DNA from: an uncultured Candidatus Melainabacteria bacterium
GTDB lineage: Bacteria > Cyanobacteriota > Vampirovibrionia > Gastranaerophilales > Gastranaerophilaceae
Direction: 5' to 3'
DNA: 64,000 nucleotides
Assembly: GCA_934692485.1 (NCBI GenBank)
Contig: CAKUTX010000003.1
Coordinates: 178,653 to 242,652, forward strand
The notes beneath the pieces were generated by a model. It was given only the letters and a program-made list of their open reading frames with translations, ran no database searches and was not told the DNA's origin. Positions 1-64,000 of this stretch are shown here, piece by piece. The translations under genes and the position numbers were made by a program. Position 1 is the stretch's first letter, and every line of letters begins with the position of its first letter.

Positions 1-46
1 ACATATATAAAATCTGGCAAATTTAATATATTGATTGCCGCAAGTT

Positions 47-418
47 TTATGAAAGTGCCATTAATGCTTTCACTGAACGAGCATTATCTCTTACTTCTTC
101 GTCAGAATGTTGATCAACAGTTTCTTCTAAAATTTTCATTGCTTCTGATTTGTCTTTCAATGATAACAATTCATTGATTGTACTCATTGCAACTACTGTT
201 GACATATCATTAATTCCTTTTCCTTTGTTTGTAATAACAACTTTCAAAGAATCTGACATGTTTTTCTTTACTAATGCTCTTGATGTCATTTCTCTAATAG
301 CGTCAACTTTGGAATTTGTTCCAACATCTTCCAAAATTGCTATTGATTCAGGGTTTTCATTTCTTCCTAAACCTTCAATTATATTTGTAACATCTCTAAC
401 TATCTTTTTATCTACCAT
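47..418 (-). CDS. hypothetical HEAT-like helical protein
   Basis: This 123-residue protein has no signal peptide or membrane segment. Its composition (alternating helices ending in short Asn/Asp turns) resembles a HEAT or armadillo-type repeat solenoid, but I cannot assign a family. A strong ribosome binding site (AGGAGGAGAG) lies about 6 bases before the ATG. It follows the 172-residue gene at 434-952 by only 15 bp on the same strand, so the two are almost certainly co-transcribed and may work together. Function unknown; the HEAT reading is an inference from sequence character, not a domain match. Confidence 0.75.
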   Translation of the reverse strand: MVDKKIVRDVTNIIEGLGRNENPESIAILEDVGTNSKVDAIREMTSRALVKKNMSDSLKVVITNKGKGINDMSTVVAMSTINELLSLKDKSEAMKILEETVDQHSDEEVRDNARSVKALMALS

Positions 419-433
419 TTATCTCTCCTCCTA

Positions 434-952
434 CTATACTGCAGCTTCCCAAGCAGCGCAACGTTCTGACAACATGTTTCTTGCCATTGCCATATCTTCG
501 GTCTTAGCAATATATCTCGCAGATGTTTTTGAGCCCATGTAATCACTTATATGATGAGTTTCAAACAACACATCCTTTGCTGAGTTGTACATAGAAATAG
601 CTTTTTCCTTTGCCGGAGTAAATGAGATTTCTATATTATTTAATTTATTCCATCCATTTACAACACTTTCTTTAACTCTGTTTCCAAATGCAACAACTGA
701 ATTAATCATGTTTTGGAATCTTTCTCCAATACCTGAAATAGAACCTACTAAAGCACTTGCTTTAAGCTTTCCTGTAAAATTAATGTTGTTGTTTGATTTC
801 TTTGATGATGATTCAAATACATCCGCAGTCAACACATTTCCTTTAAAAGATGATGCTGCAAAAGGATTTGAAGAATTTCTTTGTGTAGACGTTTCGTGTT
901 TACTTGTGTTAAAAAGTCTTTCACGAATAGATGGAATTGATAAATTTGCCAT
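434..952 (-). CDS. hypothetical protein with two N-terminal F-x-G motifs
   Basis: This 172-residue protein begins with a low-complexity Ser/Asn/Lys-rich stretch containing SSFKGN (residues 34-39) and NINFTGKL (56-63). The rest is predicted soluble and mixed helical. No known domain is recognised and there is no Sec signal peptide. The ATG is preceded by GAAAGGAT at good spacing. It is the first gene of a two-gene operon with the HEAT-like protein at 47-418. The FKG/FTG motif recurs near the N-terminus of several unrelated proteins in this window (see findings). Function unknown. Confidence 0.75.
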   Translation of the reverse strand: MANLSIPSIRERLFNTSKHETSTQRNSSNPFAASSFKGNVLTADVFESSSKKSNNNINFTGKLKASALVGSISGIGERFQNMINSVVAFGNRVKESVVNGWNKLNNIEISFTPAKEKAISMYNSAKDVLFETHHISDYMGSKTSARYIAKTEDMAMARNMLSERCAAWEAAV

Positions 953-1088
953 TATTAGTATCCTTTCATTATTCTATCGACCTTAATAGAATATCATTAT
1001 AAAAAAAATATTGGCTCAACCTTTTGGAGTATTCTTGTTTGTATTTTTTATACTTTAGTTGTAGAATTAACATAAAAGGATACGTTGT

Positions 1089-1862
1089 ATGTATGAAAAT
1101 TTGGAAAAATTAATCGAAACAGTTAGAATTTTGCGTTCTCCTAACGGATGTGAATGGGATAGAGCTCAAACTCACAAAACATTGAAACCTAACATGCTCG
1201 AAGAAGCATATGAAGCTGTAGATGCAATAGACTCAGGTGACACGGAAAATTTGAGAGAAGAACTCGGGGACGTGTTATTACAAGTCCTTTTACATTCACA
1301 AATCGCAGATGACAATGGAGAATTTAATCTGGATGATGTAGCTAAAGAATTAAACGAAAAACTTATACACCGCCACCCACACGTGTTTGGGAATACGCAG
1401 GTTAATTCAACTCAAGATATTATTGATAATTGGGACTTATTAAAAAAAGAAGAAAAAACTGATAGAAAATCAGCAATGGACGGAATTTCAAAATCTCAAT
1501 CCGCCCTAATGAGCGCACAAAAGATAAGCAAACGAGCTGTCAAGCAAGGGTTTGAGTGGCCAAGCGAAAAATCTTTGTATGAATGTATTAATTCTGAATT
1601 TGAAGAATTTAAAGAAGCCGAACAAGAAAATGACAAAGAACATATGGAAGAAGAAATGGGCGACATCTTTTTTGCGATAGTAAATCTCGCTCGCTGGAAC
1701 AAAATTGATGCAGAACAGGCTCTTTTAAAAGCTAATAAAAAATTCATGGCACGTTTTAGAAAAATGGAAGAATTAGCTAAAAAACCGTTAGACGAATACG
1801 ATTTTAGGGAATATGATATATTATGGAAAGAGGCTAAAAAAGCTATCGCGAAAGGGTTATAA
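1089..1862 (+). CDS. mazG: nucleoside triphosphate pyrophosphohydrolase MazG
   Basis: MazG hydrolyses (d)NTPs to NMP plus pyrophosphate, a house-cleaning activity in the cytosol. The 257 residues match the family length (about 263 in E. coli). The N-terminal copy shows the diagnostic CEWDRAQTHKTL, the Mg-binding EEAYEAVDA and EELGDVLLQVLLH, and HRHPHVFG. A second MazG-type copy follows with EFEEFKEA and EEEMGDIFFAIVNLARW. AAAAGGAT precedes the ATG. It is transcribed alone, divergently from the hypothetical operon at 47-952. Confidence 0.95.
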   Translation: MYENLEKLIETVRILRSPNGCEWDRAQTHKTLKPNMLEEAYEAVDAIDSGDTENLREELGDVLLQVLLHSQIADDNGEFNLDDVAKELNEKLIHRHPHVFGNTQVNSTQDIIDNWDLLKKEEKTDRKSAMDGISKSQSALMSAQKISKRAVKQGFEWPSEKSLYECINSEFEEFKEAEQENDKEHMEEEMGDIFFAIVNLARWNKIDAEQALLKANKKFMARFRKMEELAKKPLDEYDFREYDILWKEAKKAIAKGL

Positions 1863-2000
1863 CATTTTGATTTTTTTATAGACTGTTTTTACCTTCAAGT
1901 ATAGCGTTTGTTAACAAATGTAAAGCATTGTTACCCCAAAAAAGCAATTCCTAAGTAAAGAAATCCTTTATATAAATATACAGGAAAGAGGATAAGATTT

Positions 2001-2204
2001 ATGAAAGAACAGGAATTAAATACATTGATGTCAGTAGTTTCAGACCCTATTAAAAATGTTTATAAAATAGAGTCAAGAAAGGATTTGGAAGAAATCCAAA
2101 GAATTATTCGTATTTTTAATATTTCTGAAAACCAACACAACAAACATACAATGTTGTCTATCAAAAATCTTGCAACACTCAGACTTGTATTAAGCAACAA
2201 TTAA
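2001..2204 (+). CDS. small hypothetical protein (67 aa)
   Basis: This short, charged, helical protein has no recognisable domain, signal or membrane segment. GGAAAGAGGAT precedes the ATG by about 6 bases and a strong terminator follows at 2236-2276, so it is a well-delimited monocistronic gene. The upstream region (1907-1935) contains TTTGTTAACAAA followed by TGTAAA/TGTTAC repeats at about 10-bp spacing, similar to sequences upstream of several other genes here. Function unknown. Confidence 0.65.
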   Translation: MKEQELNTLMSVVSDPIKNVYKIESRKDLEEIQRIIRIFNISENQHNKHTMLSIKNLATLRLVLSNN

Positions 2205-2235
2205 TTGCCCGATAAGTACCAGTTTATAACAAAAT

Positions 2236-2276
2236 AAAAAAGCTCCGAAACCTGAAAACCGAAACGGAGCTTTTTT
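2236..2276. terminator. bidirectional intrinsic terminator
   Basis: A 12-bp stem (AAAAAAGCTCCG / CGGAGCTTTTTT) with a 17-base loop lies between the convergent genes at 2001-2204 and 2300-2974. T-runs on both strands let it end transcripts from either side. Confidence 0.9.
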
Positions 2277-2299
2277 ATTTGCTAACTTTATTTACTTAA

Positions 2300-2974
2300 T
2301 TAATATTTCATTTCCCAATCATCATCAACAATTACATTAAAACAATGAGCAGCTTGGGGAACACCGTGTGCCATTCTATATCCGGAAGCACTCTTACATT
2401 TTTCAATAGGTGTTGACGCACTATGAGAGCTATGAGAACTGTGAGAACTGCCTGCATCGCTTGAAACAGCATTTGATAAAGTACCATTTATATCAATACC
2501 CGCTGCAAATAAATCTCTACCAATAGTATTAGGGCCTTTCTTTCCGTTTACGTCAATAGTTAAAACTCCTGACGTATTATCAAAATCACCTGAAATAGCT
2601 GCGCCACTAGGCAATAAATAAGCTGAATAATCACTAAAATCAGGGTTTGCGGCTTCGCCATTAATATTTTTGTAACTTGGAGCAAAACAATCAGATGCAC
2701 TGCTGCAATCCTTTGCGATTTTCATATTTGCTTTTATCATATCATTTAATGTAGATTTATTGACAACTCCTGCCTCGCGCAAATTCAACGCATTTTTAGA
2801 ATTTATATAATTCAACGTCGCCTGTTGAAATTCACTATTTACTTTACGCAACTGAGTTGTATAAGTCTTTTTTTGAGTATTTTGAATCATTGTCGGCATT
2901 GTCAAAACTGCAACAACACCTATTATCCCCAATGAAATAAGAATTTCTGCCATAGTGAATGCATTTTGCTTCAT
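2300..2974 (-). CDS. prepilin-like protein (type IV pilin/pseudopilin family) with Ser-His repeat
   Basis: This 224-residue protein has a four-residue leader (MKQN), then AFTMAEILISLGIIGVV, the prepilin peptidase recognition and N-terminal hydrophobic helix, with Glu at +5. Residue -1 is Ala or Asn rather than the usual Gly. The globular part contains IDVNGKKGPN and GRDLF, a motif shared with other pilin-like genes here and reminiscent of the Ca-binding loop of major pseudopilins. A (SSH)3-type repeat, encoded by a 9-bp tandem repeat (about 2420-2449), precedes a Cys-rich C-terminus. It probably builds a pilus or type II secretion-like filament. Monocistronic. Confidence 0.85.
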   Translation of the reverse strand: MKQNAFTMAEILISLGIIGVVAVLTMPTMIQNTQKKTYTTQLRKVNSEFQQATLNYINSKNALNLREAGVVNKSTLNDMIKANMKIAKDCSSASDCFAPSYKNINGEAANPDFSDYSAYLLPSGAAISGDFDNTSGVLTIDVNGKKGPNTIGRDLFAAGIDINGTLSNAVSSDAGSSHSSHSSHSASTPIEKCKSASGYRMAHGVPQAAHCFNVIVDDDWEMKY

Positions 2975-3040
2975 TTTAATTAACCTCCATTAATAACCTA
3001 ACCCGATTATTATAACAAAAATTAACATTTTTATCAAGAT

Positions 3041-3418
3041 TTAAACAAACAACTTTAACAATGCAGAGCCAAAAAGCAGCAGCCCAATAACAATAGCTAC
3101 AACAGAGGCAAACATTACGGCGCCTGCGGAAATATCTTTTGCCATTCCCACCAACTTTGAATACCTATTATGAAACACCGCATCTAATGAATACTCTATA
3201 GCAGAATTAACCATTTCCATAACTATTACAAAAGCAATAGTCAACAGCAAAATGCACATACGTTCAATGCTAAAATCCATCGCTATTGCCAAAGCTAAAA
3301 CAACAACCGCGATACAGAAATGAACCCTAATATTCACTTCCGATTTTAAAACCAAACGCATTCCTTTTCTTGCGTTTTTAAAAGTATTAGAAAATCCTTG
3401 TTGTTTAAATTTTGTCAT
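3041..3418 (-). CDS. dgkA: diacylglycerol kinase / undecaprenol kinase, DgkA family
   Basis: This small integral-membrane lipid kinase has 125 residues. The amphipathic N-terminus (FKNARKGMRLVLKSEVN) is followed by three membrane helices. The family signature EMVNSAIEYSLD, with the catalytic Glu, is present, as is the AKDISAGAVM segment. In Gram-positive relatives this family phosphorylates undecaprenol and in E. coli diacylglycerol; the substrate here cannot be told. It is the last gene of pgpH-ybeY-dgkA and its start overlaps the 3' end of ybeY by 14 bp. Confidence 0.92.
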   Translation of the reverse strand: MTKFKQQGFSNTFKNARKGMRLVLKSEVNIRVHFCIAVVVLALAIAMDFSIERMCILLLTIAFVIVMEMVNSAIEYSLDAVFHNRYSKLVGMAKDISAGAVMFASVVAIVIGLLLFGSALLKLFV

Positions 3419-3935
3419 ACCCTAAACTTTCCAGCGCATGATTTTGCAACCCTACAACAAAATTATAATCATCTTCTGTTTGGTGGTCAAATCCTAACAA
3501 GTGCAAAATACCATGGCTTATCAAGAAAACAAGTTCATATTCTCTGGAAACATTCTTCTTTTCTGCTTCTTCCATTACTTTGTCTAAAGCAATCATAACC
3601 TCGCCAAGATTAATTTCTCCATCAAAAATAAACTTGTCATCACTATCGGCAAAAATTGCAAACGTAATAATATCGGCAACATAATCTTTATTTCTATAAT
3701 CTTTGTTTACCTGATGAGTCTTTGTCCCATCGCAAAACAAAAAATCAAAGGAAATTGTATTATATTCAAAACCATTTAAACAAGATTGCTCATACACATT
3801 AAATAAAGACAAATAAAAAGATAAAATGTTTTTCGCAGCATCAATAAAATATTTTTCATCAATTGCCCAATCATCAAAAATATTTTCGCTAAAAATATTC
3901 TTGTTTATCTTCGCTATATCATTACTTGTTGTCAT
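3405..3935 (-). CDS. ybeY: endoribonuclease YbeY, 16S rRNA maturation
   Basis: A zinc-dependent endoribonuclease of ribosome maturation and quality control, 176 residues, cytosolic. The metal-binding signature HGILHLLGFDH (three His) is intact near the C-terminus, and the upstream DGTKTHQVNKDYRNKDYVADIITFA block is typical of the family with the usual TDVLSF altered to ADIITF. It overlaps pgpH by 14 bp upstream and dgkA by 14 bp downstream, so the three genes are translationally coupled. Confidence 0.95.
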   Translation of the reverse strand: MTTSNDIAKINKNIFSENIFDDWAIDEKYFIDAAKNILSFYLSLFNVYEQSCLNGFEYNTISFDFLFCDGTKTHQVNKDYRNKDYVADIITFAIFADSDDKFIFDGEINLGEVMIALDKVMEEAEKKNVSREYELVFLISHGILHLLGFDHQTEDDYNFVVGLQNHALESLGYDKI

Positions 3936-6144
3936 TTTTATCCTCTGCTGACGTATTCAAATCTTTTGACACGTTATCACCTTCAAGTTGTTTAATTTTA
4001 TTTTCTAAATCTTCATCAATCAACTTTGCTGGCATATTTATTTTGTCCTTTTGAAATTCTGCTGCAATATTTTCTTGATATTTAATTCTATTATGTTGCA
4101 TGCCTCTCAAAATTCTTGAGAAAGTTGATGCAATCATTTTTATATCCTTCAATGTCAATGGACTATCTGACAACTGTCCATCATTCAATCTCTCAACTAT
4201 AATTTTATTTATCATAGTTTCAATTTCTTCAGGAGTCGGATTTTTTAATGACCTGACAGCAGATTCAACAGCGTCGGCAATCATCAAAATCGCCGTTTCT
4301 TTTGTATTAGGTTTTGGCCCAGGATAACGGAATTGTTCTTCTTTAACATTTTCAATTCCTTCTTCTTGAACGGCTTGATTATAAAAATAACTTGCCAAAC
4401 CTTCTCCATGGTGCTGTATTATAAAGTTTTGTACAACTTGAGGCAACTTATACTCTTTAGCGATTTCAATACCATCTTTCGGGTGGGCTGTTATAATCAT
4501 CTTGCTTATTCTTGGAGTAAATTTGTTATGCGGATTTTCTATCAAAAAATAAGATTGATTTTCTACGAAAAATAACGGACGTTTTAATTTTCCAATATCA
4601 TGATACAAAGCTCCGACTCTAGCAAGAATAGGATCTGCTCCGATAGCTTCTGCAGCAGCTTCACATAAATTTGATACCATCAAACTATGATGATAAGTTC
4701 CTGGAGCATCCATTTGAAGTCTTTTCAATAATTTTTGGTTATGATCACCTAATTCTGCTAATCCATACGGGGTTATAATTTTAAAAGCGCTTTCAAACAA
4801 CGGCATTAATCCTGATGCAATAATCGCACTAAATATACCGTTCAACAAAATAAATGTACAATTTTTTATTAGAAGGACATTATCCACTTCAATCAAACAT
4901 TTTTCTAAAATATAAATACTAAAAACAAGAATTAAACCGGCAATACCAATATTAAATCCCATCTTTATGACATCAACACGTTCTGCATAACGAATTCTTG
5001 ACATTGAAACAACTGCAAACAAACTCAAAAGCATAAATGCTACTAAATATTGAATATTATATTGATAGCCGATAGACATTATTGAAAGCAGTATAACCGC
5101 TGAAACAAAAGCTATTCTTGGCTTTGTAAATATTGATAATAGGATTAAGAAAGCAGGAATTGGCAATACATAAGGCGAAAAACCAGTAGGCAAAATTACG
5201 CCAATAAAAGCCAGCAATAACGATAAAAACGCGGAAATTGACATATATTTTGGCTCTAAAAAATCTTTTTCAAAAAATTTCATATAAGTCAAGAATAATA
5301 AAGTTCCAATAAATACGATAACATAAATCGCAGCCAGCCCACTAAAATTCAGTTCATAAACATTGTAACCAGCTTGGCGCAATGCATCTCGTTTCAATCT
5401 GGTTACAGGTTCCCCTTCAAACAAGATTTTATCGCCTTTTTGGAATACAACTTCATATGGCTTCACGGAATTTTGTGCATTTTTTCTGGCAATCTCTGTT
5501 GCGAATTCATCTACAACCAAATTTGGCACAATTACTTGTTCCAAAACAGCCTTTATTACAGAAACCTGACGTTTAGAAACATTTGAAACGAGATTATTTA
5601 ATATAATTTTGTCTATATTATCTTTTTCATAATCACGTTCTGTTATACCCACTCTTAAAATATTGGTTAACGTCAAATTTGCTTTGTCAAAAACTTCGTG
5701 AATACTATTATCATCAGCTTTTAAAAGGAAATTAATAATAAAATCTTTTTTAGAATTGTCAGACAAATCGAAAAGAATACCAATTTCTTCCTTTTTTATA
5801 TTGTCCTGAACTTCTTTTTTACGAATTTGCATAACAGATGTTTGAAGGGTTTGAAGATTATTTTTTATAAAATCATCCTCTGCCGGCGCCATAACTGGTT
5901 CAACCTTTTGAGCAACTTCTTTCTTGTGCTGCTCAGTCCTTTTCACATCTTCTACCGTCAACGTTTTTTGTGCAATAATATCGCGTTTGCTTATCCCGTT
6001 TTCAATAATATTTTGAAAAAAGAAGTTTTGAGAAGCGATAATCGCAGTCATTAGAACAGTAAACCCGAAAAATGCAAGAGCTTTAAGAAACTGGGTTGAA
6101 GTAAAAAAATCCTTTACTTTCGGTGCAAATTCAATTTTTATCAT
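3922..6144 (-). CDS. pgpH: 7TM-HD family phosphohydrolase, probable c-di-AMP phosphodiesterase PgpH
   Basis: This 740-residue membrane protein has an N-terminal membrane anchor, a long extracytoplasmic 7TMR-HDED-type region (about 50-260), a block of seven membrane helices (about 265-465), then a cytosolic HD domain with YHHSLMVSNL, ALYHDIGKLKRP and IIQHHGEG supplying the metal ligands. Listeria PgpH, of the same architecture, hydrolyses c-di-AMP to pApA; the same role is inferred here because the window also encodes the synthase CdaA. The charged C-terminal tail (about 690-740) is variable in the family. First gene of the operon with ybeY and dgkA. Confidence 0.9.
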   Translation of the reverse strand: MIKIEFAPKVKDFFTSTQFLKALAFFGFTVLMTAIIASQNFFFQNIIENGISKRDIIAQKTLTVEDVKRTEQHKKEVAQKVEPVMAPAEDDFIKNNLQTLQTSVMQIRKKEVQDNIKKEEIGILFDLSDNSKKDFIINFLLKADDNSIHEVFDKANLTLTNILRVGITERDYEKDNIDKIILNNLVSNVSKRQVSVIKAVLEQVIVPNLVVDEFATEIARKNAQNSVKPYEVVFQKGDKILFEGEPVTRLKRDALRQAGYNVYELNFSGLAAIYVIVFIGTLLFLTYMKFFEKDFLEPKYMSISAFLSLLLAFIGVILPTGFSPYVLPIPAFLILLSIFTKPRIAFVSAVILLSIMSIGYQYNIQYLVAFMLLSLFAVVSMSRIRYAERVDVIKMGFNIGIAGLILVFSIYILEKCLIEVDNVLLIKNCTFILLNGIFSAIIASGLMPLFESAFKIITPYGLAELGDHNQKLLKRLQMDAPGTYHHSLMVSNLCEAAAEAIGADPILARVGALYHDIGKLKRPLFFVENQSYFLIENPHNKFTPRISKMIITAHPKDGIEIAKEYKLPQVVQNFIIQHHGEGLASYFYNQAVQEEGIENVKEEQFRYPGPKPNTKETAILMIADAVESAVRSLKNPTPEEIETMINKIIVERLNDGQLSDSPLTLKDIKMIASTFSRILRGMQHNRIKYQENIAAEFQKDKINMPAKLIDEDLENKIKQLEGDNVSKDLNTSAEDKNDNK

Positions 6145-6285
6145 ATATAAACATTTCCTATCTTTTTAGTATTTTTATAATATATTATAACTTCTTATTT
6201 TTTTTTGCAAGTATTTTTATAGATTGAATATTTAATAAAAATTGAGAATTTTATTAAGAATGACCGAGAATATCTATCTTTTTTG

Positions 6286-7056
6286 CTAATCATTATTTGG
6301 ACTCAGCTTTTCTTTTCCAGATAAAATATTATTTAATGTTTCTCCACCTGATTTAGACCAAGTACTTGGAGCTACTCTATCTTTATAGATATATATTAAA
6401 AAAACATCTTGACCAAATCTATTTGGTAATGTTGGACCATTTACATCAATACATAACTCAGCACAATAATATTTATTTACTTGAACTAAAGTTTCTTGTC
6501 CTTTTTCATTATAATAAGAGTCAATACGGTGTACCTCACATCCTGAGTGTAAACTCTGTACTACAATAATAGAACCATCATTAAGAATTATTTTTGGGTT
6601 ATTAGTGCTCCAATCCCGAGTGTTTCCGTTTGCGTCATAATTTGGTTTTGCGTACTTAATATCGTAATAAAAATTAGGACATTCTATTTTTGATTTGCAG
6701 ACTTTGGCTCCACTAAAATATTTTGCAAAATTTTCTGTAACTTTGTAATGTCCATCGGCTGCATTAAATAAAACACTATTATCTCCAATAAAGTCATTAT
6801 CTTTTTGTGCCATTATAGTTGCATTATAAATATTGGAATAAGTTCTTTTAGTTTTAGCTATCAGTTCCTTCTCTCTATAATTTGCAATCAAACTAGGCAA
6901 AGTAATCGCCGCAACAACACCAATTATACCCAAAGTTATCAAAACTTCGGCGAGGGTAAAGGCGGCTAGGCGGTTTGAGGCTTTGCCCCCTCTCTTTTGG
7001 CTACTTTCTGCGCCTCGCGATAAACGGCACCGTTCGCAATCACAACGAAAACTCAA
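6286..7056 (-). CDS. prepilin-like protein with repeat-derived leader, possibly phase-variable
   Basis: From the first in-frame start (a poorly supported TTG) the product is 256 residues. RLAAFTLAEVLITLGIIGVVAA marks the prepilin cleavage site and helix, and IDVNG, LPNRFGQDVF mark the shared pilin C-terminal motif. The coding frame stays open upstream through a GC-rich repeat to a G10 tract at 7250-7259. A well-placed ATG (7284-7286, preceded by AAGGAAG) lies just beyond the tract but out of frame by one base. With 11 or 8 G residues that ATG would read straight into the pilin. The real gene therefore probably starts at 7286 and is switched off in this sequence, unless the tract length is an assembly error. 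Confidence 0.75.
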   Translation of the reverse strand: MSFRCDCERCRLSRGAESSQKRGGKASNRLAAFTLAEVLITLGIIGVVAAITLPSLIANYREKELIAKTKRTYSNIYNATIMAQKDNDFIGDNSVLFNAADGHYKVTENFAKYFSGAKVCKSKIECPNFYYDIKYAKPNYDANGNTRDWSTNNPKIILNDGSIIVVQSLHSGCEVHRIDSYYNEKGQETLVQVNKYYCAELCIDVNGPTLPNRFGQDVFLIYIYKDRVAPSTWSKSGGETLNNILSGKEKLSPNND

Positions 7057-7286
7057 CGTTTCCGTTGATTCTTGCTCACCTCTCGCTCCGCTCGTGCCTC
7101 TGCTCGGCTTGCTCTCCCATTCAGGGGCGAGGGAACAAGTTTCGTCACAGTGGGCTACGTGCGTGGCACCTTCACCCTCTGCTCCTGCTACACAATGACA
7201 TACATTTACGTCTACCTCAATCCCTCTATAAACTAAGGCTCCGCGATTGCCCCCCCCCCGAGAGCTCTTCTTAAATCTTGTTTCAT
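7057..7286 (-). other. repeat-derived leader segment with G10 phase-variation tract and upstream start codon
   Basis: On the minus strand an ATG at 7286-7284 (SD AAGGAAG at 7293-7299) starts a short reading frame, ATG AAA CAA GAT TTA..., that enters a run of ten G (7259-7250) and in the present sequence stops at TAG 7235-7233. Adding one G or removing two removes that stop and gives an open frame through the GC-rich segment into the pilin gene. The segment encodes ATHVA, DETCSLAP, APEWESKPS and, just inside the downstream gene, ERCRLSRGA, all of which recur in the leader of the pilin gene at 37185. Confidence 0.7.
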
Positions 7287-7329
7287 CTCATTCTTCCTTT
7301 CAAATATACGGCATATCCATTTTACCATA

Positions 7330-8280
7330 TCAGCGATTATTTTTCAATATTTCTTGAATTTTTAGTCGTTTTTGAACATCTTCCAACAACTTTCGATTAA
7401 TAGACAACAATTCAGAAAGGATTGCAATTACTCCGACCTGAACCCCTGTAATAATCAATATTGCTGACAATATTAGAGATTGAATGTGACCTACTCCACT
7501 TCCAAAAACGTAAAACCACAAAAATCTCAACCCAAGCAAAATTCCTAAACCTCCAAATATACTCGCAAGAATTGCAAAAAACCTGAAAGGCCTATATATA
7601 ATAAACATTCTTATCATTGTAAACATAGAACGTCTAACATAATCAAACATATTTTTTACCAGTTTTGACTCTCTTAAATCTGCATTTACTCTAATTGGAA
7701 CGCATTTTAGATTTAATCCTTTAGCTCTTGCTTGAATAATTGTTTCTAAAGTATATGTATAATTATCAAAAACATTTATCTGAGTTGCAGCAACTTTTGA
7801 AAAAGCTCGAAATCCGCTCGGCGCATCTTCGACATCTGTTGAACTTAGCAATCTCATCACTGAAGAACCCAACTTTTGCAGACATTTTTTTAATGGTGAA
7901 AAATGCTCAATTTTAGAAACAGGTCGAGAACCGATTACAATATCAGCTTCACCTTTCAAAATCGGAAGAACCAACTTTTCAATATCTGCAGCATTGTACT
8001 GGTTATCGGCATCTGTATTTACAATAATATCTGCGCCATTGGCCAAAGAGGCATTAATCCCTGCAACAAATGCTTTAGCAAGCCCACAATTATGTGGCAT
8101 GCTCACAATATGTTTTACACCTGCTCTTTGAGCAACTTCTACTGTTTTATCGGTTGAGCCGTCGTCAATTACCAATACTTCTATTTCATCAATACCCTCA
8201 ATTTGTTTGGGCAAATCCGCAAGCGTAATCGGTAAAGAACTTTCTTCATTGTAACAAGGTATTTGAATTATGAGTTTCAT
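7330..8280 (-). CDS. family 2 glycosyltransferase, polyprenyl-phosphate sugar synthase type
   Basis: This 316-residue GT-A enzyme resembles dolichyl/polyprenyl-phosphate mannose or glucose synthases (DPM1/GtrB type). The N-terminal fold has IPCYNEESSLP, VIDDGSTDKT and the NTDADNQY metal site (DxD). IGSRPVSK and ESKLV blocks follow. Two C-terminal membrane helices (about 235-295) anchor it, as in GtrB. It transfers a sugar from a nucleotide donor to undecaprenyl phosphate, and the neighbouring PMT-type enzyme at 8321-9961 could use that lipid-linked sugar; the pair is divergent with a 40-bp gap. Substrate unknown. Confidence 0.88.
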   Translation of the reverse strand: MKLIIQIPCYNEESSLPITLADLPKQIEGIDEIEVLVIDDGSTDKTVEVAQRAGVKHIVSMPHNCGLAKAFVAGINASLANGADIIVNTDADNQYNAADIEKLVLPILKGEADIVIGSRPVSKIEHFSPLKKCLQKLGSSVMRLLSSTDVEDAPSGFRAFSKVAATQINVFDNYTYTLETIIQARAKGLNLKCVPIRVNADLRESKLVKNMFDYVRRSMFTMIRMFIIYRPFRFFAILASIFGGLGILLGLRFLWFYVFGSGVGHIQSLILSAILIITGVQVGVIAILSELLSINRKLLEDVQKRLKIQEILKNNR

Positions 8281-8320
8281 GTGCCCCTCTTTCTTATTTT
8301 TCTTTTTATTATATAATTAA

Positions 8321-9961
8321 ATGGGGATTTTGACAAACGTGAAAAAATTTATAACAATTACGCTAGTAATAATTTTAGGGATATTTTTAAGACTTATTTT
8401 TATTAACAAACCAGATGGCTTGTGGAATGATGAATATGTCAGTTATATGATTGCAGCAACTCCATTTTCAAGTGGCTTTATTGATGCGGTAAAATCACAA
8501 TGTCACATGCCATTTTATTATTTATACCTAAAATTTTCCATGACTTTATTTGGCTCAAGTGATTTGGTTTTAAGATTAACATCCACGTTTGCAGGGATTT
8601 TATCAATCATAGCAATGTATTTTGTTGGAAAAGAAAAAGATAACAAAACAGGAATTTATTGCGCGACTTTTTCTGCTATAAGTTCTTTCTTAATATACTA
8701 TTCTCAGGAAGTTAGATTTTATTCTGTTTTATTTTTGTTCTCGGCATTGGCACTGTTATTTACAATAAAAACAATTAAACAGCCCAATAAAACAAATTTA
8801 ATTTTCAACTTAATTTTCAATTTTTTGATTTTATTTACGCACACAATCGGATTTATATTCGTATTTTTCAATTTACTTTTTTTAAGCATTTATTTATTTA
8901 AAAACTTTAAAAAACAAATTTTAATATTATGGACAAGTATTGCTGTAGGAGGCTTGTCGCTAAGTCCATTAATCTTTAAAATTTTCACAACACAATCATT
9001 TTCTCAGTGGTGGGGACATTTTTCGATTTCCAAAATCGGTTTTTTATTTACGGATTATTTCTCCCCGATACTCACAAATTTGACAAATGCTCCAGATAAA
9101 TTTTTCTATGCACCACAACTGATTTTTTTCATGATAGTGCCAACAATTATTGCAATAGCTTGCATTATCAAGTCATTAATCAAGAATAAAATAAACATAT
9201 TTTTATTGGTTATGGCATGCGCATTCACTGGTGTACTTGTAGTAGCAGCAATTTTTGGGAAATTGGTATTTATCACAAAATATTCTATAGAAATTTATCC
9301 AATTTTAATATACTTGGCATGCTATGGAATAAGTACAATTGATAATAAAATACTTAGAAGAAGCTTAATTACAATATACTGTGCAATTTCTCTCGGATAC
9401 ATAATTTTAGCACCGTATTCCGCACCCAAAATGCACCGTGCTGAAGGTAATAAAATTCCGATTGACATGCTTAATCAATTAGAATTAGAAGAAAATGACA
9501 TTATCTTATTTGAATATTATCCAGCTAATAGATTTGCAAAATATTTTGATTTTTCTGACTATAGAGTTGTTGAAATAGATAAAGGAAGTTTCCCACGATA
9601 CTTATCTGCAAACACAAATTATCAAGATATTTTGCAAAACGGAAAAACAATTTATAAAGACATGTTTATGAGTTCTCAAAATAATTACTTTGAAAGCATG
9701 CTTCAAAAAGAAATCATAAACAAACTTGCCAAAGGGCAAAGTGTTACGGTTATAATGCTTGACAGCGTGGCATTTTACTCGCAAAACGATATAAAAGTTA
9801 TTGCAAAGAATGACTTTTTATACAATAAAGAACCAATCCTATTTTTGGTTTTTTCATACATTAAAAGTGAAGTAATAGATAATTTAGCAAAATCGCTAAC
9901 CATTACTAATGCTGGGAAAAAGGGGAATTGGACTGTTATAAAATTTACAAAACTTAACTAA
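8321..9961 (+). CDS. PMT/ArnT-like membrane glycosyltransferase
   Basis: This 546-residue polytopic protein has about 11 membrane helices and a C-terminal soluble domain. After the first helix, the luminal loop carries GLWNDEYVS, the acidic catalytic site of GT-C enzymes that take sugars from polyprenyl phosphate, and LRLTSTFAG follows as in the PMT/GT39-GT83 superfamily. The acceptor (lipid, glycan or protein) cannot be deduced. No SD precedes the ATG. A GTG at 8339 with GGGGA upstream could be the true start, shortening the product by six residues and leaving VKKFITITLV at the front. Confidence 0.8.
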   Translation: MGILTNVKKFITITLVIILGIFLRLIFINKPDGLWNDEYVSYMIAATPFSSGFIDAVKSQCHMPFYYLYLKFSMTLFGSSDLVLRLTSTFAGILSIIAMYFVGKEKDNKTGIYCATFSAISSFLIYYSQEVRFYSVLFLFSALALLFTIKTIKQPNKTNLIFNLIFNFLILFTHTIGFIFVFFNLLFLSIYLFKNFKKQILILWTSIAVGGLSLSPLIFKIFTTQSFSQWWGHFSISKIGFLFTDYFSPILTNLTNAPDKFFYAPQLIFFMIVPTIIAIACIIKSLIKNKINIFLLVMACAFTGVLVVAAIFGKLVFITKYSIEIYPILIYLACYGISTIDNKILRRSLITIYCAISLGYIILAPYSAPKMHRAEGNKIPIDMLNQLELEENDIILFEYYPANRFAKYFDFSDYRVVEIDKGSFPRYLSANTNYQDILQNGKTIYKDMFMSSQNNYFESMLQKEIINKLAKGQSVTVIMLDSVAFYSQNDIKVIAKNDFLYNKEPILFLVFSYIKSEVIDNLAKSLTITNAGKKGNWTVIKFTKLN

Positions 9962-10038
9962 ATGGGGTTAAACTAGCAATTTTTATTATGTTCAAACCTA
10001 TATATATATAGAAGGTTTCATCGTTGTAGGAAGAAAAA

Positions 10039-11550
10039 ATGAAAGTAGATCTAAATCAAAATTTTACCAACACAAATGTTAGGCTTGGTTATCAGAATAG
10101 GCAAAACAACAACAACCCGCAATTCACAGGCGCAATTGCGGATGCGACTAAAGTGAGAATAACTGATAGCTTGCCTCATGCAAATGCGATTAAAGCTATG
10201 AGAAGCTTAGAATGGTTAAAAGGAGAGATTGGCGGTATTTTAATTACTGCATTGGGAACAGGGTTAGTTGCTCCAATATTTATTGGTTTTAACCCATTTG
10301 TAAAAGCACCTAAAAATGCAACTCCGGAAGAAAAGAAAGAAAACGAGAACACAAAATTATACACAGCAATGAGACAACCGATTTCTGCTGTGCTTGCAAT
10401 TATGTTCCAAGCCAGTGTTTTAAAATACATTGATAAAGGTTTGGATATTGTATTTAACAATCCAAAGATTTCTAAGTACACAAGATTGAACTTAGACCAA
10501 CAAGACTTAAATACAAAAACATATATTCAATCAAACATAAAGAAAGAAATGAAAAAAGAAGGAAAAACTAAACCTTCATGGATTTCAGCGCTATTCAGCA
10601 GTGATGCTAAAGCAAAACGTAAAGCTTATAAGGAAGAATTCGATTCTAGAGTAAGTGCAAGACAAGAACAACAAGTATCTGAAATAGCTAAAAAATTCCA
10701 AGATACAGGCTTAATCAAAATAGGCGAAAGACATCTTGATTTTGAAACAGCATCTAAATTGGTAAATAATCAAATTGACTCTTATATTAAAGATGCAAGA
10801 GCTTTGCAAAAATCTACCAAAAAAATTGGTCAATATCTCGATAGAGCAGAATTATTAATAAATAATGAAGATAAAATCAGAAGCGTATTTAAACAAATTT
10901 CTAAAAAAGATGTAACGCTTGATGTTCAAAAATTATTAGCAAAAGAAACAGATCCTAATTCTCCAATAAGAGAACTATTACAAGAAATTTTAAACAGACC
11001 GGAAGATCTTCGTTACAGCAGAGTTCAAAGAACTTTACAACGTATCGACTGCATCAAAGAAATGTGCAAAGGCAAAGACGGAAAAGGCACATTCTCTAGA
11101 GATACATATAGAGAAGCTTTGTTAGACAGAAACAAAGTTCTAGAAGATAGAATTGTTGAATTGACTGCAGCTAAAGTAAAAGATCCAAAATCTGCAAATC
11201 AAAGCTCGATAACAAAAGCAATCGAAAGAATTGCAGAACAATGTAAATTTGAAGATATTGATGGTGTAACAAAATCTGTATTATGTGACACTGACACATT
11301 CGATACCCATATAGAAGAACTTACTAAAAAGATTTACAAAGATATTACAAAAGGATACAAAAAATTAGTTGAAAATAATTACAAGAGTTGGAACCAATTC
11401 ACCAAAATCGGTGTAGGCGTATTTATTACATTACCAATCACTTGTACAGCTCTAAACTGGGTATATCCTAGATTTATGGAAAAATTCTTCCCTGAACTTT
11501 CAGGTGCAAAAGATAAAAAACAGCAAGCAAAGATTGGAGGTAACAAATAA
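10039..11550 (+). CDS. large hypothetical membrane-associated protein with N-terminal FTG motif
   Basis: This 503-residue protein has an Asn-rich N-terminus ending in NPQFTGAI (residues 26-33), a hydrophobic segment around 60-90, another around 110-130, a long charged helical middle (about 150-440) and a hydrophobic segment near 455-475. No known domain is recognised. GGAAGAAAAA precedes the ATG. Its TAA overlaps the ATG of the next gene by one base, so the two are co-translated. The combination of FTG motif, flanking membrane segments and coiled middle suggests a cell-envelope structural role, but that is a guess. Confidence 0.75.
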   Translation: MKVDLNQNFTNTNVRLGYQNRQNNNNPQFTGAIADATKVRITDSLPHANAIKAMRSLEWLKGEIGGILITALGTGLVAPIFIGFNPFVKAPKNATPEEKKENENTKLYTAMRQPISAVLAIMFQASVLKYIDKGLDIVFNNPKISKYTRLNLDQQDLNTKTYIQSNIKKEMKKEGKTKPSWISALFSSDAKAKRKAYKEEFDSRVSARQEQQVSEIAKKFQDTGLIKIGERHLDFETASKLVNNQIDSYIKDARALQKSTKKIGQYLDRAELLINNEDKIRSVFKQISKKDVTLDVQKLLAKETDPNSPIRELLQEILNRPEDLRYSRVQRTLQRIDCIKEMCKGKDGKGTFSRDTYREALLDRNKVLEDRIVELTAAKVKDPKSANQSSITKAIERIAEQCKFEDIDGVTKSVLCDTDTFDTHIEELTKKIYKDITKGYKKLVENNYKSWNQFTKIGVGVFITLPITCTALNWVYPRFMEKFFPELSGAKDKKQQAKIGGNK

Positions 11551-12281
11551 TGAGTGGACTTCAATCAATCGGAACAGGAATTGCAAAAGCAACAAATTGG
11601 AAACCAGCAAAATGGCTAGGTAAAAAATTTGAACAAGATCCTGAAAAAGCACTAGCAATGGCAACCGTTACATCAATTATATTGAAAGACGGTATCGGAT
11701 GTGCAATGTATGTAACACAAAGTTTACACAACGACAAAATTCCTGAAAAGAAAAGAAAATTCGTTGCTGCACTAGACTTAACAAACGGTGTATTAATGAT
11801 TGGTGCACAAATCTTATCTTTCTTGGCAATGAGAAAATACTCTGGACCAATCTTTGAAAAAATATTTAACAAATCATTCAATAAAATAAGTAAAGCTAAC
11901 ACTATTTCAAGAATGCGTATGCAAGATGCTCATCCATACAAAAAGACAGTTTACGACAAAATGTTCGGCTCTGTTAAAGACGATGCATTAGGATTGTTTA
12001 AATTTGTTGTCGACATTGCAGCAGCAACAATCGTTGGGAAACGCGTCATTGTTCCTCTAATCGCAACACCTCTTGCTAAAAAAGTTGAAAAGAAAATGGA
12101 TGCAAAAAAAGCACATTCTGCAGAAACAGACAAACCGCATGACGAACCTAAGAAAGATGCAACTGCTCAAAAAACAGAACAACAAGCACAAACTCAAAAG
12201 CTCGATGTAGTCAGCGCTCCATCTGATAATGCAGAAGCTTTGCCAAAAGACACAAATTTATTATCAAAATATTCAAAATAG
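11550..12281 (+). CDS. hypothetical membrane protein, partner of the preceding gene
   Basis: This 243-residue protein has three or four hydrophobic segments (about 35-60, 72-95, 145-170) and a low-complexity, Lys/Glu/Gln/Ala-rich C-terminus (about 180-243). I recognise no domain. It overlaps the previous gene by one base and is closed by a strong terminator at 12302-12333, defining a two-gene operon 10039-12281. The internal YVTQSLHND and RKFVAALDLTNG segments look like a conserved core typical of lineage-specific proteins. Function unknown. Confidence 0.7.
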   Translation: MSGLQSIGTGIAKATNWKPAKWLGKKFEQDPEKALAMATVTSIILKDGIGCAMYVTQSLHNDKIPEKKRKFVAALDLTNGVLMIGAQILSFLAMRKYSGPIFEKIFNKSFNKISKANTISRMRMQDAHPYKKTVYDKMFGSVKDDALGLFKFVVDIAAATIVGKRVIVPLIATPLAKKVEKKMDAKKAHSAETDKPHDEPKKDATAQKTEQQAQTQKLDVVSAPSDNAEALPKDTNLLSKYSK

Positions 12282-12301
12282 ATAATTTATAATAAAACAC
12301 A

Positions 12302-12333
12302 AAAAAGTCGCTCATAAAAAAGAGCGACTTTTT
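12302..12333. terminator. bidirectional intrinsic terminator
   Basis: Stem AAAAAGTCGCTC / GAGCGACTTTTT around an 8-base A-rich loop, between convergent genes ending at 12281 and 12351. Confidence 0.9.
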
Positions 12334-12350
12334 ATTACAATACTTACATC

Positions 12351-12698
12351 CTAGAAAGGTTTTGTTTGATTTAGCTTTAATCTTAAATCTCTAAATCTTG
12401 AAATATCTTCCTGAGTTCTTCCTGACTCTTGGAACACAGCTTGAGTTGAAGGGTGAACCATCAAAACATAATCCATATGAATTTCCAAGAAATTATATTT
12501 TCTTGGAGCTTGATTTGAGTTACGAGGATAAATTTCGGCATTTGTAACCGCCAAAAATCTTCTCTCTCTATCGTTCAACAAGTCTGTTAATTCTCTGTTT
12601 GTATTAGTGTATTTTGAAACATGAACTACACCTTTTATATCATGGTCCGCTGTCAAAATACTAACTTCTATTGGAACTGTATCAATATTTTTTGCCAT
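12351..12698 (-). CDS. hypothetical protein, small beta-rich
   Basis: This 115-residue soluble protein begins with beta-strand-like blocks (VPIEVSILTADHDIKGVVHV) and contains RELTDLLNDRERRFLAVTNAEIYP and a C-terminal charged helix. The pattern resembles small cyanobacterial domains of unknown function that modify or sense something at a 'LTDLLN' loop, but I cannot name a family with confidence. It stands alone between a terminator and yitT. RBS AAGG sits about 8 bases upstream of the ATG. Confidence 0.65.
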   Translation of the reverse strand: MAKNIDTVPIEVSILTADHDIKGVVHVSKYTNTNRELTDLLNDRERRFLAVTNAEIYPRNSNQAPRKYNFLEIHMDYVLMVHPSTQAVFQESGRTQEDISRFRDLRLKLNQTKPF

Positions 12699-12760
12699 AT
12701 TTGCCTTACCTTTTATTCTTATCTTTAATAATACTATATTTAATAAAAAAAGTCTATTTG

Positions 12761-13639
12761 TTAAATTTTGTCAACACTACCTTTTGTTCTTCCGCCGTAT
12801 GCTTCATGAACATCCACAACCGAAATAAATGCAGACGGGTCAACTTTTTTTATTATTTCCTTCATCCGAGTCATTTCCAATCTTGAAACAACACAATAAA
12901 TAATTGTTTTTTCTGCGCCAGAATAAGCTCCAACAGCTTTTATATAAGTTACACCAATATCTAATTTTTCAAGAAGTTCATCTCCAATCTCATAAGCTTT
13001 TTCACTTATTACTCTTATAGATTTAGAAGAATTCAAGCCTTCCAAAACGACATCAATAACTCGAAATGCAATAAAATATGTCAATACAGCATACATAGCT
13101 CTGTTCCAACCAAACACAAGCCCTGAAGCGCCATAAATAAACACGTTAAATGTCATTATCCATTCACCAACAGAGAACCCGAACTTTTTTGACAGAACTA
13201 ATGACATAATTTCAGTTCCATCAAGCGAACCTTCATTTTTCAACACAAGTCCGACTCCAGTACCAAGAATAATTCCGCCAAAAACAGTGGACAAAAGTAA
13301 ATCTTTGCTGGTTGGATGATTAAACATTCCAAACAAATTCAAAAACAATGACAACATTCCAATTGCATAAAACGTCTGTATTACAAATTTTTTACCAATT
13401 TTGTTAAACGCTAACAAGAAAAATGGAATATTTATCAGAAAGATTAAAAGTCCTAAATTTATATGAGTCAAATAACTTATAATAATAGAAATACCGACAA
13501 TTCCACCATCAATGATATTGTTTGGAACTAAAAAAACTTCTAATGCCAAAGCTGCAACAAAAGGGCCAAGAGTCAGAAAAAACATCTTAGTTAAAATCTC
13601 TAAAAAAATATCTTTTTTTGATTGCTTTACTTTTGCCAT
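12761..13639 (-). CDS. YitT family membrane protein (DUF161-DUF2179)
   Basis: This 292-residue protein has five or six membrane helices (about 15-180, with LVPNNIIDGGIVGISII and the GTGVGLVLKNEGSLDGTEI signature) and a C-terminal cytosolic DUF2179 domain (about 200-285, with YSGAEKTIIYCVVSRLE and DPSAFISVVDVHEAYGG). The family is widespread; its transport substrate is unsettled. It lies 4 bp downstream of cdaA and ends the lysA-cdaA-yitT operon, so a link to cell-wall or osmotic homeostasis is plausible but unproven. Confidence 0.88.
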   Translation of the reverse strand: MAKVKQSKKDIFLEILTKMFFLTLGPFVAALALEVFLVPNNIIDGGIVGISIIISYLTHINLGLLIFLINIPFFLLAFNKIGKKFVIQTFYAIGMLSLFLNLFGMFNHPTSKDLLLSTVFGGIILGTGVGLVLKNEGSLDGTEIMSLVLSKKFGFSVGEWIMTFNVFIYGASGLVFGWNRAMYAVLTYFIAFRVIDVVLEGLNSSKSIRVISEKAYEIGDELLEKLDIGVTYIKAVGAYSGAEKTIIYCVVSRLEMTRMKEIIKKVDPSAFISVVDVHEAYGGRTKGSVDKI

Positions 13640-13643
13640 AGGC

Positions 13644-14540
13644 TTAATCTTCCTTACCGGTTCTTTTTATTGTCATAAAATTATTTATTTTAAATATTGT
13701 TTTTTTATCTTCTTCATTTTTTTCTTTGTAACCTAAAATGCTTTCCAAATCAGTCTTTAAAGTAATTAAATCATCATATTTTTTCAAAGCACCATCAATC
13801 GCTACAGACACATCTCCTGTTTCTTCAGAAACAACAAGGCAAGCAGCATCACTGGTTTCCGTCATACCGATAGCAGCTCTATGGCGCGTTCCATATTTCC
13901 AACTGAGTTTAGGGTCTTCAGTCAAAGGCAACAAAACTCCAGCAGAAATAATTTTATCACCGTTAATAACAACCGCACCATCATGAAGCGGAGTATTCGG
14001 ATGAAAAATAGTTAAAATCAATTCTGTTGACAAATCAGCATTCAACTTTGTTCCAACATCACTATATGTATTTCTCAAATCACTTTGGAAAACAATCAAA
14101 GCTCCTGTGTGCGATTTTGATAAATACTTCACACTTTCAATCAACTCTTTTACAACATCAATTTTCTGTGTTGCCGGTTTGTTGCTAGAATTAAACATTT
14201 TAGTCACAAAATCAACTTGCCCCAAAAAGCCTAAAAATCTTCTCAATTCAGGTTGAAAAATAACAATCAAACTAAGTGAAACCAGCGTAACTATTGATTT
14301 TAGGAACATTCCTATTATTTTTAAATCAATCCGCATCAATATTTCACTGAAAACCCAAACGCAAACCAAAATCAAAAGGCCTTTTACAAATTTTTCAGAT
14401 GATGTATTTTTAATAAACTTTTTATATAAAAATAACAACACAGCCGTAAGGAAAACTATCTGGCAAAAATCAGACCAATTAAAAGATAATTCCAGTGTTC
14501 CTAAGTATTTTAATAAATATGTTAAAAAGTCATTTATCAT
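13644..14540 (-). CDS. cdaA: membrane diadenylate cyclase CdaA
   Basis: CdaA makes cyclic di-AMP from two ATP. The 298 residues contain three N-terminal membrane helices (about 20-95), a short linker helix and the DAC domain with PLHDGAVVI (DGA motif) and GTRHRAAIG (RHR motif), both intact. A C-terminal charged tail (about 255-298) is variable. Its ATG overlaps the stop of lysA by four bases. With PgpH encoded 8 kb away, the window holds both halves of a c-di-AMP cycle. Confidence 0.95.
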   Translation of the reverse strand: MINDFLTYLLKYLGTLELSFNWSDFCQIVFLTAVLLFLYKKFIKNTSSEKFVKGLLILVCVWVFSEILMRIDLKIIGMFLKSIVTLVSLSLIVIFQPELRRFLGFLGQVDFVTKMFNSSNKPATQKIDVVKELIESVKYLSKSHTGALIVFQSDLRNTYSDVGTKLNADLSTELILTIFHPNTPLHDGAVVINGDKIISAGVLLPLTEDPKLSWKYGTRHRAAIGMTETSDAACLVVSEETGDVSVAIDGALKKYDDLITLKTDLESILGYKEKNEEDKKTIFKINNFMTIKRTGKED

Positions 14541-15865
14541 CGTCTCAGCCTATCAGGGATTTTATCAAACTTTATCAAATCGTCAAGAGTCTCTCTATCT
14601 ATTATAATATCAGATTGAGAATTATTTACAAGTACCATTGCAGATTTTTGTACTCTGTTATAATTTGAAGCCATGGAATAGTTGTATGCACCTGTATTAT
14701 AGACACATAGAACATCTCCTTCTTCAATTTCAGGTAGCTTAATATTTTTTATCAAAATATCTCCAGACTCACAAAAACGACCAGCTATTGTAATCTCCTC
14801 AGACAATTCTGCCTCAGGTTTGTTTGCTAATTGAGCAAAATATTCTGCCTGATACATAGATGGTCTTGCATTATCAGCCATTCCACCATCAACAGCAAAA
14901 TACTTTTTCCCTTTAGGAACTTGCTTTGAGCTACCCATAGTATACAAAGTTACACCAGCAGTAGAAATAATACTACGTCCTGGCTCTAAGAATAATGTCG
15001 GAGCCTCAATTCCATATTTTTCAATGCACTCGTTTAGCCTATTTATAATAATTTCTGCAATAGTAAAAGTCGAAGGAGGACAATCTGCATCAGTATATTT
15101 AACCCCTAAACCTCCGCCAACATTTATTTCGTCAAGTTTCAATCCGAATTTTTTATCTAATCTCGCAATTTCTTTAACAAGAATTTCTATTTCATCTCCA
15201 TAAATAGATGTTTCAAATATTTGCGAACCGATATGTGCATGCAAACCGTGTAATTTTAAATTTGTATAGTTATTTAAAATCAAATCAACAGCTTCATCAA
15301 TTTGAGTCAAATCAAAACCAAATTTAGAATCCAGATGACCTGTTTGAATATATTCGTGGGTATGGCATTCTATTCCGGGAGTAATTCTTAACAAAATATC
15401 TACTGATTTATTATAAGATTTTGCTATTTCATCTAACAATGAAAGTTCAAAAAAATTGTCTACAGAAATTCTTCCGACACCAAGCTTAATCGCCAAGCTC
15501 AATTCGTCAAAAGATTTATTATTTCCATTAAACAAAACCTTTTTCATATCAACACCGGCTTTATAAACGGTGTAAATTTCGCCACCAGAAACAACGTCAA
15601 ACCCAAAACCTTCACTCGCAATCAATGCTGATGTTGCCATTGAACATAGAGCTTTTGACGCATACATCATTTTCACACGAGAATAAGATTTAAAAGCGTC
15701 TTTGTAATCTTTACAAATACCTCTTACAGTTTGTTCATCCAAAACATACAGAGGCGTACCATATTTTTCTGCAAGTTTAACCAAATCACACCCACCAAGT
15801 TCAAGGTGTTTTTCATCATTTATTTTTAATGATAGGGGTTTTAAATATTGGTTAGTGCTGTTCAT
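14537..15865 (-). CDS. lysA: diaminopimelate decarboxylase
   Basis: A PLP enzyme that decarboxylates meso-diaminopimelate to lysine. The 442 residues match the usual length. YASKALCS contains the PLP lysine; GFDVVSGGEIYT, HAHIGSQI, NVGGGLGVKY, EPGRSI, and CESGDIL with the catalytic Cys follow in family order. First gene of the operon with cdaA (4-bp overlap) and yitT. In photosynthetic cyanobacteria lysA is also commonly next to the diadenylate cyclase gene, which supports the lineage assignment. Confidence 0.96.
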   Translation of the reverse strand: MNSTNQYLKPLSLKINDEKHLELGGCDLVKLAEKYGTPLYVLDEQTVRGICKDYKDAFKSYSRVKMMYASKALCSMATSALIASEGFGFDVVSGGEIYTVYKAGVDMKKVLFNGNNKSFDELSLAIKLGVGRISVDNFFELSLLDEIAKSYNKSVDILLRITPGIECHTHEYIQTGHLDSKFGFDLTQIDEAVDLILNNYTNLKLHGLHAHIGSQIFETSIYGDEIEILVKEIARLDKKFGLKLDEINVGGGLGVKYTDADCPPSTFTIAEIIINRLNECIEKYGIEAPTLFLEPGRSIISTAGVTLYTMGSSKQVPKGKKYFAVDGGMADNARPSMYQAEYFAQLANKPEAELSEEITIAGRFCESGDILIKNIKLPEIEEGDVLCVYNTGAYNYSMASNYNRVQKSAMVLVNNSQSDIIIDRETLDDLIKFDKIPDRLRR

Positions 15866-15943
15866 TAATTATTCCTCAATTCTTACAAATCAAGAATAAC
15901 ATACTTTTATTAAAATTAAAATACACAATATAGAGTAAACATT

Positions 15944-16816
15944 CTATAATAAAGAACAAAAAATAACCAGTATCGAATAATACACCATCAAATTTCTAGC
16001 TTGCAAGAGGCGATAATAGAACTCTTTTTCTTCTCCTCCACAAGTATAAGTTTTAATAGAATTGTACATTCTTTTTATGAGAGGAATTAGCAAGAAAGTT
16101 ATAAGTAAATAGTAATTTTTTTGCATTATCATCCAAATAATCGTAAATGAATAAGCCAACCCATAAACGACAAAAACACCTTTTAAAGCCTTTGCCTTAT
16201 CACCAATTCTGCAAACCAACGTTTTTTTATGCGCACACACATCACCTTCAAAATCCAAGAGAGTATGAACATACATCAACCCAATCGTAAACATTACAAC
16301 AGCCAAAGACATTACTAACACCATTAAAGAAAAATGTTTTGTCATGACAAAATATGTTCCTTCAAACAATAATGGGCCGAATGCAAATCCTACAGCAACT
16401 TCACTCAACCCTCTTTGGGATAATTTTGCATATATCAACGTAATAATTCCACCAGCACATGCCAGTATTATCACTGGCCATCCGCATCTTAACAACAATA
16501 CTAATCCACAAACACAAGCAACGATTAGATATATTATTACAACTTTTAATACATCAGCAAGAGTTGCCATCCCTTCTTTTATATAAACACATTTACATTT
16601 TTGCGCATTTTCAGGTAATATTTTAAAATCAACATAATCATCAAATAAATTGGTTGCCATATGAGCACAAGCAATTCCTACTAATGCAATCACACCATTA
16701 ATAACATTTCCACCCTGTTTTAATGCAAAAGAAAAAACAACTAACCAAGACAAAACTGTCATTGGCAATGAAAAAATTCGAGAATTTTTAAGCCAAAAAT
16801 ATATTTTACTTATCAT
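15944..16816 (-). CDS. UbiA family prenyltransferase
   Basis: This 290-residue integral-membrane enzyme with eight or nine helices attaches a polyprenyl chain to an aromatic or similar acceptor. The first Asp-rich motif is NLFDDYVDFK (like the NDYxDF of MenA) and the second is LLDFEGDVCAHKKTL. Similarity to MenA-type enzymes suggests a quinone precursor as substrate, but no other menaquinone gene is nearby, so the specific product is open. Its ATG overlaps the previous gene by four bases, placing it at the end of nanE-ROK-small ORF-ubiA. Confidence 0.82.
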   Translation of the reverse strand: MISKIYFWLKNSRIFSLPMTVLSWLVVFSFALKQGGNVINGVIALVGIACAHMATNLFDDYVDFKILPENAQKCKCVYIKEGMATLADVLKVVIIYLIVACVCGLVLLLRCGWPVIILACAGGIITLIYAKLSQRGLSEVAVGFAFGPLLFEGTYFVMTKHFSLMVLVMSLAVVMFTIGLMYVHTLLDFEGDVCAHKKTLVCRIGDKAKALKGVFVVYGLAYSFTIIWMIMQKNYYLLITFLLIPLIKRMYNSIKTYTCGGEEKEFYYRLLQARNLMVYYSILVIFCSLL

Positions 16817-17031
16817 AAAAGAATATTTTCCATCCCTTTTACTGTTTCATAACTCGCACCGGCTTCCAGCATTTCTTCTGCAGTCAGCCCAAACAAAGTT
16901 ATTAGAGAGTATGCATCTTTTATAGAAGAATTTAACATATTTACAGCTTCTTTTACAGCATCCTCTCGGCTAAGATTAGAAAATTGCAAATTTTTTCCTT
17001 TATAAATAATTCTTTTTTTAGACTTTCCCAA
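16813..17031 (-). CDS. small hypothetical protein (72 aa)
   Basis: This small basic protein starts with TTG. The start is supported by GGAGG inside the last codons of the upstream kinase gene, 7 bases ahead, and by the immediate adjacency to its stop codon; the 3' end overlaps the prenyltransferase ATG by four bases. The sequence SREDAVKEAVNMLNSSIKDAYSLITLFGLTAEEMLEAG suggests two helices. No family recognised; tight coupling on both sides argues it is a real gene. Confidence 0.6.
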   Translation of the reverse strand: MGKSKKRIIYKGKNLQFSNLSREDAVKEAVNMLNSSIKDAYSLITLFGLTAEEMLEAGASYETVKGMENILL

Positions 17032-17898
17032 TTATTTAGCCTCCAAAGCAAGTAATGCAGCTCCAATCATTCCGGAATAGTTTCCGGCAGAAGCTTTTAC
17101 AACCTTAAACGGTTGAGTAACAATTTCTTTATTTGCTTCTTTCTCCAAATAATCTACATCAACAAATTCTGCAAGCGAACCTGACAGAACTATCACATTC
17201 GGGTCAAACAAATTTGCAAGTCCAATTAAACCATCCAAAATATCATCTTGCCATCTATCAAAAATAGACTTCATTAGCGGATTGTCAGTATGCCCTATCA
17301 CGTCATATGTTGTAATATCAGGGTTTTCAGAAATATCTTCTGCTGTTTTTTTCAAGCCGGTGCCTGATGCATATATTTCAAAACAATCCCAACTACCACA
17401 AGTACATTTTCTGTGTTTATCCGTACGCATTTTAAAATGCATTTCTCCTGCAGCGCCACTTTTACCTTTGTACAATTTACCATCGGCAATAATTCCGCCA
17501 CCAACCCCAGTTCCCAACGTAACCATTACAGAATAAGGCATATTTTTTGAAGAGCCAATCTTATACTCAGCCCAAGCTGCACAATTCGCATCATTCTCTA
17601 CAAAAACAGGTTTATTACTTAAGCTTGCAAAATCCATTGACGGATAACCTTCTGCAATATTGCCAGTTGAGCCTAAAATTCCAGTGTTAGAATTATTTAC
17701 GGCGCCACAAGTTGAAAAAGCAATGACATCTACATCATTTTCGTGCTTTTTTATTATCTGTTTAAAAAGGTCTTTTATTTCATTAAAAGTTTTTGGTGTA
17801 TGATTTTTTTCTATTTCAGAAATAATTTTACCGTCTTTATCTATAACGGCACTATAAATTTTGGTTCCTCCAACATCAATACCTAAAGCTTTTTTCAT
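17032..17898 (-). CDS. ROK family sugar kinase, candidate N-acetylmannosamine kinase or glucokinase
   Basis: This 288-residue ROK kinase has GIDVGGTKIYSA (phosphate loop), FVENDANCAAWAE with the catalytic Asp, VTLGTGVGGGI, and a zinc site CTCGSWDCFE (usual form CxCGxxGCxE). These kinases phosphorylate glucose, mannose or ManNAc. It lies 51 bp downstream of nanE, whose product acts on ManNAc-6-phosphate, so a NanK role is likely; glucokinase is the alternative. No sialate lyase (nanA) or transporter is visible nearby. Confidence 0.85.
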   Translation of the reverse strand: MKKALGIDVGGTKIYSAVIDKDGKIISEIEKNHTPKTFNEIKDLFKQIIKKHENDVDVIAFSTCGAVNNSNTGILGSTGNIAEGYPSMDFASLSNKPVFVENDANCAAWAEYKIGSSKNMPYSVMVTLGTGVGGGIIADGKLYKGKSGAAGEMHFKMRTDKHRKCTCGSWDCFEIYASGTGLKKTAEDISENPDITTYDVIGHTDNPLMKSIFDRWQDDILDGLIGLANLFDPNVIVLSGSLAEFVDVDYLEKEANKEIVTQPFKVVKASAGNYSGMIGAALLALEAK

Positions 17899-17949
17899 AT
17901 TAAACCTTTCCTTATTTATCTTACTAAAACCGTAAATTATTCTAACAAA

Positions 17950-18648
17950 TTACCCACGTTGTACAAATCTTTTTGTGATTAATTGAGGTCGAGTAATCGC
18001 AGAACCAATAACAACACAATGAGCTCCAAGCTCAAATGCTCTTGTAACTTGTTCAGGCTCCCAAATTCTACCTTCTAATATAACAGGCAATTTTGTATTT
18101 TTAACAAGCTGTTCTAATAATTCAAAATCAGGCCCATCACCTTTATTTAAAGAAAACTGTGTATATCCAGACAAAGTTGTAGACAAGATATTTGCACCAA
18201 GTTTTTCTGCATTCAACCCTTCTTCCAATGTAGAAATATCTGCCATAGAAATTCGGTTATTAATCTTTATGTACTTAATTAAATCCTCTAACTTTGCACC
18301 ATTCGGTCTTTCTCTCATTGTACCGTCAAATGCAATTACATCAGCTCCGGCTTCAACAAGCTCTATAACCTCTTTTGTTGTAGGTGTTATATAAACAATT
18401 TCTTTGTAATTCGCCGGAATTACATTTGGTTTAGTCAATCCGATTACTGGAATATCAAACAAACGCTTTGCATTCTTTACATCTCTAACTCCAGCTACGC
18501 GCAACGCACCTGCACCACCTTTGACAACAGACTTCATCATTGCATTAATACAATCTTCCTGATACAAAGGCTCTGACGGCATAGCCTGAACAGAAACCAC
18601 TACTTTTCCTTCTAAACGATTAATCATATTCATACAATTATTATACAT
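17950..18648 (-). CDS. nanE: N-acetylmannosamine-6-phosphate 2-epimerase
   Basis: NanE interconverts ManNAc-6-P and GlcNAc-6-P. It is a TIM barrel of 232 residues with VSVQAMPSEPL, GGAGALRVAGV, PVIGLTKPN, AFDGTMRERPN, MADISTLEEG, TTLSGYT and ILEGRIWEPEQV in order. The start is uncertain: three Met codons (residues 1, 6, 8) occur within the first 8 codons, none with a clear SD; the true start may be residue 6 or 8. It is divergent from the M16 peptidase gene and heads the operon with the ROK kinase. Confidence 0.9.
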   Translation of the reverse strand: MYNNCMNMINRLEGKVVVSVQAMPSEPLYQEDCINAMMKSVVKGGAGALRVAGVRDVKNAKRLFDIPVIGLTKPNVIPANYKEIVYITPTTKEVIELVEAGADVIAFDGTMRERPNGAKLEDLIKYIKINNRISMADISTLEEGLNAEKLGANILSTTLSGYTQFSLNKGDGPDFELLEQLVKNTKLPVILEGRIWEPEQVTRAFELGAHCVVIGSAITRPQLITKRFVQRG

Positions 18649-18716
18649 TAAAAATTTATATTTGAGTTATAATTATTTACAAGAAAAACATAACTATTAT
18701 TAAGAAAGGGTATAAT

Positions 18717-20045
18717 ATGCAAAAAAGTACTGTTAAATATCCGTACCTAACAGAAGATGTAGAAATTTACGAAAGAGAAAACGGACACAAAATTGTTCTT
18801 GCTCACAAAGAAGGAGAACTTGTAAACGTCAGCACTTGGGTTAAAACAGGTTCAATAAATGAAAATGATAACAACAATGGAATTTCTCATTTTTTGGAAC
18901 ACTTAATGTTCAAAGGAACTCACAAACACAAAGCAGGATATTTTGACAGAACTTTAGAAGCAAAAGGCGCTATCGTAAATGCTGCCACTTGGAAAGATTA
19001 CACGTTTTATTATGTTACCTTACCAAAAGGCGCAGAAGATAAAGATTTAGATTTAGCAATTGAACTTCATGCTGATATGATGCTTGACCCTATTTTGCCA
19101 GAAGAAGAAATTGGGGCTCCTTTCGACTTAAATAATCCAAACGTTACCGACAAAAGAGAACGCCACGTTGTTATTGAAGAAATAAGAATGCGCAAAGACC
19201 AAAACTGGACAAAAGTTTATAACGCATGCAATTTTAACATGTACAAAAAACATCCGTATAAACGTGACGTTATCGGCACTCCTGAGATTATTTCTCAAGT
19301 AACTAGAGATGATATTATGAACTATTACAAAACATTCTATTCTCCGGAAAATATGACAACAATTATTGTTGGTGATTTTGACAAACAAAAAATTCTTGAA
19401 AAAGTCGAAAAAGAATTTGATTTTAAAGGTCGCCAAAATGCACCTAAAAAAATTAACGAAATAGACTTACCAACAGACCACACTATTGTCGTTGAAAATA
19501 AAGGGGTTACAAATACATCATATCTTATGATTGGTTTTTTGGGACCAAAAGCAAACCAACTAAAAGAAAATATTGAGCTCGATATTATCAGTATTATTTT
19601 AGGAGAAAGCACAAGTTCCAGAATGTACCAAAATTTAATAGAAAAACAATCTGAGCAAATTTTTATGATGGCAAATGCTGAGCATTATCAATTTAAAGAT
19701 GGAAACAATTTCTTTGTACAAGCTAACTTCAAACCGGACAAAAAAGATTTAGCAATCACACTTGTTAAAGAGGAAATTGCAAACCTTATAAACACCAAAA
19801 TTACAAACGAAGAACTTGAAAAAGCAAAGAAAAAAATCAAATCAAGATTTGCTTATGCGGCAGAAACCGTATCAGAAATAGGAGAAACCATCGGATATTA
19901 TATGACAGTTTGTGAAGATTTGAAACTAATAGAAGATTATTTAAAAGACCTAAACTCTATTACTGTTGAAGATATTGAAAAAACTATCAAAAAATACTTA
20001 AACATAAACAATGCAGTAATATCTATACTTGAACCAGAAAAATAA
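18717..20045 (+). CDS. M16 family zinc peptidase
   Basis: This 442-residue insulinase/processing-peptidase type protein carries the inverted zinc motif HFLEH (HxxEH) near residue 60-64, followed by the distal Glu in EIRMRKD. The C-terminal half-domain keeps STSSRMYQNLIEKQ. This is the usual single-chain length for bacterial M16B enzymes such as YmxG. No signal peptide is seen, so it is probably cytosolic. AGAAAGGG precedes the ATG. The next gene follows at 53 bp and may be co-transcribed. Confidence 0.92.
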   Translation: MQKSTVKYPYLTEDVEIYERENGHKIVLAHKEGELVNVSTWVKTGSINENDNNNGISHFLEHLMFKGTHKHKAGYFDRTLEAKGAIVNAATWKDYTFYYVTLPKGAEDKDLDLAIELHADMMLDPILPEEEIGAPFDLNNPNVTDKRERHVVIEEIRMRKDQNWTKVYNACNFNMYKKHPYKRDVIGTPEIISQVTRDDIMNYYKTFYSPENMTTIIVGDFDKQKILEKVEKEFDFKGRQNAPKKINEIDLPTDHTIVVENKGVTNTSYLMIGFLGPKANQLKENIELDIISIILGESTSSRMYQNLIEKQSEQIFMMANAEHYQFKDGNNFFVQANFKPDKKDLAITLVKEEIANLINTKITNEELEKAKKKIKSRFAYAAETVSEIGETIGYYMTVCEDLKLIEDYLKDLNSITVEDIEKTIKKYLNINNAVISILEPEK

Positions 20046-20097
20046 AAATTTCTCAATCTTTTGTAATAGCATAAAATAAGAACCAAGAGGTAAAATT

Positions 20098-20697
20098 ATG
20101 CAAGAAGCAACCACTCAAGAGAAAGAACAACTAAAAAGGATTAACGAGAAATGTATGTCTTGTCAAAAGTGTTCACTTGGAAAAACAAGAACAAATATCG
20201 TTTTTTCGGCCGGAATTCCAAATCATAAACTTATGTTGATTGGAGAAGCTCCTGGATATTATGAAGATAAAAAAGGAGAACCTTTTGTCGGAAAAGCCGG
20301 TCAGTTATTGGACAAAATTTTTGCATCTGTCGGATTATCGCGACAAAAAGATGTTTATATTTGCAATACAATAAAATGCAGGCCTCCAGAAAACAGAGAT
20401 CCGCTTCCTGAAGAAAAAGAGGCTTGTCGAGAATATCTTGATGCTCAGATTGAAATATTAAAACCGAGAATAATTTTATTATGTGGAAAAGTTGCTGTTC
20501 AATCAGTACTTGGGACTACAAAAGGTATTACCAAAATTCGCGGCAAATGGTATGAAGGTCCAAACATGTCAAAAATGATGCCAATTTTCCATCCATCATA
20601 TCTTTTAAGGAATGATTCTCGCGAAAAAGGAAGTCCTAAATGGCTCATGTGGCAGGATATTCAAGAAATCAAACGAGTTTACTCACAAATGGATTAA
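20098..20697 (+). CDS. type-4 (Fe-S) uracil-DNA glycosylase
   Basis: Excises uracil from DNA. The 199 residues contain CMSCQKCSLG (two of the cluster cysteines), GEAPGYYEDKKGEPFVGKAGQLLD (motif A and water-activating region), NTIKCRPPENRDP, a further Cys in EACREYL, and the second catalytic motif HPSYLLRN. Four cysteines suited to a 4Fe-4S cluster are present. AAGAGGT precedes the ATG. It follows the M16 peptidase gene in the same direction. Confidence 0.93.
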   Translation: MQEATTQEKEQLKRINEKCMSCQKCSLGKTRTNIVFSAGIPNHKLMLIGEAPGYYEDKKGEPFVGKAGQLLDKIFASVGLSRQKDVYICNTIKCRPPENRDPLPEEKEACREYLDAQIEILKPRIILLCGKVAVQSVLGTTKGITKIRGKWYEGPNMSKMMPIFHPSYLLRNDSREKGSPKWLMWQDIQEIKRVYSQMD

Positions 20698-20731
20698 AGT
20701 CTTAACGTTTTTCAACATCAACTATTGAGCT

Positions 20732-21361
20732 TTACTCCATATAAACATCTTGCAAACTATGAATTCCACCTTTTTCTAAAGGCAAACAATAAGTTACATT
20801 TGAATGAAAATAATATTCTCCGTTTTTGCCTCTCATTATCACAAGACTAAACAAGTCATATCCACTTTTATTAGGAGGCAACATGCCATTGCTATCAACA
20901 GCAAACAGAGGCCTTTGAACATTTGCAGGCATATTAAAAATGCTCAATATTGATTTATCTCCCATGACAAAAGCTTGATTATATCTGTTAAACATGCTTT
21001 CTGAAAACCCTGCACACTCTGGAATTATGGCATAATTTGAATACTCTGGAATACAGCCGTTCGCAAGTGCATTCTGTTTACAATACTTAGTTACGCGCAA
21101 GTTTGTTGCAAAATTTTTATAAAATCTGTCACATCCTGAAAAGTCTGATTTTATTTTTTTACTTGAACTGAAATAACAGCCAGTATCTCCCAACATATCA
21201 TCAACTGTAATTTCTAAAGCTTGAGAATACGCGCTATGAAGCTTCTTAAACGAAACAACAGCAGACTTATTTATAAAATAAAATACAAAATGAACAACAA
21301 CAAACATCACTAAGATAAAATAAATTCCGATTATAATTAACTTTCTCAATCTGTTGTTCAT
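20732..21361 (-). CDS. divergent pilin-like membrane protein lacking a prepilin cleavage motif
   Basis: This 209-residue protein begins with basic MNNRLRKL and one long hydrophobic helix (about 8-32), then FKKLHSAYSQALEIT, which matches the helix after the hydrophobic segment in the pilin-like genes of this window. The C-terminal part carries VDSNG, PPNKSGYDLF, the same motif as IDVNG...PN...GxDxF in the other pilins, plus several cysteines. There is no FTLAE-type recognition site, so it would stay uncleaved. It overlaps ilvB by four bases, an unexpected neighbour. Probably a minor-pilin or assembly-platform relative. Confidence 0.7.
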   Translation of the reverse strand: MNNRLRKLIIIGIYFILVMFVVVHFVFYFINKSAVVSFKKLHSAYSQALEITVDDMLGDTGCYFSSSKKIKSDFSGCDRFYKNFATNLRVTKYCKQNALANGCIPEYSNYAIIPECAGFSESMFNRYNQAFVMGDKSILSIFNMPANVQRPLFAVDSNGMLPPNKSGYDLFSLVIMRGKNGEYYFHSNVTYCLPLEKGGIHSLQDVYME

Positions 21362-22983
21362 AAAAGTTCCTTTGACTCTACGACAAAATCTATTATATAT
21401 GGAGCATTATCGCTAAACGCTTTATCAATTGAAGCTTTAACATCTTCAATATTAGTAACTCGAGTTGCTTTTATACCATAACTTTCCGCAAGCTTTACAA
21501 AATCAGGATTTGAAATTTTGGTCGCAAAATACCTCTCTCCACAAGTTTTTTCTTGAAATTGTCTTACCATGCCAAGATAACCATTATTCAATATAAAAAT
21601 TTTCACCGGCAAATTATAATCAACACAAGTCGCCAACTCTTGCACATTCATTTGAAAAGAACCATCACCAGCTATGCAAACAACAGGTTCCTTTTTAGCT
21701 ATGCAAGCACCGATTGCAGCAGGGAAACCAAAGCCCATTGTCCCCAAACCGCCAGAGGTAATAAATTTGTTAGGTTTATTAAATTTTAAATATCTTGCAG
21801 CCCAAACCTGATGTTGTCCAACTTCAGTAGTTATTACACAACCTCTATTCTTCAAACAATTATTAATTTCCTTTAAAAGTTCAAAAGAATGCATGTTTTC
21901 TGACCTTTTTAATGGTTTTGTATTTTTTTCTTCTAACGTTTTTAAATATTTTATCCAACTTGAATAATCTGCTAATTCAAAATTTTTAATACCAGAATTT
22001 AGTTTTACAAAAACATCTTTCGCATCACCAACTATTCCTAACATGGCTGGAATAACTTTAGAAATCTCTTTTTTATCTATATCAATATGAACCAATTTTT
22101 TAGCAATATCTTCTATCTTAAAACAACAAGTAATCCTATCATTAAATCGAGTTCCGACAGCCAAAAGCAAATCACATTCTCTCACTGCTTGATTTGCACA
22201 ATATTGACCAAAAATTCCAATCATACCAAAATAATTTTCATCATCTGCAGAATATGTACCAAGCCCCATCATTGTTGATACCACAGGAATATTCATTTTT
22301 TTTGCAAAATTAAATAATTCATTTGATGCACCTGACAATGCAATACCGCCACCTGCTATAATTAGAGGTTTTTGTGATTTTTTTAAAACTTTTACTATCG
22401 AAGTAACATCAACATCGTAAGATTTTTCATCCTGATATTTCTGAAAGCAATTTTCAAATTCTGCCTTTTCAGAAAAAACATTTTTGGTTATATCAACAAC
22501 CACAGGCCCTTTTCTTCCGCTATTTGCTATCTTAAAAGCTTTAACAAGACTGTTTCCCAAATCATTAGCACTTGTCACTTGGAACCCAGCTTTAGTACAA
22601 TTTCTTGTTATATCAATAATATCAACTTCCTGAAACGCGTCTTTATGAAGAAGATTTGCACAAACCTGACCTGTTATTACAACTAACGGATAATTATCCA
22701 AATAAGCATTTGCAAGCCCAGTTACAATATTTGTCGCCCCAGGCCCTGACGTAACCAAAGCAACTCCGCACTTTCCAGAAACTCTTGCATATCCTTCTGC
22801 AGCGTGAACAGCAGCTTGTTCATGACGAACCAAATAATGTTTTACAACTTCTTGTTTTCCAAGTTCGTCATATACATCAAGAACTATTCCTCCCGGATAA
22901 CCAAAAACAGTATCTACACCAAGATTTTGTAATGTTTTTATTAAAATTTGTGCCCCTGAAAGAGTCTTTGTTAACGTCTGCAT
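21358..22983 (-). CDS. ilvB: acetolactate synthase large subunit
   Basis: Thiamine-diphosphate enzyme that condenses pyruvate (or pyruvate with 2-oxobutyrate) in branched-chain amino acid synthesis. The 541 residues contain GYPGG, HEQAAVHAAEGYAR (catalytic Glu), SGPGATN, KKPL/PVVDIT blocks and GDGSFQMNVQELAT followed by NNGYLGMVRQFQE for ThDP/Mg binding. GGAG precedes the ATG. No ilvN regulatory subunit is adjacent; a degradative catabolic synthase is an alternative, though KPLIIAGGG-type spacing fits the FAD-containing AHAS group. Confidence 0.92.
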   Translation of the reverse strand: MQTLTKTLSGAQILIKTLQNLGVDTVFGYPGGIVLDVYDELGKQEVVKHYLVRHEQAAVHAAEGYARVSGKCGVALVTSGPGATNIVTGLANAYLDNYPLVVITGQVCANLLHKDAFQEVDIIDITRNCTKAGFQVTSANDLGNSLVKAFKIANSGRKGPVVVDITKNVFSEKAEFENCFQKYQDEKSYDVDVTSIVKVLKKSQKPLIIAGGGIALSGASNELFNFAKKMNIPVVSTMMGLGTYSADDENYFGMIGIFGQYCANQAVRECDLLLAVGTRFNDRITCCFKIEDIAKKLVHIDIDKKEISKVIPAMLGIVGDAKDVFVKLNSGIKNFELADYSSWIKYLKTLEEKNTKPLKRSENMHSFELLKEINNCLKNRGCVITTEVGQHQVWAARYLKFNKPNKFITSGGLGTMGFGFPAAIGACIAKKEPVVCIAGDGSFQMNVQELATCVDYNLPVKIFILNNGYLGMVRQFQEKTCGERYFATKISNPDFVKLAESYGIKATRVTNIEDVKASIDKAFSDNAPYIIDFVVESKELL

Positions 22984-23171
22984 AAAACTAACTCCATATT
23001 AATAAATTGATTTTACCACAGGAAAATAGTTTATGCAAAAATTTGTTTTTACAAAATTGTTACATTTTAACAAAAATATATTTTTAGGAATTTTGTTATA
23101 AAATGAAAGAATGAGATATTCTTACTAATAAAAATAAGGATGGGTATAACTACATTTTAAAGGAGAATTAA

Positions 23172-23747
23172 ATGTTATCAATCACTAATAACCAACAGCC
23201 GACTTTCCAAGCCAAGTTAAAAACAAATTGGACTAAAATGCCTGAAATGGAAACTGTAGCTAAAAGATTTGAAGAAATTACACATGATTATAAACACGAT
23301 GTTTTTGATGTCGTTTCAGAAAAAATAGAAAAAGGAGATACTCATAAGACATTTAAGTGTACCAGTTTCTTTATAAATGGCGAAAGAGCCGGTTTTATAG
23401 ATACATTTGGAGAATTCAAACTATTTTGCAGAGAACACAGTCCAGAACACGTTGCAAAAACACTTGCAAAATTCTTTAAAGTTGGAAAATTAACAGAAAA
23501 AACATCAAAGCAAACAAGTGGAATTTATAAAAATCTAAAAAGTGCAAGTTTAACATTATTCAGAGCAGAAAGCGGAACTAAAACAAGAACAAACCAAGTA
23601 ATTGCAGAAAATGCAAGCAAAAGAATAGCTACTCTAAAAAAAGAATTGGCTGATATAGAAAGCAAACGTTCTGCAACACAAAATAAAATTTTAAAAGACG
23701 AACCAATTAACTTCTATGAAGAAAGTAATACAAATGACAGTATCTAA
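23172..23747 (+). CDS. hypothetical protein with N-terminal FQA motif
   Basis: This 191-residue soluble protein opens with MLSITNNQQPTFQAKL; the FQA at residues 12-14 aligns with FTG/FKG/FRG of other proteins in this window. The middle is beta-rich (HKTFKCTSFFINGERAGFIDTFG), and the C-terminus is a charged coiled coil (RIATLKKELADIESKRSATQ). No family recognised. AAAGGAG precedes the ATG and a terminator follows immediately, so it is a single-gene unit. Confidence 0.7.
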   Translation: MLSITNNQQPTFQAKLKTNWTKMPEMETVAKRFEEITHDYKHDVFDVVSEKIEKGDTHKTFKCTSFFINGERAGFIDTFGEFKLFCREHSPEHVAKTLAKFFKVGKLTEKTSKQTSGIYKNLKSASLTLFRAESGTKTRTNQVIAENASKRIATLKKELADIESKRSATQNKILKDEPINFYEESNTNDSI

Positions 23748-23784
23748 GAAAAAAGACCTCTCAAATTGAGAGGTCTTTTTTTTT
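23748..23784. terminator. bidirectional intrinsic terminator
   Basis: AAAAAAGACCTCTC and GAGAGGTCTTTTTT flank a five-base loop, with a ten-T run on the plus strand, between the gene ending at 23747 and the convergent gene ending at 23783. Confidence 0.92.
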
Positions 23785-24109
23785 ATTTGTCAATTGTAAA
23801 CAAATCTTTTAATTGTTTTTTCTTAGTTTGAACTTTCTGTTTATGTTCTGCAGCTTTTTTCTGATTTTCTAATTTTTTCTGTTGTGCTTTTGCTTTTTGT
23901 TTTGCAACTTTTTCTTGTTGAGCCTTTTTCTTTGCTGCAAGTTTTTGTTGTTCTGTTTGAGATTTTGTATTTACAGCTTGTTCTTTTTTAGCAACTTTCC
24001 CTGTAAGATTATTCAACCATTTTGAAACAGGTCCTTGTGTTTCTGCCGCTGAAACTGTTGTCATTGTCAACACCATAACAGACAATAATACAGCTAATTT
24101 CTTTTTCAT
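23783..24109 (-). CDS. exported Lys/Gln-rich coiled-coil protein
   Basis: This 108-residue protein has a Sec signal peptide (MKKKLAVLLSVMVLTMTTVSAAE, likely cut after SAA) followed by an almost uninterrupted Lys/Gln/Ala helix and a C-terminus ending KKQLKDLFTIDK. It resembles the neighbouring 24123-24500 product in layout and in the terminal KxLxDLF-type ending, so they are probably diverged paralogues. Likely periplasmic and elongated; function unknown. Strong RBS AGGAGAGAAAA. Confidence 0.75.
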   Translation of the reverse strand: MKKKLAVLLSVMVLTMTTVSAAETQGPVSKWLNNLTGKVAKKEQAVNTKSQTEQQKLAAKKKAQQEKVAKQKAKAQQKKLENQKKAAEHKQKVQTKKKQLKDLFTIDK

Positions 24110-24122
24110 TTTTCTCTCCTTT

Positions 24123-24500
24123 TTATTCTGAAATTAATTTATTAAACAAATCTTTCTTTTCTTGCAACTTCTTTTGTCTTGCTTTTGAAGCTTCTTCATT
24201 CGCTTTTTTTTGAGCTTCAATTTTATTTTTCCATTCTTGTTGTTGTTTCAAACGAGCGTCTTCTTTAGCTTGAGCATCTTTTTTCCATTGTTCTTTTTGT
24301 TTATTCCAAGCATCTTCGTTTGCTTTCTGTTTGTCTTGCAATCTTTTTTCAGCATCTGTAATTTTTTGAGTATGTTTTTGAATAAATTGTTCTGTGTATG
24401 TCGTTTGTTGAGCTGATGAAGTTGTTTTAGCCGTAGTAGCAGCCATTGCAGCTGAAGATACAAGAGCCAAAACCAATGATGTAATTAATAACTTTTTCAT
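24123..24500 (-). CDS. exported charged coiled-coil protein, paralogue of next gene
   Basis: This 125-residue protein has a signal peptide (MKKLLITSLVLALVSSAAMAA), then TTAKTTSSAQQ, and a long Lys/Glu/Gln/Trp-containing helix with repeated KQ-W-KK units (DAWNKQKEQWKKDAQ, KQQQEWKNKIE). It ends KKDLFNKLISE. Thirteen bases separate it from the downstream gene 23783-24109. Probably secreted or periplasmic. Function unknown. GAAAGGATGGG precedes the ATG. Confidence 0.75.
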   Translation of the reverse strand: MKKLLITSLVLALVSSAAMAATTAKTTSSAQQTTYTEQFIQKHTQKITDAEKRLQDKQKANEDAWNKQKEQWKKDAQAKEDARLKQQQEWKNKIEAQKKANEEASKARQKKLQEKKDLFNKLISE

Positions 24501-24548
24501 AACCCATCCTTTCTTTTTTAATTTTCAATAATCTTTGCGTATATTATA

Positions 24549-25253
24549 CTAAATTTTGTCATACATATCAACTATTTTTTTAATTCCTTCATGTGCGGTA
24601 TTAAAAATTTCCAGCATTTGAGTTTGCTCATACGGTTCACCTTCCGCTGTTGTTTGAAACTCAATTATTTTACCGCTTTTTGTCAAAACAATATTACTGT
24701 CAACTTGCGCATGAGAATCTTCTATATAATCCAAATCCAATCGAACTTCTCCATCGATAATTCCTGCAGAAATTGCTCCAATCGGTTCAATTATAGGGTT
24801 TTCTTTTAATTTTCCTGATTTTAAAAGTTTTTCAACCGCAATTTTTAGAGCCAAAAATCCTCCACAAATACTTGCTGTTCTTGTTCCGCCATCAGCTTGA
24901 ATAACATCCGCATCAATTGTTATTGTTAATTCAGGCATTTTAGTCAAATCAACGCAAGCCCTCAAGCTTCTACCTATAAGACGTTGAATTTCTTGAGTTC
25001 TTCCAGATATTTTCGTTCTTTCTCTTTGGCATCTTGTATTTGGGGCTGAAGGAAGCAATGAATATTCTGCAGTAACCCAACCTCTATTATCATCTTTGTC
25101 CATCCATTTAGGTTTAACTTCTTCTACAGATGCTGTCGTAATAACTCTTGTATCTCCAAATTCTACCAAAACAGAGCCCAACGCATGTTTGGTAAAATCT
25201 TTTGTAAACTTTATTTCTCTCATTTCATTATTTGCACGGTTTTCTCGTTTCAT
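24549..25253 (-). CDS. rph: ribonuclease PH
   Basis: Phosphorolytic 3'-5' exoribonuclease that trims tRNA 3' ends. The sequence has GSVLVEFGDTRVITTASVEE, RGWVTAEYSLLPSAPNTR, ISGRTQEIQRLIGRSLRA, IDADVIQADGGTRTASICGGF and VDSNIVLTKSGKIIEFQTTAEGEP in family order. The ATG at 25253 is preferred over longer in-frame starts because GAAGAGG lies 6 bases upstream and the ATG overlaps the stop of the upstream small gene in ATGA. This gives 234 residues. It ends the 26487-24549 operon. Confidence 0.94.
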   Translation of the reverse strand: MKRENRANNEMREIKFTKDFTKHALGSVLVEFGDTRVITTASVEEVKPKWMDKDDNRGWVTAEYSLLPSAPNTRCQRERTKISGRTQEIQRLIGRSLRACVDLTKMPELTITIDADVIQADGGTRTASICGGFLALKIAVEKLLKSGKLKENPIIEPIGAISAGIIDGEVRLDLDYIEDSHAQVDSNIVLTKSGKIIEFQTTAEGEPYEQTQMLEIFNTAHEGIKKIVDMYDKI

Positions 25254-25480
25254 ATTTTTCCTCTTCCTTCGTAATCCCACATGTAAATCTGCCCACAATA
25301 CTTACATACAGCATGTTCGTTCATAAACTGTAAATCAGGTATAAATTTATACCCGTCTACCGTTATTTCAATATCACCATCTTTATTATATTCTTGCAAA
25401 AAATTTCTATCACCCCGATAATCTGGTGAAAACATTAACTCAAATTTATCTATAGATTTACAATTTTTACAGATAAACAT
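25250..25480 (-). CDS. small zinc-ribbon-like protein
   Basis: This 76-residue protein has CKNCK near the N-terminus and CKYCG near the C-terminus, a CxxC...CxxC arrangement suited to one zinc ion. Between them is an acidic beta-rich segment (GDIEITVDGYKFIPDLQF). It sits between the membrane protein at 25483 (2-bp gap) and rph (4-bp overlap). Role unknown; the position suggests nucleic-acid or RNA binding but nothing shows it. Confidence 0.7.
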   Translation of the reverse strand: MFICKNCKSIDKFELMFSPDYRGDRNFLQEYNKDGDIEITVDGYKFIPDLQFMNEHAVCKYCGQIYMWDYEGRGKI

Positions 25481-25482
25481 AA

Positions 25483-26487
25483 TTAATACTCATCATCTTC
25501 CAATCTTGCACGTCTGATAATCTCAGGATCTATCCCTCGTTTTTCAATTTTAAATGTTTTTGCAACCGTTTTTTGAGAATTTTTTGTCACAGCTTTTTTT
25601 GCTCGCTTCTTAGGCTTTTTCACTTCAGGAAAATTATCATTAGCTAATTCTTTGTACCATAATGTCCAACAAATACTTCTTATTGGCAAAGTAAAACCAA
25701 CAACCAATAAAAAGACTAACTGTTTAACAAGCATTGTTCCAACTATCGTCGGAGTAATTCCATAAGGTTCCAAAACCTCTATAGGCATTGTAAAAGCCCA
25801 AGCCTCAAACACTTTTTCAAGCGCACTCGACCAATTTAGAGCGTCAAAAACGACCCCTAAACCTGAGGACAAAATATAATATGTAAAAACAGTTAAAATT
25901 GAAGCCAACAAAAATGTTCTTGCAAATGTTCCTTTTATTAATTCAAAACTTCTTTTAAAATAACCGATAGGAGATAAACCATCCTCAAACGTAAACACTT
26001 GAAAAACAATAATAAAATAGACAAACATTACTGCCAAAAATATTGAAAAGAACGGAATTATCCCTAAAATAGTCATAATACTAATCAAAAACCATATAGC
26101 AATAAACGAAAAAGTTTTTTTTGTTACTACAGAATTATGAGCCTTAAAATCATAAACTCTACCTGTGTTCAAATATCCTTCAGTCATTGAATTTAATCCG
26201 ACAAAAGCAACCAAGTAATCCCAAAAAGCTTTTACCAAAATCAAAAGTCCAGGCAAAACCGATACAACAATTAACGTAACCATTGCAGACATATCATTTA
26301 AAGCAGGATATTTCATTGCAATATCTTGCATGTTTTGAGTAAACCAGTAAGTTAACCCAAAAATCATAAACAGACCAATTACTTGCCCCAAAACAGGAAA
26401 AGCCATGTACAACATAAATTTATGAATATTCAATGCATAAATCTTTATACTTTCAAAAAATATTAACCACACACTTTTATTAGCCAT
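25483..26487 (-). CDS. polytopic membrane protein of unknown function
   Basis: This 334-residue protein has about six membrane helices and a basic C-terminal tail with KKPKKRAKKAVTK and KRGIDPEIIRRARLEDDE. The architecture (amphipathic IKIYALNIHKFML start, six helices, FPxLG-like repeats) resembles the three tandem membrane proteins at 30279-32573, and it may belong to the same broad group. First gene of the operon with the zinc ribbon and rph. Function unknown. Confidence 0.7.
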   Translation of the reverse strand: MANKSVWLIFFESIKIYALNIHKFMLYMAFPVLGQVIGLFMIFGLTYWFTQNMQDIAMKYPALNDMSAMVTLIVVSVLPGLLILVKAFWDYLVAFVGLNSMTEGYLNTGRVYDFKAHNSVVTKKTFSFIAIWFLISIMTILGIIPFFSIFLAVMFVYFIIVFQVFTFEDGLSPIGYFKRSFELIKGTFARTFLLASILTVFTYYILSSGLGVVFDALNWSSALEKVFEAWAFTMPIEVLEPYGITPTIVGTMLVKQLVFLLVVGFTLPIRSICWTLWYKELANDNFPEVKKPKKRAKKAVTKNSQKTVAKTFKIEKRGIDPEIIRRARLEDDEY

Positions 26488-26532
26488 AACTCTCCTTTTG
26501 TTGTAAAATTATTTTAGTACAAACATGAATAA

Positions 26533-27186
26533 GTGAATAGTGAGTTACAAATAGTGAACAGTTCATATCAAGAAGAAATTAAAAACTTTACCCAAAAAGA
26601 TTTTGAAACAGATAGAGTAAATTTACACATACATACAAATTTTTCAGACGGCAAAGCTGATGCATTTGATATAATTCGCCAAGCAAAAGAAAAAAATTAC
26701 AAAAAAATTGCAATTTGCGATCATAATACAATTGAAGCGCATAAGCACATTAAAGATGAAATTCTCATGCCAGCCGTTGAGTTTGACGTTTGGTGCGGAT
26801 ATGTATTCATGCATCTTTTGGCATACGGAATAGATGTAAATAACGAAGAATTGCAATCATTCTGCGCTAAAAACAAAAAAGAAACAGAACTTGATATAGT
26901 TAGAATTTTTGCAAAACGCGATATTAAAAAACTTATACAGGCCATACATAATGCTGGAGGAATTGCTGTTCTTGCGCATCCAGCTTGTTGTTGGGCAATA
27001 AGTTTAGACAGATTTGTTAAAAAGCTTATTTCATACGGTTTAGACGGAATTGAGGTTTATTACCCATACAAACGTCACAGAGGAATAATAAAATTCCACA
27101 CAGCAGAAACGGTTGCAAAAATTGCGAACAAATATAATTTAATAAAAACTGGCGGTACAGACTTGCACGGAATAGAATTAGGATAG
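26533..27186 (+). CDS. PHP domain metal-dependent phosphoesterase
   Basis: PHP proteins hydrolyse phosphoesters using a three-metal site. LHIHTNFSDG (HxH), ICDHNT, AVEFD, VLAHPA and GGTDLHG supply ligands in order. The 217 residues are shorter than the trpH-type family (about 280) because the middle insertion is small; the position of ECD/EVxC-type Cys is taken by CCW. The start is uncertain: GTG at 26533, GTG at 26554 or a downstream codon. An ATG at 26525 leads to a stop after three codons. Convergent with 27188. Confidence 0.82.
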   Translation: MNSELQIVNSSYQEEIKNFTQKDFETDRVNLHIHTNFSDGKADAFDIIRQAKEKNYKKIAICDHNTIEAHKHIKDEILMPAVEFDVWCGYVFMHLLAYGIDVNNEELQSFCAKNKKETELDIVRIFAKRDIKKLIQAIHNAGGIAVLAHPACCWAISLDRFVKKLISYGLDGIEVYYPYKRHRGIIKFHTAETVAKIANKYNLIKTGGTDLHGIELG

Positions 27187-27187
27187 T

Positions 27188-28063
27188 TTAATTTTCAGAC
27201 TTAAACTGTTTTTGTATCCACTTAGAGGTTCCTGCACCTGCGATTACACCAAGTCCCATACCAACAAGCGAGCCAAGTGCGCCATATTTTTTAGCACCTA
27301 TTGCTCCTATATATCCCATTCCTATAGTTACACCCAAAACATTCATAGAAGATTTTCCAAACTGTTTTGCAAAAGATTTTGATTTTTCTTTAATATCATC
27401 ACCTTTAAAGCTTGATTTGATTATCTTTGGAAGTTCCAATGCGCCCATAAACAAAATACCTAAAAGAGAAGTTCTTTTCATTGCTCGGCCAGTCAACTCT
27501 TTTAATCCGCAAAAATCTTTTTTAACATTTATTCTTTTAACAAAGACTTCGTTTCCATAGAGGTCTTTAACTTTTGATTTTACAGAATTTCCATTTTCTA
27601 ATCCCAAAAGTTTTTGAACCCATTTCCCAAATTTTGTATTATAAAGAGTCACATCTGATTTGTACAACTTATCAACAATTTTTTTGCCACGTTCAGATTT
27701 TACACGTTTCATAAGTTCATGAAGCAAAGTTCCTCTAAAAAATGAGAAATCATGTTGATATTTATGATAATTATATGGAGCAGAAATTTTTCTTTTTCTC
27801 AAAACACACGCAGAATGATTATATGCGGCTCTCAAATCTCTGCAATCTTCTGGCAAACTAACCAATGTCAAAGCACCAAGACCTACTGCAGCCAAAGTAT
27901 CTCCACTTTGCAACATGCCTGGAATATCATAAATTCTTCGAGCCGGTGCAACAGAACATACGACTGTTTTTTCAACAGGATTAAGTTCTTCATTCTCTTT
28001 TTTATTTTGAGAATGATAACCGACATCATTAAATTGTGACAATGACACTTTATCTATGGACAT
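27188..28063 (-). CDS. hypothetical protein with glycine-rich membrane C-terminus
   Basis: This 291-residue protein is mostly basic and soluble-looking, with a hydrophobic segment around residues 55-72 (DTLAAVGLGALTLVSL), another around 192-210 (TSLLGILFMGALELP) and a glycine-rich hairpin near the end (VLGVTIGMGYIGAIGAKKYGALGSLVGMGLGVIAGAG). The glycine-rich end resembles membrane-inserting or glycine-zipper segments. I recognise no family. It is monocistronic; a palindromic gap of one base separates its end from the PHP gene. Confidence 0.68.
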   Translation of the reverse strand: MSIDKVSLSQFNDVGYHSQNKKENEELNPVEKTVVCSVAPARRIYDIPGMLQSGDTLAAVGLGALTLVSLPEDCRDLRAAYNHSACVLRKRKISAPYNYHKYQHDFSFFRGTLLHELMKRVKSERGKKIVDKLYKSDVTLYNTKFGKWVQKLLGLENGNSVKSKVKDLYGNEVFVKRINVKKDFCGLKELTGRAMKRTSLLGILFMGALELPKIIKSSFKGDDIKEKSKSFAKQFGKSSMNVLGVTIGMGYIGAIGAKKYGALGSLVGMGLGVIAGAGTSKWIQKQFKSEN

Positions 28064-28119
28064 AATTCTACCTACCCATATATAAAGTATTTTTTTATAA
28101 AAAAATTGCTCTTTTTTAA

Positions 28120-28839
28120 CTAAAAATTAACAGGATAATCTTTTGGGATTTTCCAACCACTATATTCAATTAAAGCTGCACAATAACTCCTTCCATAAGT
28201 AGGAATTTCTTTTGTACAAGCAACCTGATAAGACATACCGCTTTGAGTTTGCCCTAAAAGGGTAGTGCGCTTCCCATCCCATTGCCATTTATACGTTTCT
28301 AAACCTTTATTATTCATGTAATATTCTGACGAATTAGGGTTGAAAATAAATGCAAAATACTTTCTACCACTACATTCTAATGGATTGTCCATTGCATAAC
28401 ATTTCTCATAATCTCTTGCTTCCGGAAAAAACAGCCATCCACCAGCGTCAAATTGAGCCAAACTACCATCTGGAAAGTATAATAATCCTAAATTTTTGTT
28501 AAATGTATTATCTCCAACAGAAACTTTAAAGACTAATAAATATTTTGCCAAATATTTGTTATACCAATCAATAGGACTCAATCCACCATTTGTAACAATT
28601 TCTCCATCAACCTCAATATTACTTCCCATTTTGTCCCAATGCAATTTATTGCCATTATCAATTTCTGATTGTGCAATGGCTTGGTTCATAACAGAATAAA
28701 ACTTTTCTAATCTTGTTTCAACAACATGCTTTCTGTAATTAGACATTAGAGTTGGAATAGTTAATGCAACAACAACACCGATTATACCAAGAGTAATTAA
28801 AACTTCTGCAAGAGTAAATGCAAAACGCTTTATTTTCAT
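28120..28839 (-). CDS. prepilin-like protein
   Basis: This 239-residue protein begins MKIKRFAFTLAEVLITLGIIGVV with Glu +5 and hydrophobic helix; the six-residue leader is short and basic. The ATG at 28839 is chosen because AAAGGAT sits 7 bases upstream; longer in-frame starts would add an irrelevant hydrophobic stretch. The C-terminal region lacks the IDVNG motif and instead has Cys-rich ECSGRKYFAF and YGRSYCAALIEYSGW, so it is a different pilin subtype. Divergent from the XRE regulator at 28907, with a CTAGT-ACTAG inverted repeat between them. Confidence 0.85.
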   Translation of the reverse strand: MKIKRFAFTLAEVLITLGIIGVVVALTIPTLMSNYRKHVVETRLEKFYSVMNQAIAQSEIDNGNKLHWDKMGSNIEVDGEIVTNGGLSPIDWYNKYLAKYLLVFKVSVGDNTFNKNLGLLYFPDGSLAQFDAGGWLFFPEARDYEKCYAMDNPLECSGRKYFAFIFNPNSSEYYMNNKGLETYKWQWDGKRTTLLGQTQSGMSYQVACTKEIPTYGRSYCAALIEYSGWKIPKDYPVNF

Positions 28840-28858
28840 ATTATATCCTTTCTTTTTG

Positions 28859-28871
28859 CTAGTCACACTAG
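28859..28871. promoter_or_regulatory. candidate XRE operator (CTAGT-N3-ACTAG)
   Basis: CTAGTCACACTAG is a perfect inverted repeat between the divergent pilin and XRE genes, followed at 28884-28893 by GCTAGTATAA that could be the -10 region of the regulator. Autoregulation and control of the pilin gene are inferences. Confidence 0.45.
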
Positions 28872-28906
28872 TTGTAATAAATGCTAGTATAACTAACAAT
28901 TTAAAA

Positions 28907-29122
28907 ATGGACAAGGAATATTTACAAAAATTTGCAAATAATCTAAAAAAGCTACGAAAAGAAAAGGGCTTAACTCAGGATGATTTGGCTGTTTCAGAGC
29001 AAATCTCCAGATCAATGATTAGTCTGATAGAAATAGCCAAAACCGACCTAACCGTTTCAAAAGTTAAAATTATTGCAGATACATTAAAAGTTCACCCGAA
29101 AGAATTATTTGACTTTGACTAG
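28907..29122 (+). CDS. small XRE-family helix-turn-helix regulator
   Basis: This 71-residue HTH_3 protein has [30 protein letters not shown], the helix-turn-helix, and [19 protein letters not shown]. The ATG at 28907 gives a compact domain with no extra sequence. It is divergent from the pilin-like gene at 28120-28839 and convergent with prfB (the 3' ends overlap by four bases). DNA-binding helix residues differ from those of the XRE at 36779, so targets probably differ. Confidence 0.82.
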
Positions 29123-30202
29123 TTTCCTCTTAAATAAGCCTCTATAAATCCGTCTAAATCGCCATCCATAACTGCGTCAACATTTCCGACTTCGTAATTT
29201 GTTCTATGGTCTTTGACCATTTTATACGGATGAAATACGTACGAACGAATTTGGGAACCAAAATTTATATCAACATTTTCTCCTTTAAGTTCCGCCAGCT
29301 TCTTTTCATGTTCTGCTTGTCTTATGGCTAATAATTTTGAAGCCAAAATTTGCATTGCATTTTCTTTATTTTGAAGTTGTGAACGTTCTTGTTGACATTT
29401 TACAACAATACCCGTAGGTTTATGCAATATACGAACTGCTGTTTCAACCTTATTAACATTTTGCCCACCAGCACCCCCAGAACGCATTGTATCTATTTCC
29501 AAGTCTTCTGGAGGTATAGTAATTGTTTTTTCAAAATCTTCGATAATCGGAGAAACTTCAACAGATGCAAAACTTGTTTGACGTTTTCCATTAGCATTGA
29601 ACGGAGAAATTCTAACTAATCTATGAACCCCTTTTTCCGCTTTTGAATATCCATAAGCGAATTTTCCAACAATTTTTATCGTCGCTGATTTAATTCCAGC
29701 TTCGTCACCGTCAAGTTTGTCAAGCAATTCAACCTTCCATCCGTGGTTTTCAGCCCAACGCATGTACATTCTCAATAACAAGCTAGCCCAATCTTGAGCA
29801 TCTGTTCCACCAGCGCCTGCATTTATTGAAAGAATTGCGTCTGCTTCATCATACTCTCCACTCAACATTTGCTTAACTTCAAAACTATCTAATGCTTTTT
29901 CAAACTCAGGCAGTTGAGATGCAATTTCATTTATTAAATCATCATCTCCAATCTCTAATGCGACATCAGCATCATCAATAACACTTTGCCATTTTTCTAC
30001 AAACTCAAGATTATCTTTTATATCGCGAATTTGAGTGCCTAATTCTGAAGCTTTTTTTTGATTTGACCAAATTTCAGGACTCTGCATTTCATCTTCAAGC
30101 TTTTTTAATTCTTGGCACATTTTACTCGTGTCAAAGACACTCCTTTATCTTCAAAAAACGTTCTTTAAGGCTTGTTAATTGTTGTTTTACTTCTGTTTCC
30201 AT
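29119..30202 (-). CDS. prfB: peptide chain release factor 2 with programmed +1 frameshift
   Basis: RF2 releases peptides at UGA and UAA. Frame 0 starts at ATG 30202 ([16 protein letters not shown]...) and meets an in-frame TGA at 30133-30131. The context AGGAG, three bases, CTT TGA C is the classical RF2 autoregulatory +1 shift site. Reading then continues GAC ACG AGT AAA ATG TGC into the main frame, which carries the GGQ motif ([13 protein letters not shown]). Total 360 residues, normal for RF2; the internal ATG at 30120 alone gives 333. The recognition tripeptide is SPF, in RISPFNANG. Confidence 0.93.
30131..30142 (-). promoter_or_regulatory. RF2 +1 frameshift site
   Basis: On the minus strand GAG TGT CTT TGA C follows AAG; the AGGAG acts as the internal Shine-Dalgarno, and CTT-T the slippage codon. 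Low RF2 lets the ribosome shift to GAC, giving full-length RF2. Confidence 0.9.
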
Positions 30203-30232
30203 AAGTTTAGTTTAACATAAAAAAGTTTTTTA

Positions 30233-30260
30233 TTGCAATCAACAAAAAAACTGCTATAAT
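30233..30260 (+). promoter_or_regulatory. promoter of the three-gene membrane operon
   Basis: TTGCAA, 16 bases, TATAAT at 30255-30260. The start codon follows at 30279 with GAGGAG as the SD. Confidence 0.6.
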
Positions 30261-30278
30261 AATTTACGAGGAGAAATT

Positions 30279-31034
30279 ATGAGCGGATTAATTGACAGTT
30301 ATAAAAAAATATATGAAGATAAGAAAGCACACCTGTGGATATTTTTGATTGCTTTAGTATGGACTGTGGCTTCAACAAATTTTGATATTTTTTTGCAAGA
30401 AGGAGTTCCTAAAAACAATCCGATTGATTTAGTTTTCAACATATTAATTGGAATTTTAAGCCTTAAATTTTTACATGAAGCTATTAATAACAGTGCCACT
30501 AGCATACTAAATAAAATTGATTTAGGTTTTAAAAATGTTCTAATACTGATTTTACTAAACATTGTATGGGGTGTTTATGCAGTTATTGCAGCCACTTTCG
30601 CGCTAGTAGCATATATCGCAACCCACTCGCTTATATTACCAATACTAATTATTTCAGCATTATTGTTGATTTCGGTATTTGTTTATTACATATTTCTTGG
30701 GTTTGCAGATGATTTTAATTCTAAAGGTCTTTGGAATATCAAGCGAATATTTGATTTTATCAAACCAACATATAAAGATTTGTATATCAAAACAATTTTA
30801 TTTATATTGTTTACAATTTTCGCTGCGGTTATTTACGTATTAATTTACACGGTTGCAGGATTAACTGGTATTGATAAAATCTGGAATATTGCTGGAGATT
30901 GGTATGCTTTAGATTTATTAATGAACTCGTTTGCGGCATATTTTTGTATTGTAACTTGGTACTTTGCATTCCCGTATTCTCTAATTTCTTCATACAAAGA
31001 AAAAGTAAGACCTATATTAGGAAAGGATGAATAA
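30279..31034 (+). CDS. polytopic membrane protein, first of three tandem paralogues
   Basis: This 251-residue protein has six hydrophobic segments. The N-terminus MSGLIDSYKKIYEDKKAHLWIFLIAL (Y-K-x-hydrophobic amphipathic start followed by a helix) has the same layout as those of the next two genes. No domain recognised. It overlaps the next gene by eight bases. The group could be a membrane assembly whose subunits arose by tandem duplication and then diverged. Confidence 0.75.
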   Translation: MSGLIDSYKKIYEDKKAHLWIFLIALVWTVASTNFDIFLQEGVPKNNPIDLVFNILIGILSLKFLHEAINNSATSILNKIDLGFKNVLILILLNIVWGVYAVIAATFALVAYIATHSLILPILIISALLLISVFVYYIFLGFADDFNSKGLWNIKRIFDFIKPTYKDLYIKTILFILFTIFAAVIYVLIYTVAGLTGIDKIWNIAGDWYALDLLMNSFAAYFCIVTWYFAFPYSLISSYKEKVRPILGKDE

Positions 31035-31788
31035 AATGGCTAGAATGCTGGAAGCTGTAAAGAATTTATATAAAGGAAGTGACGTTATAAACAGACAAAT
31101 TTGTTTGTTTTCTGTTTGCGGAATTCTTGGACTAATCATTGGATATGTAACTCTCATAAGCCAAAATTCAGTTAACATGAATATTTTTCTCAAAATATTA
31201 TTATGCATTCCAGTTTGTTTAATTTCATTCTATTTTGTCGGGTATGAAATATTGTTTTTAAAAAAGCGAGTACTACCTGATTTTGACCTCGAGCCATTCA
31301 AAATAACTCTAAATAAATTTATACTAACAATCGCAATATTTGCAATAATTCTTAATGCTTTAAATATAATTGCTCCAAAGAATGCTTATTTGTTTTTTTG
31401 CATAGAAACAATTTTATGCATTCCTTTTACAATGATGCAAGCTGGTTTCTCTTATAACTTTGAAACTGCTGATGTCTTTAAATTATTCAAAGTTTTCAGA
31501 GTTAAGGATTATTTTTTACTGCTTTTAAAAAGAATTTGGATTGTAACACTCAGCTATATAACGACATCTGCTTTAGTATTTGTAATATTTTTTATATTCG
31601 GAATAATTCTCGCAATACATTACAGAGGCGATATTTCAACACTAGGACTATATTTATCCTCACAACAAATTATAATTGCTAAGTTTTCTAACTTTATTTT
31701 TGCAATTTTGTTAAATTATATACTAATACTGGGAACATTATCTTGGGACTATGAATTAATAACAACATACGAAAGCGAGGAAAAATGA
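31027..31788 (+). CDS. polytopic membrane protein, second of three tandem paralogues
   Basis: This 253-residue protein has six hydrophobic segments and begins MARMLEAVKNLYKGSDVINRQICLFSVCGI, aligned with the third gene (KVFKGENAFAKHLCLFAITGF): both have a basic K-G amphipathic start, a Cys/Leu-Phe-x-x-x-Gly helix and a GYE/GYN-hydrophobic third segment. Start may be at ATG 31027 or ATG 31036. It overlaps both neighbours. Function unknown. Confidence 0.75.
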   Translation: MNKMARMLEAVKNLYKGSDVINRQICLFSVCGILGLIIGYVTLISQNSVNMNIFLKILLCIPVCLISFYFVGYEILFLKKRVLPDFDLEPFKITLNKFILTIAIFAIILNALNIIAPKNAYLFFCIETILCIPFTMMQAGFSYNFETADVFKLFKVFRVKDYFLLLLKRIWIVTLSYITTSALVFVIFFIFGIILAIHYRGDISTLGLYLSSQQIIIAKFSNFIFAILLNYILILGTLSWDYELITTYESEEK

Positions 31789-32573
31789 ATGTACTTGGCA
31801 CAATTATAGAGGGATTTAAAAAAGTTTTCAAAGGCGAAAATGCTTTTGCAAAGCACCTTTGCCTTTTTGCAATAACCGGATTTATATCTGTTGCAACCGT
31901 TTACATACAAAATGTATCAGAAGCAATGAAAGCAACGCAGCAATTGCCTAATCTTACTCAGTATATGACTGGAATTATTATCCTTTTAATTGTTAGCTTG
32001 TATTTGAGTGGTTACAACTTAATGTTTGCACATAATTCTTTTAAAGATAATATAGACGAATATTTACCGGAAATCAATTTAGAACCTATATTCACGATTA
32101 TTAAGGCAATCCCTATTTTGTTATGCTGGGGATTTTATATATTTCTGACTTGTGTTATCGGAGTTGCACTTTGCACAACTCATTCAACACCTCTTGTTAT
32201 AATAGGTATTGGTATTTTACTTGTAACTTTGGTCCTTTATGGATTTGTTCAATTTGTAACCAGTGCGGCATACCCTCAAAATTTCGATACAGAAGGATTA
32301 TTCAACATATCGCTACCTCTTAAGTATGCGAAATTTGCTTTTGGAGAATTGGTGCTATTAGGGTTGTTATATATAGTCGTTGGAATAGTTGCAATGATTC
32401 CGAGCGGCTTAGCAGGTTTTATGATAGGCGTTTTCGGCAATCTTGGCGATAATACTACGGCGACATATGTCGGTGGTATTTTAGGCGGCTACTGCGGTTG
32501 TATCACGCAACTCGTTTGGTACTACTGCATTGTTCAAATATACAGAGAAAAAATAGAACCTAATATGTATTAA
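31785..32573 (+). CDS. polytopic membrane protein, third of three tandem paralogues
   Basis: This 262-residue protein has six hydrophobic segments, an N-terminal KVFKGENAFAKHLCLF start like the second gene, and a conserved central SGYNLMFAHNSFKDN. The C-terminal half is glycine-rich (GGILGGYCGCITQ). It overlaps the previous gene by four bases, with GAGGAAAA as SD. Convergent with the 5'-nucleotidase-type gene. Function unknown; not an ABC transporter or known channel by motif. Confidence 0.75.
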   Translation: MNVLGTIIEGFKKVFKGENAFAKHLCLFAITGFISVATVYIQNVSEAMKATQQLPNLTQYMTGIIILLIVSLYLSGYNLMFAHNSFKDNIDEYLPEINLEPIFTIIKAIPILLCWGFYIFLTCVIGVALCTTHSTPLVIIGIGILLVTLVLYGFVQFVTSAAYPQNFDTEGLFNISLPLKYAKFAFGELVLLGLLYIVVGIVAMIPSGLAGFMIGVFGNLGDNTTATYVGGILGGYCGCITQLVWYYCIVQIYREKIEPNMY

Positions 32574-32574
32574 T

Positions 32575-34113
32575 TTAATCCACAATCTGAACGCGCCCGT
32601 CATCTTTTATGTTGACCGGCTCTTTGTGGTTAGAGAAATAATCTTCAATGCATTTTGTCACATCAAAATCGCAAATTTTCTCAGCTTTATCATACTTATT
32701 CAACATGGTAAAACCATCATGCCCCTGTGCATAATAATCTGTTATCGCGGTTTTGTAAAATTTATCTGGTTTAGGATTTTTTATATCAATAGGTGTAACA
32801 CTTCCTTGCTTATCAACAAATGCAGCTGACTTTAGTTCTCCATCGCGGCCTATCGTATATTTCAACCCTGAAACATGCACTATCCCAGGTTTGTTATTTG
32901 TATTGGTCAAAGATTTTGCAGAAACTTTTAATGCATCAACTATTTCTTTTTCAGAATAATTAACAACTACCATCTTGTTTTTGAATGGAGAAATATCATC
33001 AAGCCATCTTGTATCAAGCTTTCCAGCTTCAAAATATCCACGCAAAGTTGCAGAGCCAAACATCGCAATATCAGTGCCGAATTCTTCTTTCATACAGTCA
33101 CACAAAAAATTTCCATGCGCACTTGGCTCAATAGACGCATTTTCTGGAGGCAACGGAGCCGAATTAATCACACCAACAATTTTGGGCTTGCCTAAAATAT
33201 TTTCAAAAACATGTCTTACCAAAGGATTTCTTTTGAACCCTCTTGTGCTAGTAACATTGTTTTGAACCTTTGTTATAACACCATTTTTATCCCAATCTAC
33301 ATTCAAAACCCCAAAATAGTTTCCATCTCGACCAGCTTGTGTAATAACCACCGGTTCTCCTGATTTTGAATTAAATAAATTTATCCCTGGCTCTACATTT
33401 TTAATAAGATTGTGAGAATGTCCACCGAGAATTACATCAATTCCATCAGTATTTTGAGCGATTTGCTGGTCGTATCCAAAACCAACATGGGAAAGCAATA
33501 TAACTTTGTTTACTCCTTGAGATTTTAACTTATCAACTTCAGATTGAATATCTTTAACAGTATTTTTAATATCATCAACCTGCAATTCATTCATTACTCT
33601 CTCATACTTCACACGAGAAAACAAATCAACAGGAGCAGCACCAATTATGCCATATTTATTGCCATTAATTTCTTGAATGTATGATTTTTGAATTTTGCCA
33701 TGCAACGGACTGTCAGATTTTGTATTCACATTACAAGCCAACAATTTGTAACCCATATGCGGAATTAACTCTGCAATATGATCAGGCATATCACATTCAT
33801 GATTTCCGACAGCAGAAGCCATTATTCCCATAATATTTTGAGCCTCTACCATAACTTTGTTTGCCAAAACCGGTTCACCAAGCTGAATATCTCCGGATGA
33901 CAATTTTAATTTGTCAGTCGGAGTCGACGGCGTAAAGCTATCAAAGACATTTGAAGCGGCAATAGTTCTTTCCATATTTATGGATTTGCCATGAAAATCA
34001 TTGATATAAAAGATGCTTGTACGACTATTAGGTTCTGCTTTACCGCTTGGCGATTGATTATTAACCGCCTGTCCGGTGAAATTCAATTGTAACCTGTTAA
34101 TGGGCATTATCAT
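32575..34113 (-). CDS. 5'-nucleotidase/2',3'-cyclic phosphatase family metallophosphatase with N-terminal FTG motif
   Basis: This 512-residue protein has the two-domain architecture of UshA/CpdB: a metallophosphatase domain with NDFHGK, SGDIQ, GNHECD, LLSHVG and GGHSHN supplying the metal ligands, and a C-terminal nucleotide-binding domain (about 320-505, with GNFLCDCMKEEFGTDIAMFGSATLRG and GHDGFTMLNKYD). It hydrolyses nucleotides or related phosphoesters in known relatives, normally in the periplasm after Sec export. Here there is no hydrophobic signal; the N-terminus is MIMPINRLQLNFTGQAV (FTG at 12-14). RBS AAGGGAAAC. Monocistronic. Confidence 0.85.
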   Translation of the reverse strand: MIMPINRLQLNFTGQAVNNQSPSGKAEPNSRTSIFYINDFHGKSINMERTIAASNVFDSFTPSTPTDKLKLSSGDIQLGEPVLANKVMVEAQNIMGIMASAVGNHECDMPDHIAELIPHMGYKLLACNVNTKSDSPLHGKIQKSYIQEINGNKYGIIGAAPVDLFSRVKYERVMNELQVDDIKNTVKDIQSEVDKLKSQGVNKVILLSHVGFGYDQQIAQNTDGIDVILGGHSHNLIKNVEPGINLFNSKSGEPVVITQAGRDGNYFGVLNVDWDKNGVITKVQNNVTSTRGFKRNPLVRHVFENILGKPKIVGVINSAPLPPENASIEPSAHGNFLCDCMKEEFGTDIAMFGSATLRGYFEAGKLDTRWLDDISPFKNKMVVVNYSEKEIVDALKVSAKSLTNTNNKPGIVHVSGLKYTIGRDGELKSAAFVDKQGSVTPIDIKNPKPDKFYKTAITDYYAQGHDGFTMLNKYDKAEKICDFDVTKCIEDYFSNHKEPVNIKDDGRVQIVD

Positions 34114-34199
34114 TTAATTTGTTTCCCTTAATCATTAAAAACCATAAAAAAAATTTTTGTTATTTTTACAAAAAAGGTTTACAAAAGTTATAAAACAAA

Positions 34200-34236
34200 A
34201 AAAATAACACCCCTTAAGGTGCCATTTTTCTTTAAT
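34200..34236 (-). terminator. weak intrinsic terminator of the 34249 gene
   Basis: On the minus strand CACC, short loop TTAAGG, GGTG is followed by a T-rich run (about 34204-34192). The stem is only four to five pairs, so this is a modest call. Confidence 0.45.
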
Positions 34237-34248
34237 ATTGATAAGCTT

Positions 34249-34554
34249 TTACTTTTCTAGCTCATCCATAGCTTGAAGCTGTTTCTTCTTGTAATTATGA
34301 ATTACTGCATCTACAAGAAGCTCATAAGATTTCATATTCTCGATATTCGGGAATTCTTCTTTGAGTTGTTGTCTGACCATTGCTTCCAGCTTACGTTCGT
34401 CAGAACTTGATTTCAATTCGTCAACTCCGCTTACCATACTGATATAATCAGTATTGCGCGATTTACGATTCATAAAATTCAACCATCTTAACTTCGGGCT
34501 AATTTGTTCGCCTAATGTTTTTACTAATTTTAAGTTTTTTAATCGTTCCAACAT
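34249..34554 (-). CDS. small hypothetical basic protein
   Basis: This 101-residue protein is helical and charged, starting MLERLKNLKLVKTLGEQ with an amphipathic helix and ending NYKKKQLQAMDELEK. No domain or signal peptide. AGGAG precedes the ATG by 8 bases. The region upstream contains TGTAAAC and TGTAAAA-like repeats. Function unknown. Confidence 0.68.
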   Translation of the reverse strand: MLERLKNLKLVKTLGEQISPKLRWLNFMNRKSRNTDYISMVSGVDELKSSSDERKLEAMVRQQLKEEFPNIENMKSYELLVDAVIHNYKKKQLQAMDELEK

Positions 34555-34664
34555 GAGTTGACTCCTACCATTTATTTTCTTTTTCTTTTATTTCACACTT
34601 TACATTATTGTAAAGTATCCTGAAAAAAATAATTTACTTTTTTACAAAGATTGTTTACAATTCT

Positions 34665-36713
34665 TTATAATTTGCTAAAATCCGCGATATGCGAGTATTT
34701 TGACTTTAACAATGTTAATAAAGCGAGTCTGTTTTCCTTAACATTCTCATCTTTATCCATTACCAACACGTCATTAAAGAACTTCTCAACAGATGGGTTA
34801 ATTTCTTCCAACTGTTTCAAATATTTATCATAAGGCATGTCCTCATCAACAGTTCCAATTTGCGATAAAAGCATGCTCTCAGCTGGTTCTTTAAATAAAG
34901 CTTTGTTAACAACTTTTTTACTATCTTCTTTTAGAATTCTTAAAACTCTGTTTGCGCTCTCTAACATAGCTGGAGAATTCAATTTAGAAACAACTTCAAC
35001 CCTACTTACAAAATCATTCAAATCAATAAGAGGGTTTCTATTTGCGGCACAAGCCTCTAAAACATTCTTTGAATATTTATCAGACAAGAAAATAATCAAT
35101 CTTTGAATAAAGAAATCATAAATATCATCTGTAACTTTTCCTGAAACACGATTTACGCAAGAACCTGCAGCTTTTTTAACCTTATCAACAAGTCCTTCTC
35201 CCTCAGTTGGAATTGGCAACAACAATAATGTTTCATTAACCAACTTCGTCAAATCAATTTTTAAATTATTCGCAAGAATAGTTCTGATAATTCCTAAAGC
35301 AGCTCGTCTTACACCCAACGGGTCTGAAGAACCTGTCGGTTTTTTGCCTTCTGCAAAAACAGCACAAATATTGTCAATTTTATCAGCAATACCTACAATT
35401 TGTCCTTCTAGAGTCTTTGCAATATCTCCATCTGCGTTTAACGGAAAATAATGTTCTTTTATCCCTTCACAAACGCTTTCCGGCTCATTTGAAACTCTTG
35501 CATAATCTGCACCGATAAAACCTTGAAGTTCCGTAAATTCAAAAACCAATTTTGTGGCCAAATCTGCTTTTGCCAACAAAGCTGCTCGCTCAACTGTAGG
35601 ATTGCTACCAATCATTAATTTTGAAAGCTTAACCAATCTTTGAGCTTTGTCATACATAGAACCCATTCCTTTTTGGAATGTTATACCTTTAATATCTTCA
35701 ACGTAGTCAACAAGCGGCTTTCTCGTATCCTCATTAAAGAAGAACACAGCATCATCAAGACGAGCTTTGATTACTCGAACATTACCTGCAGCAATATTTT
35801 CAAAATTTTGACCTAAATAATTAGTCATTGTGATAAATTTGTTAATCAATTTTCCATCTTTGTACAATGCAAAATATCTCTGATGAACAGCCATTACCGT
35901 AACAACCAGTTCTTCAGGAAGTTTTAAATATTCGGTAGAAAATTCACAAACAGCCGGAACAGGGTATTCCGTAATAAATGTAACTTCTTCAAGCAAATCA
36001 TCCGTATAATAAGGTTCAGCACCAAGCTTTGCAGCTTCTTCTTTTGCTCTTTCAATAATTAATTGTTTTCTTTCGTCTTGATTTACTATAACATTATGTT
36101 TTCGCATAATTTCAATATAATCGTCAGGACTTGTTATAACCGCTTCTTTTTCCTCAGCAAATCTATGACCGCGAGAAATATTAGAACTTTCTCTATCTAT
36201 AATTTTTATTTTAACTTCTTCATTATCAAGAATTGACACAATCCATCTTATTGGACGAGAAAATTTAACTTCGTTTTCAGCCCAACGCATAAAATGAGAC
36301 CCCTGAAGCTTTAAAACAATAGAAGGAACATTATCTTTCAATAAATTTACAATTGACTTCCCTTTAATCGTAATTTTAGCATGCAAGTAATCATTTTCAA
36401 TATATAAATCTTCTGGATTTACACCGTTTTTCTTGCAAAAACCTTCGCCTGCTCTAGTCAAATTTCCGTTTTCGTCATACGCAACTTTTTTGATAGGACC
36501 TTTAACAATTTTTTCTTCATCTTTGCTTTGTTTCTCAAGACCTGAAACTATTACAGCAAGACGTCTCGGAGTTGCATAAACATTAACATCTCCAAACTCC
36601 ACTTTATTATTATTCAAAAAAGCTTCAAATCCATTCTTCAACTGCGAAATCGCAGACGGGATAAACTTATACGGTAATTCTTCACATCCAACTTCTAATA
36701 AATATTTACTCAT
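34665..36713 (-). CDS. glyS: glycyl-tRNA synthetase beta subunit
   Basis: GlyS is the tRNA-binding subunit of the heterotetrameric glycyl-tRNA synthetase. The 682 residues match the family. EVGCEELPYKF, YATPRRLAVIVSG, KGPIKKVAYDENGNLTRAGEGFCKKNG, WGENEVKFSRPIRWIVSIL-type (here WAENEVKFSRPIRW), and the long beta-subunit HD-like ADKIDNICAVFAEGKKPTGSSDPLGVRR follow in order. The alpha subunit glyQ is not in the window. AAAGGAT lies before the ATG. Confidence 0.95.
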   Translation of the reverse strand: MSKYLLEVGCEELPYKFIPSAISQLKNGFEAFLNNNKVEFGDVNVYATPRRLAVIVSGLEKQSKDEEKIVKGPIKKVAYDENGNLTRAGEGFCKKNGVNPEDLYIENDYLHAKITIKGKSIVNLLKDNVPSIVLKLQGSHFMRWAENEVKFSRPIRWIVSILDNEEVKIKIIDRESSNISRGHRFAEEKEAVITSPDDYIEIMRKHNVIVNQDERKQLIIERAKEEAAKLGAEPYYTDDLLEEVTFITEYPVPAVCEFSTEYLKLPEELVVTVMAVHQRYFALYKDGKLINKFITMTNYLGQNFENIAAGNVRVIKARLDDAVFFFNEDTRKPLVDYVEDIKGITFQKGMGSMYDKAQRLVKLSKLMIGSNPTVERAALLAKADLATKLVFEFTELQGFIGADYARVSNEPESVCEGIKEHYFPLNADGDIAKTLEGQIVGIADKIDNICAVFAEGKKPTGSSDPLGVRRAALGIIRTILANNLKIDLTKLVNETLLLLPIPTEGEGLVDKVKKAAGSCVNRVSGKVTDDIYDFFIQRLIIFLSDKYSKNVLEACAANRNPLIDLNDFVSRVEVVSKLNSPAMLESANRVLRILKEDSKKVVNKALFKEPAESMLLSQIGTVDEDMPYDKYLKQLEEINPSVEKFFNDVLVMDKDENVKENRLALLTLLKSKYSHIADFSKL

Positions 36714-36778
36714 GATTTAATATCCTTTAAATTCTACTGTACTTCGATTATATACTTGAAAAAAGAGAATGTAAAGAA

Positions 36779-36994
36779 TTACTTACTCCAGACAGAATTT
36801 AGTTCAATCCCAAGCGCCTCGCAAAGTTTTACAACAATAACAATCGTCGGATTAGCCTTTCTATTTTCAATCATATTCAAGTATTTTGTAGAAATATCAA
36901 CCATTTCCGCAAGTTTTTCTTGAGAAATGCGCCTCTGCAAACGTGCTAATCGAATATTATCCGAAACTTTATCTAAAATAGATTTGTCATCCAT
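36779..36994 (-). CDS. small XRE-family helix-turn-helix regulator
   Basis: This 71-residue HTH_3 protein has NIRLARLQRRISQEKLAEMVDISTKYLNMIENRKANPTI and VVKLCEALGIELNSVW. It is divergent from the repeat-containing pilin gene at 37185. A near-perfect promoter with an overlapping inverted repeat lies in the shared region, suggesting autoregulation and control of the pilin gene. Its XRE-pilin arrangement mirrors that at 28120-29122. Confidence 0.85.
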   Translation of the reverse strand: MDDKSILDKVSDNIRLARLQRRISQEKLAEMVDISTKYLNMIENRKANPTIVIVVKLCEALGIELNSVWSK

Positions 36995-37012
36995 AAAAAT
37001 ATTTTACATAGT

Positions 37013-37045
37013 TTGACAATATATGAATATCTAGTATAATTCATA
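37013..37045 (+). promoter_or_regulatory. consensus promoter with overlapping inverted repeat
   Basis: TTGACA (37013-37018), 16 bases, TATAAT (37035-37040). Arms TATGAAT (37022-37028) and ATTCATA (37039-37045) flank and overlap the -10 box, a good candidate operator for the adjacent XRE protein. Transcription would run towards the pilin gene 37185 with a leader of about 140 bases. Confidence 0.65.
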
Positions 37046-37184
37046 ATACGGAATTATATTTCATGTTTATAGAAAAATATGTCATTAAATAAGAAATATA
37101 TTGCCTTTACATAAAAGTATATCTTGAAAAAACAGAAATAATAGTTTATTATGAGAAGTAATACATCAAATTTGGAGAAACGAT

Positions 37185-38387
37185 ATGGATAAAATTCATC
37201 AAAAAATCAATGCTACGCACATAGCCCCTGAATGGGAGAGCAAGCCGAGCGAAACTTGTTCCCTCGCCCCTCGTAGGGAGAGCGGATTTGCGTACGGACG
37301 GAGCGAAACTTGTTCCCTCGCCCCTCGTAGGGAGAGCGGATTTGCGTACGGACGGAACGAAGTGAGTCCGGATAGCGAACAGATTGAGCATGTTATTGCG
37401 GAGCAATTTATGCGAAACTCTGTGAGCGTGGAGCAAATCCAAGACGGGCTAGGGAGAGGGGGCCAAGACGAACGTTGCCGTTTAACGCGAGGCGCAGACA
37501 AGCCGAGCAGAGGTCAAGAACTATACCCTCGCCCCTTTGTGGGAGAGGGTGTCCGAAGGACGGGTGAGGGGTCCCATCCCGATAAGATTGCGCAACAAGT
37601 GCGCAATGACAGTGTTAGTTCCCTCGCCCCTCGAGGGAGAGGGTTAGGGAGAGGGGGCCAAGTAGCTTTTACATTGGCGGAAGTCCTAATCACTCTTGGC
37701 ATAATCGGTGTTGTTGCAGCGATTACGTTGCCGAGCTTGATACAAAACTACCAAAAGAAAGCACTTGCGACACAGACACAAAAGTTTTATTCAATGATGT
37801 CACAAGCTGTGAAACAATATATGGCAGATTATGGAGTAGATGACTTGCGCAACACCCCTCTTGCCAGTGATAATTATGAAGATTCCGAGTCTCCTGAAGC
37901 TATGGCTTCTATTCGAGATTTTGCAACTAAATACTTAAAAGTTGTTCGCGAATGTGAAGATATTGAAATTGATGATGGAATTCATGATAGTTCTTGTTTT
38001 GCGCCTGTATATAGAAGGTGGGATAATTCAATATATGAATACCACCCTATGGAATTTGATTATGTACTAGCTGATGGTAGTACCATTTCTATATTTTATT
38101 ATGGAAATAAAGAGACTCCAGGTCCAATTGATTTATATGTAGATGTAAATGGTAAAAAAGGTCCAAATAGATTTGGTTATGATTATTGGGCAATGAGTAT
38201 ATTTTATGATGGAGTTATTGATGAAGGAACAGTTACTCCTGAATGTCGAAAAGAAGGGGATTGTATAGATTATGGAGATACTCCATCGGAAATTAGAGAA
38301 TATAAATTTGAAAATACTTGTAAATCTGGGCACTACGGTGGTTGTTTTGGTCACTTGTTAGAAAACGGCTTCAAATTCGATTACTAA
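37185..38387 (+). CDS. prepilin-like protein with long repeat-encoded leader
   Basis: The open frame is 400 residues. GGAG lies before the ATG. Residues 1-10 (MDKIHQKINA) look like a normal start, but the prepilin motif VAFTLAEVLITLGIIGVVAA begins only near residue 162. The intervening 150 residues come from GC-rich repeat DNA, including an exact 54-bp in-frame duplication (SETCSLAPRRESGFAYGR twice) and modules shared with the leader of the pilin at 6286. Normal leaders here are four to six residues, so the insert either blocks or alters processing. The rest has VDVNGKKGPNRFGYDYW and paired cysteines typical of these pilins. Confidence 0.8.
   Translation: MDKIHQKINATHIAPEWESKPSETCSLAPRRESGFAYGRSETCSLAPRRESGFAYGRNEVSPDSEQIEHVIAEQFMRNSVSVEQIQDGLGRGGQDERCRLTRGADKPSRGQELYPRPFVGEGVRRTGEGSHPDKIAQQVRNDSVSSLAPRGRGLGRGGQVAFTLAEVLITLGIIGVVAAITLPSLIQNYQKKALATQTQKFYSMMSQAVKQYMADYGVDDLRNTPLASDNYEDSESPEAMASIRDFATKYLKVVRECEDIEIDDGIHDSSCFAPVYRRWDNSIYEYHPMEFDYVLADGSTISIFYYGNKETPGPIDLYVDVNGKKGPNRFGYDYWAMSIFYDGVIDEGTVTPECRKEGDCIDYGDTPSEIREYKFENTCKSGHYGGCFGHLLENGFKFDY
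37200..37670 (+). repeat. GC-rich modular repeat block inside pilin 5' coding region
   Basis: About 470 bp that is clearly richer in GC than its surroundings. It contains direct repeats (54 bp at 37248-37355; GGGAGAGGGGGCCAAG twice), partial palindromes with CCCTCGCCCC / GGGGCGAGGG-like character, and modules shared with 7023-7200. Confidence 0.8.
37248..37355 (+). repeat. 54-bp in-frame tandem duplication
   Basis: Two identical copies (37248-37301 and 37302-37355), each 18 codons, encoding SETCSLAPRRESGFAYGR. The third repetition starts with AACGAAGTG and diverges. Confidence 0.95.
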
Positions 38388-38414
38388 TTAAATTTCCAAA
38401 TAACACATTAAATA

Positions 38415-38442
38415 ACAAAGCATTCATTAATGAATGCTTTGT
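38415..38442. repeat. 28-bp perfect palindrome
   Basis: ACAAAGCATTCATT followed by its exact reverse complement, with no loop, between convergent genes. There is no T-run after it, so it is a poor intrinsic terminator and may be a structural or recombination palindrome. Confidence 0.75.
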
Positions 38443-38488
38443 CTAGATATACTAATGAATGTATTACAAAATAGTTGCTTAATAAAAA

Positions 38489-39478
38489 CTAATTTGAATA
38501 ACCGTCAACATGGTTTTTGTGCCAATTCCATGCTGTTGAAATTATTTCCTCTAGATTTGCATGTTCTGGTTTCCAGCCCAATATTTTTTTAGCTTTTTCG
38601 CTGGAAGCAACTAATCTTGCTGGATCGCCTGCACGTCTTGGAGTCGTTTTTGCTGGAATTGAATGACCTGTTACCTTTCTTGCAGTGTCAATAACTTCTT
38701 TTACAGAAAAGCCAACACCATTTCCAAGGTTAAATATATTGCTTTCTCCGCCATTTCTTAAGTAATTTACAGCTTTAATATGAGCTTGGGCCAAATCTGT
38801 TACATGAATGTAATCTCTTATACACGTTCCATCTTGCGTTTCGTAATCATCTCCAAATATCGAAATAAATTCTCTTTTCCCATTTGGAACTTGCAAAATT
38901 AGAGGGATTAAATGTGTTTCAACAGCGTGATCTTCGCCAATTTTCCCTGATACATGTGCCCCACAAGCATTAAAATATCGAAGGGAAACGTATTTTATTC
39001 CGTGAGCCATCCCAACCCATTTAAACATTTTTTCCATTGATAATTTTGTTTCGCCATAAGTATTTGTTGGTTCAGTCTTATCTGTTTCTAATATCGGAAG
39101 CTTTTCGGGCTCTCCGTAAGTTGCGGCAGTTGATGAAAACACTATTTTGTCAATACCATTTGCAACCATTGAATCTAAAAGAATTTTTGTCCCACAAAGA
39201 TTATTATCATAATATTTTAAAGGAAGCTCCATGCTTTCTCCAACAAGAGAACATGCCGCAAAATGGATTACTGCATCAATTTTTTCTTTTTGAAACAGAT
39301 TATCCAAAAATTCTCTATCTCTTAAATCGCCTTTATAAAATCTTGCTTTGGGATGAATTGCCTCAACATGCCCTGTTTGCAAATTATCTGCAACAACAAC
39401 ATCTTCTCCATTATCAATTAGCTCATAAACAGTGTGTGAACCAATATAACCTGCGCCACCTAAAACTAAAATTGTCAT
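38489..39478 (-). CDS. galE: UDP-glucose 4-epimerase
   Basis: Interconverts UDP-glucose and UDP-galactose (or the N-acetyl forms). This extended SDR of 329 residues has VLGGAGYIGSH (NAD binding), SSTAATYGEP and the catalytic TYGETKLSMEK (YxxxK), RYFNACGA, and FNLGNGVGFSVKEV. Substrate breadth cannot be seen. CGAGGGTAA precedes the ATG. Probably feeds cell-surface glycan synthesis. Confidence 0.94.
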   Translation of the reverse strand: MTILVLGGAGYIGSHTVYELIDNGEDVVVADNLQTGHVEAIHPKARFYKGDLRDREFLDNLFQKEKIDAVIHFAACSLVGESMELPLKYYDNNLCGTKILLDSMVANGIDKIVFSSTAATYGEPEKLPILETDKTEPTNTYGETKLSMEKMFKWVGMAHGIKYVSLRYFNACGAHVSGKIGEDHAVETHLIPLILQVPNGKREFISIFGDDYETQDGTCIRDYIHVTDLAQAHIKAVNYLRNGGESNIFNLGNGVGFSVKEVIDTARKVTGHSIPAKTTPRRAGDPARLVASSEKAKKILGWKPEHANLEEIISTAWNWHKNHVDGYSN

Positions 39479-39535
39479 TATAATTACCCTCGCTTTTCCT
39501 TATTATACAACAAATTTTTGTGATAAACTAAAATT

Positions 39536-40624
39536 ATGAAAAATATTTTTTCGAACGAAATTAATATGCTAAAAGCTCTTGCTATAATGCTCGTTGTTTC
39601 AGGGCATTTAGAATTTTCGCTTCTTGGAATTTTTCCTCCATATTCATTTCAACTTGCGTTATTTTTCTTTATTTCTGGATGTTTGTTTAAAGATAAATAC
39701 TTGGATGACGTTACAACTTTTTTTGAACGTCGTATAAAGAGTCTTTTAGTGCCATATTTTTTGTACAATGTTTTTTATATGTTTGTGACTATTGGAATTG
39801 CAAAGGTTACAGGGAAATTCTGGGGAATGCCGCTGAGTTTTAAAAACTTTTTTATAACACCTTTTTTAAATGGTCACCAATTTGATTTATCCTGCCCTTT
39901 ATGGTTTGTTACACAACTATTCATGACAATGATTGTATTTTTATTTTTATTTAGGGCCATGAATAATATAACTAAGAATAAATTCATCCATTTAGCATTT
40001 TTTATGATAATTGGATTATTGGCAATCCCTTTTGACAAAATATTTCCATTAACTCCGATAATGCTTGTAGTTGTAAGAACTATGATGTCATTGTTCTTTG
40101 TGTATCTTGGGTATTTTTATACTCATTACATCAAAGATAATTATAATATTTTTACCCCTAAATGGTTTGGAAGCATAATAGTACTGCAATCCATATTATG
40201 GATGTTTAATCGAGATTTTTCTCCTGAACATGGTATCGGATTAAGTTACGTTTTGGTTTGGGGAAGATTTGACAACCAACTAATTGTCCCAATTATAACA
40301 AGTATTACTGGAATTTGGGCATCACTATTCACTGTAAAAATTCTTTATCCATACCTTAAAAATGTTAAATTTATTGAAAATATGGGAAGCGTTACTTATC
40401 ACATTATGGCAAACCATCTATTTATAATGTATATTATCACTGCAATTTTAATGTATATAAACGGAATTCCTATTTCTGAGCGAGCAAATCACGACATTTA
40501 TTGGATTTATAACCCAATTCAAACGACTTATTTATATTTTGTAATCACAATGATTGCAACGACATACATAGGAGTCGGGCTTAAAAAACTACATAATAAA
40601 ATTCTTGAATTCACAAAACGGTAA
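39536..40624 (+). CDS. acyltransferase 3 family membrane protein
   Basis: This 362-residue protein has about 10 membrane helices. The N-terminal NEINMLKALAIMLVVSGH carries the conserved His of acyltransferase 3, and FFISGCLF and RRIKSLLVPYFLYNV follow as in OafA/WecH-like enzymes that O-acetylate surface polysaccharides. The acceptor is unknown. The surface-glycan genes further downstream fit that role. Confidence 0.88.
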   Translation: MKNIFSNEINMLKALAIMLVVSGHLEFSLLGIFPPYSFQLALFFFISGCLFKDKYLDDVTTFFERRIKSLLVPYFLYNVFYMFVTIGIAKVTGKFWGMPLSFKNFFITPFLNGHQFDLSCPLWFVTQLFMTMIVFLFLFRAMNNITKNKFIHLAFFMIIGLLAIPFDKIFPLTPIMLVVVRTMMSLFFVYLGYFYTHYIKDNYNIFTPKWFGSIIVLQSILWMFNRDFSPEHGIGLSYVLVWGRFDNQLIVPIITSITGIWASLFTVKILYPYLKNVKFIENMGSVTYHIMANHLFIMYIITAILMYINGIPISERANHDIYWIYNPIQTTYLYFVITMIATTYIGVGLKKLHNKILEFTKR

Positions 40625-40680
40625 TATTTATTTATATAATAGCAATTTTTTTTAACTTTTTGTTTTTATAACTATAGGTT

Positions 40681-41736
40681 ATGTTAAATAATGTAGTAGG
40701 GAATAATCTGAATATTGATGGCTGCATGCCTGTAAAAACAGCTTCTCCAGTTTTTAGGGGCAGCAAAGTTGATTTGTCTCAAAAACCAGATGAATTTGTA
40801 AGACAGAATGATAAAAATCAAGAGCCAAAAAAGCGACACTCAATACTTATGCAAATGGGCTTGAGTATACTGGCGCTTGGGGGAATAGTCGCTGCTGCAA
40901 TATTGACGAAAGGGAAAACTTCCAAAACCAGTAAATCTGTAATAAAACAACAAGCTCCTGTTGATGAATTACAAAAACTGGTTGAAAACGGAAAAATCAG
41001 TCAGGAATACCTGAATATTTTCAAAAAAACAAAAGATTTGGAAGGAAATGAATTTATTGCGCAAGCTTATTCTGAGCTTTTATCTACAATGGGATACGGG
41101 AAAACTGGTCCAAGATTGAGAATAAAAACAAACGCGTCAAATGGTGGGTGTTCCGCAAACGAAATAGTAATTTCAACTAAAACATATAACAACAAAATGG
41201 ATCAACTAGAAGTTTTAAGACATGAATTAGAACATTTTAGGCAAAACGATATGGCATACAGAGCTTTTGGGAAAGACCAATATGTAGAAGCCAAAGCTGC
41301 ACCAACCATTGAAAAATTAAAAATGAACGAAGAATTTTGTAAAGAGAAATTCAATGGCAGAATTTTTTCTGAAGTTAGCCCATCAGAATTAGAAAGTTTT
41401 ATGGCAAGATTAAAAATGCAAATTGCAGAAGATGCAAAAATTTATGAAACAACATTAAAACAAAAAGGAATTATTCCAAGTGGGACTCCGGAATATAATG
41501 AAGCGAAAAAATACTTGGAAGGTTTCCGAAATTACAGAACTCCATCTATGATTTTAACCAAAGCAGAAAGGATGCTTGGGTATTCCGTATTAGAACAGAC
41601 AAACCCTACGAAGTATAAAGAAGTTGAAAAGTTATTCAAAGAATATCATAACAACGAACTTGAAAAAGGTGCATTCAAAGAGGGTGACACAATTAAAGAA
41701 ATGTATGATGAATTTTTAGAAGCTTTGGGGCTATAA
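40681..41736 (+). CDS. HEXXH zincin-like protein with N-terminal FRG motif and membrane segment
   Basis: This 351-residue protein has PVFRGSK (FRG at 25-27), one hydrophobic helix (about 57-80, SILMQMGLSILALGGIVAAAIL), and a candidate zinc motif RHELEHFRQND (HELEH at 181-185) in the predicted soluble domain. No third ligand can be identified with certainty, so peptidase activity is an inference. No known family is named. SD is weak (TAGG). Confidence 0.68.
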   Translation: MLNNVVGNNLNIDGCMPVKTASPVFRGSKVDLSQKPDEFVRQNDKNQEPKKRHSILMQMGLSILALGGIVAAAILTKGKTSKTSKSVIKQQAPVDELQKLVENGKISQEYLNIFKKTKDLEGNEFIAQAYSELLSTMGYGKTGPRLRIKTNASNGGCSANEIVISTKTYNNKMDQLEVLRHELEHFRQNDMAYRAFGKDQYVEAKAAPTIEKLKMNEEFCKEKFNGRIFSEVSPSELESFMARLKMQIAEDAKIYETTLKQKGIIPSGTPEYNEAKKYLEGFRNYRTPSMILTKAERMLGYSVLEQTNPTKYKEVEKLFKEYHNNELEKGAFKEGDTIKEMYDEFLEALGL

Positions 41737-41933
41737 ATTATTAACCCTCTATACTGCTCTTTTGGGGAATTTGTATAACTGATATTTTCTGCGATACATA
41801 TATTATGAATTTGGCAATAAAAATAATCAATTATTTTTGTTTATATGTATTGCAATTAAATCAAATACATAATTTTGACGGATTATGCAATCTGTTCAAA
41901 CGCTTTTTCATTGGATAATAGAGGATTTACAAT

Positions 41934-42839
41934 ATGGATAATATATTAAAGTCTATAATTATTTTAATTGTACTTGTCGCAATCGGTGGAGCTTACCTAA
42001 ACTATAGAACCAGCACATATGTAACGGCAGAATTCAAAACATTACGACCTTTTCAGACATCTGCGCCAATTTATTACAATGGTTTTAAAATAGGAAAGAT
42101 TGTAAAAGTTTTTCCAAACAAAAATTACACGGCAACCGTTGTTACAATGAAGCTTTATCCGAAACATTTAAGATTTCCAATCAATATTTCTGCAAATTTA
42201 AAGAAAGAAAAAAATCATAGAAATAAAAAATATGATTATATCGACTTAATTTATCCAAAATCTCCATCAATCTATTATTTAAAAAATGGAGATAGAATTT
42301 CTGGCAAAACGACAGTAGAACTTGAATCTTTTCTTTCAAACCAAGATCCTGAAACATTAGAAGAAATGCGAATGGAAATCGCAAATACCATAAAAAACTT
42401 AAACATAACTGTTCAAGCCATTGGAGATTTATTTATTACACTAAATTCTATGGCTGGAGATGTTAGCCCAAATGTTGTTAAGGCCTCAAAAGATTTCAGC
42501 AGCAGTTCTTCTAATCTTGTCAAAATATCAGAAAACGTAAACACATTTTCAAATAATGTTAATGAGTTTTCTGACAACGTAAATACGGCATTAAATCCAG
42601 AAAGAATTGATAATACCGCAGAGAACGTTCAGGTCGTAAGTAAAAATATAAAATTAATGACACAAGAATTAAATAATACAATGTTGCAAGTTACATGCTC
42701 GATAGAACAAATTAACAGAATTTTGAATAATATTAATGAAATGACCGCTGGTTTAAATTGTACAATGAAAAAACCTTTTGGAGGAATGCGAATGATATTT
42801 GGAAGTCCGATAGGCACAAAAAAATGTGGCTGTAAATAA
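41934..42839 (+). CDS. MlaD/MCE domain-containing membrane protein
   Basis: This 301-residue protein has an N-terminal anchor helix (about 7-25), one MCE domain (about 30-115, with YNGFKIGKIVKV) and a long helical tail. Members form hexameric lipid-transport rings between membranes in the Mla/TGD systems of Gram-negatives and chloroplasts. The tail has repeated SENVNTFSNNVNEFSDNVNT heptad-like units. No MlaE or MlaF partners are adjacent. AGAGGAT precedes the ATG. Confidence 0.85.
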   Translation: MDNILKSIIILIVLVAIGGAYLNYRTSTYVTAEFKTLRPFQTSAPIYYNGFKIGKIVKVFPNKNYTATVVTMKLYPKHLRFPINISANLKKEKNHRNKKYDYIDLIYPKSPSIYYLKNGDRISGKTTVELESFLSNQDPETLEEMRMEIANTIKNLNITVQAIGDLFITLNSMAGDVSPNVVKASKDFSSSSSNLVKISENVNTFSNNVNEFSDNVNTALNPERIDNTAENVQVVSKNIKLMTQELNNTMLQVTCSIEQINRILNNINEMTAGLNCTMKKPFGGMRMIFGSPIGTKKCGCK

Positions 42840-42921
42840 TTAATTTATATTGCTCAAGTGGGGAATGTTTTTTCGTATAAGATAACTTAAAATAAAACAG
42901 TAATTAGAAATAGAGGAAAGT

Positions 42922-44220
42922 ATGCTTAATAAAACAACATTGAAAATCTTTTCATCATGCGTATTTGCAACGACATTTATTGTCGTCGCACTTTGCTGTT
43001 TTATCAAATTTAATCACCCGTTACAAATAATCGGGTTTTCTATTGTTTTCAGTTTAATTAACATGTACATGATTATATGCGTGTTCAAAAATCAAATATT
43101 GGGAGAAGAAATTGAAAGAGCAAAGAAAAATCATTTAGAAGCAACTATCAAACATTTTGAAGTTATTTTGAATAATTTGCCCCTAGTCGCTTATATTATC
43201 GATAACGATTATAACTTTATTGCAGGAAATATTGAAGCTTGCAAATTTTTTAATGTTGAGGAGGATAGACAATTTAAAAATTTGTCTATTGATATTTTTG
43301 AGAGGGATACTATGCAACAAATTAAGGAAGAAAACGAAGTAATCAGGAAGTCAAAAAAGACGTATATCGCTGATAGACTTGTAAAACTAAAAAACGGAAA
43401 ACAAAATTGGTTTAGAGTAAGAAAAGTACCGATTATGGAAACCCAAGATCAGGTTAACGGTTTTGTAATTTTTTGCAGAAATATTGATATAGAAAGAGCT
43501 GCTCAAAGGCAACGAGAAACGTATATTTCTACACTAAGTCACGATTTAAAAATTCCGACAATCGCACAAATCAGAGCTCTTGAATTGCTCGTAAACGGAA
43601 ATATGGGAACAATAAACAACGAACAAAAAGAAATTTTAAACCTGACTCTTGATTCCTGCTACTGCATGTATGATATGCTATCGACTATTTTGACAACATA
43701 CAAATATGAAAACAATGACATAACACTAAATTATGAAAAAATTTACGTTCAAAATTTAATAGATATTGCAATGCGAAAATCATTAAAATTAATATCACAA
43801 AAAAATGTTAACATAATAATATCCGAAAATACCAAATGTTCGGCCCTCTTTGGGGACAAACAACATTTGCAAAAAGCGTTTGAAAATTTAATTGATTATT
43901 GCGTTTCCAGTGCATATAAAAATTCAAAAATAATTTGCGAAATTAATCAAAATATTGAGCAAAATCATGTAAGTATTTGTATAAGTTTCGAAAGCCCATA
44001 CGTAACACAAGAAACTGTAGAAAATATGTTTAAAATGTATACCACATCAGCAGAAAAATTTGATAAAGTGGGAAGTAGCCTTAATCTGTATTTAGTAAAA
44101 CAAATTATTGATGCACACAACGGAAATATCAAAATCGAAAGAAAAAATGCTTATTATAACTGCTACAACATTGAAATCCCGTGTATTAATGAATGTAAAC
44201 TTCCTGCCGCAGTCTGCTAA
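42922..44220 (+). CDS. PAS sensor histidine kinase with degraded ATP-binding domain
   Basis: This 432-residue protein has two membrane helices (about 7-55), a PAS domain (about 80-190), a HisKA domain with STLSHDLKIPT (His207), and an HATPase-like region. The N-box is NLIDYCVSSA (usual NLIxNA), the DxGxG is absent (SFESPYVTQET), and G2 is GSSLNLY instead of GTGLGLY. It is paralogous to the kinase at 62252, whose boxes are intact. This suggests a pseudokinase or phosphatase-type sensor; it still keeps the phospho-acceptor His. No response regulator adjacent. Confidence 0.82.
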   Translation: MLNKTTLKIFSSCVFATTFIVVALCCFIKFNHPLQIIGFSIVFSLINMYMIICVFKNQILGEEIERAKKNHLEATIKHFEVILNNLPLVAYIIDNDYNFIAGNIEACKFFNVEEDRQFKNLSIDIFERDTMQQIKEENEVIRKSKKTYIADRLVKLKNGKQNWFRVRKVPIMETQDQVNGFVIFCRNIDIERAAQRQRETYISTLSHDLKIPTIAQIRALELLVNGNMGTINNEQKEILNLTLDSCYCMYDMLSTILTTYKYENNDITLNYEKIYVQNLIDIAMRKSLKLISQKNVNIIISENTKCSALFGDKQHLQKAFENLIDYCVSSAYKNSKIICEINQNIEQNHVSICISFESPYVTQETVENMFKMYTTSAEKFDKVGSSLNLYLVKQIIDAHNGNIKIERKNAYYNCYNIEIPCINECKLPAAVC

Positions 44221-44288
44221 ATTATATATTGCATTTTTTTGAATATCACTTATAATGTGTTTGTAGAAGTTAATTAAGGAGTTTAATT

Positions 44289-45008
44289 ATGTTTGAAAAA
44301 TTAGAAAAATTTCAACTTGTGCTATTATCCTTAATATTAGCACTTGGACTTATTTTCGCAGTAAAAACTGGAACAGGCTCTCTTTCCAATGATAAAATTA
44401 CGGTTACTGGCTCTGCATATAAAGTTGTTAAATCCGATTCTGCACGACTTGAATTTGAAATAACTAGTAGAAGTGCAAATAAGCAAACTGCATACAATAC
44501 AGTAAAATCTCAATTACCGGTTGTTAAAAAATATTTGGAAGATAAAGGGATTACAGATATTGACGTAAAAGCATCAAATGGATATTATTCTTATAAATAT
44601 TTACCAAACGGAACGGTTACTAATGATATTGCATATTATAATTTGTCACAGCAAGTTGTAATCAAATCAAATGATGTCCAAAAAATTAAAGATGTTTCAA
44701 CTGATATTCAAAACCTTCTAGATAAAGGAATAGATATTAACGTTACTGATACACAATATTTTTATTCTGGACTCGCAAACTTAAAAGTTGAACTTTTAAA
44801 AGATGCAACAAAAGATGCAAAAGACAGAGCTTCCGCAATGTTGAAAGCTACTCACAATCGAACAGGAAAAATTCAAGCTATAAATATGGGGGTTTTCCAA
44901 ATTACTCCAATTGATTCTACAAACGTTTCTGATATGGGTATAAATGACACTTCAACAATTGATAAAAAAGTTACTGCTGTTGCAAACGTTGTATTCCGCA
45001 TAAAATAG
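44289..45008 (+). CDS. SIMPL domain-containing protein (DUF541)
   Basis: This 239-residue protein has one N-terminal membrane helix and a SIMPL domain (about 35-238) with the ITVTGSA and RLEFEITSRS strands and the conserved KDATKDAKDRASAML helix. It is probably a periplasmic or outer-face anchored protein; E. coli YggE is a relative linked with oxidative stress. It is followed by a small exported protein in the same direction (9-bp gap). AAGGAG precedes the ATG. Confidence 0.88.
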   Translation: MFEKLEKFQLVLLSLILALGLIFAVKTGTGSLSNDKITVTGSAYKVVKSDSARLEFEITSRSANKQTAYNTVKSQLPVVKKYLEDKGITDIDVKASNGYYSYKYLPNGTVTNDIAYYNLSQQVVIKSNDVQKIKDVSTDIQNLLDKGIDINVTDTQYFYSGLANLKVELLKDATKDAKDRASAMLKATHNRTGKIQAINMGVFQITPIDSTNVSDMGINDTSTIDKKVTAVANVVFRIK

Positions 45009-45017
45009 GAGATTAAT

Positions 45018-45290
45018 GTGATTATATTGTCAATTCTTTTATCTTTACTTTCTTTTCCAGCATATGCCGTTCCTTCCACTGCAGATGTAATTATGGTACA
45101 TGACATGGAAATGATTAGGCAACAAAAATTTCGAATGGAAGAAATTAATGATTACAATGACGTCCAAACAGAAAAAGAACGTTTTCAAAAAAAGAACGAA
45201 GTTAACACTGAACCTCTTGTTAATAAATTGTTTGGAAAACGAAAATTTGTTGAAGATAATGGACAAATAAAAATAGAAAACGATTATTAA
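45018..45290 (+). CDS. small exported hypothetical protein
   Basis: This 90-residue protein starts with GTG (TAGGAG lies 6 bases upstream; the nearby ATG is followed by a stop). The first 18 residues (MIILSILLSLLSFPAYA) are a signal peptide, and the mature part is charged and helical, including RQQKFRMEEIND. Probably periplasmic. It overlaps the 3' end of the transporter gene on the other strand by four bases. Confidence 0.7.
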   Translation: MIILSILLSLLSFPAYAVPSTADVIMVHDMEMIRQQKFRMEEINDYNDVQTEKERFQKKNEVNTEPLVNKLFGKRKFVEDNGQIKIENDY

Positions 45291-46141
45291 TGTCCTAATA
45301 ACAAAATTAGTATAGAACCTGTCAAAATTATTAATGAGCCAAATATTTTTTTTGTCAGGTTCTTTTCATTAAAAAATTTGTAACCCAAAATAACATTAAC
45401 AATTATAGAAAGCTGAAACAATGACAAAGCATAACCAACATTAATATATTTGAAAACATAAGCTGTTGCAAAAGTCATTGTCCCAAAACACAAAGCTGTA
45501 TAAACATATTTTTTTGATTTTTTTAAATTGGGCATATTTATTTTAGATTTGCAAAATATTTTTACCAGCATATAAGAAAAAATTGCACCCAAAAAACTTG
45601 ATACAACAAATGATGTTACAATAGATGAAAGAATTATTACCTTCTTAATAAAAACAGCCTCAATTGCTGAAAAAATAAGTGCATAAATTCGATATTGAAT
45701 ATCTTTTTTTAGTAATGATTTGGGACTTTCTAAAATAAAATATGAACCCAATATTATAAATATTACCCCCAAAAGCCCATACATATTAGGGAATTCGTGC
45801 AATATTAACATACCAAAAATCATGCCAACAATAGCTTTGTAAGAATTTATTGGTCCTAAAACGGATAATTCTCCATCCTTAAGCGCTAATACCATAAAAC
45901 AATTACATATGGCTCCTGTTATACCTCCAAGAATTGCAAATATCGCAAACTGAGAAAAATTTTCTATTGGATGTAATAAAAATACTAACGGAAAAGATAT
46001 AATTGACAGCAAAATGTAATTAATAAAATTCACCACAACAGGATTTTCTCCGCAATTAGTCAATTCTTTTTGAAAAACATTGCTGAATGAGTTCGAAAAT
46101 ATCCTGAGTATAATAAATATTGTATTAATAAATAATTGCAT
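45287..46141 (-). CDS. EamA/DMT-type transporter
   Basis: This 284-residue protein has about ten membrane helices in two EamA-like repeats. The first has LGGITGAICNCFMVLALKDGELSVLGPINSYKAIVGMIFGMLILHEFP with the typical E-x-P end; the second ends KFFNEKNLTKKIFGSLIILTGS. It probably exports a small metabolite, a sugar or amino acid derivative, but the substrate is unknown. Divergent from the AAA+ ATPase gene. Confidence 0.88.
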   Translation of the reverse strand: MQLFINTIFIILRIFSNSFSNVFQKELTNCGENPVVVNFINYILLSIISFPLVFLLHPIENFSQFAIFAILGGITGAICNCFMVLALKDGELSVLGPINSYKAIVGMIFGMLILHEFPNMYGLLGVIFIILGSYFILESPKSLLKKDIQYRIYALIFSAIEAVFIKKVIILSSIVTSFVVSSFLGAIFSYMLVKIFCKSKINMPNLKKSKKYVYTALCFGTMTFATAYVFKYINVGYALSLFQLSIIVNVILGYKFFNEKNLTKKIFGSLIILTGSILILLLGH

Positions 46142-46265
46142 ATTTATATTAAATCATAAACGATGTAAACAAATGTAAAGATGTTAAAAAAGTGTATTTT
46201 CTACATTTATTAAGCGTTTTAAGCCTTTTTGCTCTAATTAGCATATTAAATTAGCCAGTTTATTA

Positions 46266-46294
46266 TTGACAATATGCTACAAACGTAGTACATT
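46266..46294 (+). promoter_or_regulatory. promoter of the AAA+ ATPase gene
   Basis: TTGACA (46266-46271), 17 bases, TACATT (46289-46294). CTACAAACGTAG (46277-46288), a partial inverted repeat, fills part of the spacer and could be an operator. TGTAAA-type repeats lie 100 bases upstream at 46163-46190. Confidence 0.6.
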
Positions 46295-46373
46295 AAAACA
46301 AGTAATAACTTCTCTTATTTATGTAACAGAGTTGATTATACAGGAAAATATTAACATGTAGGGGGTATTATTA

Positions 46374-47903
46374 GTGAGAATACAGGCTATACAAAACTAT
46401 TATCGTACAAACAACACTTATTCTAACAGAACAAAAAATGAGAATTCTAACGTTTCTCTTATACAGAATAAAAATGTTACAATGCCAAATTCATTAGGTT
46501 CGGGAATTAATTATAATCCGACAACACCAATTAGTTTTACCAGCCTGCAAAACACAGCAAAAACATTAGCAAGCCAAATTCCACTGGATGATAGACTTGC
46601 ATCTATATTTCAAATTTCAAAATTTGGAGATGTAATTGTTACAAGCAAAGACCTAAAAAGTGCTCAAAAAGCACTAAAAGACACAGCTTCAAATTTTGAC
46701 CATATAATAAGAAGATTCTTTTTTGTTCCTGAAAATTTGGAAGATGGAACTTTAATTTTCAAAAAAAATCCGAACGACGAATTAGAAATTATAAATCCTA
46801 ATAATTTTAATATTGAAATGTTTGATACTGAAGGTCATAAATACAAACTTGAGCCAGATGATACTTTTTATGCAAGCACTGGAGATTCACTAGTCGTAAA
46901 AAACAAAATTGTTACAATAAAAGAAAAAGCGAAAACGGATTTATCCAATTTTAGAAAAATGTTTTCATCTGCTTTTGACGTTAACGATAATGTAACAGAA
47001 ACTATAAAAAAACAAAATTTGAAATCAATATTATCATTATCAAAAAGCGAAAAAGCCAAAAATAGAGAACTATCTTTCAAAGATGTCGGAGGTCAAGATA
47101 GCGTTATCAAAGAATTAAAGAAAGGAATTTTATACCCAATAAAATACCCTGAAGCTTACGAAAATGCTAATGTAAGCCATGGTTTTATAATGTATGGGCC
47201 TCCTGGAACAGGGAAAACACTTATTGCACAAGCTTTAGCCAACGAAACAAATGCAGATTTCGTAAAACTAAATGGACTTGAAATGGAATCCAAATGGGTT
47301 GGCGAATCAGAAGAAAACTGGCGCAAATTATTTGAAACAGCAAAAGAAAATCAACCTAGCATAATATTTATTGATGAATTTGATGCTGTCGCTAAAAAAC
47401 GAGGTGGAGCTGACGTATACGGAGATAAGGTCGTAAACCAGCTTTTAACATTAATGAGTGATGTAGAAAAAGACGGCGATGAAATATATGTCATCGCAGC
47501 TACAAATAAAATTGATATGTTGGATAATGCGATTACTCGCTCCGGCCGTTTTGGCAAGCACATTGAAGTAAAAGCACCTGATACGGTAGATGGTATTGAA
47601 AAAATTCTAGACATACACACTCGTAATAAACAACTTTCCAAAGACTTGGACAAATTGCAACTTTCGCAAGAGCTTCTTAACATAAACGCAACAGGAGCAG
47701 ATATAGCGCATATTGTTAATAGTGCGAATGAAAATGCATTAGAGCGAAGTGGAATTTACGAAAAAATGGAAGCTGGAACATTTGAGAAATCCGACATTGA
47801 TAAATTGGAAATAACAACAGAAGATTTTTCAAAGGCAATAAACTCATTTAAAGAAAAAAGCCACAAAAATAGAAACCCAATCGGATTTAATAAACAGAAA
47901 TAA
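46374..47903 (+). CDS. AAA+ ATPase with N-terminal FTS motif
   Basis: This 509-residue protein starts with GTG after GGGGG (7-8 bases). The N-terminal 60 residues are Asn-rich and end ISFTSLQ (FTS at 55-57), followed by a poorly defined domain. The AAA+ core has FKDVGGQDSVIKELKK, GPPGTGKT (275-282), IIFIDEFDAV, AATNKID and SGRFGKHIEV (arginine finger). The order is FtsH/Cdc48-like but there is no peptidase domain. Likely unfolds or remodels a partner protein. Operates alone, closed by a terminator at 47922-47950. Confidence 0.8.
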   Translation: MRIQAIQNYYRTNNTYSNRTKNENSNVSLIQNKNVTMPNSLGSGINYNPTTPISFTSLQNTAKTLASQIPLDDRLASIFQISKFGDVIVTSKDLKSAQKALKDTASNFDHIIRRFFFVPENLEDGTLIFKKNPNDELEIINPNNFNIEMFDTEGHKYKLEPDDTFYASTGDSLVVKNKIVTIKEKAKTDLSNFRKMFSSAFDVNDNVTETIKKQNLKSILSLSKSEKAKNRELSFKDVGGQDSVIKELKKGILYPIKYPEAYENANVSHGFIMYGPPGTGKTLIAQALANETNADFVKLNGLEMESKWVGESEENWRKLFETAKENQPSIIFIDEFDAVAKKRGGADVYGDKVVNQLLTLMSDVEKDGDEIYVIAATNKIDMLDNAITRSGRFGKHIEVKAPDTVDGIEKILDIHTRNKQLSKDLDKLQLSQELLNINATGADIAHIVNSANENALERSGIYEKMEAGTFEKSDIDKLEITTEDFSKAINSFKEKSHKNRNPIGFNKQK

Positions 47904-47921
47904 TAAACGATAAACCTTTAC

Positions 47922-47950
47922 AAGTACAGTTTAACACTGTACTTTTTTTT
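47922..47950 (+). terminator. intrinsic terminator of the AAA+ gene
   Basis: AAGTACAG, a 7-base loop and CTGTACTT, followed by a run of T to 47950. The polysaccharide operon on the opposite strand ends just beyond. Confidence 0.85.
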
Positions 47951-47980
47951 AGCTTAATAATTTTTTTTGGAAAAATCAAA

Positions 47981-49027
47981 TTAATTCATCAAAAAGACTA
48001 ATTTTGTAGCCACTATAATAAAACTAATTAATAATAAAACAAACAAAATGATAATAATATTAAATAAATTTTTATACCTATTTTTTTTCTTGTTTAAATT
48101 TGAAATAATTTCTTTGTCCTCATTAATATAATTATCCCAATATTGCCCAACAATCTTTATTATTACATCATTTCTATTCAATTTTATTGCTGAATTTATA
48201 ACCATGTAAAAAGAATCTCTAACAGACATAACAGGTCCTTTGTTAAACCTTTTATACAAATTATTTATAACAATAGGCAAATTAACAATTTCTTCGGCAT
48301 ACCTTATATTTCTTTCATCTAATGATTGTTTTTGAGAATTCCAAACACCCAAATCATTCATAGTTTTAACACTCATTAATTTGTCAATGTAACCAATATT
48401 TCCGTGTAGTGAAAAATAGTTTAACATATATGTATCCCCATTTATTATTTTTTGTGGATATGTTGAGATTATATCTTCTTTATATTTATCAAAACGATAC
48501 ATGACAGAACATGTTTCAATAAAATAATTTTTTTGAATATCTTTATTTGTATAAACCTCTTTTACATTTTTTAAAACTGCTTGAGGGAAATAAATATCTT
48601 TCACTTCTGGATTAACAATATTTTTCCTAACAGATTTATGGAAACAGCCTACAAGTTTTGGATGTTTTTCTAAATAGTCAACTTGAATTTGAAGTTTGTT
48701 TTCATCAGTCCAATAATCATCACCTTCACAAAAAGCAACGTATTTTCCACTTATTTGATTATAAATTAATTGATTGATTTTGTAAAAGCCTTCAGATTTT
48801 GCAATATTATGTTCTGGAAAAATTGTTTTTATTGTTTCTGGGTATTTATTAGAATATTCTTCAATAATATCTCTTGTGCCATCAGTTGAACAATCATCAT
48901 ACACAATAACTTCAAACTTAAAATTTGTTTTTTGCATAACAAAACCATCAAGACATCTTTTTATATAGTCTTTTTGATTATATGTTATGCAATATATAGA
49001 CAATAAATTTTCATCTTTACAATACAT
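47981..49027 (-). CDS. family 2 glycosyltransferase
   Basis: This 348-residue protein has a GT-A domain (about 5-250) with YNQKDYIKRCLDGFVMQ, VYDDCSTDGT and CEGDDYWTDE (metal site), and one C-terminal membrane helix (about 320-343). In the last position of the 11-gene glycan operon, it is the only GT in the cluster and therefore the likely enzyme adding the modified sugar. Five bases separate it from the preceding aminotransferase. Its acceptor and sugar are unknown. Confidence 0.85.
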   Translation of the reverse strand: MYCKDENLLSIYCITYNQKDYIKRCLDGFVMQKTNFKFEVIVYDDCSTDGTRDIIEEYSNKYPETIKTIFPEHNIAKSEGFYKINQLIYNQISGKYVAFCEGDDYWTDENKLQIQVDYLEKHPKLVGCFHKSVRKNIVNPEVKDIYFPQAVLKNVKEVYTNKDIQKNYFIETCSVMYRFDKYKEDIISTYPQKIINGDTYMLNYFSLHGNIGYIDKLMSVKTMNDLGVWNSQKQSLDERNIRYAEEIVNLPIVINNLYKRFNKGPVMSVRDSFYMVINSAIKLNRNDVIIKIVGQYWDNYINEDKEIISNLNKKKNRYKNLFNIIIILFVLLLISFIIVATKLVFLMN

Positions 49028-49032
49028 CGTAG

Positions 49033-49995
49033 TTACTCTCCTTCCGCCAACAAATTTATTAAAATTTTCATATCTTCTAAATTATATCTTTGATCTATAG
49101 GCAAAGGCAGTAAATCATTAATTAATCTTGAAGACAAACTATCATTATAAGTATCTTTCCAATAAGTAGGTATAAAAATAGAACTATTAATTAAAAACTT
49201 TTTTATTTTTTCCGAATTTGAAACGATATATGGATAAAACATAGGAACGTCATCAGCATCAAGAGATATATCAAATTTATTAGTTTCTTTTAAATTTTTG
49301 TGAAGAAAGTGAAAATTATTTAATCTCCTTTGTCTTGCTAAATTTATATCAATCGAATTAAAAATTGTTCTTGATAAATTTGAGATAAGCTTTATATCTT
49401 TGTTTTCAAGTTTTTTTTCATTTAATTTAAAATCTTCATATCCAAATTTTGCCCCTATATCACTTCTCTTTAATAAATGACTACAGTTTAAATATGATTC
49501 ATCTTTTTTCAAATCTAAATCTTGCTCTAAACTAAATTTTAATCTTTCACTTTTCTTTAGTATTGCACCGTCTGGAACACCAAAAAATTTTCTTATTGAA
49601 TAAATTGAAGCAAGACCATAATGTGGCATATAAAAAGCTTGTGCATTATCAACAATTAAATTTTTATATTTTTTTGCCATTTCTTTTACATTTTTAGCAC
49701 AAATTCCAAAATAATTTGTGTATAAAATATAATCTTCGCTATCAAAATCACAAACTGGTAATAATTTGTCGTTTATATTATAATAAACAACCTTACACTC
49801 TTCTTGTTCAACAGTTCTTTTTACACTTGGGCAAGTATAATTTGGTATGCAAATTTTCTTTATTTGTGACTTACGGATTAAATAGCGCAAGCAATTGTTT
49901 GCGCTATTTAGAGCCAAGCCATCTTTTAGATTATCATAACAGGAATTTAATTCTAAAGAAAAATAACCTCCTATTTCTTTAAATCTATTCTGCAT
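49033..49995 (-). CDS. divergent DegT/DnrJ/EryC1-like PLP protein
   Basis: This 320-residue protein resembles sugar aminotransferases of the DegT family. ICIPNYTCPSVKR is the cofactor-binding start, VDNAQAFY the Asp that contacts the PLP ring nitrogen, and SIRKFFGVPDGAILKK probably the lysine-bearing region. The N-terminal end and substrate regions are shortened compared with the typical 370. It is the second such gene in the operon. A 32-base inverted repeat (49879-49910) lies in its coding sequence. Could act as an aminotransferase or a structural relative. Confidence 0.65.
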   Translation of the reverse strand: MQNRFKEIGGYFSLELNSCYDNLKDGLALNSANNCLRYLIRKSQIKKICIPNYTCPSVKRTVEQEECKVVYYNINDKLLPVCDFDSEDYILYTNYFGICAKNVKEMAKKYKNLIVDNAQAFYMPHYGLASIYSIRKFFGVPDGAILKKSERLKFSLEQDLDLKKDESYLNCSHLLKRSDIGAKFGYEDFKLNEKKLENKDIKLISNLSRTIFNSIDINLARQRRLNNFHFLHKNLKETNKFDISLDADDVPMFYPYIVSNSEKIKKFLINSSIFIPTYWKDTYNDSLSSRLINDLLPLPIDQRYNLEDMKILINLLAEGE

Positions 49996-50928
49996 TTATT
50001 TATCCAATTCTTTCGCAGTAGCATATCCAAAACCTGTTTTACCAAAAGCATTTCCATTATAGAACATATAATAAATTCCATTCCATTTTATTACTGATGA
50101 ATATTCCATCATTTCTGAATCCCAACCTTCTTCAGAAGTTGTCAAATTAAATTTATTTGGCTTTCTTTCCCAATTAATACCGTCTTTTGATTCTGCATAC
50201 GTAATCATATAATGCTGACCATCTTTTTTTCTAAAATCAACAGACCCTCTTGTTGAAAACCACATTCTATAAATACCGTTATCTTTTATTACCCAAGGGC
50301 GCCCTAATGCTTCCCCATCATATTCTGCTGAAATACAAATATGATTATTTCTATCAAAATCTATACCATTTTTTGAAGTCGCTGTCTTTATAACATAGGT
50401 TGCTTCTAATTTTCCATTAACTTCTCTCCATTCTTGGCAAGAAATATAATACATTCTATAAATATCGTCATCTTTTATAACACAAGGTGCTGACACAAAT
50501 ATAGGGTCATATTTTGTTCTATCTAATATTGGGCCATCAAAAAGTCTTTTATAATTCTTTCCACCATCTTCACTTACAACTAAACCTATATTTAATGCAT
50601 ACGGAACATCTACTTTTTTATTCCAACCCGCAGTATATCCATATTTTTTACCATCTACTTCAACAACAGAACATATACCAAAACCTGCTTGATCAAATGT
50701 TCCCAATTTACCTTTTTCTAATAATGGTTTTTCCTCATATTTTTTAATTATATTACTTGGATTACCAGCTTCAACATCTACATAAGTTGGATAACTTACT
50801 ACATCTTGTGTTCTTGTAGTCAAATGAATTCTCCAAGTTTTTTCATCAATTACATCAACGAACGGTAACAAACAATATCCTGTACCAAACATTTCACAAC
50901 TGTATACATGTCCTTTTTTTGTCCACAT
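49996..50928 (-). CDS. five-bladed beta-propeller glycosidase-like protein (GH32/43/68/130 fold)
   Basis: This 310-residue protein shows repeats of the form DxxPxV-YRMYYI and DGxxWxR, typical of five-bladed propeller glycoside hydrolases and phosphorylases: DPIFVSAPCVIKDDDIYRMYYISCQE, RPWVIKDNGIYRMWFSTRG and EYSSVIKWNGIYYMFYNG. There is no signal peptide, so it acts in the cytosol, perhaps on a sugar nucleotide or glycan intermediate. The reading frame sits between the DegT-like protein and the acetyltransferase with no gaps. Its precise substrate is unknown. Confidence 0.72.
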   Translation of the reverse strand: MWTKKGHVYSCEMFGTGYCLLPFVDVIDEKTWRIHLTTRTQDVVSYPTYVDVEAGNPSNIIKKYEEKPLLEKGKLGTFDQAGFGICSVVEVDGKKYGYTAGWNKKVDVPYALNIGLVVSEDGGKNYKRLFDGPILDRTKYDPIFVSAPCVIKDDDIYRMYYISCQEWREVNGKLEATYVIKTATSKNGIDFDRNNHICISAEYDGEALGRPWVIKDNGIYRMWFSTRGSVDFRKKDGQHYMITYAESKDGINWERKPNKFNLTTSEEGWDSEMMEYSSVIKWNGIYYMFYNGNAFGKTGFGYATAKELDK

Positions 50929-51599
50929 TATAATATCTCCTTTGCTTCTTCACTAGATATATCCCATTTTTTTGTCTGTTTTACTGAATACACGGAATAA
51001 GGTTTTACATTTCTTTGAATAACTGCTCCCATACCGATTACAGAATACTCACCAATGGTAATACCATCTCTTAACATAGAGGTATGTCCAATAAAACAAT
51101 TTTTACCAATATTTATTCTGCCTGCAATTCTTGCACCTGTTATAAAACAATTGTCTTGAATTACAGTATGATGTCCAATCTCTGTACCTGACCATATCAT
51201 ACAATTATTACCTATTTTAACAAAAGGTTGTATATGACACATGCCTAAAACAAATACATTTTCTCCTACATCTTTTGTTTCTACTGTTGATATTGGATTT
51301 ATGTATTTAATAAATTTATACCCCTTTTCTTTTGCTTCATGATATTTTTGTTCTCTTAATCTATTTAAATCTTGATGCATCATAGGAATAGCCATTTTAT
51401 ATTCAGAAGGTGGATATAATTTCTCAACTTCTTCAAATGCAACAATTGGAATTTGAAAATTACTAATATTATTAATATTATTAATATACTCTTTATCTAC
51501 ACACCTTGCACAAACTTTAAAATCAGTGTATTTTTCTAAATAATACTGTACTATATCAGCAGTTTGTGTTAAGCCAAACAATACAATTTTTTCAGTCAT
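50928..51599 (-). CDS. PglD-type sugar acetyltransferase
   Basis: This 223-residue protein has an N-terminal nucleotide-sugar-binding domain (IVLFGLTQTADIVQYYLEK) and a left-handed beta-helix acetyltransferase domain with hexapeptide repeats (VFVLGMCHIQPFVKIGNNCMIWSGTEIGHHTVIQDNCFITGARIAG). These enzymes N- or O-acetylate sugar nucleotides using acetyl-CoA. Start set at ATG 51599, preceded by AGAGGAAATAA, rather than a longer overlapping start. It overlaps the next gene's start by one base. Confidence 0.85.
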   Translation of the reverse strand: MTEKIVLFGLTQTADIVQYYLEKYTDFKVCARCVDKEYINNINNISNFQIPIVAFEEVEKLYPPSEYKMAIPMMHQDLNRLREQKYHEAKEKGYKFIKYINPISTVETKDVGENVFVLGMCHIQPFVKIGNNCMIWSGTEIGHHTVIQDNCFITGARIAGRINIGKNCFIGHTSMLRDGITIGEYSVIGMGAVIQRNVKPYSVYSVKQTKKWDISSEEAKEIL

Positions 51600-51610
51600 A
51601 ATTATTTCCT

Positions 51611-52360
51611 CTAACTTAAGGTTTCTCCACCATCTATGATAATACTTTGACCCTGTATCCAATAACTTTCATTTGATAACAAAAAAGCATTTAAATTGGC
51701 TATATACTGTGGCTTTCCATTTTCTTTAAAGAATGTTTTTTCGCTAATTGCTTCTAAATAATTATAAGAAACAAAATTATCATAATTTTTAGTTAAAGCG
51801 GTATCAATGGCTCCAGGACAAACTGAATTTATACGAACTCTTTTATAACCTATTTCTTTAGATAAGCCAATAACCAAAGTATTCAAAGATGCTTTTGTCA
51901 TTGCATAGGTAATAGTTGCAGGAGTCCCAGTTATTGCAGCAATTGACGACAATAAAACTATATTTAAATATTCATTATAACTTTTCTTTTTGGATAAAGC
52001 TTTTATAAACTCAATAGCTGAAAAAACATTAACATTAAATGTTGATATTGCTTCATGATAATCCCACATACTTAAAGGCTGAAGTTTTATTACACCTGCG
52101 CAATGAGCAAAACCTGAGAACTTACCATATTTTGCAACCATATTTTTAACTAGAGAACTAATTTCTTCTATATTTGATAAATCAAAAACCTCATAGTTGA
52201 AGTTTTCATATGTATGAGCTATTTCTTCAAGTTTTTCTTTACGTCTTGCGATACCAACTACTCTTGCCCCTTCTGAAAGTAATTTTTCAACAGTAGCTCT
52301 GCCAATACCAGAACTTGCTCCGGTAACAAGTATCAAATCACTATCTGAAAATTTATTCAT
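51611..52360 (-). CDS. short-chain dehydrogenase/reductase (3-oxoacyl-ACP reductase type)
   Basis: This 249-residue classical SDR has VTGASSGIG, the LLSSIAAITG Ser, and YAMTKASL (YxxxK), closing with GGE. Located beside a ketoacyl synthase and a carrier protein, it is the likely reductase of a short beta-ketoacyl intermediate. ATG 52360 is preferred because GGAG lies 8 bases upstream, although ATG 52372 is also possible. The ACP gene runs into it with an 8-base overlap. Confidence 0.82.
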   Translation of the reverse strand: MNKFSDSDLILVTGASSGIGRATVEKLLSEGARVVGIARRKEKLEEIAHTYENFNYEVFDLSNIEEISSLVKNMVAKYGKFSGFAHCAGVIKLQPLSMWDYHEAISTFNVNVFSAIEFIKALSKKKSYNEYLNIVLLSSIAAITGTPATITYAMTKASLNTLVIGLSKEIGYKRVRINSVCPGAIDTALTKNYDNFVSYNYLEAISEKTFFKENGKPQYIANLNAFLLSNESYWIQGQSIIIDGGETLS

Positions 52361-52583
52361 CGTATTCTCCATTGCCCAAATCTAACAAGTCTTTTATTGT
52401 TATACATTTTTTTATATCACTAGCATTAATTTTTAAGCCTAAATTTTTGTAAAACAATGCTAATGTAGTAACTGCGGCTAAAGAATCCCATTCTTCTATT
52501 TCTGACAATTTTGTTGCTTCAGTAATTTCTGTCTCTATATCATTTTTTTCAACAAATGCTTCTAACATTTCTTCTCTTTTCAT
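52353..52583 (-). CDS. acyl carrier protein
   Basis: This 76-residue acidic protein has the phosphopantetheine-attachment context EWDSLAAV, with the Ser in D-S-L, and the usual helical layout. It is distinct from the primary fatty acid AcpP (its sequence diverges around ALFYKNLGLKINASD). Adjacent to KAS III and SDR, it probably carries a short acyl group for sugar acylation. RBS AGGAG precedes the ATG. Confidence 0.85.
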   Translation of the reverse strand: MKREEMLEAFVEKNDIETEITEATKLSEIEEWDSLAAVTTLALFYKNLGLKINASDIKKCITIKDLLDLGNGEYDE

Positions 52584-52592
52584 TTCTACTCC

Positions 52593-53639
52593 TTAATATT
52601 CATTTATTTTAATACATGTAATTTTATCTAAAGTTGTAATACAACTTGCCCACGTAAGTCCTATGCCAAAACCACTCAACAACAATTTGACATTTTTGTT
52701 ACTTACTTCTTCATATATTGTATCACAAATAGCAGATGGTATTGATGTACAACTTTGATTACCATATTTTGAAATCGTTTCTGTTGGCATCTTTTCAAAT
52801 GGAATATCCGCATTCATTGCAATATTTTCCAAAATAAATCTATTTGCTTGATGCATTATAAAATAATCTATATTTTCAATTTTTTCATCTGCTTTTTCAA
52901 GTAGTTCTTTTATTGAAAGAGGAACTTTATCTAACGTAAATTCCATAACCCTTGCTCCGTCCATTTGGGATTCGTATTTGAATTGACCATTTTCATAGAA
53001 CATATCTTTCTTTGGTGGATTTCTAAAACCACCATTTGGCGTCATTATAACATCAAAACCCGAACCATCTGTTCCAATATTAAAATAAATAGGTTCACTT
53101 TGTTCTTCATATTCCAATATTGTTGCACTTCCTGCATCACCAAAAATTGGTGCTGAACCATCTCTAAACATATCTGTATATTTTGCAGATGTATCTCCTA
53201 CTAGCAATAGAACTTTTTTTAATCCTCCTGAAATTAAACTTGATGCTATCCACAATCCATAAACATATCCTGCACAACCCTGATTTACATCAAATGTTGC
53301 TATATCTTGAGATAAATTTAATCTGTCTTGTAATATACACGCTGTCGCCGGCATATAATAATCTGGTGTTTGTGTAACAAATACTACGGCTTGAAGTTCT
53401 TTTCTGTTATAATTCATTTCGCTAAAAAGGTTCTCTGCAGCTTTAACACACAAATCTGATGAAGTAGTCTTTTCATCTGCAACTCTACGACAATTAAAAC
53501 CTGTTGACGACATTACTCTTTTTAATCGTTTTTTATTTCCGTCATAAAGTGTTTCATCATCTTCTAATTTGAATTCCTTTTTAGGTACCACTGTCGAAAT
53601 ACCTTTTATTTTTACATTGTTAATTTTTAAATTTAACAT
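52593..53639 (-). CDS. 3-oxoacyl-ACP synthase III-like (KAS III)
   Basis: This 348-residue thiolase-fold condensing enzyme has DVNQGCAGYVYGL with the catalytic Cys, the His in FIMHQANRF, and the Asn-Gln in YGNQSCTSIPSAI. FabH condenses acetyl-CoA with malonyl-ACP; in glycan operons such as viosamine islands the homologue makes a 3-ketoacyl precursor for an N-acyl group. The presence of its own ACP and SDR here supports the latter. Nine bases separate it from the ACP gene. Confidence 0.85.
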   Translation of the reverse strand: MLNLKINNVKIKGISTVVPKKEFKLEDDETLYDGNKKRLKRVMSSTGFNCRRVADEKTTSSDLCVKAAENLFSEMNYNRKELQAVVFVTQTPDYYMPATACILQDRLNLSQDIATFDVNQGCAGYVYGLWIASSLISGGLKKVLLLVGDTSAKYTDMFRDGSAPIFGDAGSATILEYEEQSEPIYFNIGTDGSGFDVIMTPNGGFRNPPKKDMFYENGQFKYESQMDGARVMEFTLDKVPLSIKELLEKADEKIENIDYFIMHQANRFILENIAMNADIPFEKMPTETISKYGNQSCTSIPSAICDTIYEEVSNKNVKLLLSGFGIGLTWASCITTLDKITCIKINEY

Positions 53640-53649
53640 TATTTTCTCC

Positions 53650-54348
53650 TTAAATCAAATTATATTCATTCAACATTTTTTTTATATCTATTGGTGAATT
53701 AAACATCATTACGTCAATAATTGATAAATTCGGAACAAAATCATTATTGAATTGTTTATACTTTATATCATTCATTTTTATAAAATTTAATTGAATGTTG
53801 TTTTTTGCGAACTCATCTTTATCATATAGTTCTTGTCCGCCAATAGCGTTTATATACTGAGTTGTGTTTAGTCTTTTGCATATATCAATAACTCTATCTT
53901 GTGCGCGCAAGTTAGCAGTTTTTTCTATATCAGATGAAAGCAATATTTCTGTATCCATATTCAAATATTCAAAAACTTTTTCAAATTGGTATTTTAAAAA
54001 TAAATGCAAATTCTCTTCTTTTTGCAAAATAATATCTTCTAGTAATACCATAACTTCATTTTTATATGGAGCTTTTGAATATGACATTTCAAAAGATTTT
54101 AAAATTTTTTGTTTTTGTTTTTCGATATTAGTTATTTTTATTTCGTTAATGTGTTTGTACGGAGAGGCTTCTAATAATGGTAATGTGAACAAATGTTTAT
54201 CACCATTAATTAGCATATTGTTTCTATTAACCCAACCACCTTTGATAAAATTTACATCATCATATATGACAAATTTGTCAACAGCATTAATCATTTGCCA
54301 ATATCCTAAATATGGGAAAAAGTATGGTTGCATTATTGCCAATTTCAT
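53650..54348 (-). CDS. WbqC family protein
   Basis: This 232-residue protein begins MKLAIMQPYFFPYLGYWQMINAVD and contains YDDVNFIKGGWVNRN, both diagnostic of WbqC, a family common in O-antigen and flagellin glycan loci. Its biochemical role is not established; association with ACP/SDR/KAS genes suggests it transfers an acyl group. The start is adjacent to the radical SAM gene (shared base at 54348). Confidence 0.88.
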   Translation of the reverse strand: MKLAIMQPYFFPYLGYWQMINAVDKFVIYDDVNFIKGGWVNRNNMLINGDKHLFTLPLLEASPYKHINEIKITNIEKQKQKILKSFEMSYSKAPYKNEVMVLLEDIILQKEENLHLFLKYQFEKVFEYLNMDTEILLSSDIEKTANLRAQDRVIDICKRLNTTQYINAIGGQELYDKDEFAKNNIQLNFIKMNDIKYKQFNNDFVPNLSIIDVMMFNSPIDIKKMLNEYNLI

Positions 54349-55340
54349 TAGACTTGTTCCTCTCTTTTTTCTATTAATTGTTGCGGAACAAAACTATTCA
54401 CAACCACATTTATAGCTTCTTTTTTACATAAATCAATAAATTTATTTATGGGTTCTCTATACTTTTCATAATCTTCTTTTTTTATATTCAAATCAAAAGA
54501 TAAAGATACATGCTTAGCATCAACCGATTTTAGCATTTTTATCATATTTTCTACATCATCGGAATTACCTTCTTCTATAATAAATTTTATATTTACTTTC
54601 CCTTCAGTTGTTTCAATATATCTTTTTATATTTGCCCAAGTTGTATCAAAACAATCCACACCCTTTATTTTTGCATAAACATCCTTACTTCCTGCATCAG
54701 GAGTCAAATCCAAATGAATTAAGCCACGATTTACACCTTCTGCGATTAATTCTGAATATTTTGCCCCATTTGAATTTATTAACATATGGTACTTTTTATC
54801 TAAACAATATTGAATAATTTTATCTATACCCTTGTTTATACTTGGTTCACCGCCACCAATTGCTATTGTTACATCTTTATCAAGCTTATTTTTCTTAGAA
54901 AGAACATCAATAACTTTTAAAACTAATTCGTGGTTAGAATCTTTTTCTTTATCATCGCTATTTCTATAACCACAATGTACGCACTTTAAATTACATATTT
55001 TATAATGATTTAATGGAATCCAAGAAAATTTTTTATCAACCTTATCGCTCCAATATGCCAATTTCAAATTCGTGCATTCTTTACAACACTGTGGGTGATT
55101 ACCCTTTTTATGTTTTTCAATTAATTTGTTTTGAAAATCTTCTATATCTTTTACAATATCCTCGAGATTTGTATAATCTTCAATATTGGAAATTATTAAT
55201 TTATCCTCTGTCGTATAACAACAAGCCGAAATTTTATTGCTTCTATAAAAATTAAAACCTGTTCGTATATTATTACATGATAAATATTTCTGTCTTTTAA
55301 TAATTTTATTTATTATTAACGATAAAAATTTAGATTTCAC
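54348..55340 (-). CDS. radical SAM protein (SPASM-less)
   Basis: This 330-residue protein has the radical SAM motif CNLKCVHC (CxxxCxxC) near residue 110 and the GGEPS SAM-binding region. There are two more cysteine pairs at the N-terminus (CCKECTN). The remaining part is a partial TIM barrel. In a glycan operon it may make a deoxy or epimerised sugar, but no substrate is evident. 49 bases separate it from the acyltransferase gene. Confidence 0.82.
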   Translation of the reverse strand: MKSKFLSLIINKIIKRQKYLSCNNIRTGFNFYRSNKISACCYTTEDKLIISNIEDYTNLEDIVKDIEDFQNKLIEKHKKGNHPQCCKECTNLKLAYWSDKVDKKFSWIPLNHYKICNLKCVHCGYRNSDDKEKDSNHELVLKVIDVLSKKNKLDKDVTIAIGGGEPSINKGIDKIIQYCLDKKYHMLINSNGAKYSELIAEGVNRGLIHLDLTPDAGSKDVYAKIKGVDCFDTTWANIKRYIETTEGKVNIKFIIEEGNSDDVENMIKMLKSVDAKHVSLSFDLNIKKEDYEKYREPINKFIDLCKKEAINVVVNSFVPQQLIEKREEQV

Positions 55341-55389
55341 TATTTTCTCCTAATGTTTTATAATCAAATTTTAAATACAAAGATTTTTA

Positions 55390-56094
55390 CTACTCATTAT
55401 CTATATATCCGTATTTACGGCCATTTGCATCCCATTCAACATTTTCTTTAACAATTCTTGCAGGATTACCGGCAAATACGCAGAAAGACTGTTGCCCCCC
55501 CCCCGAAAAGACTGCTCCACATCCGATTATTGAATTCTTTGGAACAAATGAATTTTTTAAGATAACAACATTTTTACAGAGCCAAGAATGTTCTCCAATA
55601 GTTATACCTTTTACTTTGTTAATTATTTCTTTTGTACCTTTTCTGAATATTGGATGAGCATCCGTATTATAAATAATAACACCAGATGCAAACATACAAT
55701 CTTTTTCAATATCACAATATGTATTACTATTCATTGTCGTATAGTTCATTGATTCAATCTTTGTATTATTTCCAATTTTAAAAGAGCAATTTTTTATTTT
55801 ACCAAAATACGGATTGTTCTGCCCTAACTGAATTCCAACTTGCCTACACGTAAAATCTTCACCAATTTCTATTAATGAATTATCGCAATAACCACATATA
55901 TTCAAACCTTCTAAAATTTTTGCATTTTTATTTATTTTTATTACATTATTTTCGCCATCTATATTAATTTGCAACTTGTTTAAATCAAAATCTTTTGGCA
56001 ATAATAATTTATTTTTTTTCTGAAAAGCCCTTATAACAGAAGTTTTTTTTCTTCTTAATTTATCGATTATTTTTTGCCCTAATCTAAAATGCAT
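55390..56094 (-). CDS. left-handed beta-helix O-/N-acyltransferase with G10 tract
   Basis: This 234-residue hexapeptide acyltransferase ends VPKNSIIGCGAVFSGGGQQSFCVFAGNPARIVKENVEW, with the typical CVFAGNPAR end of sugar acetyltransferases. A run of ten G (55504-55495) encodes the SGGG stretch and the frame is intact with ten. A change of one base would truncate the last part of the enzyme, so expression may be phase-variable. Start set at ATG 56094; a TTG at 56106 overlaps the aminotransferase stop and has no SD. The role is likely acylation of an amino sugar made by the next gene. Confidence 0.82.
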   Translation of the reverse strand: MHFRLGQKIIDKLRRKKTSVIRAFQKKNKLLLPKDFDLNKLQINIDGENNVIKINKNAKILEGLNICGYCDNSLIEIGEDFTCRQVGIQLGQNNPYFGKIKNCSFKIGNNTKIESMNYTTMNSNTYCDIEKDCMFASGVIIYNTDAHPIFRKGTKEIINKVKGITIGEHSWLCKNVVILKNSFVPKNSIIGCGAVFSGGGQQSFCVFAGNPARIVKENVEWDANGRKYGYIDNE

Positions 56095-56099
56095 ATTTT

Positions 56100-57236
56100 T
56101 TACCAACCTCTAAATTTCTCACAAATATATTCAGCTACATTTTTATCCAAACTTCCATAAAATGGCAAACAAAGTACACGTTTTTTTAAATCATCAGTCA
56201 CGCTCAATTTTGACATTTTTACAGTTATATCATTTTTGTAGCAATTATAATCATGACAAGCTGGATAGAAATATTTTCTTGTAAAAATATTTTCTTTCTT
56301 AAACATGTCATATATTTCATCACGATTTTTTTCATATTCATCTTCTATTACAATCGGATAATATTGATAAGAATTTGTTGTATTTTCTGGCATTTGAGGG
56401 ATTTTTATACCTTTTACGTCCTTCAACCCGTTATCATAAATTTCTTTTATGCCTTTTCTACGTTCTTGTTCTTCTTTATATTGTTTTAAATTCAACAACC
56501 CCCAAGCTGCTTGAAATTCGTTCATTTTACCATTGATACCAATATCTTCTACAACTTCTTCGTTTTGAATGCCAAAGTTTCGTAAATTATATATTTTATT
56601 GACGAAGGAATTATCTTTATAAGTTAAACAACCACCTTCAATTGTATTAAACAGTTTTGTAGCATGGAATGAAAACATTGTTATGTCCCCAAAATTGCCA
56701 ATGCCAACTCCATCAATTTCTGTTGAAAACGCGTGAGCTGCATCATATATAACTTTTAAATTATATTTTTTAGCAATTTCATCTATCTTTTTAACATTAC
56801 AAGGAAATCCATAAACATGTACACCTAATATTGCAGATGTGTTTGGAGTAATAAGACTTTCTATTTTATCTGCATCAATAGTCATTGTGTTTGGCTCAAT
56901 ATCGCAAAAAATAGGTTTTAAACCATTCCAAGAAATACAATGCGGTGTTGCCGCAAAAGTAAAAGGTGTTGTAATAACTTCACTTCCACAAGGCAAATCA
57001 AGAGCTTTAATAGCTGTCAAAAGCGCAATTGTTCCATTATTGAATAATTGAGTATGCGGAACTTTTAGTTCTACTTTTAATGCTTCTTCAAGAGCCTTAT
57101 GCTTACTTCCCATATTAGTAAGCCATTTTGAATCGTATATTTCTTTAATTTGTTCGGTAAAATCTTCAATACTTGGCAATAATGGAGATGTTACAAAAAT
57201 CTTAGTACTTCTATTTTTTACAGTTGCTATACTCAT
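56100..57236 (-). CDS. DegT/DnrJ/EryC1/StrS sugar aminotransferase
   Basis: This 378-residue PLP aminotransferase has the FNNGTIALL start, TTPFTFAATPHCI, YDAAHAFST (Asp binding the ring N), and SFHATKLFNTIEGGCL (internal Lys). It probably converts a keto sugar nucleotide to an amino sugar, such as dTDP-4-amino-4,6-dideoxy (viosamine-like) or the 3-amino isomer. First gene of the glycan operon; transcription from an extended -10 promoter near 57306-57311 is likely. Confidence 0.9.
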   Translation of the reverse strand: MSIATVKNRSTKIFVTSPLLPSIEDFTEQIKEIYDSKWLTNMGSKHKALEEALKVELKVPHTQLFNNGTIALLTAIKALDLPCGSEVITTPFTFAATPHCISWNGLKPIFCDIEPNTMTIDADKIESLITPNTSAILGVHVYGFPCNVKKIDEIAKKYNLKVIYDAAHAFSTEIDGVGIGNFGDITMFSFHATKLFNTIEGGCLTYKDNSFVNKIYNLRNFGIQNEEVVEDIGINGKMNEFQAAWGLLNLKQYKEEQERRKGIKEIYDNGLKDVKGIKIPQMPENTTNSYQYYPIVIEDEYEKNRDEIYDMFKKENIFTRKYFYPACHDYNCYKNDITVKMSKLSVTDDLKKRVLCLPFYGSLDKNVAEYICEKFRGW

Positions 57237-57305
57237 ACGTTACTACTTTTCAAACCCTCTACACATTTTTACAATTATGTATAAAAAAACATAATCGTCA
57301 AAACC

Positions 57306-57322
57306 ATTGTATCACAAACATT
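57306..57322 (-). promoter_or_regulatory. extended -10 promoter of the glycan operon
   Basis: On the minus strand AATGTTTGTGATACAATG, the same as upstream of tRNA-Ser (59740-59757). TG-A-TACAAT is an extended -10; the likely start is about 60 bases before the aminotransferase ATG. Confidence 0.5.
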
Positions 57323-57466
57323 CTTAATACACACATATATTAACATTTGTAATCTATACGTGCTATATATTTCATATACTATATATTTTATCACTACACA
57401 TAATTATAATTGTGTAATATTAATTAAATTTATACTTTTTTATAATTTTTATGCTATTATTTGACT

Positions 57467-58207
57467 ATGGCTACTAAAAAATTTTTTAATCCTATTAATT
57501 GTATTAAGGCATACATAGCTTATAAAAAGGCTATTAAAGAGCTTAAATCTAATCATAGTTATAAAATCATTTTTAAACTTGACGACTTAGTTGATTTTAA
57601 CAGTCACGTTGCAAACTTAGATTCTTTTATAAAAAAAGAAAACTTGAAAGTCTGCTGGGGAATAGTTGGCAAATCGATGGAAAAAGCCGATGAAAAATAT
57701 ATAAATTTCATAAAAAATAATCATAATAAGAATTATCAATTTTTTAACCACGGTTACTTACATCTATGCGGACCCGAGTACGAATTCATTAATAAGACAA
57801 AAGAAGAACAAGAAAATTTTATTAATAAAACTCAAAAAATTGTCTTTGATAAAACTGGTATAAATTTAGAAATATTTGGAGCTCCGTGCAACCATATTGA
57901 TGAAAATACAAAATTATCACTTGAATTAATTCCTGAAATTAAATATTGGTTTTATGGCATGGAACAATTCAAAAAATGCAATATTAAAAGAGTAATAGAT
58001 ATGGAAAATGGGGTTGGGAAACCAGATTTTACTTATTTTATTAATAATTTAAAAAATTTGGATAATAAAAATCAGGTCTTAACTTTACAAGGCCACCCAT
58101 ATATGTGGAAACTCGAACAACAATTCAATTTTTATTTAATAATTAAATTTTTAAAAAAAGCAAATTGTGAATTTATATTTCCAAGCGAAATAAATATTAA
58201 TAATTAA
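57467..58207 (+). CDS. polysaccharide deacetylase-like protein
   Basis: This 246-residue protein has FKLDDLVDF (metal Asp pair) and FFNHGYLH with a His-x3-His, as in NodB-type deacetylases, and ends LTLQGHPYMW with another His. No signal peptide, so it is probably cytosolic. ATG 57467 is chosen; a TTG at 57461 has no SD. TATAAT at 57441 and the short leader suggest a nearly leaderless transcript. It may remove an N-acetyl group during glycan modification; alternative reading is a chitooligosaccharide deacetylase-like YdjC protein. Confidence 0.62.
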   Translation: MATKKFFNPINCIKAYIAYKKAIKELKSNHSYKIIFKLDDLVDFNSHVANLDSFIKKENLKVCWGIVGKSMEKADEKYINFIKNNHNKNYQFFNHGYLHLCGPEYEFINKTKEEQENFINKTQKIVFDKTGINLEIFGAPCNHIDENTKLSLELIPEIKYWFYGMEQFKKCNIKRVIDMENGVGKPDFTYFINNLKNLDNKNQVLTLQGHPYMWKLEQQFNFYLIIKFLKKANCEFIFPSEININN

Positions 58208-58549
58208 AACACAATTCATACATTATAAAAAATTAACTTCGGGAGGAATAATTCGGTTCAAATCCTCCTTATTACATTACCTTATAAGACACCATCAATA
58301 AAAAAACAGAGAGGAAGGGATTCTGCTTAGCCGTTTGTGAGCATTGGGAATGCGAACATTACGGATAAGTATGCAGAGCTAACCCAATTATTCCGATGTA
58401 AAAGAACACTTCGTTTGATGATTTTGAACAGCGAGTTTGAGTATTAAAATATTAAAATATTAAAATATTGAAACAATTACGCAATTTTTAACAAGAAAAA
58501 TACTTTATTAAGATGTAATAAATAAATACTTTTTAGGGAAAAGAACTTA
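58208..58549. other. intergenic region with direct repeat A and short tandem repeats
   Basis: Holds copy A (58244-58323) of an 80-bp direct repeat whose last 17 bases equal the 3' end of tRNA-Ser; a 32-bp imperfect copy (58395-58426) of a segment at 59321-59352; and three units of ATTAAAAT (58443-58466). No gene recognised. Confidence 0.8.
58244..58323 (+). repeat. 80-bp direct repeat, copy A (att-like)
   Basis: About 90 percent identical to copy B at 59575-59656. The shared end matches the 3' end of the tRNA-Ser gene (T arm and acceptor), then diverges. Confidence 0.85.
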
Positions 58550-59221
58550 ATGATTAATTTTGAAAATTTATATTATAAAGCAATAAAACGGTATTGTAGC
58601 TCAGCATCTTGTCCATTAAAACAATTTATCGTTAAAGCTGATAATAACTTAAGCCCTCTTTCTAAAGATGAAGTTGTAATTTCTAAAGCAATAAAAAAAG
58701 AACATAGTCAACATCATTATTTTCAAAACATAAATCATAAAGAAATATTAAATAAAAATGTTATTGATGAAAAAGCATTAAAAAAAATAGATGATGAATT
58801 TTTAGAAATTGCACCAATGCCTGAAGAATCTATTTTTTATAGAGGCATTGGAAAACTCTTAAGTAACCCGAAAACATTAGAATATGATATTATTGATAAA
58901 GCGAATATTGGAGATATAATTCAGCCATTTCCTGGCTATGCTTACGCTGCAACAAAGGATAATTATACTTTTGCTAGTAGATACGCTTGGACAGGAGATC
59001 CTAATGAAGCTAAAGCTATGTTATTAGAAATTCATACACCCAAAGGGGCTAAAATATCGGTAAATGGAGAGCATGGTGGCGAGGGAGTATTTCCTCGAAA
59101 TGCAAAATATCGAGTTATTTCAAAAGCAAATGTTAATGTAAAAAATCATCCTATGTTAGTTGAAGACTGTGGTGAAACATTCCCTAGACAACATATTATT
59201 TTAGAATATATTCCTGAATAA
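58550..59221 (+). CDS. ADP-ribosyltransferase exoenzyme-like protein
   Basis: This 223-residue protein ends with a domain resembling ADP-ribosyltransferase toxins (about 90-223). IFYRGIG with Arg98, an AAT at 133-135 in the place of the STS motif, and GGEGVFPRNAKYRVI with Glu178 give an R-S-E type layout, but the first Glu of the usual ExE is missing. The N-terminal 90 residues are unassigned and no signal peptide is seen. It is the only gene between tRNA-Ser-associated direct repeats, implying acquisition as an islet. Immunity partner not visible. Confidence 0.65.
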   Translation: MINFENLYYKAIKRYCSSASCPLKQFIVKADNNLSPLSKDEVVISKAIKKEHSQHHYFQNINHKEILNKNVIDEKALKKIDDEFLEIAPMPEESIFYRGIGKLLSNPKTLEYDIIDKANIGDIIQPFPGYAYAATKDNYTFASRYAWTGDPNEAKAMLLEIHTPKGAKISVNGEHGGEGVFPRNAKYRVISKANVNVKNHPMLVEDCGETFPRQHIILEYIPE

Positions 59222-59639
59222 ATATATTATTCTTTAAAATAATATTTTGTATTCCCTTTAACAGGTTAAAAACATTCAAACCACTCATTAAAATACAACA
59301 AACTACAAAATTACTTGCGGGATGTAAAATGACAGTTGGTTTGATTATTTTGGGCAAAAGAACACAAATTCTTTCATCAACACATACGATATAATCTAGT
59401 AAAATACCCAACTTCTCTAAATAATCATTCTAACCGTTCAACCTAAAAATGTTTAATTTGACCGTTTTGGTGTACGGATAGATTGATTATTTCCTACCCC
59501 TCAAATGCCGATATATTGCTAACTTTCCCAAATAATATTTCTATCCATTCAAACCAAACTGGTCGTTAAAATACAGGAATAATTCGGTTCGAATCCTCCT
59601 CATTCCATTATCTTATAAGACACCATCAACAAAAAAAAT
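59222..59639. other. intergenic region with repeat B and remnants
   Basis: Contains the imperfect repeat at 59321-59352 (27 of 32 bases like 58395-58426), CATTCAAACCA...TTAAAATACA in two versions (about 59272 and 59555), and copy B of the 80-bp direct repeat at 59575-59656. No gene is seen; short open frames here have no SD. Confidence 0.7.
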
Positions 59640-59656
59640 CAGAGAGGAAGGGATTC
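59575..59656 (+). repeat. 80-bp direct repeat, copy B, overlapping tRNA-Ser 3' end
   Basis: AGGAATAATTCGGTTC starts both copies. Copy B continues into the 3' end of the tRNA-Ser gene (59640-59656). Confidence 0.85.
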
Positions 59657-59726
59657 GAACCCTCGGTGGAATTGCTCCCACACAACCTTTCCAAGATTGC
59701 ACCTTAAACCGCTCGGACACCTCTCT
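59640..59726 (-). tRNA. tRNA-Ser(GGA)
   Basis: 87 bases on the minus strand. Acceptor AGAGAGG pairs with CCTCTCT, anticodon loop TTGGAAA with GGA, long variable arm of class II, T loop GGTTCGAATCC. The discriminator is G and CCA is not encoded. A TG-A-TACAAT promoter lies just upstream at 59741-59746. The 3' end is the recombination target for the islet 58244-59656. Confidence 0.95.
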
Positions 59727-59739
59727 TTATTTATATATG

Positions 59740-59757
59740 CATTGTATCACAAACATT
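59740..59757 (-). promoter_or_regulatory. extended -10 promoter of tRNA-Ser
   Basis: AATGTTTGTGATACAATG, identical to the 18 bases at 57305-57322. TACAAT lies 15 bases upstream of the tRNA 5' end. Confidence 0.6.
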
Positions 59758-59779
59758 TATTTCATGCTAAAATCTACAT

Positions 59780-61048
59780 ATGCAAAAAATTATTAATAAA
59801 TCTTTTGGACTTCATGGCGACATTACTGTTCCAGCTGACAAGTCAATATCACATAGAGCTGTTATGTTTGCGTCTCTTGCGAAAGGCAAGTCTGTAATTA
59901 AAAATTTTTCTAAAGGGCAAGATCCTCTTTCTTCTCTTAATGTTTGCAAAACATTAGGGATAAATGCGGAATTCAAAGATGATTTAATTATTTCCTCTAA
60001 TGGCGCTTTTATCCCGCCTAAAAGCTTGTTAGATTGCGGAAATTCAGGAACCACGATGAGATTAATGGCTGGAATTCTTGCAGGTCAAAATTTTAATTCA
60101 AAATTAATTGGCGATGAAAGTCTGTCAAATCGACCGATGAAAAGGATTATTGAACCTTTATCTCTTATGGGCGCAGAAATTATAACAAATAACTTCAAAG
60201 CTCCTTTAATAATAACAGGGAAGTCACTCAATCCAATAAACTACACCTCAAAACTTGCTTCTGCACAGGTAAAATCGTGCATCTTGCTTGCCGGTTTGAA
60301 TGTTAATGGGACAACAACTTTTTCAGAACCATATTTATCTCGTAATCATACGGAAATAATGCTTAAATACATGGGCGCTGATATTTCGACGGAAGGAAAC
60401 ACAACAAAAATCCGTAAATCTATACTTGAGCCCAAAACGATTGAAATCTGTGGAGATATTTCATCCGCAGCGTATTTTATTGTCGCAGCCCTAATTGTTC
60501 CAAATTCAAAAATCATCCTCAAAAACGTTGGACTTAACCCAACTAGAACGGGTATTCTCGATGTCGTAAAAAAAATGGGCGGAAATATCGAAATTCTAGA
60601 TAAAAGAAACATTTCAGGCGAAGATGTCGGAGATATACAAATTTCCTATTCTAAATTAAAAGCATGCACTATTGAAAAAGATATAATTCCAAGATTAATT
60701 GATGAATTGCCAGTTATAGCAGTACTCGCAACTCAAGCGGAAGGGACTACTATAGTGAAAGATGCGCAAGATTTAAGAAACAAAGAGTCCGATAGAATTA
60801 AAACTATCGTACAAGAATTAAAAAAACTTGGTGCTGACATAATAGAAACTCCGGACGGTTTTGTTATTAACGGGCGAAATAAGCTAATCGGCGATTGCGA
60901 AGTTGAAACGTTTCAAGACCACAGACTCGCAATGAGCCTGTTTGTTGCCGGATTGATTTGTCAAAAACCAGTTTGTATCAACAATTTTGAATGGGTAAAT
61001 ATATCTTTTCCGGAATTTGAAGAATTATTTTCAAAACTCGATTTGTAA
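59780..61048 (+). CDS. aroA: 3-phosphoshikimate 1-carboxyvinyltransferase (EPSP synthase)
   Basis: Condenses shikimate-3-phosphate with PEP in the shikimate pathway. The 422 residues contain VPADKSISHRAVMFASLAKGKS, LLDCGNSGTTMRLMAG, SLSNRPMKRIIEPL, QVKSCILLAGL, DISSAAYFIVAAL and RNKESDRIKTIVQELKKLG. All active-site elements look present. No adjacent shikimate genes. Monocistronic. Confidence 0.95.
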   Translation: MQKIINKSFGLHGDITVPADKSISHRAVMFASLAKGKSVIKNFSKGQDPLSSLNVCKTLGINAEFKDDLIISSNGAFIPPKSLLDCGNSGTTMRLMAGILAGQNFNSKLIGDESLSNRPMKRIIEPLSLMGAEIITNNFKAPLIITGKSLNPINYTSKLASAQVKSCILLAGLNVNGTTTFSEPYLSRNHTEIMLKYMGADISTEGNTTKIRKSILEPKTIEICGDISSAAYFIVAALIVPNSKIILKNVGLNPTRTGILDVVKKMGGNIEILDKRNISGEDVGDIQISYSKLKACTIEKDIIPRLIDELPVIAVLATQAEGTTIVKDAQDLRNKESDRIKTIVQELKKLGADIIETPDGFVINGRNKLIGDCEVETFQDHRLAMSLFVAGLICQKPVCINNFEWVNISFPEFEELFSKLDL

Positions 61049-61152
61049 CAATATGTTAACCATTTTTTTAAAATTTTATCAATTTTTACTGACCAAATTT
61101 GTTTATATATAAGTAAGGTTAGGTTAAATTTATTACTGAAAGGTTGGTAAAT

Positions 61153-62193
61153 ATGGTAGCAAATGTTGGAGGTTTTTATCCTGGTTTAATGCAAACCAGA
61201 AATATGTCACCAATGTGCGATGATTTCATGGCTCAACAAATGTACAATCAAGCTGCATTACTACAGGGCTATAAACAACCGCAAACAGATTCATTTGACA
61301 AAAGTGAAAGTGGCTCAACGTTAGTACCAGCTCTTGAAGGCGGAGCTTTAGCTGGAGGTGCAGCTGCTCTAGGCACTTATTTTTGGGGCACCAACCCATT
61401 CAATAAAGATGGAAAAATTAATTCTGCACTTCTTGAAAAATTAAATGATGCAAACGTTAAAGATGATGCCGTTTCAAAATATGTTGAACTATACAAAAAA
61501 CAAGCTCAACCAACTTTTGATAGACTTAATATCAAAAATCTTGAAGAATACGGAGCAATCAAAAAATTCGCAACAGTTACAAATTTGGAGGACTTGCCTG
61601 AAGAAACAAGAAAATTAATACCTGATACTATTAAAACTCCAGACGAGGCTAAAAATCTTGTTGAAGAAGCTCAAAAAGAATTAAAAAATATTGACAAAGA
61701 AAAAATATTAAAAGTCGCAAAATCCTCAGCAAAACAAAATTCTTTGTCTTTCCATAATTCAATTTTATCTAAATTGCAATCTTTTGAAACAAAAGTAAAA
61801 AATTTAGGCAAAGATGCAACTAAGGCTGATATAGAAAAACTTCTTGCAGAAAACCCAAAAGCATTCGGACTTAAAGGAACTAAAGTAGAAATTGCAAAAC
61901 AAGCCGAACATCTTGCTTTGAGATACGATACTCAAGAAAAATTATTACAAAATATTCAAACACGTATAACTAATAGACAAAGAAAAATTAACTCGATTAA
62001 CTTAAAACTTGAATCTCAATTTAAAAACTGTTGGGATAGTGAAACAAAAGCATTTACTAAAGATGCTCCAGACTTATTAAAAAATTCTTTCAAAAACTTT
62101 AAATGGAATAAAGTAGCTAAATTTGGTGGAATTGCAGCAATTGGCGGATTAATTTTAGGCGCATTATTCGGCAATAGCAACAAAGCAGCATAA
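61153..62193 (+). CDS. hypothetical helical protein with glycine-rich segments
   Basis: This 346-residue protein has an N-terminal region with several Met and Gln, a glycine/alanine-rich hydrophobic segment at about 60-80 (ALEGGALAGGAAALGTYFWG), a long charged helical middle, and a C-terminal hydrophobic GGIAAIGGLILGALFG. It shows no known domain. ATG 61153 is preferred (AAAGG about 9 bases upstream); the in-frame TTG 61144 is less likely. Similar in style to the 10039-12281 products. Confidence 0.7.
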   Translation: MVANVGGFYPGLMQTRNMSPMCDDFMAQQMYNQAALLQGYKQPQTDSFDKSESGSTLVPALEGGALAGGAAALGTYFWGTNPFNKDGKINSALLEKLNDANVKDDAVSKYVELYKKQAQPTFDRLNIKNLEEYGAIKKFATVTNLEDLPEETRKLIPDTIKTPDEAKNLVEEAQKELKNIDKEKILKVAKSSAKQNSLSFHNSILSKLQSFETKVKNLGKDATKADIEKLLAENPKAFGLKGTKVEIAKQAEHLALRYDTQEKLLQNIQTRITNRQRKINSINLKLESQFKNCWDSETKAFTKDAPDLLKNSFKNFKWNKVAKFGGIAAIGGLILGALFGNSNKAA

Positions 62194-62218
62194 AACAATC
62201 TCTTACATTCCCTTACAA

Positions 62219-62247
62219 CAAAGCCCTGATTAAAATCAGGGCTTTGT
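62219..62247. terminator. bidirectional intrinsic terminator
   Basis: CAAAGCCCTGAT, TAAA loop, ATCAGGGCTTTG followed by TT. Between convergent genes ending at 62193 and 62252. Confidence 0.85.
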
Positions 62248-62251
62248 TCGT

Positions 62252-63514
62252 TTAAACATTTACTAAGTTCTTAACCGTTCTTGGAATTGTAAAACCAAAA
62301 CTGCAATTTTTTTGTTCATCGCTACTTGCGTAAACCTGACCGTTATGCGCATCTATTATTTGTTTGGATAGGTACAATCCCAAACCAGTACTGGTTTTGA
62401 TTGATTTTGAATGTTTGACTTGTTTATACTTTGCAAAAATATCTTTCATTTGTTCTTTATTTATATATTCTGACTTGTTTTTTATTTCAAACTTAATTGA
62501 ATCACTTTTGTCAGAAATAAAAATTTCAATCTGCGAGTTTTTAAAACCATGACTTATTGCATTACCAATAAGATTAATCAATACCCTTTTTATTTGAACT
62601 TTATCCGCAACAACAGTATTTGTTTCTAAATCAGAATTAATAACCAAAGACTGACCTCTTTCGTTAAGCAAATTAGAAAGTCCTTTAGCCGTTTCTTTTA
62701 TCAATGATATAATATCAAATTTCTCTGGATTAATCTTAATTAACCCGTTATCATACAAATAAGTATCTAAAATAGTAAAAATCAAATCATACATATAATT
62801 GCACGAACTTTTAATCTGATTAATCATTTCTTCTTGTTCAGAATTTAATTTACCAAAAGTTCCGCCCAACAACAAATCCAAAGCATGAATTTGTGCAATA
62901 GTCGGAGTTTTCAAATCATGAGTAAGCGTTGCAATAAAATTAGATTTTCTTTCTTCTAAATCTTTTACATCATCAATATTTCTAAAAATAATAACTAAAC
63001 TTAAAATATCTCCTTTTTCATCAAACACTGGAGCTTTAACTATTCTGAACCAATGTGACTGACCATTTGCCAATTCAACAATGCGTTCTTCTGAAATAAT
63101 TCTTTTTTCCTTTAAAACAATATTATCTTCATCTTTGCTAAATTGCTGATTTTTAAGAAAATTATAAGCATTAGTTCCGATTAACTTTTCTTTTTTCTCC
63201 CCTATTAAACTTGCCAGTTGGTCATTTGCCATCAAAATTTTTCCATCTAACGATTTTAAGAAAATAATAAACGGAGAATTATTAATAATAGCATTCATTT
63301 GGAAATACTGCGTACTTAATTTCTTTTCTAATTTTCTGTAATCATAAAGATTTAGCACTTTTAGCATAGCCGAAATTAAAAGAAACAAAACAACAATCAA
63401 AAAAGCATCTTTCACATCTAAAACAATGTTTGGAAACAATCGAGGAGAAACCAACCCATAAAATAAAATTAAAGAAAATATTAAAAGCAAACCAAATTTT
63501 TTCAACTCGTCCAT
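62252..63514 (-). CDS. PAS sensor histidine kinase (intact)
   Basis: This 420-residue protein has two N-terminal membrane helices (about 5-55), a PAS domain (about 70-190) with NNSPFIIFLKSLDGKILMAND, a HisKA domain with ATLTHDLKTPT, and a HATPase domain with NLIGNAISHG and STGLGLYLSKQIIDAHNG. It is paralogous to the kinase at 42922, which has lost its ATP-binding boxes. ATG 63514 is chosen over GTG 63529 (GGGG 10 bases upstream). No response regulator adjacent. Confidence 0.9.
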   Translation of the reverse strand: MDELKKFGLLLIFSLILFYGLVSPRLFPNIVLDVKDAFLIVVLFLLISAMLKVLNLYDYRKLEKKLSTQYFQMNAIINNSPFIIFLKSLDGKILMANDQLASLIGEKKEKLIGTNAYNFLKNQQFSKDEDNIVLKEKRIISEERIVELANGQSHWFRIVKAPVFDEKGDILSLVIIFRNIDDVKDLEERKSNFIATLTHDLKTPTIAQIHALDLLLGGTFGKLNSEQEEMINQIKSSCNYMYDLIFTILDTYLYDNGLIKINPEKFDIISLIKETAKGLSNLLNERGQSLVINSDLETNTVVADKVQIKRVLINLIGNAISHGFKNSQIEIFISDKSDSIKFEIKNKSEYINKEQMKDIFAKYKQVKHSKSIKTSTGLGLYLSKQIIDAHNGQVYASSDEQKNCSFGFTIPRTVKNLVNV

Positions 63515-63760
63515 CTTACAAGACCCCACTATATCATCCTATTAGTTTTGTACTACACGCATACCTTAATTGATATTACCTGAATGTCTAATTTTACATT
63601 TACAAACAATATAAATTACTTCACAAATTATTATACAACATAAATAGGTTAATAAAAAATCAATGACATTGTCATTTTTACAATTTTAAAAATTTTTTAC
63701 AATTTGGTTAAATATTTATTGGATTTTCACCACTTAAATAAAATTTTGACACTAAAAAAC

Positions 63761-63824
<64 letters not shown>

Positions 63825-63832
<8 letters not shown>

Positions 63833-64000
63833 AGAATAAACATTCTGAACATATACAATTTTCAAACTTTCTGGGCTTGCGGTAGTTCCTACCTTCCCTC
63901 TCCTCGGAAGATAATCAATCTTCCTCGTCGGCAGAGTGCCACAGTCCCAGAACAAACATTCTGAACATATACAATTTTCAAGCTTTCTGGGCTTGCGGTA
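63825..64000 (-). repeat. 116-bp tandem repeat next to tRNA-Met, cloverleaf-like
   Basis: ACAGTCCCAGAAYAAACATTCTGAACATATAC recurs at 63825 and 63941, a 116-base period, with the second copy running to the window edge. Each unit holds the first bases of tRNA-Met, its upstream region and a structured segment (63876-63950) able to form a closing stem and three hairpins. Confidence 0.6.

Follow-up and report, generated by a model that had tools for sequence, protein, structure and literature searches.

Putative phase-variable prepilins with mosaic leaders of in-frame GC-rich repeats in uncultured gut bacteria

Two prepilin genes in the 64,000-nucleotide stretch of DNA analysed here (the window), from a Gastranaerophilales-like bacterium, have long mosaic leaders, and comparison with relatives indicates that they probably belong to a family of phase-variable prepilins whose cleaved leader would serve as a tolerated landing zone for GC-rich repeats that keep the reading frame. 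In the mechanism we propose from the sequences, the whole region from the start codon to the site of prepilin-peptidase cleavage would take in short GC-rich repeats, and the leader would be translated, stay in the cytoplasm and be cleaved at A|FTLAE. Because it would be removed there, its amino-acid sequence would matter little, but the pilin would be lost to any stop or frameshift, so that only open, in-frame repeats would be retained. Leader repeats would be rapidly gained, lost and swapped, probably by recombination among prepilin loci, which number about 100 in several of the relatives. The window gene starting at 7286 and many paralogues have a G10 or C10 about 20-40 nt past the ATG. At ten bases, the usual length, this tract would leave the pilin out of frame, and a change in tract length would turn the gene ON, a translational phase variation with OFF as its default.

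Two prepilin genes with mosaic leaders

The window holds four genes with a prepilin motif: one at 37185 (+), one at 6286-7286 (-), and ORFs 2300-2974 (-) and 28120-28914 (-), which have short, ordinary leaders. Features of the first two are listed in Table 1. The leader of the 37185 gene is open all the way into FTLAEVLITLGIIGVVAAITLPSLI and contains, for example, the peptide SEQIEHVIAEQFMR. Its 54-bp unit, present twice here, occurs as a single copy in the relatives P0003, P0004, P0005 and P0009. Inspection of the window sequence found no G10 tract in this gene.

Table 1. Features of the two prepilin genes with mosaic leaders, in window coordinates
Feature	Position	Strand	Basis
First gene, prepilin ORF	37185-38387	+	begins ATG
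First gene, GGAG resembling a ribosome-binding site, upstream of the ATG at 37185	37174..37177	+	sequence
First gene, open 161-aa mosaic leader, 54% GC	37185..37667	+	sequence
Tandem duplication, two perfect copies of a 54-bp (18-aa) in-frame unit with ETCSLAPRRESGFAYGR	37247-37300, 37301-37354	+	sequence
112-nt palindrome, SGFAYGR..SPDSEQIEHVIAEQFMRNSVSVEQIQD, with dispersed copies in the family	37334..37445	+	fold and family matches
ERCRLTRGA module, common with 7036-7007 (-)	37469..37498	+	93% across 30 nt, frame shared
GC-rich modules CCCTCGCCCC...GGGAGAGGG and GATTGCGC...GCGCAATGAC, reaching the prepilin motif	37519..37668	+	sequence
First gene, mature prepilin FTLAEVLITLG..., 239 aa	37668..38387	+	TIGR02532; 239/239 identical to mature part of P0009
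Second gene, AAGGA resembling a ribosome-binding site	7295..7299	-	sequence
Second gene, ATG (MKQDLRRAL...), out of frame with the pilin at ten Gs	7284..7286	-	sequence
Second gene, G10 tract with C on either side	7250..7259	-	sequence
Second gene, mosaic leader after the tract, with ATHVA, ETCSLAP, APEWESKPS and KPSRG..CERCRLSRGA modules; 54% GC	6961..7249	-	sequence comparison
Second gene, mature prepilin	6286..6960	-	profile search; 221/224 identical to P0172

In profile searches the mature part of the 37185 protein scores 16.3 bits against TIGR02532, exactly at the cut-off of 16.3, and no match to this profile is listed for the full-length protein (P0001). P0009 and P0172 lie above the cut-off and P0002, at 16.1, just below. 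PF07963 stays under its cut-off in P0002, P0009 and P0172 and is absent in P0001. In the predicted structure of the 37185 protein the mature part combines a long helix with a beta domain, with weak structural matches, and leader residues 9-64 and 78-157 have pLDDT values below 50; in this model the leader peptide is presumably disordered. As RNA, positions 37200-37670 give a better fold than any of 100 shuffles (z -3.3).

The start of the second gene is laid out as AAGGA, ATG, 27 nt and G10. As sequenced, the ATG at 7286 reads into a TAG soon past the tract. The database proteins P0036 and P0039 begin MKQDLR[SN]ALGGGG and continue through into a pilin. The first-pass annotation of this DNA placed the second leader at 7286-6960 with modules that stay open, and after the G10 tract it is indeed open to FTLAE at 6960; the tract itself and the common frameshift register described below were overlooked.

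That annotation also noted that the leaders are GC-rich compared with the window and share peptide modules in the prepilin frame. Both observations hold. GC content is 54% in both leaders versus 22-39% in 400-base windows clear of them. When the two leaders were compared without gaps (E<=0.1), the result was seven same-strand blocks and no opposite-strand block, and six of the seven are in frame (27, 22, 22, 30, 15 and 14 nt, including APEWESKPS, ETCSLAP and ERCRL[TS]RGA); the sole out-of-frame block is 11 nt long (E 0.03). Several of the six overlap, which leaves about four independent blocks, and by our own estimate the chance of such frame sharing is about 1-4%, so that the window by itself is weak evidence.

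Leader turnover and dispersed repeats among relatives

Further comparisons were made in the genomes of relatives (G002, G157 and others) and with database proteins. The glycyl-tRNA synthetase beta chain of the window shares 84-86% identity with its counterparts in the closest genomes; one of these, G157, belongs to a genus of 33 genomes. The G002 sample comprises 54 contigs with 1,737,433 bases and contains 93 prepilin sites. The stretch upstream is open for 40 codons or more at 54 of these sites, and for 100 or more at 29. Here a leader is defined as the open stretch upstream of the motif and has zero in-frame stops by construction. A profile search detected the prepilin peptidase PF01478 in 4/4 relatives. 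Prepilin-motif matches number about 100-130 per ~2 Mb genome in G001, G002, G283, G121, G140 and G344. Members of the genus diverge in this respect, with 8-21 matches in some (G258, G323, G333) and 98-131 in others (G283, G344).

A protein search with the leader alone retrieved 65 predicted proteins at E<=0.1, a set that is biased to open frames by its leader query. By inspection, 58 of these are prepilins with modules in shuffled order before FTLxE and seven are other proteins. P0001 and P0009 are identical over the mature pilin (239/239) and have leaders of 161 and 132 aa; the P0009 leader has a 3' half unlike that of the 37185 leader. P0002 and P0172 agree in 221/224 pilin residues and P0172 has different leader modules, the called start of P0172 possibly being internal. 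Relatives of the 37185 gene beginning MDKIHQKI[NS]ATHIA have long leaders and, as judged from the protein starts, no tract near the start.

Among 169 database prepilins with a recognised motif, 134 have Ala and 35 have Gly directly before FTLxE. Partial copies of the cleavage motif also lie within several leaders (for example FTLAEGATHVAHFDDIRRAA before FTLAEVLITLG), among them those at C45:4346 and C2:65517 of G002 and in P0022 and P0036; such copies may be an alternative cleavage site or a seed of the ATHVA module.

We found 229 intervals in G002 that resemble leader DNA. Sixty are leaders, 156 are intergenic or in ORFs shorter than 120 codons, and 13 are in further ORFs that reach 120 codons or more; decayed leaders may account for some of the 156. 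The modules are thus not confined to the region before FTLAE. The first-pass annotation held that repeats common in intergenic DNA in all frames would make the shared frame a matter of chance: the repeats are indeed common there, but the frame sharing is not what chance would give, as shifted leader blocks in G002 overwhelmingly keep the frame (see below).

Its alternative proposal, a mobile repeat that brings its own frame, proved right in part, in that one module, if not more, is clearly palindromic and is also found within an unrelated gene. This element, at 37334-37445, folds with z -3.77 (0/200 shuffles as good). The RNA folds of four other leader pieces have z values of -0.85, -2.11, -1.02 and -1.25, the first three lying within 37519-37668 and modest, and the stable palindrome holds for the one element only. 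A 471-base leader query was matched in 135/191 genomes of the family, and among the matches listed most cover query positions 135-246, which correspond to 37334-37445. A relative of the element is inserted in an RsmG-type protein, P0051 (GidB match), and the RsmG counterparts in G157 and G002 are without it. Relatives of an SPDSEQIEH...NSVSVEQIQD element occur in other proteins too (P0047, P0050, P0056, P0057, P0059, P0060); the one in P0057 comes after a phage-portal domain match, so phages may spread it.

Turnover of this kind could also be expected if the mosaic leader were mainly a recombination device, its shared modules allowing a 5' cassette of promoter, start, tract and leader to be exchanged among pilin bodies, with the repeats selected for shuffling. 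Bodies are not closely similar in 69/70 of the pairs whose leaders have a block of 150 nt or more in common at >=92%, and, as in the pairs above, one body can have different leaders. However, the 156 similar intervals outside leaders and longer ORFs, together with the RsmG insertion, argue that spread of the repeats needs no pilins, and the leaders of G157 are short, yet it has 23 prepilin sites in 400 kb. We consider selection for shuffling possible, if rather unlikely, as the reason for the mosaic; tolerance of repeats that arrive in frame is the reading that we prefer.

A ten-base tract in a common register

Runs of G or C in G002 number 391 at length five, 38 at six, 4 at seven, 0 at eight, 5 at nine, 52 at ten and 5 at eleven. 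Over the 33 genomes of the genus, in counts that cover all tracts and not pilin ones alone, 1621 tracts have n=10, 148 n=9 and 150 n=11; four of the 33 genomes are without any ten-long tract. G283 and G344 have many pilins and almost no G10. The G10 tracts of G002 and G157 are preceded by C in 70/70 cases and followed by C[A/G] in 69/70. The surrounding consensus TC-G10-CA.TT...AGC is similar for tracts that read as G (29) and as C (23) in the coding strand, a further 20 tracts being unassigned, and no run of 4 to 8 Gs followed by the downstream motif was seen in G002 and G157.

The tract lies within the open leader of 40/93 G002 prepilin sites and in 26/29 leaders of at least 100 aa. A ribosome-binding site and an ATG are found upstream of the tract in all 40 tract leaders. 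The ATG-tract distance in the genes examined is 19-38 nt, with one of 72. Among the 53 tractless sites, 24 are without a start having the SD motifs used.

The tract prepilins share a single register. The window, G002 and part of G157 together hold 57 with a recognised start; 56 of them would be in frame at n=2 mod 3, and the tract is ten long in 52 of the 57. In further loci from other genomes the register is n=2 mod 3 in 19/19. The combined count is 75/77, which includes as an exception C15:35092 in G002, a prepilin-type gene that the motif search missed and that is in frame at ten Gs. Since the ATG-tract distance varies, the common register was not copied from one spacing.

G157 is poor in the 110-base element. 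In 400 kb of this genome the tract is present at 18/23 prepilin sites, where the open stretches measure 13-58 aa, and 13/14 tract sites with a recognised start are in the common register. Short tract leaders in an element-poor genome suggest that the older state was a tract-bearing short leader and that repeats were added later, between the tract and FTLAE.

An extension of the phase-variation proposal, which we put forward tentatively and rate as unlikely, would make C-G10-C[A/G] a portable switch of fixed length, copied in either orientation beside start codons. A dedicated process would keep its length, nearly all tract-bearing pilins would sit one base out of frame, and each cell would make a few random pilins, with the leader as an open-frame buffer for repeat accumulation and recombination.

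The nearly fixed length, the single register and the conserved flanks would also suit a tract that acts by programmed frameshifting or transcriptional slippage, giving steady low expression of every pilin with no switch in the DNA. Ribosomes or RNA polymerase would presumably handle a G-run in the coding strand differently from a C-run, however, and both occur. Tract lengths differing by one base are found among prepilin paralogues, P0008 and P0014 have a common leader start with four versus three Gly codons, and read-through versions (P0036, P0039) exist in databases. For these reasons slippage appears doubtful to us, and distinctly unlikely as the general mode of expression. Under phase variation, one register and the proportion of 9-11 G tracts at eleven (150/1919, about 8%) predict that a handful of the ~40 tract-bearing pilins would be ON in each cell.

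Reading frame and constraint in leaders

Shifted leader blocks mostly keep the frame. Ungapped leader-leader matches in G002 number 1325, 342 at equal and 983 at unequal distance from FTLAE, and 890/983 of the shifted blocks are in frame while 93 are out. Of the distinct shifts between leader blocks, 188/237 are multiples of three. Frame is therefore conserved in this relative, a point that the first-pass annotation had proposed checking. Gapped comparison gave 2467 same-strand versus 68 opposite-strand matches, and 2150/2467 start in the same frame. Most gaps in these alignments are of a single base (1408/2228), with no enrichment for multiples of three; we tentatively ascribe this to noise in the alignments and to shifts that compensate each other. 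Best matches in the gapped comparison retain the net frame in 100/156 leader-leader versus 87/177 leader-outside cases, so that the contrast is weaker there.

In leaders the first, second and third codon positions have nearly equal shares of the mismatches (4278, 4808 and 5360; 29.6/33.3/37.1%), and in mature pilins very unequal ones (9163, 3215 and 30715; 21.3/7.5/71.3%). The leader behaves like DNA that has to remain readable, with a sequence that is almost unconstrained. In-frame stops occur in 24/11150 aligned codons of other leaders versus 123/8065 in outside copies, about sevenfold more, and 118/156 leader matches versus 58/177 outside matches are open when read through.

These data bear on whether the leader could instead be an untranslated 5' region or decayed DNA, with the pilin starting near FTLAE and the openness stemming from duplication and stop-poor repeats. 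Module copies outside leaders are stop-poor too (1.5%), an in-frame internal ATG is present in 26/40 tract leaders of G002, gene callers place the start inside the leader in many database relatives, and gapped leader-leader alignments keep net frame just moderately better than others. Against this stand the in-frame placement of shifted blocks, the excess of stops in outside copies, the 6.1-8.8% of stops in the other frames of leader DNA, and the start signals: an internal start with an SD is found in 5/40 tract leaders, compared with all 40 for the start before the tract. We therefore think it quite improbable that the leaders are untranslated. The suggestion of selection for translated leaders made in the first-pass annotation thus finds partial support, from the start and register evidence, from frame keeping and from the lower frequency of stops than in outside copies. 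A leader peptide with a function of its own (chaperone, targeting or regulatory) is very improbable: open stretches reach 322 aa in G002 and the RNA fold of 37200-37670 could point to a regulatory role, but substitutions are nearly even across codon positions, the structural model is mostly of low confidence, and modules are freely gained and lost.

Comparison with known systems

As described in an excerpt of PMC4471445, bacterial type IV prepilin leaders are 6-26 aa long and, archaea excepted, invariably end in Gly, and the leader peptide stays in the cytoplasm and is cleaved there. The genes studied here resemble type IV prepilins with a class III signal peptide (TIGR02532 / PF07963) in the F-T-L-x-E motif, the long hydrophobic helix and the presence of the peptidase in relatives. 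The 37185 leader, with 161 aa and a final Ala, falls outside the length range and the Gly rule of that excerpt.

Homopolymer tracts close to the start are associated with translational phase variation, as for Neisseria pilC in the part of PMC5320596 that treats it. As in pilC, where that account has a poly-G by the start codon set the reading frame, a frame-setting 5' tract is present in the 7286 gene and at 40/93 G002 sites; the 37185 gene has none. Unlike in pilC, the tracts are in the pilin genes themselves, number dozens per genome and place G or C in the coding strand. They are also nearly always ten long, with C flanks and one register, where the same account of PMC5320596 gives 9 to 15 for pilC.

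Rickettsia palindromic elements (RPE) are short palindromes inserted in frame in unrelated protein genes, according to an excerpt of PMC10969869. The 37334-37445 element is like them in its stable palindrome and in the in-frame insertion of its relative in an unrelated gene (RsmG, P0051), a likeness by description. In contrast to RPE, the elements here concentrate in prepilin leaders, with several modules per leader. They also resemble REP and MITE-type intergenic repeats in being dispersed, GC-rich and present in many copies outside longer ORFs, and differ from these in that the copies in leaders are frame-filtered. In searches of the open-licence PMC literature, we recognised no description of a prepilin leader of this type. 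Each component belongs to a known kind; what is new to us is how they are combined, together with the near-fixed, one-register C-G10-C element.

The leaders appear to be coding DNA selected for translatability and hardly for content, a natural case of selfish repeats turning coding. The data suggest that the pilin repertoire of uncultured gut bacteria can be very large and in part phase-variable, with about 100 prepilin-motif matches per 2-Mb genome. A common surface-protein family thus seems to pair an on/off switch with a shuffled leader that needs readability alone.

A second G10 with C flanks lies in the window at 55495-55504 (-), in the 3' part of ORF 55390-56106. This ORF has a weak hexapeptide-transferase match and adjoins DegT aminotransferase and radical SAM genes. 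Each of the three tract lengths tried terminates shortly afterwards, at 209-234 aa, and the tract may possibly provide C-terminal variation of a surface-sugar gene.
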